Below, one piece after another: positions 1-41,959 of a stretch of DNA of 41,959 bases. A program made the translations under genes and the position numbers. This DNA is from a virus: positions 1 through 41,959 of the IMG/VR virus record IMGVR_UViG_3300010885_018299. One strand, given 5' to 3'. The notes beneath the pieces were generated by a model. That model ran no database searches. It was given only the letters and a program-made list of their open reading frames with translations, and was not told the origin of the DNA. The number at the start of each line of letters is the position of its first letter. The stretch's first letter is position 1.

Positions 1-27
1 CATACTTTGAGAGATAGTTTTGTTTGC

Positions 28-585
28 ATGGCTAAACCAAAAAAACTACAGGGGTCAGGGGTGCAATCCGCGCAGATCGAGCAAATCGCGACGGCCGAAC
101 TCATCCCCTACGCTCGCAACGCACGGACGCACAGTGAGCAACAAGTCCAGCAGATTGCCGGAAGTATCCAGGAGTTTGGCTTCTGCAATCCCGTGCTGAT
201 CGACGCAGCCGATGGCATCATCGCTGGTCACGGTCGAGTGATGGCCGCACAGTTGCTGAAGTTGGAGTCAGTTCCATGCCTTCGTCTATCGCATCTTACG
301 GACGCACAGAAACGTGCCTACGTTCTCGCCGATAATCGGATTGCCCTTTCATCCGGCTGGGACGAGGAGATGCTGGCAAACGAACTGAGCGACCTGCACG
401 CCGATGACTTTGATATGGCGCTGCTAGGGTTCGACGCGGATGAGTTGGCGAAGTTGTTGGAGTTTGAAAGCAAGGAAGACGAGGAGCCACCGGAAAGCAG
501 TTCTTTGGAAGTAGACACAGACAGTTTCGAAATGCAATGCAAATGCCCGAGGTGCCAGTTTGAGTTTGATCCTCCCAAAGCCTGA
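28..585 (+). CDS. ParB-like nuclease domain protein with C-terminal zinc-binding tail
   Basis: A 185-residue protein with a ParB/sulfiredoxin-type N-terminal domain at roughly residues 20-110. Visible landmarks are IPYARNART near the start, the box GHGRVMAA and the later ADNRIAL. In phages this fold usually belongs to DNA-modification or nicking proteins, not plasmid partition. An acidic, serine-rich linker follows, then a C-terminal CKCPRCQFEF motif that can form half of a zinc site. I chose the ATG at 28; an upstream TTG at 7 would add seven residues. The 3' end overlaps the cytosine methyltransferase by 26 bases, so the two are probably translated together as a DNA-modification module. The family is clear; the exact role is inferred. 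Confidence 0.82.
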   Translation: MAKPKKLQGSGVQSAQIEQIATAELIPYARNARTHSEQQVQQIAGSIQEFGFCNPVLIDAADGIIAGHGRVMAAQLLKLESVPCLRLSHLTDAQKRAYVLADNRIALSSGWDEEMLANELSDLHADDFDMALLGFDADELAKLLEFESKEDEEPPESSSLEVDTDSFEMQCKCPRCQFEFDPPKA

Positions 586-1630
586 TTGTGCGTGGTCACT
601 GAAAGACCTTGCCGACGTTCCGCAGAATGGCCTGACAGTCATGTCAACGTTTGCTTGCGGTGGTGGATCGTCAATGGGCTACAAGCGGGCCGGATGCACG
701 ATCGTAGCAGCAAATGACATTGATCCGGAAATGGCCTGGCACTACAAACGCAACTTGAACCCGCCTAGCTACTACCTTTGCCCGATTGGCGACTTAGCTA
801 CAAAAGACCTTCCAAGCGAATTGTTCGAGTTGGATATCCTCGATGGGTCACCTCCTTGCAGTACGTTCAGCATGGCAGGCAGTCGAGAAAAATCATGGGG
901 CAAAGATAAGCACTTCCGAGAAGGGCAAGCTAAGCAGGTCTTGAGCGATTTGTTTTTCGATTACTTGGACTTGGTTGCTCGGCTCAAACCCAAGGTGGCA
1001 ATCGCTGAAAACGTCAAAGGGATGATTCTTGGCAACGCCAAAGGCTACACCAAGATGGTAATGGAGCGATTCAAAGAAATTGGATACAAGCCTCAATTGT
1101 TCTTGGTAAATGCGGCAGATTGCGGAGTCCCGCAGCGACGCGAACGGGTTTTCTTTTGTGCCTTGCGTAACGACATTGATAAGCCAAAGCTAAAGCTAAG
1201 CCCCAAGCATCGGTGGATCACTGCAGGGGAGGCTACACAGGACCTGCAAGAATTAACCCAGGACGAAAAAAACGAAACGGCAGTAGGTAAGTGCGCTGCA
1301 GCATGGTGGCCGCTAACTAGACCGGGAGAGCGATTTGAGCAAGCGGTAGTAAGAAGCGGTAAGCCGGCAAAACTTTTCAATTGGCCTAAGGTAAATCCGG
1401 AAAGCCCGTGTTCTTCGATAGCAGCTACAAACCACGATAAGATGACCCACTGGAGCGAATGCAGGCAGCTTACATGTCGAGAATGGAAGCGGCTCGGCTC
1501 ATTCCTCGACGATTACTACGCCAAGACCGACAAAATAGGCAAGTACATGATCGGAATGAGCGTACCGCCTAAAATGACCGAACAAGTAGCGAAAGCGGTG
1601 ATTGAACAATGGCTACAACCGAACTCCTAA
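560..1630 (+). CDS. DNA (cytosine-5) methyltransferase
   Basis: A 356-residue C5-cytosine methyltransferase that would transfer a methyl group from S-adenosylmethionine to cytosine in DNA. Motif I is FACGGGSSMGYKRAG near residue 31, the catalytic motif is GSPPCSTFS, motif VI is ENVKGM and motif VIII is QRRERVFF. The residue after the catalytic Cys is Ser, where PCQ is usual; other family members tolerate this. A TTG start at 560 is the only one that leaves sequence ahead of motif I, because the next ATG (641) lies immediately before it. No restriction endonuclease is adjacent, so this is most likely an orphan enzyme that protects phage DNA from host restriction. Confidence 0.92.
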   Translation: MSLILPKPDCAWSLKDLADVPQNGLTVMSTFACGGGSSMGYKRAGCTIVAANDIDPEMAWHYKRNLNPPSYYLCPIGDLATKDLPSELFELDILDGSPPCSTFSMAGSREKSWGKDKHFREGQAKQVLSDLFFDYLDLVARLKPKVAIAENVKGMILGNAKGYTKMVMERFKEIGYKPQLFLVNAADCGVPQRRERVFFCALRNDIDKPKLKLSPKHRWITAGEATQDLQELTQDEKNETAVGKCAAAWWPLTRPGERFEQAVVRSGKPAKLFNWPKVNPESPCSSIAATNHDKMTHWSECRQLTCREWKRLGSFLDDYYAKTDKIGKYMIGMSVPPKMTEQVAKAVIEQWLQPNS

Positions 1631-1974
1631 CCGATCCAAGCCACACACGATCAGACCTCGCAACCGTTCGGCGGGCAATCCGCGAAGGCTGGGACATCCC
1701 GGAACAGTTGCTGTCTGCGTTGCCGAAGATCGCCGGGGCGATGGCAGTAAACCCGAAAGAAAAGGCGGCGGTGAGACTCAAGGCAATCGCGACGATTATC
1801 AAGATGAAGGAGCAGAACGACAAGCCAGAGTCGTCCACGTCACCACAGCCACAGACGACAATCAATGTCGGAGTAAATGTTGACAACCGAACTGACGAAC
1901 GAAGAAATCTCACACTTGCTATCGCTGAGCGAGTCAGAGCAGGAAGAGTTCTGGTCAGCGATTCCGGAGAGTGA
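1609..1974 (+). CDS. Candidate small terminase subunit or terminase-associated protein
   Basis: A 121-residue protein between the methyltransferase and the large terminase. It has a helical N-terminal half (a stretch with REGWDIPEQLLSALP and then a basic AAVRLKAIATIIKM helix) and a polar C-terminal tail. The position and size fit the DNA-recognition subunit of the packaging motor, but I see no diagnostic motif. The ATG lies inside the methyltransferase 3' end, and the 3' end overlaps the terminase start by 98 bases, which is unusually long. The tail of this protein may be a by-product of that overlap. The function is inferred from context only. Confidence 0.55.
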   Translation: MATTELLTDPSHTRSDLATVRRAIREGWDIPEQLLSALPKIAGAMAVNPKEKAAVRLKAIATIIKMKEQNDKPESSTSPQPQTTINVGVNVDNRTDERRNLTLAIAERVRAGRVLVSDSGE

Positions 1975-4042
1975 TTTTGACAGCGTCATTCGTCAGATCG
2001 CTGGCGGTGGTCAATCCGGATCAGGTGCCGACTACGCCGCAGCTCGCTCAGCACGTAACGCCGAAATCATCAATGCAAAGACGGCAGCGTCTCAGGAGAT
2101 CGGGCCGCTGCCAGAGATCGCGAATCCACAACGCCGCGAACGATGCGCAGCCGATAACCTGCTGTTCGCCGAAACATATTTCAAACCGACGTTTTACCTT
2201 CCGTGGGCACCTTACCAGCGGGCAATGATGGATCGCTTTCAAGAGGTCATTTTCTCCGGCGGGAAAGAAGCTCACGCAGTTCGACGCGGTGGGCTGAAAT
2301 CGACCTGTGCTCGTGTTGCGACGATCTGGGCCGCGGTCAACGGACATCGGAAATTCCCAGTCTTGATCGGTGCGACGGACGACAAGGCGAACGAACACCG
2401 GGAAAACTTCTTCAGCCTGCTGGCATCCTCGACGACTCTGCTCGATGACTATCCTGAACTGACGCCGCTCCTGTTGAAACTCCGGCAGCCGAAACGCCAG
2501 TTTCGACTGAATGGCAGACCGCTGACATTGAGCCACAAAGACGAACGAGGCAGAATCGTCTTTCCGGACATTCACGACGCGCCATCATGCCAGTGTCATA
2601 TTGCCCCGTATTCGGTGAACTCTACAGACGTTTCCGGGCTGTCCTATGTCGATCGTTTTGGCGTCACTATCCGTCCGGACCTGCTCGCATTCGATGACGT
2701 TCAAACGCCACAGACGGCACTGTCTCCATCTCAGACCGAACAGCTTGAAGACCGGATTACAAAAACATTTGGCGGGTTGGCCGGCCTCGGGCAGAAGATG
2801 GCACAGATCATGGTTTGCACTGTCCGCGAGCCGGACGACCTGACAATCCGATTCCTGAATCGAGAACGGCACAAAGACTGGCACGGCAAGGTTTACCCTT
2901 CCGTCTTGCGAATGCCTGACAAGATGGACCTGTGGGATTCATACGCTGCGAAGCTGGGGCAGGGAGCCACACCGGACGAAGGAAAGAAACTTGCTCAGGA
3001 CTTCTACGCGGCCAACAGATCCGCAATGGATGACGGCGGAGTCGTCGCCTGGGAACACGACAAACTTCCGGAGGAGCTGTCAGCCCTGCAGTCGCTGATG
3101 ACGATCAGGGCACTTGATCCGGAGTTCTTTCGAAAAGAGATTCAGCAGGAAGGCGACGCACCGATCAACACGAGCGGGCTGAAGCTCGACACGCAAACGC
3201 TGATGAATCGGTTGTCACATATTCCACGTGGGTCAATGCCAGAGGCGTCCAGCTACCTGACAGCATTCATTGACTCGTCGGATCAAGTCTTGTGGGGAAT
3301 GGTCCTGTCTGTCAATTCAGACTTCAGCGGGGCTGTCGTTGATTACCGAACGTGGCCGGATCAGGGCAGGCCGATCTTTTACAAGTCGGATCTTGTGCGG
3401 ACGATCGGGCAAGAGCTTCCCGGCAAGTCGTGGGAAGAGGCTTTCGTTAATGCTCACAACAACTTCGAGGCTGAGCTATTCGCTGACTTCCCAGATCTTG
3501 ACCTCATGCTGAAGGACTGGGCCGACGGTGGGCAGATGCCGCTGATTCGTTCGCAGATTCAATCAAGCAAAGAACGCTCACGGATGCGGCCATCAAAGGG
3601 ATTTGCAATCGCCGCCGGCCGAAAGCCGATTCATTTGTGGGGCGATCCGGTCAGGGACAAATCAGGAACTGGATGGATTGAGCGACGCAGTGACACGCCT
3701 ACCCATATTCAATTCGATGCGAACTTGATGAAGAGCTTTGCTAGTCGCCGCCTGCTCACGGCGGTCGGGGCTCCATCGGCAATCGTTCTGCCGGGCACTG
3801 AAGAGCGATCGAACAGACTGCTGGCTGAACATTTCACGGCTGAGACTCCGAAGGAAAAGGCGATCGACGGCGCGAAGTCGATCATCTGGGCGCAGAACGT
3901 TGGGCGTGATAATGACTGGTGGGATACCTTCGTCGGGTGTCTCGTGGGTGCCTCTGTTTTAGGATGCAAGCTGAATGGAGATAGTGGAACAAAGAAAGAG
4001 ATCCGAGCGTTCGCACTACCAGGAGGGGCTCGCCGTGGGTGA
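1877..4042 (+). CDS. Phage terminase large subunit
   Basis: A 721-residue packaging motor protein that would hydrolyse ATP to drive DNA into the prohead and cut the concatemer. The ATPase half shows a Walker A-like loop RRGGLKST near residues 136-143 and a Walker B-like LLAFDDVQ near residue 269. The C-terminal half starts around residue 460 with AFIDSSDQVLWGM, followed by an acidic LDLMLKDWADGG, which is consistent with the RNase H-like nuclease domain. The length is at the upper end for the family. It lies upstream of the portal gene, but the pentamer cassette separates the two. The zinc-ribbon gene overlaps its stop codon. Confidence 0.88.
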   Translation: MLTTELTNEEISHLLSLSESEQEEFWSAIPESDFDSVIRQIAGGGQSGSGADYAAARSARNAEIINAKTAASQEIGPLPEIANPQRRERCAADNLLFAETYFKPTFYLPWAPYQRAMMDRFQEVIFSGGKEAHAVRRGGLKSTCARVATIWAAVNGHRKFPVLIGATDDKANEHRENFFSLLASSTTLLDDYPELTPLLLKLRQPKRQFRLNGRPLTLSHKDERGRIVFPDIHDAPSCQCHIAPYSVNSTDVSGLSYVDRFGVTIRPDLLAFDDVQTPQTALSPSQTEQLEDRITKTFGGLAGLGQKMAQIMVCTVREPDDLTIRFLNRERHKDWHGKVYPSVLRMPDKMDLWDSYAAKLGQGATPDEGKKLAQDFYAANRSAMDDGGVVAWEHDKLPEELSALQSLMTIRALDPEFFRKEIQQEGDAPINTSGLKLDTQTLMNRLSHIPRGSMPEASSYLTAFIDSSDQVLWGMVLSVNSDFSGAVVDYRTWPDQGRPIFYKSDLVRTIGQELPGKSWEEAFVNAHNNFEAELFADFPDLDLMLKDWADGGQMPLIRSQIQSSKERSRMRPSKGFAIAAGRKPIHLWGDPVRDKSGTGWIERRSDTPTHIQFDANLMKSFASRRLLTAVGAPSAIVLPGTEERSNRLLAEHFTAETPKEKAIDGAKSIIWAQNVGRDNDWWDTFVGCLVGASVLGCKLNGDSGTKKEIRAFALPGGARRG

Positions 4043-4235
4043 GTTTCAACTGCCGGGGAGCGGCCTGAAGTGTGATAAGTGCGGCGGAGAATTGCCAAAC
4101 GTCGCACACACGAGGAAGACCGTGGGAATGATCATCCGAGAGCGTCGGTGCGTTAAATGCGGCGAACTAAATAAAACACTCGAAAGAGTTATCAGTGGTT
4201 ATGGGCGTGGAACATTTTCAGGCCCGTGTGAATGA
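4035..4235 (+). CDS. Small zinc-ribbon protein
   Basis: A 66-residue protein whose two cysteine pairs (KCDKCGG and RCVKCGE) are spaced to form one zinc ribbon, with a basic strand IIRERR between them. The layout resembles the N-terminal zinc ribbon of NrdR-type regulators, but nothing follows the ribbon except a short tail. I chose the GTG at 4035 because a strong ribosome-binding site (CAGGAGGGG) lies six bases upstream; an ATG at 3975 would add 20 residues inside the terminase gene. It overlaps the terminase stop by eight bases. It may bind DNA or RNA; its target is unknown. Confidence 0.68.
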   Translation: MGEFQLPGSGLKCDKCGGELPNVAHTRKTVGMIIRERRCVKCGELNKTLERVISGYGRGTFSGPCE

Positions 4236-4237
4236 CG

Positions 4238-4265
4238 TTGACGAATCACAAGCATTGCGTATACT
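4238..4265 (+). promoter_or_regulatory. Sigma70-type promoter of the pentamer cassette
   Basis: TTGACG, a 16-base spacer and TATACT lie just after the stop codon of the zinc-ribbon gene and about 120 bases ahead of gene A. This is one of the best promoter matches in the window. It would give the A/B cassette transcription independent of the late structural genes. Confidence 0.72.
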
Positions 4266-4329
4266 GGGGCCTTAGTCATCTGGTCAGAGATGATTCAACA
4301 GAACTTTCCCGGAGCAATCCGGACTGAGA

Positions 4330-4368
4330 AACCCGCCACAAGTCTGACCGCTTGTGAGCGGGTTTTTT
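4330..4368 (+). terminator. Intrinsic terminator or attenuator in the leader of gene A
   Basis: A stem of AACCCGC plus ACAAG pairs with CTTGTG plus GCGGGTT across an eight-base loop and is followed by six T. It lies downstream of the promoter at 4238 and only 16 bases before the start of gene A. It therefore either terminates terminase transcripts, attenuates the cassette, or ends a leader RNA of roughly 95 bases. Confidence 0.8.
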
Positions 4369-4384
4369 CATGGAGTGGTAAGAC

Positions 4385-4954
4385 ATGGCTAATTCAATCA
4401 CGTTCACGATTGAAGGCATTGCACCGCTGTTAATGCACAACGGGCAGCTCGCAAATCCGCTGAATCCGTTGGTCAAGCAGATGAAGGCATTGACTGGGCA
4501 GCGAAAGAAAACGGACGAGGTACACGCTGAGCTAAGCAGGCTGGAATTTAAAGCAGGACTCTACGTTTCACCGGCAGGTGTTGTCGAAATTCCATCAGAA
4601 GTAATTGAATCTTGCCTCATCGAAGGCGCGAAGAAAAGCAAGCTCGGGAAGCAATTTAAGTCAGCTATTGCCGTGATGGAAAACGCCCCGCTTGACTACG
4701 GCGAAAAGCTGACCGTGGATCAACTGTGGGAGCGGCATGAAGAGTTTGCGGACGTGCGAGGCGTTAAGGTCGGCACGTCGCGAGTCATGCGAACGCGGCC
4801 GATCTTCCGCAACTGGCGACTGGAATTTGAGGTCAGCTATAACGCTGATCTGGTGAATCCCGAGCAGATCATGCTAGCGGTTGCAGATGCCGGAACGCAG
4901 GTCGGGCTGTGCGACTATCGCCCGAAGTTTGGCCGGTTTCAGATTGTTGAATAG
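4385..4954 (+). CDS. Conserved phage protein A of the pentamer-repeat cassette, possible RAMP/Cas7-like fold
   Basis: A 189-residue protein with no textbook domain visible. It opens with a strand and the phrase APLLMHNG, has a basic KKTDE stretch near residue 42, a central IEGAKKSKLGKQF helix, RVMRTRP near residue 138, and ends with CDYRPKFGRFQIVE. I recall related proteins in phages of unrelated hosts, ending in a GDxRPxFGRF-type motif, with no proven function. The strand-rich layout and glycine-rich end vaguely suggest the RAMP/Cas7 RNA-binding fold; this is an impression, not a detected homology. The start has a GGAGTGG site upstream. The first pentamer array begins two bases after its stop codon, and gene B follows, so A and B form a unit with the repeats. 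Confidence 0.75.
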   Translation: MANSITFTIEGIAPLLMHNGQLANPLNPLVKQMKALTGQRKKTDEVHAELSRLEFKAGLYVSPAGVVEIPSEVIESCLIEGAKKSKLGKQFKSAIAVMENAPLDYGEKLTVDQLWERHEEFADVRGVKVGTSRVMRTRPIFRNWRLEFEVSYNADLVNPEQIMLAVADAGTQVGLCDYRPKFGRFQIVE

Positions 4955-5026
4955 CTAAGGTCCGGTTCGGCCAGGCCGGGTACGGCTAGGCGTGGCGGGG
5001 ACTGGCAGGGTTCCGTAAGGCAAGGT

Positions 5027-5074
5027 GTCACTTGGTTGGCGAACTGCGGATCGTTCCCGCAGCAAGTGAATCCC
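5027..5074 (+). other. Inter-array hairpin element 1
   Basis: A 48-base interruption between arrays 1 and 2. CACTTG pairs with CAAGTG at its edges, and inside CTGCGG pairs with CCGCAG across ATCGTTC. It contains TTGGTTGGCGAACTGCGG and then ATCGTT. It shares ACTGCGRATCGTT with the element at 5851, so the two are related copies, not random sequence. Confidence 0.75.
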
Positions 5075-5119
5075 ACGGTGAGGTGGGGCATGGTGGGGAA
5101 AGGATCGGCACGGCAAGGC

Positions 5120-5153
5120 TCTGTTTATCAGAGTGGTGGCATAGCGAATTGTC
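5120..5153 (+). other. Inter-array hairpin element 2
   Basis: A 34-base interruption between arrays 2 and 3. It opens with a small hairpin (CTCTG, loop TTTAT, CAGAG), then TGGTGGC, then GCGAATTGTC before the pentamers resume. The order hairpin, TGGTGGC, GCGAAT is the same in elements 3 and 4. Confidence 0.75.
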
Positions 5154-5208
5154 AAGGCGCGGCGGGGCAAGGCATGGCGTGGATTGGTCTGGCATGGCAT
5201 GGCAAGGG

Positions 5209-5249
5209 CACTTCGGTGCAATGGTGGCGGATTCCGCGAATCTCGTGCC
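5209..5249 (+). other. Inter-array hairpin element 3
   Basis: A 41-base interruption between arrays 3 and 4. It has a UUCG-type tetraloop hairpin (GCAC, TTCG, GTGC), followed by TGGTGGCGG and then CGCGAATC. The leading stem differs in sequence from the stems of elements 2 and 4 but occupies the same place, which suggests the fold is conserved. Confidence 0.75.
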
Positions 5250-5330
5250 CCGGCGTGTCGGGGCGGGGTTAGGTCGGGCACGGCAAGGCTTGGCAAGGTT
5301 GTTTTCACATTTAACAGGAGACTCTGAAAC

Positions 5331-5792
5331 ATGAATTTTCAGATCGACACGACGAAGGTGAAGCCCGGTGATTCTATTCCTCTTGCAATGTGCGAAGAGG
5401 CCATCGGGCACAAGTGCGACGAATCGAAAGAATGGCAGTTTGCTTTGTTGCAACTGCTGGGCGTTGTCCAAAAGCAACTAAAGAAAGAACACAGGCGAGA
5501 ACTCACGGTGCGGATCGTGGGCAACGAATTGCATGTGCTGACTGATGCAGAGTCAGCGAGTTACAACCCGAAGCGGTTTGAGGCTGGTCTGCGGTTGGCA
5601 CGCCGGGCACATCGACGATTGATGGCAGTCAATGTTGCAAGGCTGACCGGTGCGGATCGCGACTTGTACGCAAAGAACGTGAGCAATCAGGCACACAAGT
5701 TGTCGATGTTGCGGAAGAAAGAAGAGCTCCCAGTGAATCCAGCGGTGCGAACAACCCCGGTGATGACATGGCCGGAGAAGAAGAAAAGTTAA
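5331..5792 (+). CDS. Conserved phage protein B of the pentamer-repeat cassette
   Basis: A 153-residue basic, mostly helical protein. Recognisable stretches are KPGDSIPLAMCEEAIG near the N-terminus, LHVLTDAES, YNPKRFEAGLRLARRAHRRLMAV at residues 79-101, then VARLTGADRD. I recall relatives in other phage genomes sharing the LTDxEA and YNxRRFxxGL stretches, all of unknown function. It carries no enzymatic motif; the arginine-rich helix around residues 82-97 could bind nucleic acid. A ribosome-binding site CAGGAG lies 10 bases before the ATG. Its stop codon overlaps the first unit of array 5, so the gene is wrapped on both sides by the repeats. Together with gene A it is flanked by terminators. 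Confidence 0.78.
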   Translation: MNFQIDTTKVKPGDSIPLAMCEEAIGHKCDESKEWQFALLQLLGVVQKQLKKEHRRELTVRIVGNELHVLTDAESASYNPKRFEAGLRLARRAHRRLMAVNVARLTGADRDLYAKNVSNQAHKLSMLRKKEELPVNPAVRTTPVMTWPEKKKS

Positions 5793-5946
5793 GGCGGGTC
5801 GCGGCAAGGCGGTGCGGGGCATGGCGGGGCAAGTCGCGGCGAGGTAGGGACTCTTTTAGAGTTGGTGGCGGTTACTGCGAATCGTTAAGTCGTGGCACGG
5901 CGAGGCAGGGCATGGCTTGGTGCGGCAAGGCGTGGTAAGGCAAGGT
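5791..5946 (+). repeat. Pentamer (NNGGY) repeat arrays 5-6 with one hairpin element
   Basis: The same 5-bp repeat resumes at the last bases of gene B. Array 5 (5791-5850, 12 units) is the more degraded one, with units such as GGGTC, GGTGC and AAGTC. Array 6 (5892-5946, 11 units) fits NNGGY in every unit. The hairpin element at 5851-5891 lies between them. Across all six arrays I count 67 units, of which 56 match NNGGY exactly; AAGGC is the commonest. The array ends immediately before a strong terminator. Confidence 0.93.
5851..5891 (+). other. Inter-array hairpin element 4
   Basis: A 36- to 41-base interruption between arrays 5 and 6. It has a hairpin (ACTC, loop TTTTA, GAGT), then TGGTGGCGG, then ACTGCGAATCGTT, ending TAAGTC. 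The last five bases could equally be counted as a pentamer unit. It matches elements 1-3 in order and in core sequence, although it lies on the far side of gene B. Confidence 0.75.
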
Positions 5947-5949
5947 AAA

Positions 5950-5979
5950 GGCGACTGAGGAAACTCAGCCGCCTTTTTT
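5950..5979 (+). terminator. Intrinsic terminator closing the pentamer cassette
   Basis: GGCG and CTGAG pair with CTCAG and CGCC around a GAAA tetraloop, followed by six T. This is a textbook intrinsic terminator directly after array 6. It isolates the cassette from the portal operon. Confidence 0.92.
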
Positions 5980-6078
5980 CGTCAATGGCATTAGCGCCAC
6001 ACAGCCTATCGACAACACCTGACATCTAATCGACACTCGACATCGTCAAACCATAACTAGGTTTCACGAGGGTTCGCA

Positions 6079-6279
6079 GTGTCAGAGATTTCCGATCAAC
6101 TCGCCGCCGAAGCGTTGAAGCCACAGACCGTCAGTAATGACGGTGTGACTGTTTCACGTCGGTCGCTCACGGAGTTGATGGAATACGAAAAGCATCTGGC
6201 CGCAAAAGCCGCCACTGCCGACATGGGAGCAACCGTTCGCGGTATGTTCTCAAAGATCGTCGCTCCGGGGGGCCACTAA
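6079..6279 (+). CDS. gpW-like small head-tail joining protein
   Basis: A 66-residue protein directly upstream of the portal gene, the position of gpW in lambda-type phages (68 residues). The central phrase VTVSRRSLTELMEYEKHL matches the strand-then-helix pattern of this small connector family. The start is GTG at 6079, with GAGGG just upstream. The 99 bases before it contain several TCGACA-like stretches but no promoter I would defend. Size, position and pattern support the call; there is no catalytic motif to confirm it. Confidence 0.62.
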   Translation: MSEISDQLAAEALKPQTVSNDGVTVSRRSLTELMEYEKHLAAKAATADMGATVRGMFSKIVAPGGH

Positions 6280-6281
6280 TT

Positions 6282-7931
6282 ATGTGGCCGTTTCGCAGCA
6301 AACAAAAGCCCGTAATGGTCAACGCAAAGTTTGACCTTGCGCAAACCACAGCCGACAACCGCAAGCACTGGGCCGCTGCTGATGGGCTTTCCGCCCGTGC
6401 TGCAATGTCCGCCGCCGTTCGTCGCGTTGTCCGTATCCGATCACGCTACGAAGCCGAAAACAATTCGTGGTACGCGGGCATTCTTCGCACTGCCGTCAAT
6501 CATATCGTCGGCAATGGCCCACGATTGCAGTTGCTCACAAGCAATCCAGAAGCGAACGCACGCATCGAAAAAGCGTGGCGGCAATGGGCGGCGAAGATCG
6601 ATCTTGCCGACATGCTACGCACGATCTGCGAAGCGTACTGGCGAGACGGCGAAGTCTTTGTGATGCGAGCCGACCGGCCGCAAAACTGGCCGCTGACTCT
6701 GGACATTCGGACGATTGAATCCGATCAGGTCGCAACGCCGTGGCAGGCGTCGGTTTATAACGATCCGTTTACTGATGACGGAATCCGGTTTGATCGGTCC
6801 ACGAATGAACTGGAAGTCTACGTCTACGATCACCATCCCGGCAGCAATGCTCCATTATCGACGCTTGACGGTGAGTGGTATTCGTCTCGTGAAGTTTTGC
6901 ATTTGTTCCGGGCCGATCGCCCAGGGCAGACACGAGGAATTCCGCGAGCAACGCCAGCACTCCAGACGCTGCCAATCATGCGTCGGCAAGAACTGGCCAC
7001 GCTGTACTCTGCTGAGACCGCCGCAAACTTCGCGATGTATCTCAAGAGCAATTCGCCTTCGCTCGATCCTTCGTCGTCGCCAGCCGACTTCGCAGAGATC
7101 GAACTGACTCGAAACATGCTGACGACCCTGCCTGCTGGTTGGGAAATCGGACAGGTCGAGCCGAAGCAGCCGGGGCCGCTTTACGAAATGTTTCAGCGAC
7201 AGGCTCTTCAGAGTTTCAGCCGCTGTACCAACATGCCGTACACGCTCGCGGCAGGCACTGGTAAAGACGCAAATTTCAGCTCCTTCAAAGGCGACATGAA
7301 AAATGTGTGGGAGCCTGAAGTTCAATGCGAGCAGTCGCGAATCGAATGGTCAATCATCGAGCCGGTTTTCCGTTGGTTCCTCGAATCAGCAATCTATGTT
7401 CCGGGCTTGCTTGATGGCCTCCCGTCAATCAACCAAATCGACCATCGATGGCATTGGCCCCCGCTTCCGGAACTGGACGCTGTGGACTCGGCGAACGCCG
7501 CTTCAATTCGACTGAAGTCGGGGCTGTCAACTCCGACACAGGAACATGCAAGACGCGGGCAGGACTGGGACACCGAATGCCTGCGAGCGGCCTCTGACTT
7601 TGGTGTTCCTGTCGAGACTTACAAGCAGGCTTTATTTGCGAACACGTTTGGCATCGTTCCGGGGCAGCCGCCTGCAGCAATGCCGGGCCAGCAGGCTCAG
7701 GCCGCGTTGCCACAGGGCGAGTACACCAGCATCGGGCAACGTGCTTTCACGAACAATCAAAAGCGAATCAAGTCGGCGCTGGATCAGTTTTCGAGCGGTT
7801 CGATGTCGCAAGTCATGACAGAACAAACGCTGGCTTCTATCGGGCTCGCTCCGGATCGCATCACGGCACTGATCACAGACGCGATGGATGGCGGCATTGA
7901 AGACGCGACGGTTCAGGAGGTAGCTGTATGA
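6282..7931 (+). CDS. Portal protein, lambda gpB family
   Basis: A 549-residue portal protein that forms the dodecameric DNA channel at the capsid vertex. Family hallmarks are RRVVRIRSRYEAENN near residue 48, WRDGEVFVMRADRP near residue 120, RPGQTRGIPRATPAL near residue 210 and AAGTGKDANFSSFKGD in the second half. The length is normal for lambda-type portals (about 500-550). Its stop codon overlaps the start of the protease-capsid gene as ATGA, so the two are translationally coupled. Confidence 0.92.
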   Translation: MWPFRSKQKPVMVNAKFDLAQTTADNRKHWAAADGLSARAAMSAAVRRVVRIRSRYEAENNSWYAGILRTAVNHIVGNGPRLQLLTSNPEANARIEKAWRQWAAKIDLADMLRTICEAYWRDGEVFVMRADRPQNWPLTLDIRTIESDQVATPWQASVYNDPFTDDGIRFDRSTNELEVYVYDHHPGSNAPLSTLDGEWYSSREVLHLFRADRPGQTRGIPRATPALQTLPIMRRQELATLYSAETAANFAMYLKSNSPSLDPSSSPADFAEIELTRNMLTTLPAGWEIGQVEPKQPGPLYEMFQRQALQSFSRCTNMPYTLAAGTGKDANFSSFKGDMKNVWEPEVQCEQSRIEWSIIEPVFRWFLESAIYVPGLLDGLPSINQIDHRWHWPPLPELDAVDSANAASIRLKSGLSTPTQEHARRGQDWDTECLRAASDFGVPVETYKQALFANTFGIVPGQPPAAMPGQQAQAALPQGEYTSIGQRAFTNNQKRIKSALDQFSSGSMSQVMTEQTLASIGLAPDRITALITDAMDGGIEDATVQEVAV

Positions 7932-10021
7932 AGCCACTAAAAATGACGGCCTTCGTTCGCCTCAAGGCGAATGGAGCAGGCAAGCCGAAACGCTTTTCGA
8001 TCCTTGCATACTCAGGCGGACTACTGCCGGTTGACGGCTTTCCGCATCCGGTGGTTGTCGATCTTTCCGGCCTCGAATTGCCTGGCTCGATTCCGATCCT
8101 GATCGACCACACAAAAAGCGTTGAAGCAACGTTAGGGCTGACTGACAACATCCACAACGACGGCACAAAGCTGACGCTCGCCGGATCAATCACCGGTCAA
8201 TCCGCACTCGCTCTGCAAGTCCTCGCACAAGCCGCAGCCGGGCACACGTGGCAGGCTTCCATTGGTGCGATGGTCATTGAGTCCGAAGACATTCCCGCCG
8301 GTCAAACGGCAACAGCAAACGGGCAAACCTTCACAGGTCCTGTTGTGATTGCACGGCGTTCCGTGCTTCGTGAAACGTCGGTCCTTCCAATGGGGGCGGA
8401 CTCGACAACTTCTGTGAATCTGGCGGCAAGTGCTCGCCCGTTTTTGAAAGGATCGGCAGCTATGTCGTTCGAAGATTATTGCAAGAGCCTGGGGCTTGAT
8501 GCCGCTACTCTAACGCCAGAAGCTGCCGCTGCTCTGCAGACCAGTTTTTCGGCAATGACCGCACCAGCAGTGCCAGTGATGGCCGCTCCTGTTGCTCCTG
8601 CTTCTCCAGCGGTAATGCCAACGGCGGCCGCCGGGGCAACTCTTGACCTGCAAGCCTCACTGGCGGAAGGTCGCAAGATGATCGCTGCACAGTTCCGCAA
8701 GTCCGCAGAAATCTCTGCGAAGGCCAGCGGCTTTCCAAACATCATCGCAACCGCGATCGATCAGGACTGGAGTCTCGACAAGGTTGAGCTGGAAGTCATG
8801 AAGGCCAAAGAGATTCAGGCACGCGGAACACGAGTCACCTCGTTCCAGTCTGCTCAGAATTCACCGGAGCAGTTGCCATTGGTGCTCGAAGCTGCGTTGT
8901 GCTCAACTCGCGGAATCAAGGACACTGAAAAGCAGTTCGACGACAAAATACTGCAGGCTGCACATTCTCAGTTCCGCCGTGGTGCTGGTCTTCAGCAGAT
9001 CATGCTGATGGCCGCTGCCGCAAACGGAATGCCGATGTCTGCCGGCCTGAAAGTAACGACCGGAAACATCCGCGAAGTGCTCAGTTACGCTTGCCCAGAC
9101 GGGCGAACCGTAAGTGCCGCTTTCACGGCAATCAGCCTTCCGGGCATCCTGTCCAATGTGGCCAACAAGGAGTTGCTGCAGGGATACCTTGAAGAAGACA
9201 TGGTCTGGAAGGAAATCGCCCAGACGAAGAGCGTCAGCGACTTCAAAACCGTGACCAGTTACCGACTGTTGGACGACATGTCTTATGATAAGCTCGGCCC
9301 TGGTGGCGTGATGAAGCACGGCACGCTGAGCGAAGAGTCATTCACTCGATCAGTCGACACCTATGCGAAGATGGCAAGTCTGACACGACAGGACATCATC
9401 AACGATGATCTGTCGGCGTTCGATGACCTTCGCAATCGTATTGGCCGTGGTGGTGCGATGAAGCTGAACGACCTGTTCTGGTCAACGTTCTTGGGCGGAC
9501 TTGCTACGATCTTTACAGCAACGCGAACCAACTACATCACAGGTTCCACAACAAACCTCGGCACTGATGGTGTTGGTCTGGGGCTCGGCCAGAAGGCTTG
9601 GCGTCAGCGAACAACATCATCAGCAGACGGTGCGAAGCGACTGTCAGGAACTGCCAAGTTCCTGCTGGTTCCGCCAGAACTTGAAACCGTTGCGGACGCT
9701 CTTTACGGAGCACGCAACATCGCAGCCGTTAAGGTGTCGGACGTGAACACGTTCGCCAACAAGTACACGCCGATCGTTGCCAATCAGCTTTCTGATTCGT
9801 CAATCAGTGGTTACTCAACCACAGCATGGTACTTGCTCGGTGACAAGTCGCAGGGCACACCAGTTGTTGTGAGCTTCCTGAACGGTCAGGAAACACCGAC
9901 CGTGGAATCTGCTGATGCAGACTTCAATCAGCTTGGCATCCAGTTCCGAGGCTATCACGACTTCGGATGCAACCTTGGCGATGGATACCTCAACGCTTTA
10001 ATGAGCAAGGGCGCGGCGTAG
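7928..10021 (+). CDS. Prohead protease-major capsid fusion protein
   Basis: A 697-residue fusion. Residues 1-165 are a prohead protease of the phage serine-protease type, with a catalytic His at residue 61 (LIDHTKS) and Ser at 111 (WQASIGAM). Residues 175-240 are an Ala/Pro-rich linker. About 240-365 is helical and scaffold-like. From about residue 370 the sequence is the major capsid protein, with SLPGILSNVANKELLQGY, VTSYRLLDDM and SLTRQDIINDDL like the Mu gpT head subunit. In many phages these are separate genes; here a self-cleaving polyprotein would release protease, scaffold and capsid. A GGAGG site precedes the ATG. Confidence 0.88.
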   Translation: MKPLKMTAFVRLKANGAGKPKRFSILAYSGGLLPVDGFPHPVVVDLSGLELPGSIPILIDHTKSVEATLGLTDNIHNDGTKLTLAGSITGQSALALQVLAQAAAGHTWQASIGAMVIESEDIPAGQTATANGQTFTGPVVIARRSVLRETSVLPMGADSTTSVNLAASARPFLKGSAAMSFEDYCKSLGLDAATLTPEAAAALQTSFSAMTAPAVPVMAAPVAPASPAVMPTAAAGATLDLQASLAEGRKMIAAQFRKSAEISAKASGFPNIIATAIDQDWSLDKVELEVMKAKEIQARGTRVTSFQSAQNSPEQLPLVLEAALCSTRGIKDTEKQFDDKILQAAHSQFRRGAGLQQIMLMAAAANGMPMSAGLKVTTGNIREVLSYACPDGRTVSAAFTAISLPGILSNVANKELLQGYLEEDMVWKEIAQTKSVSDFKTVTSYRLLDDMSYDKLGPGGVMKHGTLSEESFTRSVDTYAKMASLTRQDIINDDLSAFDDLRNRIGRGGAMKLNDLFWSTFLGGLATIFTATRTNYITGSTTNLGTDGVGLGLGQKAWRQRTTSSADGAKRLSGTAKFLLVPPELETVADALYGARNIAAVKVSDVNTFANKYTPIVANQLSDSSISGYSTTAWYLLGDKSQGTPVVVSFLNGQETPTVESADADFNQLGIQFRGYHDFGCNLGDGYLNALMSKGAA

Positions 10022-10046
10022 TCACTTCGTGACGATGACAATATGA

Positions 10047-10078
10047 GCCTGCCGGAGTTGTTCCGGCGGGCCACTTTT
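10047..10078 (+). terminator. Weak terminator-like hairpin after the capsid gene
   Basis: GCCTGCCGGA pairs imperfectly with TTCCGGCGGGC across GTTG and is followed by CCAC and four T. It lies between the capsid and decoration genes, where a partial terminator would change their ratio. The U-tract is poor. Confidence 0.45.
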
Positions 10079-10104
10079 CAACATGAATTTTGGAGGTCAC
10101 GAAC

Positions 10105-10779
10105 ATGCCGCAAGTACCGGCAAGAACATACTCAGACGAATGTGCCATTGACTACACGCCATCCGGCGCAGTTGTTGGCGGAGACGTTGTTGTCCTGAAC
10201 GGAATCGTCGGCGTCGCAATCACCGACATCGCAGCCAGTGCTCAAGGCTCACTGGCAATCGAAGGGCTGTTCAAACTGCCTAAAACGACTGCCGCTTGGG
10301 TCCGTGGACTTCCAGTCCATTGGAATCCAACCGGCGATCCTGACAGCGGAACAGCCGGCACAGGTGCGGCTAATCAGCTTGGTGTCGGAACGTATGCCGG
10401 TGTCTGCGTTGAAACGGCAGCAAGCGGTGACGATTTCGGTGTGGTTGAACTCAATCGCCAGTCGAACTTGCTTGCCGTGAGTTCTGTCACAGCTGCTGGC
10501 TCAGTCATTGGTGATGCCGCTCAGCTTTCACAGGGCATCAACATCGTGACTGGTGCTGACGGAACGAAGGGCGTCATCCTGCCTGTGGCGATTCCCGGAA
10601 TGATCGTCTATGTCAAAGGCGTGACGGCAGGCGTTCTGAAGGTGTGGCCAAAAACTGGCGCAACAGTCAATGCCCTGTCAGCCAGTGCTGCACTGAGCCT
10701 CACGACTGGCGCAATGCCTTTGCAGTTCATCGCGACATCCGCAACACAGTGGTACTCACTTCCATTGGTCGCAAGCTAA
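10105..10779 (+). CDS. Capsid decoration protein, DUF2190-like
   Basis: A 224-residue protein whose first 110 residues match the DUF2190 pattern (TYSDECAIDYTPSGAVVGGDVVVLNG, then GLFKLPK, and GVCVETAASGDDFGVVEL). This family is found next to capsid genes and is taken to decorate the head. The second half is an extra strand-rich domain, making it about twice the usual size. I start at ATG 10105 because TTGGAGGT sits just upstream. Confidence 0.75.
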   Translation: MPQVPARTYSDECAIDYTPSGAVVGGDVVVLNGIVGVAITDIAASAQGSLAIEGLFKLPKTTAAWVRGLPVHWNPTGDPDSGTAGTGAANQLGVGTYAGVCVETAASGDDFGVVELNRQSNLLAVSSVTAAGSVIGDAAQLSQGINIVTGADGTKGVILPVAIPGMIVYVKGVTAGVLKVWPKTGATVNALSASAALSLTTGAMPLQFIATSATQWYSLPLVAS

Positions 10780-10782
10780 TCC

Positions 10783-11124
10783 ATGAGTGACTTTGACGAC
10801 GCAATCACGGACATGACGGGAGACCTGCTGGCAGTCGCTGGCAGTTCATTTCTCTACATTCGTGGCAACGTCACCACGACAATCACTCTTCGGAAATCGG
10901 TTCAACAGCCGTTCCAAATAGACTCTGGAAACGGGTCACTGATTGAAGTCAGGCCGGTGGATTTCATCGGCCTGACAACCAGTCTTCCCTACTCTGTTCC
11001 GGAGCGAGGCGACAAGATTTTCGGCGGCGGAAAGACTTTCGAAGTTCAGCCGACGACATCGGAAAAAGTGTTTCGGCAGATCACTCAGACGATGACCCGG
11101 ATACACGCAAAGCAGGTCGGGTAA
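10783..11124 (+). CDS. Putative head completion or head-tail connector protein
   Basis: A 113-residue protein between the decoration protein and the tail completion genes. It has a short acidic helix, then strands including IEVRPVDFIGLTTSLPYSVPERGDKI, a pattern seen in small beta-barrel head-tail connectors. There is no unique motif; the assignment rests on gene order. The stop codon is followed directly by the ATG of the next gene. Confidence 0.5.
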   Translation: MSDFDDAITDMTGDLLAVAGSSFLYIRGNVTTTITLRKSVQQPFQIDSGNGSLIEVRPVDFIGLTTSLPYSVPERGDKIFGGGKTFEVQPTTSEKVFRQITQTMTRIHAKQVG

Positions 11125-11577
11125 ATGGCAGTCACAATCGCACCGAGTGTTGAGGCATCGCAGGCCATCGTTGACGCAATCAACGACAGCTCAACGTATT
11201 GCCTCGAAGTTGTTGCGGAGCGGATGGAAATGACTGTCGATCCGCTCGAAGAAGTCACGACGTTGCGAGTCGATGTGGTCCATGAAACCGAAGAGCAGTT
11301 AGAAGAGACATTGGATGTCGAAGACCGCACGAGCCATCAAATCAGGATCTGGGTGCGGAAGAAAGTTTCCGCAGTCACCCCTGACGAACTTGACCCGTTG
11401 AAGCTTTTGGTTCGCCAGCTGTTCCAACGAATCAACAACTTCAATTCTGCGGATGCTCGTGTGAAAGTGTGGCAAAGCGAAATTGAAGGCAATCAGGTTC
11501 CGGACAAAGAGATTTTGAAACAGACATGGCTATTCGTCGCGGTCATCCTGGTGCGTGTGGAAGTGGAGTCGAGCTGA
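11125..11577 (+). CDS. Putative tail completion/neck protein
   Basis: A 150-residue protein in the slot between connector and HK97-gp10-like genes, where minor tail or neck proteins usually lie. Features are an acidic centre, an IRIWVRKKV strand and a LLVRQLFQRINNF helix. I do not recognise the family. It ends in a TGATG overlap with the next gene. Confidence 0.48.
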   Translation: MAVTIAPSVEASQAIVDAINDSSTYCLEVVAERMEMTVDPLEEVTTLRVDVVHETEEQLEETLDVEDRTSHQIRIWVRKKVSAVTPDELDPLKLLVRQLFQRINNFNSADARVKVWQSEIEGNQVPDKEILKQTWLFVAVILVRVEVESS

Positions 11578-12110
11578 TGAAGATTGATATCCGGATCGAT
11601 GGGGTCGAAACGGTTATCAAAAAAATGCAGTTCATGAAAGATCGGTCATCAATTTCAATTGGTCGCTCAATGATTCGAGCGGCACTGAATGTAACCGGAA
11701 AACAAATTAAGGCGGACCTTGACTCGAAGGTAAAGCTGGGCCGAAGAGCTGTGAAAGCTCGGTTTAAAAAAGGCAAATTTCGGATCGAGGCAAAAGTGGG
11801 TTTCGGAGTTGGTCCGCGAAACAAAAAGCAGGTTGCCACAAAGGAGCGGGCAAAGGGCCGCGGTGGCGTTGGGATCGGGGCAAACAATGTTCATTGGTGG
11901 GTGGCTGGAACGAAGCGGCGACGAACAGGATTCAAGCGAGGGAAGCCAACAGGCAACCCAATCCGGAACAGAGGCGTGATGCCGGCAATGCAGCCGGGAC
12001 TCGCGAAAATCGCTTACGCAAAGTCGGCCGGAAAAATCAAAGCAGAGATGATTAAGCGTGGTGCTTTGCAGCTCAAAAAAGAACTAGACAAACTCAAAAA
12101 GGTAAAATGA
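11577..12110 (+). CDS. HK97 gp10-like tail completion protein
   Basis: A 177-residue, strongly basic protein. The N-terminus KIDIRIDGVETVIKKMQ, a helix leading into tandem KAKxG-type strands, and the conserved NVHWWVAGTKRRRTG stretch fit the gp10-like family that completes the tail end facing the head. The ATG at 11577 shares bases with the preceding stop, which favours this start over an upstream one at 11526. Confidence 0.66.
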   Translation: MKIDIRIDGVETVIKKMQFMKDRSSISIGRSMIRAALNVTGKQIKADLDSKVKLGRRAVKARFKKGKFRIEAKVGFGVGPRNKKQVATKERAKGRGGVGIGANNVHWWVAGTKRRRTGFKRGKPTGNPIRNRGVMPAMQPGLAKIAYAKSAGKIKAEMIKRGALQLKKELDKLKKVK

Positions 12111-12111
12111 A

Positions 12112-12519
12112 ATGGCCAAACTCAAGGGCAAAGGCACCTCGTTCCTGCTGTCAATTACAGCGACTTATACGGCGGTCCCAAATCTGCTGAGCGTGTCTCT
12201 GTCTGGCGAAAAGGCGGAGACCTACGACGCGTCAACGCTCGACCAGTCTCCAGCCGCCAAGGTCAAGGAACACACAGGCTACAGCGAGACTGCATCGATC
12301 AGCGCTGAGGCGTTCTACGATCCATCGAACGCGGTGTTCACGGCGTGGGAAGCACTCATCACAACCCCCGCCGCCAATAACGTGAAGGTGACCTACACCG
12401 ATACTTCCCCGACAAGCAAAATTTACAGCGGAGTGGGATTCGGTATCGACAAAAATGTCGTTCCGAACGACGGCGTCAAAGCTACTCTCACCTGCGAAAC
12501 ATCCGGAGCACCTACGTAA
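12112..12519 (+). CDS. Major tail tube protein
   Basis: A 135-residue strand-rich protein with the tail-tube pattern: GTSFLLSITATYTAVPNLLSVSLSGEK, then YDASTLDQS, and GYSETASISAEAFYDP. It precedes the chaperone pair and tape measure, the standard order for siphophage tube proteins. No C-terminal Ig-like domain is present, unlike lambda gpV. Its stop overlaps the next start as TAATG. Confidence 0.75.
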   Translation: MAKLKGKGTSFLLSITATYTAVPNLLSVSLSGEKAETYDASTLDQSPAAKVKEHTGYSETASISAEAFYDPSNAVFTAWEALITTPAANNVKVTYTDTSPTSKIYSGVGFGIDKNVVPNDGVKATLTCETSGAPT

Positions 12520-12920
12520 TGCAAGCCGCACTTGTACTCGATCAATTTGCCGACGTTTCACAGTGCCCGGAATACCGAGTCGCCTCTATTCAATGGCAGT
12601 CGGTCAAGGGCACAATGACTGCCTACTTTCCCGCCGGCACGTTGTATGAAGGCGACGACGCTATTTTCATCTGCCGAACTGGCCAGGGTGCGCCGCTCGA
12701 CAAGGAATGCGCGGACGCTGTCGGAATGACGGAGGCACAGCTTAAGACCGCTCAGCTTGAATATAAAATGTGCTCGATGGGCATTAACGACAAGGGCGAC
12801 AAAGAACTGTATCGGGCTGGCGTTATTCTTGGCTACGACGACAAGCTGCAATATCTTCCCGGCCCGAACTGGGACAAATACCAGCAAGCCAAAACAGAAA
12901 CGACGGTTGAGGAAATCTAA
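12519..12920 (+). CDS. Tail protein of unknown function
   Basis: A 133-residue protein between the tail tube and the tail chaperones. It contains VASIQWQSVKGTMTAYFPAG and DDAIFICRTGQGAPLDKEC, strand-rich at first and helical later, with an acidic C-terminus. I do not recognise the family. Single-base overlaps with both neighbours show it is part of the tail operon. Confidence 0.6.
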   Translation: MQAALVLDQFADVSQCPEYRVASIQWQSVKGTMTAYFPAGTLYEGDDAIFICRTGQGAPLDKECADAVGMTEAQLKTAQLEYKMCSMGINDKGDKELYRAGVILGYDDKLQYLPGPNWDKYQQAKTETTVEEI

Positions 12921-13270
12921 TGTCTTCGGTGATTGATCGGATTAAGAAACGCGCGTTCTACGCGGTCAAGCTTGTCAACGGCGAGACCGTGCATGTGTGC
13001 GGAGTCCTGAACAAGTTTCTGACAGAGGCTCGCACATTCAGTGAAGACGAAGAATCTGTTGGCTACCTGATCGGGCAGGGACTCACTGACGACTCAGGGC
13101 AGAAGGTGTTTTTGAAATCCGAATCCGAATCATCCAAGGAATTTGGGGCACGAGTTCTGGCGGAACTTGATGGCATGGGGCCGGACATTCGGCAGGAGAT
13201 TATCGACGCCATATTTAAGGTGTCGTATACGCCTGAAAAAATGAAACCGGATGCCATCGTAAAAAACTGA
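12920..13270 (+). CDS. Tail assembly chaperone, G-like (upstream frame)
   Basis: A 116-residue protein in the position of lambda gpG, with an N-terminal VKLVNGETVHVCGV strand and an alpha-helical remainder. It is the short product of a frameshift pair. Its final codons run through a slippery AAAAAAC directly before the TGA stop. A fraction of ribosomes should slip back one base and continue into the T-like segment, giving a 228-residue G-T fusion that holds the tape measure during tail assembly. Confidence 0.82.
   Translation: MSSVIDRIKKRAFYAVKLVNGETVHVCGVLNKFLTEARTFSEDEESVGYLIGQGLTDDSGQKVFLKSESESSKEFGARVLAELDGMGPDIRQEIIDAIFKVSYTPEKMKPDAIVKN
13261..13267 (+). promoter_or_regulatory. Programmed -1 ribosomal frameshift site
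   Basis: The heptamer A AAA AAC is in the correct phase (codons GTA AAA AAC TGA) for canonical -1 slippage, directly before the stop codon of the G-like gene. A -1 shift places ribosomes in the frame that stays open to 13605. Confidence 0.88.
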
Positions 13271-13605
13271 TCAGGGACGAGGAGGCACGGATATGTGCTG
13301 AGCTTGCTCGTTCCGTTGGTCGGCTGGATTGGTGGAACATAAAAGGCGAGCACACTCCTTTCCAGTGGTCTTGCCAAATGGCGATGTATGAGGCCAGTCC
13401 ATTCGGAGAACGCAGGGCAGACATCAGAGCGGCGACAAACACGGCTCACCAGATCGCAGCCAGCTCAATGGCAAAGATTGAACCAGAGGACGCGACCGCA
13501 CTCTTCAAGGCCCTGATGAATTACCTGCAGTGTGATCAGGACCACGAAGAATCTGTCGACCTTGATGCCCTGAACAGGATGAAGGAAAAGCAATGTCAGG
13601 CGTGA
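13267..13605 (+). CDS. Tail assembly chaperone, T-like extension (-1 frame)
   Basis: A 112-codon segment read only after the -1 frameshift. It has no obvious start of its own at the upstream end and is open from the slippery site. WWNIKGEHTPFQWSC followed by MYEASPFGERRADIR matches the lambda gpT pattern (aromatic stretch, then an EPFGEERADLRAA-like motif). The segment binds the tape measure in lambda-type systems. It overlaps the tape measure start by 13 bases. Confidence 0.8.
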   Translation: MIRDEEARICAELARSVGRLDWWNIKGEHTPFQWSCQMAMYEASPFGERRADIRAATNTAHQIAASSMAKIEPEDATALFKALMNYLQCDQDHEESVDLDALNRMKEKQCQA

Positions 13606-15122
13606 TGGGCTCCACAGTTGTCAACCTCGGGTTGAACAACGATCGATTTAAGAAAGGCCTAACTGAATCTCAGTCCGGCCTAAAATCGTTCGCCGGGGCA
13701 GCAGCCAGCTTGATCAATCCTGTTACCGCCGGATTCGCGGCAATCACAGCCGGAGCGGTTGGAACAGGCGTTGCAATCTGGGGCATGACTGAAAGAATCG
13801 GCAAGCTTGCTGGAGTCGCTGACAAGGCCGCGCAGACTGGCCTGAGCGGCAAGTTTTTACAGCAACTGGAATTCGCCGCAGATCAATCCGGAGTGTCCGC
13901 AGAAACACTAACCGTAGGCATTAAGAAGCTAACGGTCCTGATCGGCAAAGCCGCAGGCGGAAGCAAAGAAGCCGCCGCCTCACTCGCGCAGTTTGGCTTG
14001 AATGCGGACGAACTGAAAAACCTGAGCCCCGAAGCTCAGTTCATGCGCATCGCCGAGAAAATCAGTCAGATTCCAACCGCAGCCGGACGTGCTGCTGCTG
14101 CCGTTAAGCTGTTCGGCAAATCCGGCATCGACATGACAACGCTGTTTGCCGGCGGTCTGAACGACATCAAAAAGCTAATGCAAGACGCCGCGGATATCGG
14201 CATCGGTCTTGACGATAATGCACTCGCGAAAGCCGCTGCCGCTGACGACGCAATCCAGAAAATGAAGGCCAGTTTCGGCGCGATGCTGGATCAGGTTGCG
14301 GTCGGTGTTGCTCCAGCGTTCGAGCAGTTTGCCACCTACATCACCGGGCTGAACGGGCCAATAACAAAGGTGTTAGATAAGTTCAACGAGATGCCGGACA
14401 GACTAGGATTTCTCGGCGATTTACTCGAAGCATCATTCGATGTCGCCACGGAGACCATTAAAGACAATTGGGATGCCATGCTGGAAGACATGAGACTTTC
14501 AACACTCCGGTTTGCGAAGGATGCACTGCTGAATTTTGCTGACCCACAGGGAGCCATAGGAAGGGCCGCGGAAAGAAAAAAACGCGGTCAATGGAGAGAC
14601 CCGGCTGATAGCCCATCAACAGTAGCAGCACGAGAAAGACTTGCTGCACTCAAGGGGCAACTGCAAGGCCCAGCGGCTGCGGCCGGAGGCAACGGCGGTG
14701 TGCCAGGTCGCGGCCAGATGCTCGCAAGGCCAATTGATAAACCAGATGGGCAAAAGCTCAAAAACTTAGTCGGCGACATCTGGAACAAAGTATCACCAAT
14801 CGCCGACGCGGCTGGATTCGCTGCACAAGGCATTGTCGACCGAACGAAGATCAGAGCCGGTGCCGCGATGGGCACGCTCGAAAATATCTTCAGCGGCGAC
14901 AAAAAAGAACCGCAAAAGAAGATCGAGCCACGATTAGCCGGAGCAATGCAGGCAGGTTCTCAGGATGCGTATTCCACGATCGTGCAGGCAATGATTCGCC
15001 AAGCGGATCCGGTCGTAAAAGCGACAGAGAAACAGACACGCGAATTTGTGAAAGCGATTAAAAAGATTCCAGCCACGAGGATTGCCTATGTCGCTGCGTT
15101 TGAGGGAGTGAACGGAGCATGA
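13593..15122 (+). CDS. Tape measure protein
   Basis: A 509-residue protein that would set tail length. It has the typical start of the family (VNLGLNNDRFKKGLTESQSGLKSFAG), a hydrophobic Ala/Gly stretch at about residues 30-65 and a long helical body. FLQQLEFAADQSGVSAETL and AVKLFGKSGIDM are repeated-helix hallmarks. It is short for a tape measure, which predicts a short tail, roughly 75 nm by the usual 1.5 angstrom-per-residue rule. It overlaps the end of the chaperone frame. Confidence 0.85.
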   Translation: MSGVMGSTVVNLGLNNDRFKKGLTESQSGLKSFAGAAASLINPVTAGFAAITAGAVGTGVAIWGMTERIGKLAGVADKAAQTGLSGKFLQQLEFAADQSGVSAETLTVGIKKLTVLIGKAAGGSKEAAASLAQFGLNADELKNLSPEAQFMRIAEKISQIPTAAGRAAAAVKLFGKSGIDMTTLFAGGLNDIKKLMQDAADIGIGLDDNALAKAAAADDAIQKMKASFGAMLDQVAVGVAPAFEQFATYITGLNGPITKVLDKFNEMPDRLGFLGDLLEASFDVATETIKDNWDAMLEDMRLSTLRFAKDALLNFADPQGAIGRAAERKKRGQWRDPADSPSTVAARERLAALKGQLQGPAAAAGGNGGVPGRGQMLARPIDKPDGQKLKNLVGDIWNKVSPIADAAGFAAQGIVDRTKIRAGAAMGTLENIFSGDKKEPQKKIEPRLAGAMQAGSQDAYSTIVQAMIRQADPVVKATEKQTREFVKAIKKIPATRIAYVAAFEGVNGA

Positions 15123-15325
15123 GAGCAAAACTGATCAAGGTCTGGGAAGAAGACGCCACCAACTGGACACCAGAACGCAGGGAAGCGATTCGTTTCGCAA
15201 AGAAAGCGGAAGACGAGGACACTCTGTTTTGTGTGCATCCCATCGGCACTGTCTTTGAGGGGCAAAAAGCGGGTGTTCTTGTATCGGTTGGATTCGCTGA
15301 ATGGATCATTGAGGTCACAGAATGA
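15119..15325 (+). CDS. Small tail-region protein of unknown function
   Basis: A 68-residue protein, ATGA-coupled to the tape measure upstream and overlapping the next gene by four bases. It has a charged helix RREAIRFAKKAEDED and then strands ending VGFAEWIIEVTE. I do not recognise it. The tight coupling on both sides supports a real gene. Confidence 0.6.
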   Translation: MRAKLIKVWEEDATNWTPERREAIRFAKKAEDEDTLFCVHPIGTVFEGQKAGVLVSVGFAEWIIEVTE

Positions 15326-16161
15326 CAGTAACATACATCGGCGAAAATCACGCACCGGCAACCAATGAGCGAGGCTCGCGTTCCTACACTCGCACGTTCA
15401 AACTGTCGACCAGTTCAAAGGCGGAATCGGCTTTCGACGTTGGTTCACACATATCGCTTCCGGTCATTGGCCAGCCGCATCCAGACGACCCGTTTGCATT
15501 TTGCACAACACTGACCCCAGATCCTACGGACCCGTGGCGAGGCTGGACTGTCACGGCACAATACAGCGACGCGCGGACGATGTCAGAAGAAGCAACTTCT
15601 GACGGAGCTGTGATCACATGGGGCTCAGAGCAGTTCCAGCGGCCAGCCGTGTTTGATCGAAACGGCGACTTTATCGTTAACAGTGCAGGCGATCCGTTTG
15701 ACCCGCCGAACATGATGGACGACAGCCGGCGAGTTGTCACCGTGCAAAAGAATCTGGCAGTCGTACCAACGTGGATTCTGGATTATCAGGATGCAGTGAA
15801 TAGCGACTTATTCACGGTCGATGGCGTTACGGTTGCTGCCGGGCTGGCAAAAATGCAAACGGTCACTGTTGGAGAAGTGCAGCGAAGAAACGGCAACACC
15901 TTCCGCTCGGTGAATTTCACCATTCATCTTCAGCGCGAAGGGTGGTTGCTGAGGCCGCTTGATGCTGGGTTTCGTGAGATTGGGGCGGCAAGCGCAGGGC
16001 TAATTAACATTAAAAATCCGGGCGACGACGAACTGCCAGGCGCTCCGGTTCCTCTTAATGGCAGCGGGGCCGCTTTGACTAATCCATCATTCACGACTTG
16101 CGTTTTCCTATCGTTTGAAGTCTACGCGACTCGCGCCTTTTCCTCCCTTCCGCTGAGCTAA
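15322..16161 (+). CDS. Tail protein, likely distal/tail-tip component
   Basis: A 279-residue, strand-rich protein downstream of the tape measure, the usual place for tail-tip proteins. It contains ERGSRSYTRTFKLSTSSKAES, a proline-rich centre, VVPTWILDYQDAVNSDLF and NFTIHLQREGWLLRPLDAGF. The last resembles phage proteins that link the tail tube to the tip. No enzyme motif is present. The role is inferred from position. Confidence 0.55.
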   Translation: MTVTYIGENHAPATNERGSRSYTRTFKLSTSSKAESAFDVGSHISLPVIGQPHPDDPFAFCTTLTPDPTDPWRGWTVTAQYSDARTMSEEATSDGAVITWGSEQFQRPAVFDRNGDFIVNSAGDPFDPPNMMDDSRRVVTVQKNLAVVPTWILDYQDAVNSDLFTVDGVTVAAGLAKMQTVTVGEVQRRNGNTFRSVNFTIHLQREGWLLRPLDAGFREIGAASAGLINIKNPGDDELPGAPVPLNGSGAALTNPSFTTCVFLSFEVYATRAFSSLPLS

Positions 16162-16166
16162 CACAC

Positions 16167-16535
16167 ATGGCAGACGAAATCAAAATAACTCAATCCGTGC
16201 GACTGGTGAAAAGTGCATTGAAACACGAATTCACTCCGCCACAGTTGTCGCTGACTATGACGGGATCACTGGTCTACGACCTCACAACGAGCGTAGGCGC
16301 GTCGGAGGAAACGGTAGGTCCGACGTTTGGCGACATCGGCACGGAAGGATTGTGTGTCATCTATAATCTTGACCCAACGAACTACGTGCAGGTAGGTTTC
16401 GCAACGACTGTTTACGGAATGCGATTGCGTGGGGCAAGTGCTCCGGCAATCTTTTTCCTTGAACCAAATGCAACGATTTACCTCAAAGCAAATACGGCAG
16501 CGTGTAATGTTCGAGTAATCCTTTACGAGTATTAA
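16167..16535 (+). CDS. Small virion-associated protein
   Basis: A 122-residue strand-rich protein: SLTMTGSLVYDLTTSVG, then EGLCVIYNLDPTNYVQVGF, and NATIYLKANTAACNVRVILYEY. The alternating strands look like a compact jelly-roll or similar capsid or tail accessory fold. I do not recognise a family. It lies in the tail operon with five-base gaps on both sides. Confidence 0.58.
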   Translation: MADEIKITQSVRLVKSALKHEFTPPQLSLTMTGSLVYDLTTSVGASEETVGPTFGDIGTEGLCVIYNLDPTNYVQVGFATTVYGMRLRGASAPAIFFLEPNATIYLKANTAACNVRVILYEY

Positions 16536-16539
16536 AATC

Positions 16540-16794
16540 ATGTCAGAAAACGAACCAATCGCATTCGGACCAAAAGCCGTCGATCAGATCGCACAAACGG
16601 TGCGCGAAGTCGCGCGGCGAATGCAGAACGAAACGCCACATCGCGGACGATGGCAGCAGCAGCCAGGCGGCGGAGTCGAACTGTCCCACGGCATCATTCT
16701 CGAAGTCTGCAACGCTGGTTGCTCGACATACCGCGTCCAGCGGATTCACCGGTATCTAACGCCAAACTGCGATGAGTCGGGGAGCGGTTCCTAA
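16540..16794 (+). CDS. Small tail-region protein with C-terminal SGSGS
   Basis: An 84-residue protein with an N-terminal helix (DQIAQTVREVARRMQN), then GGVELSHGIILEVCNAGCSTYRVQRI and an ESGSGS end. The two cysteines and the SGSGS tail echo the much larger cysteine-rich protein encoded next, with which it overlaps by one base. It may be a partner of that protein. Function unknown. Confidence 0.58.
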   Translation: MSENEPIAFGPKAVDQIAQTVREVARRMQNETPHRGRWQQQPGGGVELSHGIILEVCNAGCSTYRVQRIHRYLTPNCDESGSGS

Positions 16795-18461
16795 TGAGTG
16801 GTGATGACTGTGCTGTCCGGTCAGATATTGGAGTCCCGAAATCGGTTCACGTCGGGGCACCGTATGGACAGAGTGAAGAAATCCCAGCAGGTCTCAGAGT
16901 ACTTCTTGCGTTAATCGATGGTAATCAGTGGCCGCTTCAAGTTGAAGGTGACACTGGAATCGGCACGGGGGCAAGAATCGGAGAAGGTGCGACGATTCCA
17001 GGCGCACCATGCGGAAGCAATATCAGGGCACTTGACCCCGGCCCAATACCTGACGGTGTTTTCCCTGATTTCCCGAACTACACATATCCGGGAGTGGGGG
17101 TCACTGCCTACGGTTGCCAGATGAACTGCAACTATATCATCGTGGGCAACCTTGGCGCGTCCGTAATTGTCGGGAAGATCGACGGACAATGGCATATTCT
17201 CCGCGTGATTGTATCCGCAAGCACGACCCCACTTTTTGGGTCAAGCAATGCCTGTCGATGTTGCGGGGACGCCCTAAAAGACAAGAAGCTGCGGGCGAGG
17301 ATTATGTCCGTCTCGTCTCATGCTGGCGACTACAGAGCATGTGATGAGTTTAGACTCGACCCGGTATCGACAGAGCGTGGTTATAATCCCATGCAGATTA
17401 CGCTGTCATGTGGGTCAGCAGCCGACTCAGTTCTGGAAGACATCACAGATTGGAGTGCGAGAGCTTTCGGGGAGGCAGCAGAGATAACTTCTCTTTATTG
17501 TTGCACAGAGTTCGAAACGAACTGCCAGCGTGTTGTTTCTGCTTACGATGAGAATTGCGTTTGCGACGGCAGCAGCGGTTCAGGGTCTGGTGACTGCCGC
17601 TTTGAGGCCACAATAAAATTTACACACTTGGGGATTGAGTACATTGTTTTGATCTATCAGGACGCAGCAGACGCTGACGACGATCCTTGTGTTGAATTCG
17701 CAGACGTGTTCATCGAGAACGTCATTGCAGAAGCACCTGGGTTGCCGAACCTTGACCCTGGTGACAGGGTTATCATGGCAAGAATTCCTGGCGGGATTGC
17801 TGGGAGAACCGCACTTAACGGTGTCGACCCGATCGAGTGGTTCATTATCCGAGCGTGCAACATAAACGACTGCATTGATGACTGCGATGCTCCTCCTGAG
17901 TTCACGTCTCGCTGCTGTGGCAAACCATGCAACGAACTGCCGACTTCACTGAGTGCCACCATTGAAGTGATTGCGAGTGATTGCCCCTGTACAAGTGGAA
18001 GTTCATTCGGGGCTACACTCACTCGTGATGCGATTGCTCCCGGTGCTGATTGCAGCGGGGCGGCAAATATTATTTGGGTTGTCACGCCAACTTCAGTCGC
18101 AGAACCTCCTGAGATCACAGGATGTATCAACGATCCGGGTGGAGTACCGCCGACAAAAGTTCGACTGGCGAACCTTGAACTGAAATGCGGAGATGCTCGG
18201 GTTGACGCTTGTGGAGATCAGTTCGGCGCGAGCGGAAATTCTGGGGTCGAACTTGGGCCTAGTATGACCCTGACGGTATTTGGCTTCAGTTCTTACGCAT
18301 CGACATTCGTCGGATTCAGTACAATTGCGACTCAGGATCGGACTGTCTCATGCTGTAGTCCGTTTTACGTTCAGTATGAAGTGACGGGAAACTTTTGTTA
18401 CGGGGCTGGAGCCAGTCCTGTCGCAGCCTCGACAACATTAAGGATTACCATCACGGGATGA
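16794..18461 (+). CDS. Cysteine-rich tail-tip or receptor-binding protein
   Basis: A 555-residue protein with 31 cysteines by my count, many in pairs or clusters (CQMNC, CRCC, CC near residue 238, CVC, CC near 371, CPC, CC near 529), plus a GSGSGSG-type linker around residue 262. This content is extreme for a tail protein and implies disulfides or metal sites in the extracellular particle. Repeating strand-rich units such as LSATIEVIASDCPC and the later ELGPSMTLTVFGF suggest several beta domains. I associate such proteins with planctomycete phages. A role at the tail tip is inferred from position after the distal tail genes. Confidence 0.6.
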   Translation: MSGDDCAVRSDIGVPKSVHVGAPYGQSEEIPAGLRVLLALIDGNQWPLQVEGDTGIGTGARIGEGATIPGAPCGSNIRALDPGPIPDGVFPDFPNYTYPGVGVTAYGCQMNCNYIIVGNLGASVIVGKIDGQWHILRVIVSASTTPLFGSSNACRCCGDALKDKKLRARIMSVSSHAGDYRACDEFRLDPVSTERGYNPMQITLSCGSAADSVLEDITDWSARAFGEAAEITSLYCCTEFETNCQRVVSAYDENCVCDGSSGSGSGDCRFEATIKFTHLGIEYIVLIYQDAADADDDPCVEFADVFIENVIAEAPGLPNLDPGDRVIMARIPGGIAGRTALNGVDPIEWFIIRACNINDCIDDCDAPPEFTSRCCGKPCNELPTSLSATIEVIASDCPCTSGSSFGATLTRDAIAPGADCSGAANIIWVVTPTSVAEPPEITGCINDPGGVPPTKVRLANLELKCGDARVDACGDQFGASGNSGVELGPSMTLTVFGFSSYASTFVGFSTIATQDRTVSCCSPFYVQYEVTGNFCYGAGASPVAASTTLRITITG

Positions 18462-19645
18462 TCGACTGCGAAAAACTACCAGGTCACATGAAGGACATTT
18501 GTCTGGGCGAACACCGCCAGTCAAATGGTAAGCCTTACACAGACTCCGAACGTGCTGAGATTATTAGCCGATTCACGCGGACGGCTGTCGACGCCGACGA
18601 ACTTCCTCGATCACTCCTGAAGCCGCACACACCGATGCCGATCAAGAGCAATATCGGTACGCGGCTGCACGCTGTGATTGAAAGAGACGCTGGAAAAATA
18701 GAATGCAGTGAATGTCGGGACGAAGTGACCCGCTTGAATATACTATCCGCGTCTGCGGTGATTGATCAGGCCGACGCAATCGCGGAAGGCATTGTAGACA
18801 GAGGAGCAAGGAAAGCCCCAAAGTTTTGGCAGCGTTGGGGGGCAACGCTCGCGCCAGGACTGGCAAAGATGCAGGCACTGTCTTGGATTTACGAAGCAAC
18901 TGGATACCCGTGGCAATCACAGATTAGGCACCTGACGTTCCATGTGTGGCCAACGACGAAACACGACGCCTGGCAATGGAATCTTCAGCAGTTGGCACAG
19001 CGATGGCCGATGTTCACTGGAAAAAAAATCATTGCCATAGCGACAGACGGAAGCACGGTGTCAGCCGAAACCGTTTTGCAGTTCTGTGAGCAGATCGGTA
19101 TTCAGTGGGATCATGTGATTGTCCAGCCAAATGATGCACGTATCCGCGAAGGCGCGACGTGGGTGCCGATGCTGCGGTTGTTCAACCCTGAGACTGCCGC
19201 ACCGAACGAAGTGGTATTCGCTTGTCACGGAAAAGGTGTTCGGCACGAGCACCAGGAACAACACATAAAGGCGTGGGCCGAAGTGATGTACCAGTCCTGT
19301 CTGGATTACTGGCCGCTCGCTGAAGAGCAGTTGAGATCAAAAGTCGCGACAGGATCATTCAGAAAGTTTGGCGGCTTTAAGACACAGTGCCGGAACTTTC
19401 ATTTCTCCGGCACGTTCTTCTGGTGGCGACTTGCTGAAATTGGCAAACGCGACTGGAAGAAGGTCGAGCAGAAATACTGGGGCACGGAGAACTGGATGAG
19501 CTGTCAGGCTGAAGCGTCCGAAACTGGCGTTCTGTTCCATGACAAATGTGTCAGTCTTTACGAGTACAAATATTGGGAGGATGTCGTGTGGCCAGCGTGG
19601 GAAATTTGGAAACAGGACAATGCGAAATTTGTCTTCGTACCTTGA
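18458..19645 (+). CDS. Putative glycosyltransferase
   Basis: A 395-residue protein whose C-terminal 250 residues look like a sugar transferase: KKIIAIATDGSTVSAE (first Rossmann strand), ACHGKGVRHEHQ, then NFHFSGTFFWWRL followed by WGTENWM. The HFSGTFFWWR and ExW arrangement is shared with polysaccharide glycosyltransferases. The N-terminal 130 residues contain two Cys-x2-Cys-like sites (MIDCEKL and ECSECRDE). The ATG at 18458 overlaps the preceding stop as ATGA. It would modify virion proteins or host or phage glycans; the substrate is unknown. Confidence 0.6.
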   Translation: MIDCEKLPGHMKDICLGEHRQSNGKPYTDSERAEIISRFTRTAVDADELPRSLLKPHTPMPIKSNIGTRLHAVIERDAGKIECSECRDEVTRLNILSASAVIDQADAIAEGIVDRGARKAPKFWQRWGATLAPGLAKMQALSWIYEATGYPWQSQIRHLTFHVWPTTKHDAWQWNLQQLAQRWPMFTGKKIIAIATDGSTVSAETVLQFCEQIGIQWDHVIVQPNDARIREGATWVPMLRLFNPETAAPNEVVFACHGKGVRHEHQEQHIKAWAEVMYQSCLDYWPLAEEQLRSKVATGSFRKFGGFKTQCRNFHFSGTFFWWRLAEIGKRDWKKVEQKYWGTENWMSCQAEASETGVLFHDKCVSLYEYKYWEDVVWPAWEIWKQDNAKFVFVP

Positions 19646-21327
19646 CGGAAAAGCGATGGCAGTTCTACCACTGTCCGATCTGTAATCATGGCACGGCGGT
19701 CAGTACCTACGACGAGATCGTCGAGACGTATCGGTCAGCCGCTTACGCACACCACCTTGTGGCTTCCAATGGTTCGTTTGCGGAAGTAAAACGACAATGG
19801 ACTACGAACGTCGGCATACTGAACCGTCACTGCCCCGTAGGATCGAAAGCACTTGAGGTCGGTTGTCTTGATGGGTCAGGCGTGTCGGCTTTATTGGACG
19901 CTGGTTTCGATGCGTACGGCTTTGACGTTGCCGAGAGTTCACGTTTGGAATGCGTCCGAAACGGGATCGATGGGGGCCGGGTCCATATCGCTGATTCCTT
20001 ACTCGACGTGGAGTTCGGCCAGCGGTTTAACCTGATTACGATTCGCGAAGTAATCGAACATGTTCCAGATGTTTCCGAGTTGTTATTGCGTGCCTACGAA
20101 TTGATGGAACCGAACGGACTACTGCCTGCGGTTCTTATGGTGCAGACTCCACGGTTCAGCGACGTTCGCGAGGAGTGGCGATGCCCTCAGCACTTGCGTG
20201 TGTACTCAACGCAAAGTCTGGTTCACATTCTGAAACTGGCGGGGTTCGAGGTTCTGGAAAAATTAGAGTGGGAAGGGGGTGTCTGTATCACATGCCGTCG
20301 CGTTGAATCGATGTTTATTCCTCCCGATCCGTATTCAACACATCAACGATTACTCGTGCGAGGGTTGATGGAAACAACGGGTCCAGTTCTTGAACTCGGC
20401 TGTGGGCATTACTCGACACCTATCGTGGAGGAAATCTGCCGGAATCAAAACCGCGAAGTGACTTCGCTCGACAATCACCCTGCGTGGGTAATGCAGTTCG
20501 GCGCGAAGACGGTTCGGTGGGATCGGTTCCGCCCAGTCTCTTTGTACGGTCTGACTTTTGTCGATCATGCAGACCCGCCACATCACCAGCGGTGGAAGCA
20601 GATACTGAAGCTGCTCCCGTGGTGCGACACGTTTGTCGTGCATGACGCTGACGATCGTCTCTATGGGTATCACGAACTGCGGAATATGTTTGACGTTGTT
20701 CAGGACACGACAAGCCCACTCACGGAACTCTGGACGCGAAGACACAAGCCAATTCAGACAACCGGAAAAGCGGTTGTTGTGATTAGTACGTTCAGCGAAA
20801 CAGACAAGGACGCAAACAGAGACGACCTGCTGGCAACGCTGACAAGCTGTGAACGCACAAGTGATTGTGAGATCTTGATTGTTGATGACGGGTCATGCGA
20901 AACGTATCGCAAGTGGCTGAAGACGTTAGACGTGAATGTGATTCAGGGCGAAGTCAATCGCGGCGTTGCATGGTCAAAGAATGTGGCATTGTCATTGTTC
21001 GACGACCGACCGGATGTTGACGTAATTTTTCTGGTTGATGACGATGTGACATTTGAGGCATCAGACTGGCAAGCGGCTTACTTGCACGGGCTGAAACAAC
21101 TTCCATTGCTGTCTCACAGTCCTGCTCAGTTACGCAAGGACGGGGAAGTTATTGGCGAACTAACGAAAGACTCTCTGTCGTGGGGCTGCTTCGTTGCGGT
21201 CTCTCGGCAGTGTTATGAGACGATCGGGAAATACTCGACCGACTTTCCAGCGGCATACGGTTGGGAGCACATCGAATATTATTACCGCAGCAATTGCGGG
21301 GCTTGTGCCTGCAGTCGGATTTTATGA
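19588..21327 (+). CDS. Methyltransferase-methyltransferase-GT2 glycosyltransferase fusion, frameshifted near the 3' end
   Basis: A 579-residue multidomain protein. Residues 10-30 hold a Cys4 ribbon (CEIC and CPIC). A first SAM-dependent methyltransferase follows (ALEVGCLDGSGVSALLDAG, then REVIEHVPD) to about 220. A second Rossmann domain starts GPVLELGCGHYSTPIVEE near 265. From about 390 a GT2 glycosyltransferase begins (AVVVISTF, EILIVDDGSCE, and VDVIFLVDDDV with the DDD metal site). I start at GTG 19588 because of GGGAGGA just upstream; an ATG at 19546 is also possible. The GT2 domain breaks after YGWEHIEYYYR: the normal continuation is in the +1 frame (next entry). It would build or methylate sugars. 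Confidence 0.72.
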   Translation: MASVGNLETGQCEICLRTLTEKRWQFYHCPICNHGTAVSTYDEIVETYRSAAYAHHLVASNGSFAEVKRQWTTNVGILNRHCPVGSKALEVGCLDGSGVSALLDAGFDAYGFDVAESSRLECVRNGIDGGRVHIADSLLDVEFGQRFNLITIREVIEHVPDVSELLLRAYELMEPNGLLPAVLMVQTPRFSDVREEWRCPQHLRVYSTQSLVHILKLAGFEVLEKLEWEGGVCITCRRVESMFIPPDPYSTHQRLLVRGLMETTGPVLELGCGHYSTPIVEEICRNQNREVTSLDNHPAWVMQFGAKTVRWDRFRPVSLYGLTFVDHADPPHHQRWKQILKLLPWCDTFVVHDADDRLYGYHELRNMFDVVQDTTSPLTELWTRRHKPIQTTGKAVVVISTFSETDKDANRDDLLATLTSCERTSDCEILIVDDGSCETYRKWLKTLDVNVIQGEVNRGVAWSKNVALSLFDDRPDVDVIFLVDDDVTFEASDWQAAYLHGLKQLPLLSHSPAQLRKDGEVIGELTKDSLSWGCFVAVSRQCYETIGKYSTDFPAAYGWEHIEYYYRSNCGACACSRIL

Positions 21328-21469
21328 CATTGCAAGAAGTGAAAGACTGCTGCGGGTAAGCCATGAGGAAATCAGCCAAACGAAGCAACAGATGGTTTGG
21401 CAGAATCAAGAGTCAGATGTGTGGAAGCGAACTGAGGCATCATACAAGTCACTGAGCGGAGCAGAATAG
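21290..21469 (+). pseudogene. Out-of-frame 3' end of the GT2 domain
   Basis: Shifting by one base after the CGC at 21286-21288 restores the expected sequence AIAGLVPAVGFYDIARSE, with a helical tail ending at the TAG at 21467-21469. That stop overlaps the next gene start, as every other junction here does. The intact gene therefore probably ran from 19588 to 21469. One extra base around 21289 (mutation or sequencing error) cuts about 59 residues off the current frame. The catalytic DDD motif is retained, but the acceptor-binding end is lost. Confidence 0.72.
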
Positions 21470-22074
21470 TGAGTGTCACGATCATACCGAACGCAATCAA
21501 TCCCGCGATCATCCGCGCGTGCGAAGCCGCATGGCCGGATACGACGTGGAACGGGTGGCATCGATACAAAGGTGCAACCGCTGACAAATACGGATCATTG
21601 CATCACTCACTGATTCCACGGGCCTGCATGGCAGCGCTGGACGCATTGGCGGCGGTTGCTGCGAATCATATTGGAGAGTCGTTCATTGACTACGACTGTC
21701 ATGCCGCGGGCCTTCATATGATGCCACCTGGCGGATTCCTTGGCAGGCATCTTGACGCCGAATGTCATCCGATTCGACCGTGGCGGCGGACTCACTCAAT
21801 CGTGATGGGCGTGAACTCGGCATGGAATCGGGAGCACGGTGGCAAGCTGGTAATCGAAAGCAATCTTGACAGCCAGCCAGACATGAGCATCTTTCCGGAG
21901 CCAGGGCAGGCAATCATTTTCGAGACTGCAGGCCAATGGCACGAGGTGAAGCCGGTGGCCCCTGACGCAAGCCAATACCGAAAGACGCTTGCCCTCTTTG
22001 CGTGGGATCTGCGATACGATCACACGGCAAAGTCTCACGCGGACTTTTCCGAGGGAATGACCAGCGCACAATGA
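21469..22074 (+). CDS. 2-oxoglutarate/Fe(II)-dependent oxygenase
   Basis: A 201-residue protein of the prolyl-hydroxylase-like family. It uses iron, oxygen and 2-oxoglutarate to hydroxylate a substrate. The iron-binding HxD is in GRHLDAE near residue 91, the distal His is in GQWHEVKPV near 157, and the 2-oxoglutarate-binding Arg is in YRKTLALFAWD near 170. EHGGKLVIE and FPEPGQAIIFE are typical strands. The start is GTG at 21469, overlapping the stop of the frameshifted fusion. Its place in the sugar island suggests a virion protein, glycan or nucleotide substrate. Confidence 0.85.
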   Translation: MSVTIIPNAINPAIIRACEAAWPDTTWNGWHRYKGATADKYGSLHHSLIPRACMAALDALAAVAANHIGESFIDYDCHAAGLHMMPPGGFLGRHLDAECHPIRPWRRTHSIVMGVNSAWNREHGGKLVIESNLDSQPDMSIFPEPGQAIIFETAGQWHEVKPVAPDASQYRKTLALFAWDLRYDHTAKSHADFSEGMTSAQ

Positions 22075-22085
22075 GAGGCAACACC

Positions 22086-22433
22086 ATGACTGAATTCGAG
22101 TATTGGTATCAAGCAACCGTGTTATCGATCCACGACGGCGACACGATGACACTCCGCATCGACATGGGCCGACGGATCTTCATCGAGGATTCAATCCGAC
22201 TCTACCGAATCAACGCCCCCGAGCTATCGCAGGCAGGTGGAAAAGAGTCGCGAGACTACCTCAGACACTTGGTGCCGATTGGCTCAACTGTCCGGGTTCA
22301 GACGTTCCGAAACATTGAAGACAAATACGGGCGATGGCTTGGCGATGTCTATTTCGATGGCATGCAGATCAATGACAGAATGGTTGAGACAGGGCACGCG
22401 AGGCTTTATGAGGCATCGCGGCGGGCAGGATGA
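22086..22433 (+). CDS. Thermonuclease family (SNase-like) nuclease
   Basis: A 115-residue staphylococcal-nuclease fold protein that would cut DNA or RNA with calcium. The visible active-site pieces are IHDGDTMTLRID (metal-binding Asp), RLYRINAPE (Arg and Glu of the catalytic set) and KYGRWLGDVY (second Arg). The length suits a single minimal domain. No signal peptide is visible, so it is likely cytoplasmic. I favour ATG 22086, preceded by AGAGG; ATG 22071 in the same frame overlaps the oxygenase stop. Confidence 0.86.
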   Translation: MTEFEYWYQATVLSIHDGDTMTLRIDMGRRIFIEDSIRLYRINAPELSQAGGKESRDYLRHLVPIGSTVRVQTFRNIEDKYGRWLGDVYFDGMQINDRMVETGHARLYEASRRAG

Positions 22434-22472
22434 AAGCAAGGACCGTCATAGCTTGCGACCGGCAGCAGGCAA

Positions 22473-22523
22473 AAACGCAACACTGGGAGAGCTTAGGTCT
22501 ACGGGCCTGAGCTCGTTGCGTTT
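22473..22523 (+). other. Long-range inverted repeat with internal hairpin upstream of the HNH gene
   Basis: AAACGCAAC at 22473-22481 is the exact reverse complement of GTTGCGTTT at 22515-22523. Inside, GAGCTTAGG pairs with CCTGAGCTC with one G-U pair. It lies directly before the HNH promoter and could terminate the nuclease transcript or act as a structured RNA. The T content after the stem is low, so it is a poor intrinsic terminator. Confidence 0.55.
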
Positions 22524-22524
22524 A

Positions 22525-22552
22525 TTGACCTGGGCGCACTGTATGATACAAT
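22525..22552 (+). promoter_or_regulatory. Sigma70-type promoter of the HNH endonuclease gene
   Basis: TTGACC, a 16-base spacer and TACAAT. Transcription would start near 22559, just at the 5' base of the hairpin at 22560, giving a structured 57-base leader for the HNH gene. Confidence 0.7.
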
Positions 22553-22559
22553 AAGAATA

Positions 22560-22585
22560 CCCCGCGACACTGGTAATGTCCGGGG
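22560..22585 (+). promoter_or_regulatory. 5' leader hairpin of the HNH mRNA
   Basis: CCCCG pairs with CGGGG and GACA with TGTC, with a single bulged C and a seven-base loop. Placed at the very 5' end of the transcript it would protect the mRNA from decay or bind a regulator. Confidence 0.55.
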
Positions 22586-22616
22586 CGGTGGTCCAAACCT
22601 TTCAGGAGATTTGAAC

Positions 22617-23294
22617 GTGGGTATCAGAGTAGAAGATCCGTTTGTAGTCAATGCAGACCTTAAGCAGGTAGGAGCGGCATTTTCTGCCACTCGCCATCAC
22701 GTAAAGGTGGCTGTCTTTGAATGCAAATGTGGCAAGCGATTTGTCACAATGTTGCGACTTGTAAAAACTGGAGTCACAAAGACCTGCAGAAACTGCAATC
22801 CAAAGAAACACGCTGATGATACGGCTAATAAAAAGCGAAGCCGTGCGTATATCGCGTGGATGAACATGCGACAAAGGTGCTTGAATCCTAAAAACAGGGA
22901 CTATGCAAATTACGGTGGTCGTGGAATCACAGTCTGTATCGAGTGGGGCTCATTCAAGCAATTTGAGTTCGATATGGGTCAGCCATCGCGCGGGCTATCA
23001 TTAGACCGAATCAACAACGATCGCGGATACTCAAAGGAAAACTGCCGCTGGGCGACTGGCCACCAACAAAACCAAAACAAGCGAATCCGTAAAATACAGC
23101 AAGTTGATTCTCGGAAGGTCCGCCGCAAAGCACAAGTGCGGCCGATGATAACGCTCACGCATGAAGGAAAGACGCTGACGATTTCAGAATGGTCCAAAGC
23201 GACGGGGGTTTACGACAGGACCATTTACTATCGATTCAAAAAGGGATGGCCCGCAGACCGCTGTTTGGCAGCAAAGGACTACCGATTGAGTTAG
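22617..23294 (+). CDS. HNH homing endonuclease with C-terminal DNA-binding repeat
   Basis: A 225-residue free-standing homing endonuclease. Residues 30-60 carry a zinc-ribbon-like set (FECKCGK and CRNCNP). The HNH core spans about 78-160: AYIAWMNMRQRCLNP, NYGGRGITVC, SLDRINNDRGYSKENCRWAT. The C-terminal 45 residues are an HTH-type unit (TLTISEWSKATGVYDRTIYYRFKKGW) that also occurs twice in the regulator at 29244. The start is GTG at 22617, with AGGAG eight bases upstream. It has its own promoter and terminator, as expected of a mobile gene. Confidence 0.86.
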   Translation: MGIRVEDPFVVNADLKQVGAAFSATRHHVKVAVFECKCGKRFVTMLRLVKTGVTKTCRNCNPKKHADDTANKKRSRAYIAWMNMRQRCLNPKNRDYANYGGRGITVCIEWGSFKQFEFDMGQPSRGLSLDRINNDRGYSKENCRWATGHQQNQNKRIRKIQQVDSRKVRRKAQVRPMITLTHEGKTLTISEWSKATGVYDRTIYYRFKKGWPADRCLAAKDYRLS

Positions 23295-23302
23295 TTGCAC
23301 CA

Positions 23303-23351
23303 ACGAAGCCTGGGAAGGGCCAGTCTCGATCGGGACTGGCTCGCTTCGTTT
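23303..23351 (+). terminator. Terminator of the HNH gene
   Basis: ACGAAGC pairs with GCTTCGT and, nested inside, GCCAGTC pairs with GACTGGC across TCGATCGG. The T-run afterwards is only three long, so termination may be partial. Confidence 0.65.
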
Positions 23352-23383
23352 AACCAGCCGCCAAACAATTTCCGCGAAGTGCT

Positions 23384-23410
23384 TTGAGCTATTGCAATCT
23401 CCGGTATGAT
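23384..23410 (+). promoter_or_regulatory. Possible promoter P1 of an intergenic RNA
   Basis: TTGAGC, 15 bases (16 if the -35 is taken one base earlier) and TATGAT. A transcript from here would include both arms of the 12-bp inverted repeat that follows and end at the terminator at 23527, about 140 bases in all. Confidence 0.45.
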
Positions 23411-23464
23411 GCGGACGCTGTTCGGCGTGGAAACCGACTGGCGACTACCAATTGGAATGAATCA

Positions 23465-23493
23465 TTGAATCTGGGCCGCCTGTCCCGTATACT
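23465..23493 (+). promoter_or_regulatory. Strong sigma70-type promoter P2 of the intergenic RNA
   Basis: TTGAAT, a 17-base spacer and TATACT. It lies within the loop of the 12-bp inverted repeat and would start a transcript of only about 60 bases before the terminator. Confidence 0.68.
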
Positions 23494-23526
23494 CAGGCAC
23501 CGCGATTGGTAGTCGCACAATCCACG

Positions 23527-23559
23527 AAAACAGCTCAGGCTTCGGTCTGGGCTGTTTTT
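23527..23559 (+). terminator. Intrinsic terminator of the intergenic RNA
   Basis: AACAGCTCAG pairs with CTGGGCTGTT (one G-U pair) across GCTTCGGT and is followed by a T5 run. A good intrinsic terminator with no preceding ORF. Confidence 0.85.
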
Positions 23560-23838
23560 GTTTGGCGAGTGCGTAAAAGGTTGTCGTCTTGGTGGTAACT
23601 GGACACAGAAATACCGCCGCTGTGAAATTCGTCGCAAACTGCGTGAGGCGTTTAATTCTGGGCAACGTCCAAACTGACGACCCAGACAGATCCAGAGCCC
23701 TCGGTCACTGTTGCACGAAACACCAAGACAGGCTGAATCCGAAGAGATCCAATACAGGATCTGGATAAAGTGGCGGTATGCGCAAAGAGATATCTCAGTA
23801 AAACACGGGCAAAACAAAATCCTTTTGCATTTTTACAA
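23560..23838 (+). other. Gene-poor intergenic stretch
   Basis: I find no supported gene in these 279 bases. AGATCC pairs with GGATCT (near 23745), and a weak AT-rich terminator-like hairpin (GCAAAA, TTTTGC, T5) lies at about 23809-23833. A frame from TTG 23558 to 23677 could encode 39 residues with three cysteines (CVKGC and RRC) and a basic helix. It lacks a ribosome-binding site and begins inside the terminator, so I regard it as a remnant at best. Confidence 0.4.
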
Positions 23839-23840
23839 AA

Positions 23841-23883
23841 TGATATCACCACGCATTGACGCCCCTGCCGATAGTGATATCAT
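23841..23883 (+). promoter_or_regulatory. Promoter with paired TGATATCA operators
   Basis: TTGACG (23856-23861), a 16-base spacer and TATCAT (23878-23883). The 8-bp palindrome TGATATCA occurs at 23841-23848 and again at 23875-23882; the flanks make the pair a 10-bp inverted repeat (ATGATATCAC and GTGATATCAT). The second copy covers the -10 box and the first sits upstream of the -35. This geometry suits repression by a dimer, with looping or cooperative contact over 34 bases. Confidence 0.68.
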
Positions 23884-23890
23884 ACCCGCA

Positions 23891-23948
23891 CCGAGACGCA
23901 GTGTGTGACTCGGAGGCAAACCAAAGTGAGGCCGCAAGCCTCGGGGAG
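23891..23948 (+). promoter_or_regulatory. Structured 5' leader with two hairpins ahead of the gene at 23956
   Basis: CCGAG pairs with CTCGG (23891-23913), and GAGGC pairs with GCCTC around CGCAA (23928-23942). The second stem ends one base before the GGGGAG ribosome-binding site. The leader may stabilise the mRNA or modulate translation. Confidence 0.5.
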
Positions 23949-23955
23949 AATTGAG

Positions 23956-24324
23956 ATGGCTTTTGTATCACAAGACGATAAAGCAAAGTTGGCTCCAGCG
24001 ATCAAAGCAGTTTTGAAAAAGCATGGAGTTAAGGGTTCGATCGGCGTTCGTCATCATTCAACGCTAGTTGTCACCCTTCAGTCAGGTTCAATCGATTTTG
24101 GAAGTGATTACATTCAGGTCAATCACTACCACATTGAGACAAGCGAACGCTACAGTTCAGAAGCGAAAGCATTCTTGACGGAACTTGTGGCAGCGATGTA
24201 CAGCGAAGACTGGTTTGACCGCAGTGATTCGCAAACCGATTACTTTCACTGCTCATATTATTTGTCTGTCAAAGTTGGCAAATGGAATAAGCCTTACATC
24301 TGCACTGCTCCAGTAGCGTGCTGA
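23956..24324 (+). CDS. Conserved phage protein of unknown function
   Basis: A 122-residue protein beginning MAFVSQDDKAKLAPAIKAVL. Later stretches are VKGSIGVRHHSTLVVTLQSG, IQVNHYHIE and CSYYLSVKVGKWNKPY. I recall the same arrangement in hypothetical proteins of many enteric and other phages (resembling the LPD29-type domain of large polyvalent proteins), with no assigned role. The ATG at 23956 is set by GGGGAG eight bases upstream. It has a private regulated promoter, a structured leader and a private terminator, so it is probably expressed apart from the late genes. Confidence 0.75.
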   Translation: MAFVSQDDKAKLAPAIKAVLKKHGVKGSIGVRHHSTLVVTLQSGSIDFGSDYIQVNHYHIETSERYSSEAKAFLTELVAAMYSEDWFDRSDSQTDYFHCSYYLSVKVGKWNKPYICTAPVAC

Positions 24325-24329
24325 TTCCC

Positions 24330-24400
24330 TCGCCAGTCCGGTGCAGCCATAAGCAAGCTGCACCGGCTTTGGCTGGTTCAATCCGGACTGGCGACTTTTT
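24330..24400 (+). terminator. Nested double-stem terminator
   Basis: TCGCCAGTCCGG (24330-24341) is the exact complement of CCGGACTGGCGA (24383-24394), followed by C and T5. Inside, CCGGTGCAGC (24338-24347) is the exact complement of GCTGCACCGG (24357-24366). The CCGG at 24338-24341 belongs to both stems, so the full stems are mutually exclusive at four base pairs. This could be a simple terminator or a small switch. Confidence 0.8.
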
Positions 24401-24414
24401 AAGGCTTACGACAA

Positions 24415-24528
24415 ATGCCAGCACTCGCAACAATCCGAAACCTGCAAGCCCGCATCATCTACGCCCAGAACGACGGCAACCACGCCGAAGTCTTGCGGCT
24501 AAAAAAGGAACTGGAGAACGTGAAGTGA
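24415..24528 (+). CDS. 37-residue small protein
   Basis: A short ORF (ATG at 24415) encoding a helical peptide: TIRNLQARIIYAQNDG then HAEVLRLKKELENVK. The heptad-like pattern suggests a short amphipathic or coiled-coil helix. Its stop overlaps the GTG of the following ribbon-helix-helix gene as GTGA, the same junction type as other genes here, which supports reality. Function unknown. Confidence 0.55.
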   Translation: MPALATIRNLQARIIYAQNDGNHAEVLRLKKELENVK

Positions 24529-24680
24529 AAAAGAAAATAAAAGGCAATCCCCAACTGCTGCTTCGCGTGCCTCTGGAACTGCAAAAGCCGCTGGCGGATG
24601 AAGCGACAAAGACCGGCGAAAGTCGGCAGGGCGTGTTGTGGCGGATTGCGGCAAAGTACTTTAAGGGGCGAAAAGCGTGA
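24525..24680 (+). CDS. Ribbon-helix-helix DNA-binding protein
   Basis: A 51-residue CopG/Arc-like protein. The strand QLLLRVPLELQK is followed by helix DEATKTGES and helix RQGVLWRIAAKYF, the ribbon-helix-helix order. It binds DNA as a dimer and could be the repressor of one of the nearby operator-bearing promoters. The start is GTG at 24525, with GGAG 13 bases upstream and overlap with the previous stop. Confidence 0.7.
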   Translation: MKKKIKGNPQLLLRVPLELQKPLADEATKTGESRQGVLWRIAAKYFKGRKA

Positions 24681-24859
24681 GCGAAACATGCGTCAGAAGA
24701 GCACGTAAAGGCCAGTCATGGAAGCATGTTGACACCCTTGCCGCCGAAGCCCAACACATCGCCCTTGGGATCGGGGGTGGCATCAAGGTTGAGTTGCCAT
24801 TAAAGGGACTGGGGATTGGCGAACAGCTGGCATGGTACGGAAAGCAGGTGACAGCATGA
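24677..24859 (+). CDS. 60-residue protein of unknown function
   Basis: A small protein starting GTG at 24677 (GTGA overlap with the RHH gene). An N-terminal basic stretch CVRRARKGQSW is followed by a helix and a glycine-rich loop GIGGGIKVELPLKGLGIGEQL. I do not recognise it. It overlaps the next gene by four bases. Confidence 0.52.
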   Translation: MSETCVRRARKGQSWKHVDTLAAEAQHIALGIGGGIKVELPLKGLGIGEQLAWYGKQVTA

Positions 24860-25089
24860 CACGCGCAGAACTCCTCGAAGCAAACGGCAATCGCTGGCAG
24901 GTCAAATGCTGGCAGGATGGAAATTGTAAACGGTTCATTGGGTCTGTTTTCGTCCGGGCCAACGACGCAGAGCAGGCCAAGCGGATCGCACGGCAGGTCC
25001 AATCAGGTACACGGTATTGCGTGGCATGGCCGTGGGATCCTCGCAAAGACATGACGGTGAGCGGTTTTGTTGAGGAGGTCGCCCCATGA
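24856..25089 (+). CDS. 77-residue protein of unknown function
   Basis: Starts ATG at 24856, overlapping the previous stop. RWQVKCWQDGNCKRFIGSVFVRANDAEQAKRIAR has a strand-strand-helix order of the sort seen in small SPOR- or KOW-like folds, but I make no family call. Its stop overlaps the next gene by four bases. Confidence 0.55.
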   Translation: MTRAELLEANGNRWQVKCWQDGNCKRFIGSVFVRANDAEQAKRIARQVQSGTRYCVAWPWDPRKDMTVSGFVEEVAP

Positions 25090-25415
25090 TCCAAAAGACC
25101 CTATTCGACACCCCCGCAAAACTCTCCCGCAAATCCGACCCAATCACCAGCCAGGAGTCAGCAGCGGAGACTGAGCCACACGTCAACACATGCGAAGGCC
25201 GAATGCTGGCAGTCCTACGGAGAGCAAAGTCTCCACTAACAGCCCGAGAAGCTGGCAGCGAATGCGAGAGGCTGAACCCTGATCATGAGGCGGACACATA
25301 CCGCAAACGGATCAGCAAGATGGTTCGCGATGGGCTGGCGATTGAAGCCGGCGAACGACGGTGTGATGTGAGTGGCAAGACAGTGACAACCTACACGGCG
25401 AAGGAGCGAGCATAA
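25086..25415 (+). CDS. Winged-helix DNA-binding protein
   Basis: A 109-residue protein. After a polar N-terminus (TSQESA near residue 24) comes a winged-helix pattern: CEGRMLAVLRRAKSPLTAREAGSEC, a recognition-helix region YRKRISKMVRDGLAIEAG, then the wing VSGKTVTTYTA. Similar small proteins occur in phage early regions near replication genes. It may regulate transcription or assist replication. Confidence 0.6.
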   Translation: MIQKTLFDTPAKLSRKSDPITSQESAAETEPHVNTCEGRMLAVLRRAKSPLTAREAGSECERLNPDHEADTYRKRISKMVRDGLAIEAGERRCDVSGKTVTTYTAKERA

Positions 25416-25564
25416 TGATCGAACTAATCCAAATCCTAGCAGTCGTCTTCTCTGGCCTGTTCGCAGCCGAAGCAATCCTATGCAACCACGAGACACGCGA
25501 CGAACGCCGCGGACGCAGACGTGTGCAGCGGATCGTCAGTGAGACGTACCCGCCGACTTATTAG
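25415..25564 (+). CDS. 49-residue single-pass membrane protein
   Basis: Starts ATG at 25415 directly after the winged-helix gene. Residues 3-23 (ELIQILAVVFSGLFAAEAILC) form one transmembrane segment, followed by a strongly basic cytoplasmic tail (RDERRGRRRVQR). Function unknown; the tight spacing and clear topology support a real gene. Confidence 0.58.
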   Translation: MIELIQILAVVFSGLFAAEAILCNHETRDERRGRRRVQRIVSETYPPTY

Positions 25565-25565
25565 A

Positions 25566-25865
25566 CCACAGCGACTTCCTGGAAAGGTCGCATATGAAAT
25601 GCCGTCGATGCTGTGGCAGGGCGGCAAGACTCACTAACCGGCCAGTCCAAGGGGACGCCGGATTTTAAACACTCCCGAAGACGGGTTCACCCGCGTGGAG
25701 TGTGCCGCTATCCAGGTGCAAAGAGCATTGAGGCTCTTGGATGATCCGCACAGTGTAGCGGGTTGAGTTGGTTCGATTCCGGCTCGGTGGTTTACGCATG
25801 GCCGACAACTGAATGATTCAGTACGGCTGGCCCCCGCTTGCCATGATGGCCGGCCATGCGTTTTT
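25566..25865 (+). ncRNA. Highly structured intergenic RNA upstream of csrA
   Basis: A 300-base gene-free region holding consecutive hairpins: CCACAGC/GCTGTGG with nested GCGAC/GTCGC whose loop carries GGA (25566-25616); CCGGC-GTCC/GGAC-GCCGG (25638-25661) followed by ATTTT; ACACTCC/GGAGTGT with inner CGGG/CCCG (25669-25703); CCGCTA/TAGCGG enclosing AAGAGC/GCTCTT (25705-25761); and a 10-bp CGCATGGCCG/CGGCCATGCG stem with a T5 tail (25795-25865). A tRNA T-loop-like GGTTCGATTCC lies at 25770, but no acceptor stem fits. Five GGA triplets occur before the csrA leader. It is either a free small RNA or the csrA leader. Confidence 0.6.
25795..25865 (+). terminator. Long-loop intrinsic terminator before csrA
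   Basis: The 10-bp perfect stem CGCATGGCCG/CGGCCATGCG encloses 46 bases that include the hairpin ACTGAA-TGA-TTCAGT, and is followed by T5. It would end the structured RNA 22 bases before the csrA start. Confidence 0.62.
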
Positions 25866-25887
25866 ACATTTTCAAAGGAGTGGAACA

Positions 25888-26079
25888 GTGCTTGTATTGA
25901 GTCGGCTCAAGAATGAAGAAATCATCATCGGCGACAACATCAGAGTGATGGTGATTGATGTACGCGGCGACAAGGTTCGCCTTGGAATCACAGCTCCGAG
26001 AGAAATCTCAGTGCATCGCAAAGAGATTTACGAAGCGATCAAAGCCGCCGAAACCACAACCGATTCAGACTGCGATTAA
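25888..26079 (+). CDS. csrA: CsrA/RsmA family post-transcriptional regulator
   Basis: A 63-residue protein with the canonical CsrA start LVLSRLKNEEIIIGDNI, then VRGDKVRLGITAP and VHRKEIYEAI. The key RNA-binding residues are kept (Arg near position 6 and Arg 43 in the VHRKE stretch). CsrA dimers bind GGA motifs in mRNA leaders and alter translation. The start is GTG at 25888; its ribosome-binding site AAAGGAGTGGA itself holds two GGA motifs, so autoregulation is plausible. A phage copy could reprogram host translation or time phage genes. Confidence 0.93.
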   Translation: MLVLSRLKNEEIIIGDNIRVMVIDVRGDKVRLGITAPREISVHRKEIYEAIKAAETTTDSDCD

Positions 26080-26091
26080 GGAGAAATCATC

Positions 26092-26322
26092 ATGCCAGCA
26101 GTACGACGAAAACCACAAATGCTAGTCGGGCAAATATGGGAAGGCCGATCGAAAATCGGTGGCCCATTTACTCGACGACGAATCATGGCCATTACAGACG
26201 ACCGTGTTGAGTGGGAGATTGTAGGAGCGTGTTTTAAAGGTCCGCAGGCTGGCTCAATCAGCCTCGCCAGTTGGAAGACCTGGGCGAAACTTCAGCACAC
26301 GCCACGGAGGAATGATCCATGA
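26092..26322 (+). CDS. 76-residue protein of unknown function
   Basis: A small basic protein downstream of csrA, with a ribosome-binding site AAGGAG in the gap. LVGQIWEGRSK followed by RIMAITDDRVEWEIVGACF and SLASWKTWAKL suggests a small SH3-like strand barrel (QIWE and VEWE strands, terminal W residues). I do not recognise a family. Overlaps the next gene by four bases. Confidence 0.58.
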   Translation: MPAVRRKPQMLVGQIWEGRSKIGGPFTRRRIMAITDDRVEWEIVGACFKGPQAGSISLASWKTWAKLQHTPRRNDP

Positions 26323-26714
26323 GAATCACAGTACAGGCCGCAATCGATTTAATCACGGAGCGAGGGCCATTAACGGCGATGGAATTGGCTGATCACTTCG
26401 GTGCGACGATTAAGAGAATGCACCACAGCCTCGGTGAGTGGCGAGGCCGCAAGCTCATCAAACGAGATCTGAACGACCCTCCGCGATACTCATTCAAGCC
26501 GCTCAGTCAGATCGGCCGGGATGAAATCGGCAGGCTATCTCTGCCAAAAACATACGACCCGACTCCAGAGGAAATCAGGGCCGCTTGTTTGGAGATTCAG
26601 AAAGAATGGTCCCCGCAGGAGGAGTACAGCAGGCGGATGTATAAAGATGAGCCTGTCGACCTACAGCGAACTGGGTGCCATCACGATAGTCACGGTGGCA
26701 TGGATTTTAGCTAA
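26319..26714 (+). CDS. Winged-helix DNA-binding protein
   Basis: A 131-residue protein. TVQAAIDLITERGPLTAMELADHFGATIKRMHHSLGEW is a clear winged helix-turn-helix, with the wing around LIKRDLNDPPRYSFK. The C-terminal half is polar with a PTPEEIRAACLEIQKEW helix. Probable transcriptional regulator or replication accessory. Coupled to the gene before it by an ATGA-like overlap. Confidence 0.65.
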   Translation: MRITVQAAIDLITERGPLTAMELADHFGATIKRMHHSLGEWRGRKLIKRDLNDPPRYSFKPLSQIGRDEIGRLSLPKTYDPTPEEIRAACLEIQKEWSPQEEYSRRMYKDEPVDLQRTGCHHDSHGGMDFS

Positions 26715-26727
26715 GGGGATTCTGTGA
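26647..26727 (+). CDS. Possible 26-residue membrane peptide
   Basis: A short frame (ATG at 26647) that overlaps the end of the winged-helix gene and the start of the RusA-like gene. Residues 8-26 (ELGAITIVTVAWILAKGIL) are a single hydrophobic helix. There is no good ribosome-binding site, so it may be chance, but its stop overlaps the next start in the manner of real genes here. Confidence 0.35.
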   Translation: MSLSTYSELGAITIVTVAWILAKGIL

Positions 26728-27098
26728 TGGCTTTGCTGCTCCGCCAGATATTAGAACTCAAACTCACCAACGGCAACGATGGCAGAGGCAATGCGTTCTG
26801 GAAGTCCGCCAAGTTTCGCAAGGACTGCGAGCAATATCTGCGGATGAATCAATTGCATCGCAAGCCGTTCGAAGTGCCCGTGGTAGTGCATGTGACGCGG
26901 ATGTTTTCCGGACGGGAACGGCTTTGGGATTCGTCATCGATTGGGCGTGGAAACTGGAAAGAGATTGAGGATGCGCTGGTGGCAGTAGGTTGGTTTCATG
27001 ACGACTGTTTCAAGTGGATTCGGCAGACGGTATTTGATCAGCGGAAGTATACGGAATCGTGTGTGATGATTGAGATTCACGAAATAAAGGAAGTGTGA
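26727..27098 (+). CDS. RusA-like Holliday junction resolvase
   Basis: A 123-residue protein fitting the RusA fold, which cuts Holliday junctions in phage recombination and packaging. KEIEDALVAVGWFHDD matches the RusA order of Lys, DAL and the later DD. The first metal-binding stretch is unusual: LWDSSSIGRGNW where RusA has a DxDN motif. The call rests mainly on the second motif and on the neighbouring RecT-like gene. Start ATG 26727 with AAGGGG upstream; GTG 26724 is in the same frame. Confidence 0.6.
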   Translation: MALLLRQILELKLTNGNDGRGNAFWKSAKFRKDCEQYLRMNQLHRKPFEVPVVVHVTRMFSGRERLWDSSSIGRGNWKEIEDALVAVGWFHDDCFKWIRQTVFDQRKYTESCVMIEIHEIKEV

Positions 27099-27101
27099 GC
27101 A

Positions 27102-27950
27102 ATGGCAACGGTGATTGAAGTAAAGAGTGAAATTGTTGAGTTTAAAAAACAGGATGCGGTGATTGCCGACATGGCGTCACGCTATCAAGGAATGACAGTC
27201 GCAACGCACTCTTACAAAGTTGTGCGGGCTGCGAGGATCGAAGTGAAGAACGTTCGATGTGCCGTCGAAAACCTTCGCGTCGATTTGAAAAAAGAGCCGA
27301 TGGAACTTTGCAAGGCGATCGACTCTGAGGCAAAGCGTCTGACGAAGTTGCTTGAGCCGATTGAGGCAGCACTAGAAAAAGAAGAGAAGGCCGAAGACGC
27401 ACGGAAGGAGGCCATCGCAAAGGCAATCCATGAAGCCGAATTGGCCAAGCAGCGAGCGATTGAAGAAGCAAGGCTCGCAGAAGCAAAGGCGGAGGCCGAT
27501 CGCCTTGCGGAGTTACAGCGAGAGGAATTGGCCCGGCAGGCGGAAGAACTGAGACTGCGTCAGCAGGAGATGGAAGAAGACAAGCGACACGAAGAGTCTC
27601 GACTCGCAAAAGAGCGTGAAGCGATTGAGGCCGAACGTGCGGAGTTGCGAAGACAACAAGAAGAAGTTGCACGCCTTGAGGCAATTCGACGGAAGCGAAT
27701 TCAGGACGAAGAAGAGGCGGAGAATCTGCGGAAGTGGAACGAGGAACAGGCCGCTATTGCAGCCGAAAATCTCGCACACCTTGAAGCCCTGAAACCTGAA
27801 ATTGAGAAGGCTGAAAACCTCGCTCAAAGCATGATAACGGACGCTCAGGATTCACTGATGCGTCTGGGGAATCCAGAGTGGGCAGGCGATGCCATGCACG
27901 CAATCCGGAACTGTGGCGCGACAATCATTTCGTTGGTGCAGTCTCGATGA
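27102..27950 (+). CDS. Long coiled-coil protein, possibly recombination-associated (DUF1351-like)
   Basis: A 282-residue protein with a globular first 90 residues (ATHSYKVVRAARIEVKNVRCAVENLR then LKKEPMELCKAIDSEAKRL) and a long charged coiled coil at about 90-220, very rich in Glu, Arg and Ala. A short globular end follows. The start resembles phage proteins grouped as DUF1351, which accompany annealing and exonuclease genes. It lies between the RusA-like and RecT-like genes. Function not established. Confidence 0.55.
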   Translation: MATVIEVKSEIVEFKKQDAVIADMASRYQGMTVATHSYKVVRAARIEVKNVRCAVENLRVDLKKEPMELCKAIDSEAKRLTKLLEPIEAALEKEEKAEDARKEAIAKAIHEAELAKQRAIEEARLAEAKAEADRLAELQREELARQAEELRLRQQEMEEDKRHEESRLAKEREAIEAERAELRRQQEEVARLEAIRRKRIQDEEEAENLRKWNEEQAAIAAENLAHLEALKPEIEKAENLAQSMITDAQDSLMRLGNPEWAGDAMHAIRNCGATIISLVQSR

Positions 27951-28252
27951 GCGAGTACAGCAAATTCTACGCATGGGACCGCCGCTGTAGCGATCGCGGT
28001 TCCTACGGCATGACACCCGGCGATTCAATGCACCTTGGGCTGCGTGATTACAACCAGCCGTATCCATGCCCCAATGGACTTCCGATTGACATGAGACTTC
28101 CAGACGAGTGTGAGCACTGGCGGCGGCGGATTGAAAAGGCGAAGCGGTTTATAGATTTGTTTGACCGTGAAAAGAAGTTGGCGTCAGTCGTGTGGACTGA
28201 TGCGGATGTGACCGAGTTGGCAGAAATTGGAGCGATGATTGATGAGCACTGA
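27947..28252 (+). CDS. 101-residue protein of unknown function
   Basis: Starts ATG at 27947, overlapping the coiled-coil stop. The N-terminal half is rich in Tyr, Arg and Gly; the C-terminal half is helical (HWRRRIEKAKRFIDLFDREKK and VTELAEIGAMIDEH). I do not recognise it. It overlaps the RecT-like start by 11 bases. Confidence 0.55.
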   Translation: MSEYSKFYAWDRRCSDRGSYGMTPGDSMHLGLRDYNQPYPCPNGLPIDMRLPDECEHWRRRIEKAKRFIDLFDREKKLASVVWTDADVTELAEIGAMIDEH

Positions 28253-29240
28253 TCTGGTTAAGGAAAAGGCAAAAGAAGCGTTTTCGAATGCTCTTGTGGT
28301 CGGTAAGAAATACGCGGCAGAGTTGGCAGCGTCTGAAGACTTTTTCAAGCCTATCGTGCTGGCGATGGCGATTCAGGATCTGAAGGCGGCACTGACTCCG
28401 GAAGCAATGGCGGCAATTCGAGGGCTCGAAAACTCAGCCCTTGGATTCAAGACGGACGACCCGAAACAACCCTATCCAGTTGAGGTGATTAAAGACTGCG
28501 TTGTTGAGGCAATGCTGCGAGGTGTGAGCGTTGCTGGTAATCAATTTAACATCATCAAGGGCAACTTCTACATCGCTCGCAATGGCTGGGAAGCGAAGCT
28601 CCGGAAAGCTGGGTGTACGGAAATCGTGCCAACAGTCGGACGGCCAGAAGAGGTATTGATGGGCTCGCCGAATCAGTACGGAAACTGCCAGGTGACAGCG
28701 ACATTCGCGGCGCAGTCGTCGTGCATGAAAGACGGGAAGCGGTACAGCGTATCGGCCTGCGTGACCAGCGAAGTCGACGGGCGAATTCAGGTGTCGGCAT
28801 TCGGCAAGGATATCTCAGCCTGTATCGATGGACTGAAAGGCAAGGTCGAAGCCCGCATCCTGAAAAAGCTTTACTGCCTGGCTTGTGACGCCGTTGAACC
28901 AGATGAAGAGTTTGAGCGTCCTGATGTGATTGTTGTCCCGGAAGCGGCAAAGCAGATTGAGCAGGCAGCTCCGGAACCAACCGACGAACAGGCACTCGGC
29001 AAAGCTGGTTTTGAAGGATGGATCAAACGCGCACAAACTCGCATCACGGACGATGAGCAACTGCGAGCGGTCAATGAGTATTGGGATGCGATCAAAGCCG
29101 CGAAGAACAAAAACGAGTTGCGTGTGTTGCACTCGGATCTGAAGAACACGCAGGTGAAGCCGCTCGGCAAAAACAACGTCGATGAGTTGTGCAAATTCAT
29201 CGTGTTCACCCAGGAATCTGTTCCGGAATCGGAGGGCTAA
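28242..29240 (+). CDS. RecT-like single-strand annealing protein
   Basis: A 332-residue protein resembling the RecT family, which anneals complementary single strands during phage recombination. The supportive stretch is VVEAMLRGVSVAGNQFNIIKGNFYIARNGWEAKLRK, equivalent to the RecT core where a conserved NQF/Y-type segment precedes a strand. VTATFAAQSSCMKDGKRY and KGKVEARILKKLYCLACD continue the core. The last 100 residues form a separate charged domain with KAGFEGWIKRAQTRITD. The family call is by pattern, with the adjacent resolvase supporting it. Confidence 0.65.
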   Translation: MSTDLVKEKAKEAFSNALVVGKKYAAELAASEDFFKPIVLAMAIQDLKAALTPEAMAAIRGLENSALGFKTDDPKQPYPVEVIKDCVVEAMLRGVSVAGNQFNIIKGNFYIARNGWEAKLRKAGCTEIVPTVGRPEEVLMGSPNQYGNCQVTATFAAQSSCMKDGKRYSVSACVTSEVDGRIQVSAFGKDISACIDGLKGKVEARILKKLYCLACDAVEPDEEFERPDVIVVPEAAKQIEQAAPEPTDEQALGKAGFEGWIKRAQTRITDDEQLRAVNEYWDAIKAAKNKNELRVLHSDLKNTQVKPLGKNNVDELCKFIVFTQESVPESEG

Positions 29241-29243
29241 ATA

Positions 29244-29831
29244 ATGGTCAAAGCACCGATGGAACTAACCGTCGATGGGCTCACACTGTCTATCAGCAAC
29301 TGGCAGGACCGCTGCGGAATCGATCACCGGTTAATCCGCTGGAGGATTCGCCAAGGATGGACTCCAGAGCAGTGCGTTGGCCACGAAGATCGCCCGCTAG
29401 TTGATCGCTACGTCGTGAAGATTAAGGCCCGTGGCAACGTCCTGAGCATTCGCGACTGGGCGGCAATCACGGGCATCGCGCACCACACGATTTATGATCG
29501 ATTCGTCAACAACAAATGGCCTGCTTTGGAAGCCCTTGGGTTCCAGCTACGGGTGACGAGACGAGCAACAGGACCATTCAAGAGGGCGAGTAAATTGACT
29601 GAGTTTCAGGGACTGGCGGCAGTGACAAAAACAGTTGAGGTGCTGGACTCGGAAGAGATCGGGCGGCAAGCACTGGCGGTCAGGAAGGCCGCTGGCTTGT
29701 CGCGAGATCAGGCGGCCCAGTCACTCGGGCTGCGACCAAATGCACTCTATCGGCTGGAGCGTGGTGAGCAGCCTTGGAAGCCGGAAGTATTGGAACGATT
29801 CAACGAAGTTGCGAAAGGATGGGTAGCTTAA
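29244..29831 (+). CDS. Regulator with two HNH-type DNA-binding units and a C-terminal Xre HTH
   Basis: A 195-residue protein made of three DNA-binding parts. Unit 1 (about residues 5-45) is LTVDGLTLSISNWQDRCGI then RWRIRQGW. Unit 2 (about 52-95) is GNVLSIRDWAAITGI then IYDRFVNNKW. Both align with the C-terminal unit of the HNH enzyme at 22617. The C-terminal part (about 140-190) is a lambda-repressor-like HTH: ALAVRKAAGLSRDQAAQSLGL then NALYRLERGEQPW. No nuclease core is present. It is the best candidate in the window for a master repressor. Confidence 0.72.
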   Translation: MVKAPMELTVDGLTLSISNWQDRCGIDHRLIRWRIRQGWTPEQCVGHEDRPLVDRYVVKIKARGNVLSIRDWAAITGIAHHTIYDRFVNNKWPALEALGFQLRVTRRATGPFKRASKLTEFQGLAAVTKTVEVLDSEEIGRQALAVRKAAGLSRDQAAQSLGLRPNALYRLERGEQPWKPEVLERFNEVAKGWVA

Positions 29832-30088
29832 TGTTTTGTGAAAACTGTCTTGAGCAGGCGGGTGATTGTATTTGTGCAGCGATTAGAAAAGGCAATGCGG
29901 ATCGGTGGTTCTCGGTGAAATTGAAACCGACCGATAGCAGGCGAGTCAGAATGAAATTTATGGACGGCTCTGAAGCAGATGGTTTTTTCTGGCGAGCAGA
30001 AGGACTGTGGTATTCGTCGGAAGGAAGCAAAGCGGCACGCAACGCTGTCGATCCTATTGAGTGGGCGGAAATCAAGGTGGGCTTATGA
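29831..30088 (+). CDS. 85-residue protein with an N-terminal Cys4 motif
   Basis: The ATG at 29831 shares a base with the preceding TAA. The N-terminus FCENCLEQAGDCICAA gives four cysteines that could bind zinc. The rest is strand-rich (WFSVKLKPTDSRRVRMKFMDGSEADGFFWR and WYSS). Function unknown; the coupling supports a real gene. Confidence 0.58.
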   Translation: MFCENCLEQAGDCICAAIRKGNADRWFSVKLKPTDSRRVRMKFMDGSEADGFFWRAEGLWYSSEGSKAARNAVDPIEWAEIKVGL

Positions 30089-30297
30089 CATCACGGACGA
30101 TCGGATGTGACGGACTCGATGAACTGCCAGAACGAAGGCCGCATGAGCAGCCAGTTGAGTACCTAATCACGCTCCGAGCAATGCTAACCACCGATGTGGC
30201 TGGCGAATTCGAGGACTGCGACGAAGTGATTTTGAGGCACCCGCAAAAGCCGGCATTGATCCGAGCAACAGTGCTAAGTGCGGAGGTGGTGAAGTGA
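30085..30297 (+). CDS. 70-residue protein of unknown function
   Basis: Starts ATG at 30085 with a four-base overlap. An acidic protein with EYLITLRAMLTTDVAGEFEDCDEV and a terminal strand. I do not recognise it. Overlaps the next GTG start by four bases. Confidence 0.5.
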   Translation: MTSRTIGCDGLDELPERRPHEQPVEYLITLRAMLTTDVAGEFEDCDEVILRHPQKPALIRATVLSAEVVK

Positions 30298-30587
30298 CGC
30301 ACACAAACCGCCTCGAGTGGCTGACGGCCCGTGGATTCCTCCCAGAAACGCGGTCCTGCGTGCTGCCAGATCTCGGCTCCTGCTTGTGGGTCGATGGACA
30401 TAAAGGTCTGCGGCCAGTGTCTCTATGGCTGGCCGTGCGCGAAGGCGTTGCGGTCATTCACGGTGCGGGAAATCAGGTGCTGACTTGGGAGGAGCTGCAG
30501 GAGTGGATTGAGCCAACCGTTCAGCCGGAGGTGGTGAAAAGAAATCTTTTGGTGGGACAGAAATCTTTGTTTGGGGATGAGGAATGA
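30294..30587 (+). CDS. 97-residue protein of unknown function
   Basis: Starts GTG at 30294 within a GTGA overlap. LEWLTARGFLPETRSCVLPDLGSCLWVDGHKGLRPVSLWLAVREG reads as a compact alpha/beta protein. No motif is recognised. ATGA coupling to the CoiA-like gene suggests co-translation. Confidence 0.52.
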   Translation: MTHTNRLEWLTARGFLPETRSCVLPDLGSCLWVDGHKGLRPVSLWLAVREGVAVIHGAGNQVLTWEELQEWIEPTVQPEVVKRNLLVGQKSLFGDEE

Positions 30588-31423
30588 GATACGCACATAT
30601 TGACGGAAGGCAGATAGAGGCATCGAGTCATAGTCCCAGAAAAGCCTTTTGCCATGCCTGTAATGAAGGAGTCTTTCTAAGATGTCCTGCATTCATTATT
30701 CCGCACTGGGTGCACCACTCAGGATCGGTGTGCGTCCATGCAGGCTCAACTGGGCCTGAAACCTCGTGGCACATCGGATGGAAAAAGATTGTCCCTGAAA
30801 AGCACAGGGAAGTTAGTATTCGCAGAGAAGGAAAGCTTCGCAGGGCTGATATTTATGCTGCAACTAAGACCGTTATAGAACTACAGCATTCCAGCATCGC
30901 GGACGATGAGGTTAATAGCCGCGAACAGTTCTATGGTAATAATATGTTTTGGATGTTTGATGCGGATGGAAGAAAACGGGTGTTTACGAGGCCTTCCAAA
31001 ACAGTCATGCCTCTTATTGCGGACATGACTGTTTATAAGTGTCAGATATACGAAATGATTCCCGGCCTATTCAATGCGAAGCGATCAAAGCTTATTGACA
31101 TGCAGTCGGAAGTGATTCGCATTATTCCGCATCCCGCGAACTCAAAAATGCAATTTCTTTGCCACATACAGGACGCAGGATTTATTCGTGAAAGAGTTGC
31201 TAAGACATGCGATCAAAATTCACCAACCATTGATTCGTTTTTGCTTAGCGTGTCGTCGGGTGACGTTCCGAAAAAGGTGATGAAAAACATCATCCATGAA
31301 CAGCGACTAAGCAGCGGTAAGTTTATGACTGATTACTGCCCGCATGGTTACGTTGCAAAAGAAGCAGCAAAAACACCAGGACTCGGTCCTGACGCATGGG
31401 CGTGGATTATGCAAAACGAATAG
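30584..31423 (+). CDS. CoiA-like nuclease-fold protein
   Basis: A 279-residue protein related to the competence protein CoiA and other restriction-endonuclease-fold proteins. The core is SWHIGWKKIVPEKHREVSIRREGKLRRADIYA followed by VIELQHSSIADDEVNSREQFY; the R-A-D and E-x-Q-H-S residues form the expected metal site. An N-terminal zinc-like cluster (FCHACNEGVFLRCPAF and HWVHHSG) precedes it. A two-cysteine C-terminal region follows. It would cut or process DNA. Its codon and base use look more A/T-rich than the neighbours, which hints at recent acquisition. Confidence 0.72.
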   Translation: MRYAHIDGRQIEASSHSPRKAFCHACNEGVFLRCPAFIIPHWVHHSGSVCVHAGSTGPETSWHIGWKKIVPEKHREVSIRREGKLRRADIYAATKTVIELQHSSIADDEVNSREQFYGNNMFWMFDADGRKRVFTRPSKTVMPLIADMTVYKCQIYEMIPGLFNAKRSKLIDMQSEVIRIIPHPANSKMQFLCHIQDAGFIRERVAKTCDQNSPTIDSFLLSVSSGDVPKKVMKNIIHEQRLSSGKFMTDYCPHGYVAKEAAKTPGLGPDAWAWIMQNE

Positions 31424-31443
31424 CAATTATTAGGTGCGTGAAG

Positions 31444-32439
31444 ATGTACAGAATCAACAAATGGGCAGAGACGTTTGAAAATGCCGACACGCGGAAGCGT
31501 CAGCGCCTCGGATGGTTCCTCTGTCCATCCGGAAACGACTCAGCTGGATACCTTGAATTAATGTCGTACGGACCGGATGGCGTGGCTGCGTTCGGGGTCT
31601 TCCTGGCGATCTGCCAGTGGTCTGCCACTCGTGGCAGACACCAGCGTGGAGACATCACGCGGAATGACGGCCGCTCAATGTCGGTTGAATTGCTCGCAAC
31701 GACGATTCGCGTACCTGTCGAAGTTGTCGCGAAAAGTCTGCCACTTCTCTGCCACCCTGACGTTGGTTGGATGGCCAATGAAAACACAGGGAAAACGGAA
31801 CAAACAGAGCAGACTGAAAAAGCAGTTCCAGAAAAATCTGCCAGTAGTCTGCCAGTAGCCTGCCAGTCGCATCCCAAAGATTCTCCGATTGTTAAAGGAG
31901 AAGGAGAAGGAGAAGGAGAAGGAGAAGGAGAAGGAGAAGGAGAAGGAGAAGCAAGCATAGACGAAACTGGCGTTTCTGTGAGTGCTGACAAAAAAGCTTC
32001 TGCGCCGTTTCGTGCAATCGCATCGGAGTACATCGCCGCATTTGGCGGAACCGTGCATGTCACTGACAAGCGAAAGAAGGCTATCCAGATTCGTTGGAAT
32101 GACCCGTGGTGGCGAGACAACTGGCAGCAGGCACTGGAAGTCGGATCACAGTCCGAATTCCTCAGGGGGTCAACAGGATGGAAAATTTCATTTGATTGGT
32201 TTTTGAAGCCGGATTCAGTCGCGAAGATTATCGAAGGAAATTACAGCAATGGTAAGCCACAACAACGAAAGACATCTGCAGAGCAACGGGAGGAACTCAA
32301 CGCAAACTCCTTCGACTGGATCAGGCAAGCAGCTTCCGAGGCCGCTGGAGGCGGCTGTGAGGGGCTCAGCGTTCCTTCCGGCACTGGAGCGACTCTGTTC
32401 CGCGAAGAACACGGTACAGCTAACGGCACACGCTGCTGA
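31444..32439 (+). CDS. Replication initiator-like protein with a Gly-Glu repeat linker
   Basis: A 331-residue protein. The N-terminal domain (about 20-120) has LGWFLCPSG, SYGPDGVAAFGVFLAICQWSA and a helix-rich wHTH-like end, as in phage replisome organiser proteins. Residues 152-169 are nine Gly-Glu pairs. The C-terminal domain has EYIAAFGGTVHVTD, WKISFDWFLKPDSVAKIIEGNY, the latter typical of phage replication proteins of the DnaD/O type. ATG 31444 (GTG 31438 also possible). It probably recruits the host replicase at an origin; the neighbouring iteron-like repeats fit. Confidence 0.66.
   Translation: MYRINKWAETFENADTRKRQRLGWFLCPSGNDSAGYLELMSYGPDGVAAFGVFLAICQWSATRGRHQRGDITRNDGRSMSVELLATTIRVPVEVVAKSLPLLCHPDVGWMANENTGKTEQTEQTEKAVPEKSASSLPVACQSHPKDSPIVKGEGEGEGEGEGEGEGEGEASIDETGVSVSADKKASAPFRAIASEYIAAFGGTVHVTDKRKKAIQIRWNDPWWRDNWQQALEVGSQSEFLRGSTGWKISFDWFLKPDSVAKIIEGNYSNGKPQQRKTSAEQREELNANSFDWIRQAASEAAGGGCEGLSVPSGTGATLFREEHGTANGTRC
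31897..31950 (+). repeat. Hexanucleotide microsatellite (GGAGAA)9
   Basis: Nine perfect tandem copies of GGAGAA inside the replication gene, within a 58-base all-purine run (31894-31951). They encode nine Gly-Glu pairs. A perfect repeat of this sort is prone to length change; because the unit is six bases, it would alter linker length without breaking the frame. Confidence 0.95.
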
Positions 32440-32665
32440 GACGTGGGTAGCGGCTTTGTCGATGTACGCAGACCGGCCGACGATTGTGAATCAGGCAGTG
32501 ATTGAAATGGCCGTGAGTGAGGATCCATTTCCAGACCTTGGAAAGTTGCTGGCAAAATGCGAGTTCATTCGGCGGTCGCAGGATGGAACTATGCCGCAGG
32601 ATTCAAGCAAGGTGAGATTCAGCGGCGTGAAGGCATTGGGGAAAGCTTGGGGGCTGGAGGTCTGA
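32249..32665 (+). CDS. Putative helicase-loader-like or replication accessory protein
   Basis: A 138-residue protein whose first 63 codons overlap the replication gene in another frame. The later part (AAETWVAALSMYADRPTIVNQAVIEMAVSEDPFPDLGKLLAKCEF) looks like a genuine helical protein; the first 40 residues are low-complexity and could belong to the overlap, so the true start may be later. Position after the initiator fits an accessory role in replication. I do not identify a family. Confidence 0.55.
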   Translation: MVSHNNERHLQSNGRNSTQTPSTGSGKQLPRPLEAAVRGSAFLPALERLCSAKNTVQLTAHAAETWVAALSMYADRPTIVNQAVIEMAVSEDPFPDLGKLLAKCEFIRRSQDGTMPQDSSKVRFSGVKALGKAWGLEV

Positions 32666-32716
32666 CTGCCAGCGTAGGCAATCAGCTAGAGGCTCGTGGT
32701 TCCGGTGCTACCCGAT

Positions 32717-32772
32717 CGTCGTCCGCTGACAAATCGCTGACAAATCGCTGACCGAGTAGGCAGCGGACGACG
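32717..32772 (+). repeat. Inverted repeat enclosing iteron-like direct repeats: possible origin
   Basis: CGTCGTCCGCTG (32717-32728) is the exact reverse complement of CAGCGGACGACG (32761-32772). Between them GCTGACAAATC is repeated in tandem (32725-32735, 32736-32746) with a partial third GCTGAC (32747-32752). No T-run follows, so it is not an intrinsic terminator. It lies directly after the replication genes, as phage origins often do. Confidence 0.55.
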
Positions 32773-32816
32773 CTCCCTCTGCTTCCAGAAAAGTGAAAAA
32801 CATTGGAGTTATTGAA

Positions 32817-33092
32817 ATGAAAAAGTACACACCAGGACCGTGGCAATACAAGCCTGATCTTTGCAAAGATGACAATGTGTTTGCTGGTGAAAAACGAATC
32901 GCAAACGTGTTCGGGGCGTGTGACCCGCAGTATCAAACTGAATTTGAGGCAAACGCCCGGCTCATTGCAGCCGCCCCCGAGTTGCTGGAAGCCCTAAAGA
33001 TGGTGTTGCATCATGGGCGGATTGATGACAGTGAAAGCCGAATGACACAAGTCGCGGCGGCGATCACAAAGGCGGAAGCGGTTTCAAAGTAG
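32817..33092 (+). CDS. Ead/Ea22-like phage protein
   Basis: A 91-residue protein of a widespread small phage type: YTPGPWQYKPD at the start and the hallmark NARLIAAAPELLEALKMVL. No biochemical role is established for this type. ATG 32817 is set by TTGGAG ten bases upstream. Confidence 0.72.
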   Translation: MKKYTPGPWQYKPDLCKDDNVFAGEKRIANVFGACDPQYQTEFEANARLIAAAPELLEALKMVLHHGRIDDSESRMTQVAAAITKAEAVSK

Positions 33093-33121
33093 CAGCGGAG
33101 CACACTACCGCAATTGGGTTG
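33091..33121 (+). repeat. Intergenic AGCAGCGG element, copy 1
   Basis: AGCAGCGGAGC with CACTACCG and TTGGG downstream, beginning inside the stop codon of the preceding gene (the TAG at 33090-33092). It matches the arrangement of the elements at 33928 and 35011. Confidence 0.55.
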
Positions 33122-33133
33122 AAAGTTGGGTGT

Positions 33134-33394
33134 ATGCGAATTGTTCAGGCAAATTTGTGTCTCAGGTTTTACCGGTCAGCAGGCTGGACGCGGGAAGCGG
33201 TTCGGCAATTACTGGGTGACGATAAGCGTTTAGCTCGTGTGTGCCCTCGGTACTTCGACGAACGCGACAAAGTAAGTGAAGGTAGTTGGACACTGGACGA
33301 CGGACTTCCGCACGACGATTGCACTTATTTTGCAGTGTATGGCGTGTGTGAGCCGTTTTCGAAAGAAGCGTTGGCAGAACACGAGATTGTTTAA
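33134..33394 (+). CDS. 86-residue protein of unknown function
   Basis: A small acidic protein: FYRSAGWTREAVRQLLGDDKRLARVCPRYFDE, then DDGLPHDDCTYFAVYG. I do not recognise it. The start is uncertain: ATG 33134 or TTG 33119. The 107 bases after it, to 33502, hold no gene I would support. Confidence 0.5.
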   Translation: MRIVQANLCLRFYRSAGWTREAVRQLLGDDKRLARVCPRYFDERDKVSEGSWTLDDGLPHDDCTYFAVYGVCEPFSKEALAEHEIV

Positions 33395-33501
33395 CGGTGA
33401 TGGCAGTCGCGGAGTACAGCTCCGCGTACACCATTTTGCTGACGGTAACGAAATGGTTTTCAAACGCGGAATAACTGACCGGTAGTTTTTGAGGTGTGTA
33501 T

Positions 33502-33726
33502 ATGCTGTGCGCGGTCTGCAATTCTCCAGTTGAGTCAGGGAAAGCGTACTGCGCTGATTGTCAGGTACGTACTGATGATTTTTTGTTTGCGGCGGATGTT
33601 ACACTTCGCAGGTTCTGCGGTGGCTGCAAAGGGAATACACGATTCGAAGCAATTAACGCGATGGTGATTTGCTGCAGCCATTGCAGCCAATGTCACGAAG
33701 TTTGTGTTGGGAGAAAAAAGGCATGA
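33502..33726 (+). CDS. Small double zinc-ribbon protein
   Basis: A 74-residue protein with ten or more cysteines in pairs: CAVCN, YCADCQ, FCGGCKG, then CCSHCSQC. These give two zinc sites. ATG 33502 has GAGGTG seven bases upstream. Zinc ribbons this small often bind nucleic acid or a protein partner; the role is unknown. Overlaps the next gene by four bases. Confidence 0.62.
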   Translation: MLCAVCNSPVESGKAYCADCQVRTDDFLFAADVTLRRFCGGCKGNTRFEAINAMVICCSHCSQCHEVCVGRKKA

Positions 33727-33929
33727 GTAGGAAAAGAGAAATTGAGGCGATGGCCGACAGGATAGCAAAAAAGCTGCTGAAGAGCGGTAATTTCGGCGAC
33801 AAGGCAGCTTACCGAGTGCAGTTTATGTTAGGGGAATATGGGTGCGAATCTGCTGCAGGTGGGCTAAATCAGTCAGGGCTGAGCCGCGAACTCGCAAGGA
33901 TACTTCTGGAAGAGTTAAGTCAGCATTAG
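33723..33929 (+). CDS. 68-residue helical protein
   Basis: ATG at 33723, ATGA-coupled. A mainly helical, charged protein (IEAMADRIAKKLLKSGN, AYRVQFMLGEYG and SRELARILLEEL). I do not recognise it. Its stop codon leads directly into the second AGCAGCGG element. Confidence 0.55.
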   Translation: MSRKREIEAMADRIAKKLLKSGNFGDKAAYRVQFMLGEYGCESAAGGLNQSGLSRELARILLEELSQH

Positions 33930-33961
33930 CAGCGGAAGCCGTGTCCGGTGTTGGGGGCAAA
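33928..33961 (+). repeat. Intergenic AGCAGCGG element, copy 2
   Basis: AGCAGCGGAAGC, then GTGTCCGGTGTTGGGGGC, ending at the next ATG. It starts in the stop codon of one gene and supplies the ribosome-binding site of the next, like the copy at 35011. Confidence 0.6.
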
Positions 33962-34141
33962 ATGAATCGAAAACAGAAACGCGATGCGAGGAACGATCGT
34001 CATCGGCAGAACGAGGAGCGGCGTCAGCTTCGCAGAATGGTCCGGCGTCACCTTCCCTACACGTGGGGATGGAGCCGCGAATTGCAAAACGCGGAGGCGA
34101 TGGCGTGGCGAGATTTTGGATATGAAAAGAGCAGCGGATAA
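33962..34141 (+). CDS. 59-residue highly basic protein
   Basis: A short protein with an Arg/Lys-rich N-terminus (RKQKRDARNDRHRQNEERRQLRRMVRRH) and then LPYTWGWSRELQNAEAMAW. Charge suggests nucleic-acid binding. The final codons fall on a further AGCAGCGG (34130-34137). Function unknown. Confidence 0.48.
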   Translation: MNRKQKRDARNDRHRQNEERRQLRRMVRRHLPYTWGWSRELQNAEAMAWRDFGYEKSSG

Positions 34142-34193
34142 CCATATCTCTGCCTGCCTTTTCGCAAATCTCTAAAAAGTGTGTGTAGAGTTG

Positions 34194-34223
34194 TTGACTG
34201 ATCGTCGATACTGTGTGTATACT
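34194..34223 (+). promoter_or_regulatory. Sigma70-type promoter of the gene at 34264
   Basis: TTGACT, an 18-base spacer and TATACT. GTGTGTGT lies just upstream of the -35, TGTGTGT at the end of the spacer and ACACACAC in the leader, which makes possible operator half-sites. Confidence 0.75.
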
Positions 34224-34237
34224 TCTGATATCGGAAG
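34222..34237 (+). promoter_or_regulatory. Operator-like palindrome after the -10 box
   Basis: CTTCTGATATCGGAAG is palindromic at 14 of 16 positions and centres on TGATATC, the same core as the paired sites at 23841 and 23875. It sits over the likely transcription start, so a repressor here would block initiation. Confidence 0.52.
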
Positions 34238-34263
34238 CAAAAACACACACGGGAGACACGAAA

Positions 34264-34641
34264 ATGCAGACAATCAACTGGACAGCCGGAACGGGTGCAA
34301 AGATCGAAGTCAGCGTAGCAACTGGATCTGAGCTGGACCTGCAAGGCCGCCGCAAATCATCAGGCCGCAAGGTTGTGATTATCACAGCAAAGGTCAACGG
34401 TAAGGATCACTTTTGCCCGATGGGACTGCAGAAAACTAATCATCCTGTTGCTGTCGCAAAACTTGGTGATATCGGGATGATCAAAGCCAACTGCGATTTG
34501 GTGTGTGCTGCGATCACAATTGCAGAGTCAGAGATTGAGTCACACAACGCAGCCTGCGACAATCACGAGTCAAAGCTCGACGCAATTGACGCTCAGTCTG
34601 CCGCACTCACATTAGCAATGAGCTACGGAGAGGTCCGATAA
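34264..34641 (+). CDS. 125-residue protein of unknown function
   Basis: ATG at 34264, with GGGAG ten bases upstream. It opens with strands (NWTAGTGAKIEVSVATGSELD then KVVIITAKVNGKDHF), followed by a helical region (AAITIAESEIESHNAACDNHESK). I do not recognise it. Its own strong promoter and operator-like sites indicate separate, probably early or lysogenic, expression. Confidence 0.62.
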   Translation: MQTINWTAGTGAKIEVSVATGSELDLQGRRKSSGRKVVIITAKVNGKDHFCPMGLQKTNHPVAVAKLGDIGMIKANCDLVCAAITIAESEIESHNAACDNHESKLDAIDAQSAALTLAMSYGEVR

Positions 34642-34643
34642 CC

Positions 34644-35012
34644 ATGACAAAATCAGAGATCAAAAAAGCCCTGTCGCTATTGGGCGACAGGGTCGAGCGA
34701 AATCAAACAATGGGTGTCGATGGTGGTGGTTTGTGCCTGACGGTGTTTTGGGTCGATGGTGGCCAGCGGTTATTTAACTCACTGCACGAGGTCGAGTCAT
34801 GGCTCGATGGTAAGCAAGCCCCCAGCGTCCGGAAAAATATTACGCAGCCAGCGGACTGGTGGCAGGCGTTTGAGGCTCAGGCGACTGAGGCAGGATTGAC
34901 TCTGTCTGAGTGGATTGGCTTGCAATGCGTCGAGGGCCTTGATCGGTCTGCAAAAGATGGTCTGTCAAAGCGGGCCGGGGCGCACAGGCCGAAAAAGGGC
35001 GAGGCTGACTAG
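34644..35012 (+). CDS. 122-residue protein of unknown function
   Basis: Two bases after the previous stop. LCLTVFWVDGGQRLFNSLHEVESWLDG is a strand-helix unit; the C-terminal half (WWQAFEAQATEAGLTLSEWIGLQC) is reminiscent of a ribbon-helix-helix-like helix pair but lacks a clear ribbon. Ends in a basic tail and runs into the third main AGCAGCGG element. Confidence 0.55.
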   Translation: MTKSEIKKALSLLGDRVERNQTMGVDGGGLCLTVFWVDGGQRLFNSLHEVESWLDGKQAPSVRKNITQPADWWQAFEAQATEAGLTLSEWIGLQCVEGLDRSAKDGLSKRAGAHRPKKGEAD

Positions 35013-35044
35013 CAGCGGATCGGAACACCGGTAGTGGGGGAATC
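35011..35044 (+). repeat. Intergenic AGCAGCGG element, copy 3
   Basis: AGCAGCGGATCGG, then AACACCGGTAGTGGGGGAATC, ending at the next ATG. The 5' part overlaps the stop codon TAG; GTGGGGGA provides the ribosome-binding site. It closely parallels copy 2 (TGTCCGGTGTTGGGGG). Confidence 0.62.
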
Positions 35045-35248
35045 ATGACAATCGAAGAACGAAAAATGAGCCGTCCTGACAGCAGATGGAAGGCCGAACT
35101 GCGGAATCTGTACCGATCCGCACAGAGCAACCGGAGTGAGGCAACCGAAGAAACAGAACGGCATTACCAGACCGGCGTGATGACTGCGTGCTGCTCGATC
35201 TGGAACCGTGTGACTGGTGAGCAGTTGGTTAATCTTGACAATCTTTAA
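35045..35248 (+). CDS. 67-residue protein of unknown function
   Basis: A polar helical protein (RWKAELRNLYRSAQSNRSEATEE then TACCSIWNRVTGEQL). I do not recognise it. The GGGGGA site directly upstream supports the start. Confidence 0.5.
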   Translation: MTIEERKMSRPDSRWKAELRNLYRSAQSNRSEATEETERHYQTGVMTACCSIWNRVTGEQLVNLDNL

Positions 35249-35262
35249 AAATTTGGTAACGT
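35235..35262 (+). promoter_or_regulatory. Possible promoter of the lysis region
   Basis: A perfect TTGACA box, 16 bases and a weak TAACGT, in an A/T-rich stretch at the junction of the early genes and the holin-like gene. The poor -10 makes it tentative; it may need an activator. Confidence 0.45.
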
Positions 35263-35288
35263 GTTCAAAACCTTAAGGGGAGATGAAC

Positions 35289-35489
35289 ATGGCAGCAAAT
35301 GTAAAAAAAGTATGGTATAGCAAGACCAGCATCTTCGGGGTTCTGCAGCTCGCAGCCGGAACCCTCGCTCTATTCGCGGGCTCGGATCTAATCCAGCAAC
35401 ACCCGCAGGCTGTGGCCGCAATCGCAGCGGCATCCGGCGTGATTACGATTGGGCTTCGGTTTATCACATCCTTGCCAGTGGAGTGGTAA
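35289..35489 (+). CDS. Small holin-like membrane protein
   Basis: A 66-residue protein with two hydrophobic segments: FGVLQLAAGTLALFAG (about 16-31) and AVAAIAAASGVITIGLRFI (about 41-59). Size and topology fit a two-helix holin that would pierce the inner membrane at lysis. I take ATG 35289, because the GGGGAG site is too close to ATG 35283. It precedes the peptidase by one gene. Confidence 0.55.
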   Translation: MAANVKKVWYSKTSIFGVLQLAAGTLALFAGSDLIQQHPQAVAAIAAASGVITIGLRFITSLPVEW

Positions 35490-35492
35490 TCG

Positions 35493-35999
35493 ATGGCCAA
35501 GAAAGCCCCCGCAAAGAAGGCACCAGCCAAACGCAAGCCAGCAGCGAAAAAGCCGGTGGTGCCTGCCGTTGAGCCGCTGAGTGAAGACGCGAAGGCAAGA
35601 GTGCTTGAGGCATTGTGGAACAACACGCATCCTCCAATTTCAGCCTGGCTCGCGAGCGGACTGAAAGCGTTGCTGCTGATTGCGGTCGGCATCGCTGCGG
35701 GGATCTGGTTTGCGGGCGGCATCGATGTGAGCCCATCTCCATTGCCGGCCGACGTTGTTTCTACCGTCTACGACGCTCAGGAAACTGCCTTCCGCCGACT
35801 ATCCGGAGAGCGAGCCAAAGCACTCCGAGCCGGTGAACTGACCAGCGAAAAAGCCTCTGCCGATTGGATGGCCGCGAAGTATCTCCCGGAGTCTGACGCG
35901 GCATGGGCCACGCTGCTGACATCCGAAGCTACTGCGTTTGGCGGCGAGCAATGGAAGGCGGAAAAAGAAGCGGCGGCTGTTGGGAGGTACGCACGATGA
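35493..35999 (+). CDS. Membrane protein with Lys/Ala-rich N-terminus
   Basis: A 168-residue protein. Residues 2-24 are a histone-H1-like run of KKAPAK repeats, which could bind DNA or acidic surfaces. A single transmembrane helix lies at about 51-72 (GLKALLLIAVGIAAGIWFAGG). A helical periplasmic or cytoplasmic domain follows. Spacing suggests a lysis-cassette accessory, perhaps an antiholin or spanin-like component, but I have no motif evidence. Confidence 0.52.
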   Translation: MAKKAPAKKAPAKRKPAAKKPVVPAVEPLSEDAKARVLEALWNNTHPPISAWLASGLKALLLIAVGIAAGIWFAGGIDVSPSPLPADVVSTVYDAQETAFRRLSGERAKALRAGELTSEKASADWMAAKYLPESDAAWATLLTSEATAFGGEQWKAEKEAAAVGRYAR

Positions 36000-36862
36000 A
36001 TACAGAACTCCTGATACCATCCGCTGAAGAACTGGCCGCGTGCAATGCGTCAATGAAGGTTTCCGCGATCGACGCCAATGACTTTCCAGACTGGGAAGCT
36101 CGGTTGGCGGATCCGAAGAACGACCCGCGTCCACACATGCGAGCACAGCGGCAGGAACGTTCCGACTGCCAAGGCCAATCACTGGCCAACGGTGAAGAAA
36201 AGCGAACGTGGTACGCGACCGGGAAGATGATTCAGCTTGCGGATATTTTTGCTTACAACGGCAGCGAGTACATCAGCGGAACGAACAATGTCGGACGTGA
36301 TCAGGGTACGAGTGTGCAATCGGGCGTTCGGCTGTTGACGGAAGGCATTCAAAGCATCGGCGTCAAGCCTGGTCTGCCTCTGGAATCTGCCTGGCCTTAT
36401 TACTCCTACGAGCGATCGGCCAGCAACTTCGCAAACCGCGCAAAGCAAGTCGAGATTCAATCGTCGATGACCACTGAGCACGGGCCTATGCCTGATTTTC
36501 AGGGGATGCTGATCACTGTTGCCGCAGGCGGAACAGGTCATATTGGAACATTCTGGCCTCCGCAATGGGCGAAGCTTGAAGGCCGGCGAATGATGGACAC
36601 AGCCCCAACTGGCGGCGGTGGACATGCTACGGAGATCATCTGGGCGGAGAGGATTGGCGGTCACTGGTATCTGGTTGTGTGGAACTCTCACGGCGACCAA
36701 TTTTATTGGATGTCTCAGCGATGCTATGAGCAGCTCCAGCGGTCCCAGTTCTCACCATTCGGTGCTTATGTGCTTCTGCCGGATCGTGCGAAAGAGCGGT
36801 ATCACGATCGTGTTGCGTCCGGTGGCGGGTACTTTCGGCCAAGAAATCAGGGGGTGGCGTGA
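35996..36862 (+). CDS. Papain-like cysteine peptidase, candidate endolysin
   Basis: A 288-residue protein with a papain-type catalytic layout. The Cys lies in RQERSDCQGQSLAN (about residue 58), the His in GGGGHATEIIW (about 208) and the Asn in VVWNSHGDQFYW (about 225). In peptidases of this clan the N-S-x-G segment follows the His as here. It lacks a signal peptide. As part of the lysis region it may cleave cell-wall peptides, or process virion proteins. ATG 35996 overlaps the preceding stop. Confidence 0.62.
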   Translation: MNTELLIPSAEELAACNASMKVSAIDANDFPDWEARLADPKNDPRPHMRAQRQERSDCQGQSLANGEEKRTWYATGKMIQLADIFAYNGSEYISGTNNVGRDQGTSVQSGVRLLTEGIQSIGVKPGLPLESAWPYYSYERSASNFANRAKQVEIQSSMTTEHGPMPDFQGMLITVAAGGTGHIGTFWPPQWAKLEGRRMMDTAPTGGGGHATEIIWAERIGGHWYLVVWNSHGDQFYWMSQRCYEQLQRSQFSPFGAYVLLPDRAKERYHDRVASGGGYFRPRNQGVA

Positions 36863-37473
36863 TGCGATGGATGCTAATCATTGCAGTGCTGGCTGGGTGT
36901 GATCCATGCTCCTGCGAGCCTTCGGCGGACATCAAAGCACGGGCCGCTGAGTTGTCGAGTGGGTTTAAATCACAGGCCGCTGAGCACCACAGCAAAACAA
37001 TCGCGGTGATCGAGTCGACACGTCAGGAAATCGTGTCTCAGAATGAGCAAATCATCGACACGTTAAAAATAGTGGAAGCGTCTCTGATCAGTTCCAATCC
37101 CAACGGAAAGGAGAGTGATCCAGCGTCTGCCGTCGAACCGCAGGAGGCACCACGGGCGAACCTGTCTCAACTTATCATCCCGGTTGCCTCGCCTCCTGCG
37201 GTTCGTTCTTTTGGCCCGCTGAAGCTGTCGTGGAACGTCGAAGGTAACTGGAATCCGTCAATCCTTGAGACTGCAAGGCACCTCCGCGAAGATCACGGCG
37301 TGAATGTCAACGACCTTAATCACCAGCAACTGCACGACCTGCATGCCGCATTACATGAGGGCCGGAAAGTCGCGAACAAGTCGCAGCCAGTGCAAATGAT
37401 CAATCGTGGGTCGCAATGCCCTGGTGGCCGCTGTCCAACTCCTCGCCGTGGATTGTTTGGGTGGCGTCGATGA
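36862..37473 (+). CDS. Lipoprotein, possible outer-membrane spanin-like subunit
   Basis: A 203-residue protein with a short lipoprotein signal, MRWMLIIAVLAGC, whose LAGC is a lipobox. A helical stretch (SADIKARAAELSSGFKSQAAEHHSKT then IVSQNEQIIDTLKIVEASL) follows, then a proline-rich linker and a folded C-terminal domain. The end CPGGRCPTPRRGLFGWRR is a cysteine-rich tail I associate with planctomycete proteins. Coupled to the peptidase stop. A lysis role is inferred from context. Confidence 0.58.
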   Translation: MRWMLIIAVLAGCDPCSCEPSADIKARAAELSSGFKSQAAEHHSKTIAVIESTRQEIVSQNEQIIDTLKIVEASLISSNPNGKESDPASAVEPQEAPRANLSQLIIPVASPPAVRSFGPLKLSWNVEGNWNPSILETARHLREDHGVNVNDLNHQQLHDLHAALHEGRKVANKSQPVQMINRGSQCPGGRCPTPRRGLFGWRR

Positions 37474-37745
37474 GCCTGATCAAGCCAATCGACATGCGAG
37501 GGAAGGCCGGTCTGCGAGAAGCCATTGCGGCCGTCATCTCGGGCAAAATTGATCGCATTGAGTGGACTGAGTCGCTCAATCTGCGAGTCACACGCGACGG
37601 TGATTCAGCAGAGATCAAAATTACGGACGGTGCTGCTGAGGTCAATCTGCGAGGACTGCCGAATCCTGATTTCATCGGCGCGAAGCTGTTTGCGGACCAT
37701 GCAATCGTGAGCCTGACTCTGACCAATGTTCGGGTGGATTACTAA
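37470..37745 (+). CDS. 91-residue protein of unknown function
   Basis: ATG at 37470, overlapping the lipoprotein stop. LREAIAAVISGKIDRIEWTESLNLRVTRDGDSAEIKITDGAAEVNLRG is one helix followed by four or five strands. No family recognised. Coupled to the next gene by a one-base overlap (TAATG). Confidence 0.52.
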   Translation: MSLIKPIDMRGKAGLREAIAAVISGKIDRIEWTESLNLRVTRDGDSAEIKITDGAAEVNLRGLPNPDFIGAKLFADHAIVSLTLTNVRVDY

Positions 37746-38041
37746 TGAGCCGCGAAGACACAATCATAACGAGCCTGATCTATGAGCACGCATCTTTCGT
37801 CGGCAAGTGGGCGCAGGAAGTGACCGACAGTCACGAGGGCGAATCAATCGACTTTTACGGTCGACGAATGTTGAAGTTGGCGGACAAGAAACGAATCAGG
37901 GTAACAGACTCAGACGAGAAAATAGCGAAGGCAATCACCCCGCTGCTGGCGTGGTTCTTCTGGCAGATCGCACCTGACCTTTTACTCTGGATCGTGGCGG
38001 CGATCAGAAAAAGAATTTGGCAACAGGAACCGCAGCAGTGA
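37745..38041 (+). CDS. 98-residue protein with a C-terminal membrane segment
   Basis: A small protein with an N-terminal polar half and a hydrophobic segment at about 67-88 (LLAWFFWQIAPDLLLWIVAAI) followed by a basic end. It may be a membrane-anchored lysis accessory. Overlaps the next GTG start by four bases. Confidence 0.52.
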   Translation: MSREDTIITSLIYEHASFVGKWAQEVTDSHEGESIDFYGRRMLKLADKKRIRVTDSDEKIAKAITPLLAWFFWQIAPDLLLWIVAAIRKRIWQQEPQQ

Positions 38042-38259
38042 ATATATCAGCAGAAATAATACTCGGCATCATTACTGCACTCGGAGCGGTTTTAAGCGGC
38101 GCTGTTGCAAAGATGTGGCTATGGTTTACGATGGAGCTCCGCGAATGCAAGGACGACCGCAAATCGCTAAACGATCGCGTCGAAACAATGCACAATAATA
38201 TCGCAGAGATCAGCACAACAGTAGGACGGCTGGAAGGCCGATTGAGCGACAACAAATGA
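38038..38259 (+). CDS. Small membrane protein with coiled-coil tail
   Basis: A 73-residue protein beginning GTG at 38038. Residues 3-27 (SAEIILGIITALGAVLSGAVAKMWLWF) form a transmembrane segment, followed by a charged coiled coil (ECKDDRKSLNDRVETMHNNIAEI). The layout resembles XhlA/hemolysin-like lysis accessory proteins with the order of domains reversed. Coupled to the next gene. Confidence 0.52.
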   Translation: MNISAEIILGIITALGAVLSGAVAKMWLWFTMELRECKDDRKSLNDRVETMHNNIAEISTTVGRLEGRLSDNK

Positions 38260-38348
38260 GCCAGATAATCGGAATCATAGCGTTCCTGCTGTCGCTGATC
38301 TGGGACTTGACCGGCGGAATGATTTACTGGGTTTGGAAACAGTCGTAA
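38256..38348 (+). CDS. 30-residue membrane peptide
   Basis: ATG at 38256 overlaps the preceding stop codon as ATGA. The product is almost wholly hydrophobic (QIIGIIAFLLSLIWDL then MIYWVWK), one transmembrane helix, similar in size to small phage lysis or channel peptides. Coupling supports translation. Confidence 0.5.
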   Translation: MSQIIGIIAFLLSLIWDLTGGMIYWVWKQS

Positions 38349-38350
38349 GT

Positions 38351-38405
38351 AAGCAGCGGGCTTCGATTCCACTGCTTGTCGAAAACATTGGTGTTTTAGG
38401 GGTTT
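38351..38405 (+). terminator. Two hairpins between lysis and fibre genes
   Basis: AAGCAG pairs with CTGCTT (38351-38356 and 38372-38377), then AAAACA pairs with TGTTTT around TTGG (38382-38397), followed by AGGGG and T5. The second is a weak terminator-like structure. The first starts in another AGCAGCGG copy (38352-38359). Confidence 0.4.
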
Positions 38406-38408
38406 TTA

Positions 38409-38927
38409 ATGTCTGACCAAATCTTAGCCAGTGCAATCGAAACGCTGATCGGCGGGACTGCTGACACGTTCGTGGTTTGCGCCGGGGCTGGTCTGCCAGT
38501 CGGTCGGAAGACAGTCGCGGAAACGAAGACTCTACTTGGTCAGGGGACGATGGCCGCAAAGTCCACCTATCAGATTCAGATCGCACTGAGCGGATATGAT
38601 ACGGCAGTCAGCACAGGCACGAAAAAGGGACTCTGTAGGATTCCGATCGCGGGCACAATCACAGGCTTTGCGGTCACTTGTGATGCGGCAAATGAGCCGT
38701 CAGCGGCTGCAATTCAGTGCGACCTAAACACTGTCAATCTATCGACCGGGGCATTGACAACCTGTCTAACATCAGTGGCATCAATTGCAACATCAGCCAA
38801 CGTCTCGACGGGCGGTGCAATCAGTGGCTCGCCAGCGGTTGCGGTGGGCGATCAGTTGGCAGTGGACATCGATCAGGGAAGCGACGGCAAAGGACTTTTG
38901 GCGACGATCACCATCACAGCGACATAG
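38409..38927 (+). CDS. Virion or fibre protein, strand-rich
   Basis: A 172-residue protein rich in Thr, Ser, Ala and Gly: STYQIQIALSGYDTAVSTGTKKGLCRIPIAGTITGFAVTCDAA, later AVAVGDQLAVDIDQGS. The repeated strand pattern is typical of tail fibre or decoration domains. No signal peptide or enzyme motif. Opens the receptor-binding module that ends the window. Confidence 0.58.
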   Translation: MSDQILASAIETLIGGTADTFVVCAGAGLPVGRKTVAETKTLLGQGTMAAKSTYQIQIALSGYDTAVSTGTKKGLCRIPIAGTITGFAVTCDAANEPSAAAIQCDLNTVNLSTGALTTCLTSVASIATSANVSTGGAISGSPAVAVGDQLAVDIDQGSDGKGLLATITITAT

Positions 38928-38936
38928 GAAAAACTC

Positions 38937-39509
38937 ATGGCATTGAATGTAACAACCGGAATTGATCCAGCAGCAGACCGCTTCGTGATCAAGTCACTGG
39001 CGAGCGGCAACGTGATCAACTTCTCCGCAAGTTGGCCGCGTGGCGATGGTGGTGCGATTCAGGGCGGAAATCCTGATCTGCAATACTTCAAGCGGGTGGC
39101 AAACGATGCGCCAGACATTGACCACCGCTACGAATTGCAGTCTGCCGACAGTTTTACGCTCCTATCTCCGGCACCTGCTGATGGTCTGCCGGTCGGCACA
39201 TTTGGAACGACCTACACGCCGGTGCGACGTGAACTCAACGACCTGCTGGCACAGATCGAAAGCGAATACCAGCGACAAGTGCGGCTGCAATTTCCTGAGA
39301 CGGAAAACCCATCGACCATCATCCAAGTCGGTGGCATCCTTATTAAGCAGCAGGCAGGGTCAGTACTCACGACTGGTGAGCAGGCTTTGATCGTGGCATT
39401 CGTTGCGACAAAAGACAAGATCGCACAGCTTGCCATACGTCGCGGCGAACTGATGACCGCAGCCGAAGCCGACGAAGACTACGACCTGACAATCTGGCCG
39501 GTGCTTTAG
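38937..39509 (+). CDS. Fibre-region structural protein
   Basis: A 190-residue protein. VIKSLASGNVINFSASWPRGD is a strand-rich start; the centre has YELQSADSFTLLSP; the C-terminal third is helical (ALIVAFVATKDKIAQLAIRRGEL). I do not recognise a family. It is linked to the next gene by a one-base overlap of TAG and GTG. Confidence 0.52.
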   Translation: MALNVTTGIDPAADRFVIKSLASGNVINFSASWPRGDGGAIQGGNPDLQYFKRVANDAPDIDHRYELQSADSFTLLSPAPADGLPVGTFGTTYTPVRRELNDLLAQIESEYQRQVRLQFPETENPSTIIQVGGILIKQQAGSVLTTGEQALIVAFVATKDKIAQLAIRRGELMTAAEADEDYDLTIWPVL

Positions 39510-40381
39510 TGACGCCGGGGTTTGCAAGGCCACGGTCAGAACTGCCTTGGCTTCCTTATGGAGAGGTCAATCGAGTGATTATTAACAGTCACAATTTCAC
39601 GCCAACATGGACGCCAGCTAGTATTAGCCCGGCTATCTGGTTGGACGCATCAGATGCGTACACGCTCTATGATGCCACATCAGGCGGATCGCTGGTCGCG
39701 GCGAATGGAACAATCGCCAGATGGGAGGATAAAAGCGGAAATGCTCGGCACTTTACCCAGGCCACCAGCGGTCGTCGTCCGTTACGAAAAACGGCGGTGC
39801 AAAATGCTCGCGATATTGTGCGGTTTGATGGAGCGGACGACAATATGCGTCTGCTCACGGGGCTGTCTGGGATGGTGCAAAATGTTTCAGGGGCAACCGT
39901 TGCTGCCGTGATAAGCCATAGCAGCACGCCAACGGTATCCAAAGTCTGCTTCTTTGTAAGCACAGGTACGGGATCATCGAGTGGAAGATGCTCGCTCGGA
40001 TCAGCTGTCAGTGTTTCTAATCGACAAACGCTATTTGGACGCCGATTAGACGCACAGGCTTCCGCATCGATATTGAGCGGATCAAACAGCATTGGCACTG
40101 CGTTTTTGTCACGAATTGGAGTTGCGAAATACTCCACATCGGACGCAGATTTGTATCGAGCGGCGGCGAGCGATGGATCGTCAACAACATGGACAACTGA
40201 CGGCAGCACAAGCAATACAGCCCCATTGGCGGTTAGTATTGGTGCTCTTGTTACTGATACGGATCTCGTAACCAGTGCATCTGATATCGATCTTTGTGAG
40301 TTAATCGTCACAAATGCCGCTGAGAGTGCTGGCACATTGGCGAGCGTTGAAGCTTATTTTGCTGCAAAGTGGGGTATCTGA
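39509..40381 (+). CDS. Concanavalin-like (LamG) fibre protein
   Basis: A 290-residue protein with the start of a lectin-like laminin-G domain: SPAIWLDASDAYTLYD, then WEDKSGNARHFTQAT, RPLRKTA and VRFDGADDNM, ending with ELIVTNAAESAGTLASVEAYFAAKWGI. This pattern is common in phage and planctomycete proteins that bind carbohydrate on cell surfaces. Probable receptor-binding protein. Start GTG 39509. Confidence 0.72.
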   Translation: MTPGFARPRSELPWLPYGEVNRVIINSHNFTPTWTPASISPAIWLDASDAYTLYDATSGGSLVAANGTIARWEDKSGNARHFTQATSGRRPLRKTAVQNARDIVRFDGADDNMRLLTGLSGMVQNVSGATVAAVISHSSTPTVSKVCFFVSTGTGSSSGRCSLGSAVSVSNRQTLFGRRLDAQASASILSGSNSIGTAFLSRIGVAKYSTSDADLYRAAASDGSSTTWTTDGSTSNTAPLAVSIGALVTDTDLVTSASDIDLCELIVTNAAESAGTLASVEAYFAAKWGI

Positions 40382-41229
40382 TGACAACACAAAACTCAGT
40401 CTTTTCAGGATTGCCAGGCGGCTTAACTCTCACGAAAAAACTTTTTACGCTTGCTGCTCCAGACACCGTGGCTTACACGTCCGATTCGACGGTTAACCGC
40501 ACGAATGCAACGGATGAGTACGTGTTTACCTTTGGGGAGGCAGTTGCAATCAGTGGCAATTTTACTGCGAAAGTTTTCCTCGGAGCGACAGTTGTAGGAA
40601 GTGGAAAGCGGACCTTCGCCGGCACTGATGGCGAGACTGCAACTACAACGCCGGAAGCAGCGGTACTGGACTCCACTGCTACTGCCGCCCTTGTTGACCT
40701 GATCTGGGACGAGCCGTTAACAGGAGCTACCCATAACGTCGCGACTTCCTCCGGAAAGCGAGTGCGACAGGCAACAGCATTCCAGCAAATCGACTCGACT
40801 GTCATCGATGCGTCTGCGACCACAACTACGTTCGTTACTGGACTGACTTCAGCCGTCGATGATTTTTATAATGACTCGATGATCGTCTTCACTGATGGGG
40901 CTTTGGCCGGACAGGTTCGGGCGATTTACGACTATGTGGGAGCCACAAAGACGATTGTTTTAGAGGAGGCATTGACCTCGGCTCCGGTCAACGGAGTGGC
41001 GTTTACGATTGTGTCGCTGCATATCCATCCGGTTAGTCAGATTCAGAGTGGGCTGGCGACTGCGAGTGCATTGGCCACCCAAGCTGCGAAGATTGCCAAA
41101 ATCGAAGCGGCCGCAACAGGCACAGTCACCGGGGCCGGAACACCCACTGAAGTGTTCGTCGGGCCATCTGCAACGTTGACGATCACTGTGGATTCGGACG
41201 GAAATAGATCAGCCGTGGTGGTGACATGA
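40381..41229 (+). CDS. Strand-rich fibre protein
   Basis: A 282-residue protein. EYVFTFGEAVAISGNFTAKVFLGATVVGSG and later TFVTGLTSAVDDFYNDSMIVFTDGALAGQVRAIYDY are repeated strand modules; the second half recalls tail-fibre modules with a DDFYND-type loop. ATG 40381 overlaps the LamG stop as ATGA. Function: probable adhesion or fibre shaft. Confidence 0.58.
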   Translation: MTTQNSVFSGLPGGLTLTKKLFTLAAPDTVAYTSDSTVNRTNATDEYVFTFGEAVAISGNFTAKVFLGATVVGSGKRTFAGTDGETATTTPEAAVLDSTATAALVDLIWDEPLTGATHNVATSSGKRVRQATAFQQIDSTVIDASATTTTFVTGLTSAVDDFYNDSMIVFTDGALAGQVRAIYDYVGATKTIVLEEALTSAPVNGVAFTIVSLHIHPVSQIQSGLATASALATQAAKIAKIEAAATGTVTGAGTPTEVFVGPSATLTITVDSDGNRSAVVVT

Positions 41230-41450
41230 GCTTGAGAACATTTGCATCGAGGACGTTTGCGGCTCGGACGTTTAATGCTAGGACTTGGGGCGGGAGTGAG
41301 GAGATTGTCAACGCGGCCATCGTCACGACACGCCTTTCGCTGGTCGGCACATCAATGAAACGAATGGCCGTTGAGGGGACGTCAATGGAGCGAATGGCAA
41401 CGGTTGGCACATCACAGACGCGACTGACTATTGAAGGATCAAGCCGATGA
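41226..41450 (+). CDS. Repetitive 74-residue protein (RTF and GTS repeats)
   Basis: Two short repeat families fill the protein. The N-terminal one is RTFAS, RTFAA, RTFNA, RTWGG. The C-terminal one repeats about every 10 residues as VGTSMKRMAV, EGTSMERMAT, VGTSQTRLTI. Both repeats could form short regular structures such as a beta-spiral. I associate such RTF-repeat proteins with planctomycete phages. Role unknown, possibly fibre linker. Confidence 0.55.
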   Translation: MSLRTFASRTFAARTFNARTWGGSEEIVNAAIVTTRLSLVGTSMKRMAVEGTSMERMATVGTSQTRLTIEGSSR

Positions 41451-41839
41451 CAGCACAGGTACATCGTCGAAGGGTTGGGGATCTGCGGACAGTTTTGCCG
41501 GTCACATTACAACAGCCTGACTCAACAGGAACGTTGGCGGCTATCAACTTAACAGGGCTGACAGTCACATTCAAGATGGTCAACGCTGCGGATGGAACGA
41601 CTAAGGTTGCAGCGACATCAACGGGCGTCACTGTAGTGACTGCTGCGAGTGGCACGGTCAACTATGACTTCAGCAGCACGGGCGTTGACGCGGCTGGTGT
41701 TTATTGGGGCACGTTTCTAGTCACTGAATCGGGGCAGACGGACGCTGTGCCGGTGAGGCAGAAGGACTTGAAGATCATCATTGATAGTGATACGCAGACT
41801 GGCGAAGAGGCTTACGCGGCTGCGGTTGCGGCAGGGTAA
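41447..41839 (+). CDS. BppU-like baseplate or receptor-binding domain protein
   Basis: A 130-residue protein resembling the N-terminal domain of lactococcal-type BppU: RRRVGDLRTVLPVTL, then LTGLTVTFKMVNAADG, GTVNYDFSSTGVDAAGVYWGTFLVTE and VPVRQKDLKIIID. In BppU this domain anchors receptor-binding proteins. The match is by pattern. It is the last complete gene before the window end. Confidence 0.6.
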   Translation: MTAQVHRRRVGDLRTVLPVTLQQPDSTGTLAAINLTGLTVTFKMVNAADGTTKVAATSTGVTVVTAASGTVNYDFSSTGVDAAGVYWGTFLVTESGQTDAVPVRQKDLKIIIDSDTQTGEEAYAAAVAAG

Positions 41840-41855
41840 AAAATGAGCGAAAAGC

Positions 41856-41918
41856 GACCATGATGGAAGTTTTTTTGACCATGTTGATTTTTGACCATCG
41901 TGATTGATTTTCGACCAT
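41856..41918 (+). repeat. Four GACCAT repeats near the right edge
   Basis: GACCAT occurs at 41856, 41877, 41893 and 41913, spaced 21, 16 and 20 bases, mostly preceded by T-rich sequence (TTTTTGACCAT twice). The 120 bases after the last gene hold no ORF. Possible protein-binding sites for packaging, replication or regulation of the next gene. Confidence 0.55.
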
Positions 41919-41959
41919 AAAAATTCAATGGGTCCTTCCGGGGTGTTTTGTGGGGATAC

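Follow-up and report, generated by a model that had tools for sequence, protein, structure and literature searches.

The locus considered here raises two questions: whether a perfect inverted repeat, lying between promoter-like and terminator-like elements, belongs to a structured RNA of a phage, and what such an RNA might do. It is found in a 41,959-base IMG/VR phage contig, analysed over its whole length and referred to here as the window, in which nearly all long frames are on the plus strand. Upstream the locus is flanked by an HNH endonuclease gene that ends at 23294 and has a terminator-like hairpin at 23317-23342, and downstream by an early gene (23956-24324, PHROG 10415). The initial annotation had proposed a small RNA without an ORF, transcribed from two promoters (P1 and P2) and closed by a terminator, with the long and short products folding differently as a possible switch.

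The inverted repeat

The 12-bp inverted repeat is perfect, as had been described, with its arms at 23441-23452 and 23505-23516 and 52 nt between them. Four perfect inverted repeats whose arms measure 12 bp or more and lie no more than 100 nt apart occur in the window, against 0.3 expected in simulated sequence, and the repeat at 23441 is therefore unlikely to have arisen by chance. The predicted fold of the RNA region was better than that of every one of 200 shuffled sequences (z -4.1). Two of the further repeats lie near 32740 and 37165. Another, TCGCCAGTCCGG / CCGGACTGGCGA at 24329-24400, is located between two early genes, encloses an inner pair (GGTGCAGC / GCTGCACC) and is followed by TTTTT; it has ACTGGCGAC in common with the conserved RNA described below, and is possibly a further structured RNA or a terminator.

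A family of structured RNAs in phages

Homologues and covariation define a conserved structured RNA, RNA-A, at 23417-23572 on the plus strand; it is 156 nt long and made up of three hairpins that abut. The initial annotation had made its proposal depend on conservation in relatives, and RNA-A is kept in about 20 IMG/VR phage contigs representing 12 distinct sequences, that of the window included, although some of these contigs are near-identical and the independent lineages are thus fewer than the contigs. One true copy was found in each searched record. In a related phage (G015) identity of about 88% sets in at 23417, before which there is no similarity; the arms GCGACTACCAAT / ATTGGTAGTCGC of the window are represented there by GCGACGATCAAAT / ATTTGATCGTCGC, and the apical helix GCCTG / CAGGC by GCATC / GATGC.

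Because the stem covaries, the window's exact stem or 3' arm gave no matches when used as a query. A spaced pattern built on the conserved ends identified 14 true contigs and one chance match, a core pattern gave four further contigs, and a pattern for the 3' half gave a divergent type in four contigs. Seven pattern matches in genome_contigs were discarded as chance, their surroundings having nothing else in common with the family, as were L082, L102 and L104. Weak minus-strand model matches (12-29 bits) overlap the genuine copies, whose hairpins they represent as mirror folds. Searches of named phages and plasmids with blastn gave nothing convincing; RNA-A together with the sequence that follows it in L080 had only a 32-base partial match (E 0.03) among named phages and none among plasmids. 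No Rfam 15 covariance model reached its gathering threshold over the whole window, and none was found at E up to 5 over 23300-23960 or at E up to 2 over the loci of L076, L080, L083, L095 and L098, including the second RNA domain within them. RNA-A appears to constitute an unlisted family of phage structured RNA.

Compensatory changes, which the initial annotation had suggested looking for, are present in all stems of RNA-A. In an alignment of 11 sequences with 40 pairs, pseudoknot pairs included, 96.6% of cells are paired, and both partners have changed in 12 pairs. When the divergent twelfth sequence is added, 94.7% of cells pair over 32 nested pairs, and changes to both partners are seen in 11 pairs and 34 cells. 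The covariation score was reached by none of 500 shuffles, and sliding the partners by 1-3 columns in the 11-sequence alignment left 1-3 pairs changed on both sides; as the structure was derived from these very sequences, this control is biased in its favour, the real evidence being the compensatory changes themselves. A minus-strand frame of 142 aa and a TTG-started frame of 42 aa overlap RNA-A, yet the statement that there is no ORF holds in substance, as the differences among homologues are indels of one base and paired changes, a pattern that is RNA-like and not protein-like.

RNAalifold and single-sequence folds agree on the three hairpins (alignment columns 1-26, 27-101 and 102-161) in most members, those of L095 and L098 differing from the consensus when folded singly. 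Hairpin 1 (23417-23442, plus strand), which has the loop CGUGGAAA, is supported by covariation, UCGG/CCGA being replaced by UCAC/GUGA in other lineages. Hairpin 2 (23443-23514, plus strand) forms the core of the 12-bp inverted repeat and has a hypervariable stem with compensatory changes. The apical element (23473-23498, plus strand) contains the helix GCCUG:CAGGC (23478-23482 / 23494-23498), in which three of the five pairs change on both sides. An H-type pseudoknot GGG:CCC (23473-23475 / 23484-23486) is possible, with one compensatory change to CGG:CCG in L083, and is not clear in L101; a GUGGA:UCCAC contact, invariant across members, is only a suggestion. Hairpin 3 (23515-23572, plus strand) consists of a GCAC:GUGC base and an ACAGC:GCUGU stem closed by a UUCG or GNRA tetraloop.

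The start of the RNA

Promoter P1 (TTGAGC-15-TATGAT, 23384-23410, plus strand) has a -10 element that ends 6 nt before RNA-A. When the 60 bases upstream of RNA-A were scanned in the 12 types, the -10 of the best sigma-70-like match ended exactly 6 nt before the RNA in every one. The upstream sequences themselves form at least six unrelated groups, most of which are 22-66% identical to one another (L074 and L098 are 80% alike), and the constant distance of the -10 in spite of this places the 5' end of the RNA at about 23417. The structure, conservation, promoter position and context observed here make it almost certain that RNA-A exists as a conserved, structured RNA and that P1 drives its synthesis; its transcription, termination and effect are what we infer from them.

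The terminator and a second RNA domain

In the contexts examined, RNA-A and the domain that follows it separate the late genes from the early ones and have the orientation of the genes downstream. The T-run hairpin that had been recorded after the inverted repeat is present, with a UUCG cap, at 23524-23563, and such a terminator occurs only in the window, the L073 type and L083 (3/12 types). In the other nine, hairpin 3 is GNRA-capped and without a T-run, and a scan from P1 as far as the first frame with an SD that could be placed gave no intrinsic terminator, this frame being absent or doubtful in L079 and L075. Hairpin 3 may act as an attenuator in some lineages.

RNA-B, a second conserved structured RNA (23573-23783, plus strand), adjoins RNA-A in most relatives. 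Compensatory change was found in 14 of its 35 predicted pairs among nine sequences, and a protein remnant at 23560-23680 could be ruled out, this stretch being RNA-B with covariation. Matches to a separate RNA-B pattern adjoin RNA-A in all complete cases, that is, wherever the contig is long enough to show it. L078, L085 and L098 have RNA-A but other sequence in place of RNA-B; in L078 and L098 a conserved non-coding stretch of about 230 nt (starting GAGTCGCGGGGCTGTCCGATGCAGGCAGAGTGGGGCGACTT) lies directly 3' of RNA-A where RNA-B would be. In the window, L073 and L083, RNA-B is kept past the terminator, so some transcripts must read through it if RNA-B lacks a promoter of its own.

The way in which the early genes are reached differs between members. 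In L076 RNA-A and RNA-B lead directly to an SD and ATG, and in L076, L078 and L098 no further promoter was seen between RNA-A and the first early frame. A promoter-like site for the early genes is located downstream of the RNA in the window, L074, L080 and L095. That of the window (TTGACG-16-TATCAT, with inverted operator-like sites, 23841-23883, plus strand) is found with and without the RNA cassette, and the sites around it, TGATATCAC / GTGATATCA at 23841-23882, are conserved in relatives and are likely to be a repressor operator.

An accessory cassette with mosaic variation

Six phage contigs in which the protein of the next gene is 94-98% identical were taken as close relatives of the window. 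Comparison with them delimits an accessory cassette at 23353-23798, which is missing from L003-L007; L002 has a different insert at this site. All six are 89-93% identical to the window from about 23800 onward and have the HNH-side terminator region in common with it (in L006 judged by eye only). The RNA is absent from L002-L007 and the early promoter and operator-like sites are kept, so that in these phages the early genes can do without it.

Members that do have the RNA are in part mosaics of one another. Between L075 and L079 the 1,000 bases upstream and hairpin 3 do not differ (100%) and RNA-B is 96% identical, whereas hairpin 2 is only 71% identical. The window and L075 are 97.5% identical over the 200 nt after RNA-A and 73% in hairpin 2. 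Hairpins 1 and 2 of L095 and L098 are exactly alike within unrelated flanks. The identities between L075 and L079, and between L095 and L098, suggest that the promoter, the hairpins and RNA-B recombine or diverge separately.

Comparison with known RNAs

The put RNA of phage HK022 binds the zinc-binding domain of the RNA polymerase beta' subunit and suppresses termination. Like the put RNAs (putL and putR), RNA-A stands directly after an early phage promoter and ahead of early genes, is made up of abutting stem-loops and has no obvious protein partner. The putL RNA begins just downstream of the early promoter, has two stem-loops and needs no dedicated protein factor (PMC9378689); RNA-A likewise starts 6 nt after the -10 in 12/12 types, by the early region. 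Put differs in having two stem-loops and about 70 nt, where RNA-A has three hairpins and 156 nt and is followed by a second RNA domain, and the likeness is one of description. HK022 put RNA is, by analogy, the closest functional counterpart, and RNA-A may work alike but cannot be filed there.

ROOL and GOLLD are elaborate structured RNAs of phages and prophages whose function is not known (PMC12286853). RNA-A is also an elaborate phage structured RNA, but it is smaller, ROOL and GOLLD being much larger and often near tRNA islands; no tRNA is present in the 41,959-nt window, and the Rfam models of ROOL and GOLLD did not match the window or the homologous loci searched. With phage small RNAs that have their own promoter RNA-A shares an intergenic position, a promoter (P1) and, in some lineages, a terminator. 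It differs from them in its extensive conserved fold and in being part of a two-domain region, and also in that the promoter is always present whereas most members are without the T-run terminator. RNA anti-CRISPRs (Racr) are mimics of the CRISPR repeat (PMC10651486).

The early region after the RNA locus contains a csrA-like gene (25885-26079), and csrA genes are present in 18 of 29 related records. A CsrA-titrating RNA (sponge) was rejected as an explanation of RNA-A, as several GGA loops are needed and only one (GUGGA) is conserved, and as csrA is not tied to the RNA, the gene occurring also in the RNA-less relatives G001-G003. There was no support for an attC-like DNA site or a 6S-like promoter mimic.

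Possible function

Our preferred reading, to which we give a probability of roughly 0.4, is that RNA-A acts in cis as the 5' leader of transcripts of the early region, and as such it probably controls the transcription that enters the early genes. RNA-A would fold on leaving the RNA polymerase, at or near +1, and once folded would decide whether the polymerase goes on into RNA-B and the early genes, the route being either a polymerase modified as by HK022 put RNA or ordinary attenuation via hairpin 3. In the lineage of the window hairpin 3 would serve as an intrinsic terminator and a discrete RNA of about 147 nt would be the default, with read-through when conditions or RNA-A allow. A leader is favoured by the location of the RNA where early-region transcription starts, the absence of a terminator from most types, the presence of RNA-B past the terminator and the lead-in to the SD in L076. 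It is opposed by the dispensability of the RNA in L002-L007 and by the early promoter-like site that the window, L074, L080 and L095 have of their own. That hairpin 2 diverges while its surroundings do not is also more like an element that is recognised in trans or contested.

It is a serious possibility that RNA-A is instead a trans-acting phage small RNA (an accessory 'moron' RNA), released as a free molecule of about 147 nt from P1 to the terminator and binding a protein or RNA of host or phage, for instance to neutralise a defence or commandeer a regulator. Such an RNA would fit a discrete cassette that is present or absent between close relatives, a separate early promoter in several members, a promoter belonging to the RNA itself and, in the window, a strong terminator of its own; a hypervariable hairpin 2 in identical flanks, as between L075 and L079, would fit an arms race. 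It fits less well with the nine of 12 types that have no terminator after RNA-A, and with RNA-B coming next in most types. When the two are weighed, the cis-acting leader is slightly ahead.

We consider it rather improbable that RNA-A and RNA-B are a single bipartite RNA of about 370 nt, such as a larger ribozyme, scaffold or riboswitch. RNA-B, located by its own pattern, is beside RNA-A in every complete case and covaries too, but RNA-A does without it in L078, L085 and L098, and a terminator separates the two domains in three lineages.

The initial annotation fared unevenly with respect to transcription: covariation and the promoter position in relatives bear out a structured RNA starting at P1, while the second promoter did not stand. 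P2 (TTGAAT-17-TATACT, 23465-23493, plus strand) does sit between the arms of the inverted repeat and scores 9/12, but promoter-like sites in a 2-kb scan around the locus are barely above chance (4 against 1.9 expected), so that P2 by itself means little. Its parts coincide with two segments conserved in RNA-A, the stretch AUUGA and the loop UCCnnUAnACU at the apex. The spacing from TTGA to TAnACT is 17-18 in the homologues read, a point in favour of P2, but among them TATACT is the -10 of the window and the L076/L086 type alone, most having TACACT. Judged from these sequences P2 is probably not a promoter but a pair of conserved RNA segments, and a switch between a long P1 RNA and a short P2 RNA of different fold is very unlikely. 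A switch may still exist on other grounds, namely an attenuator-like 3' hairpin that serves as a terminator in only some lineages and possible competing partners within RNA-A (5' GCUGU for ACAGC and loop GUGGA for UCCAC).

Least credible of all is a palindrome acting as DNA, such as a recombination site or mobile-element end, for although variable genes adjoin and a 10-bp inverted repeat flanks the locus in the window, this flanking repeat was not seen in the G015 homologue, and the constant promoter position, the GNRA and UUCG tetraloops and the G-U pairs of RNA-A on the plus strand all argue against it.

Implications

A bolder proposal, which we think somewhat unlikely, is that the locus represents a phage RNA regulator of a new class, a modular molecule of about 370 nt whose two domains stand where the early region starts. 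Its middle hairpin would be swapped or diversified among phages that are otherwise identical, and the RNA would have the host transcription machinery, or a defence, as its direct target. What the analysis has brought to light appears to be an unlisted phage RNA family with strong covariation, a constant promoter and a hypervariable hairpin, carried by phages distant from the named ones, and the alignments and covariance model of RNA-A permit direct follow-up. If RNA-A acts on RNA polymerase, it would join the small number of protein-free antiterminators known so far; if its action is in trans, the variable hairpin would point to a co-evolving host or phage counterpart.
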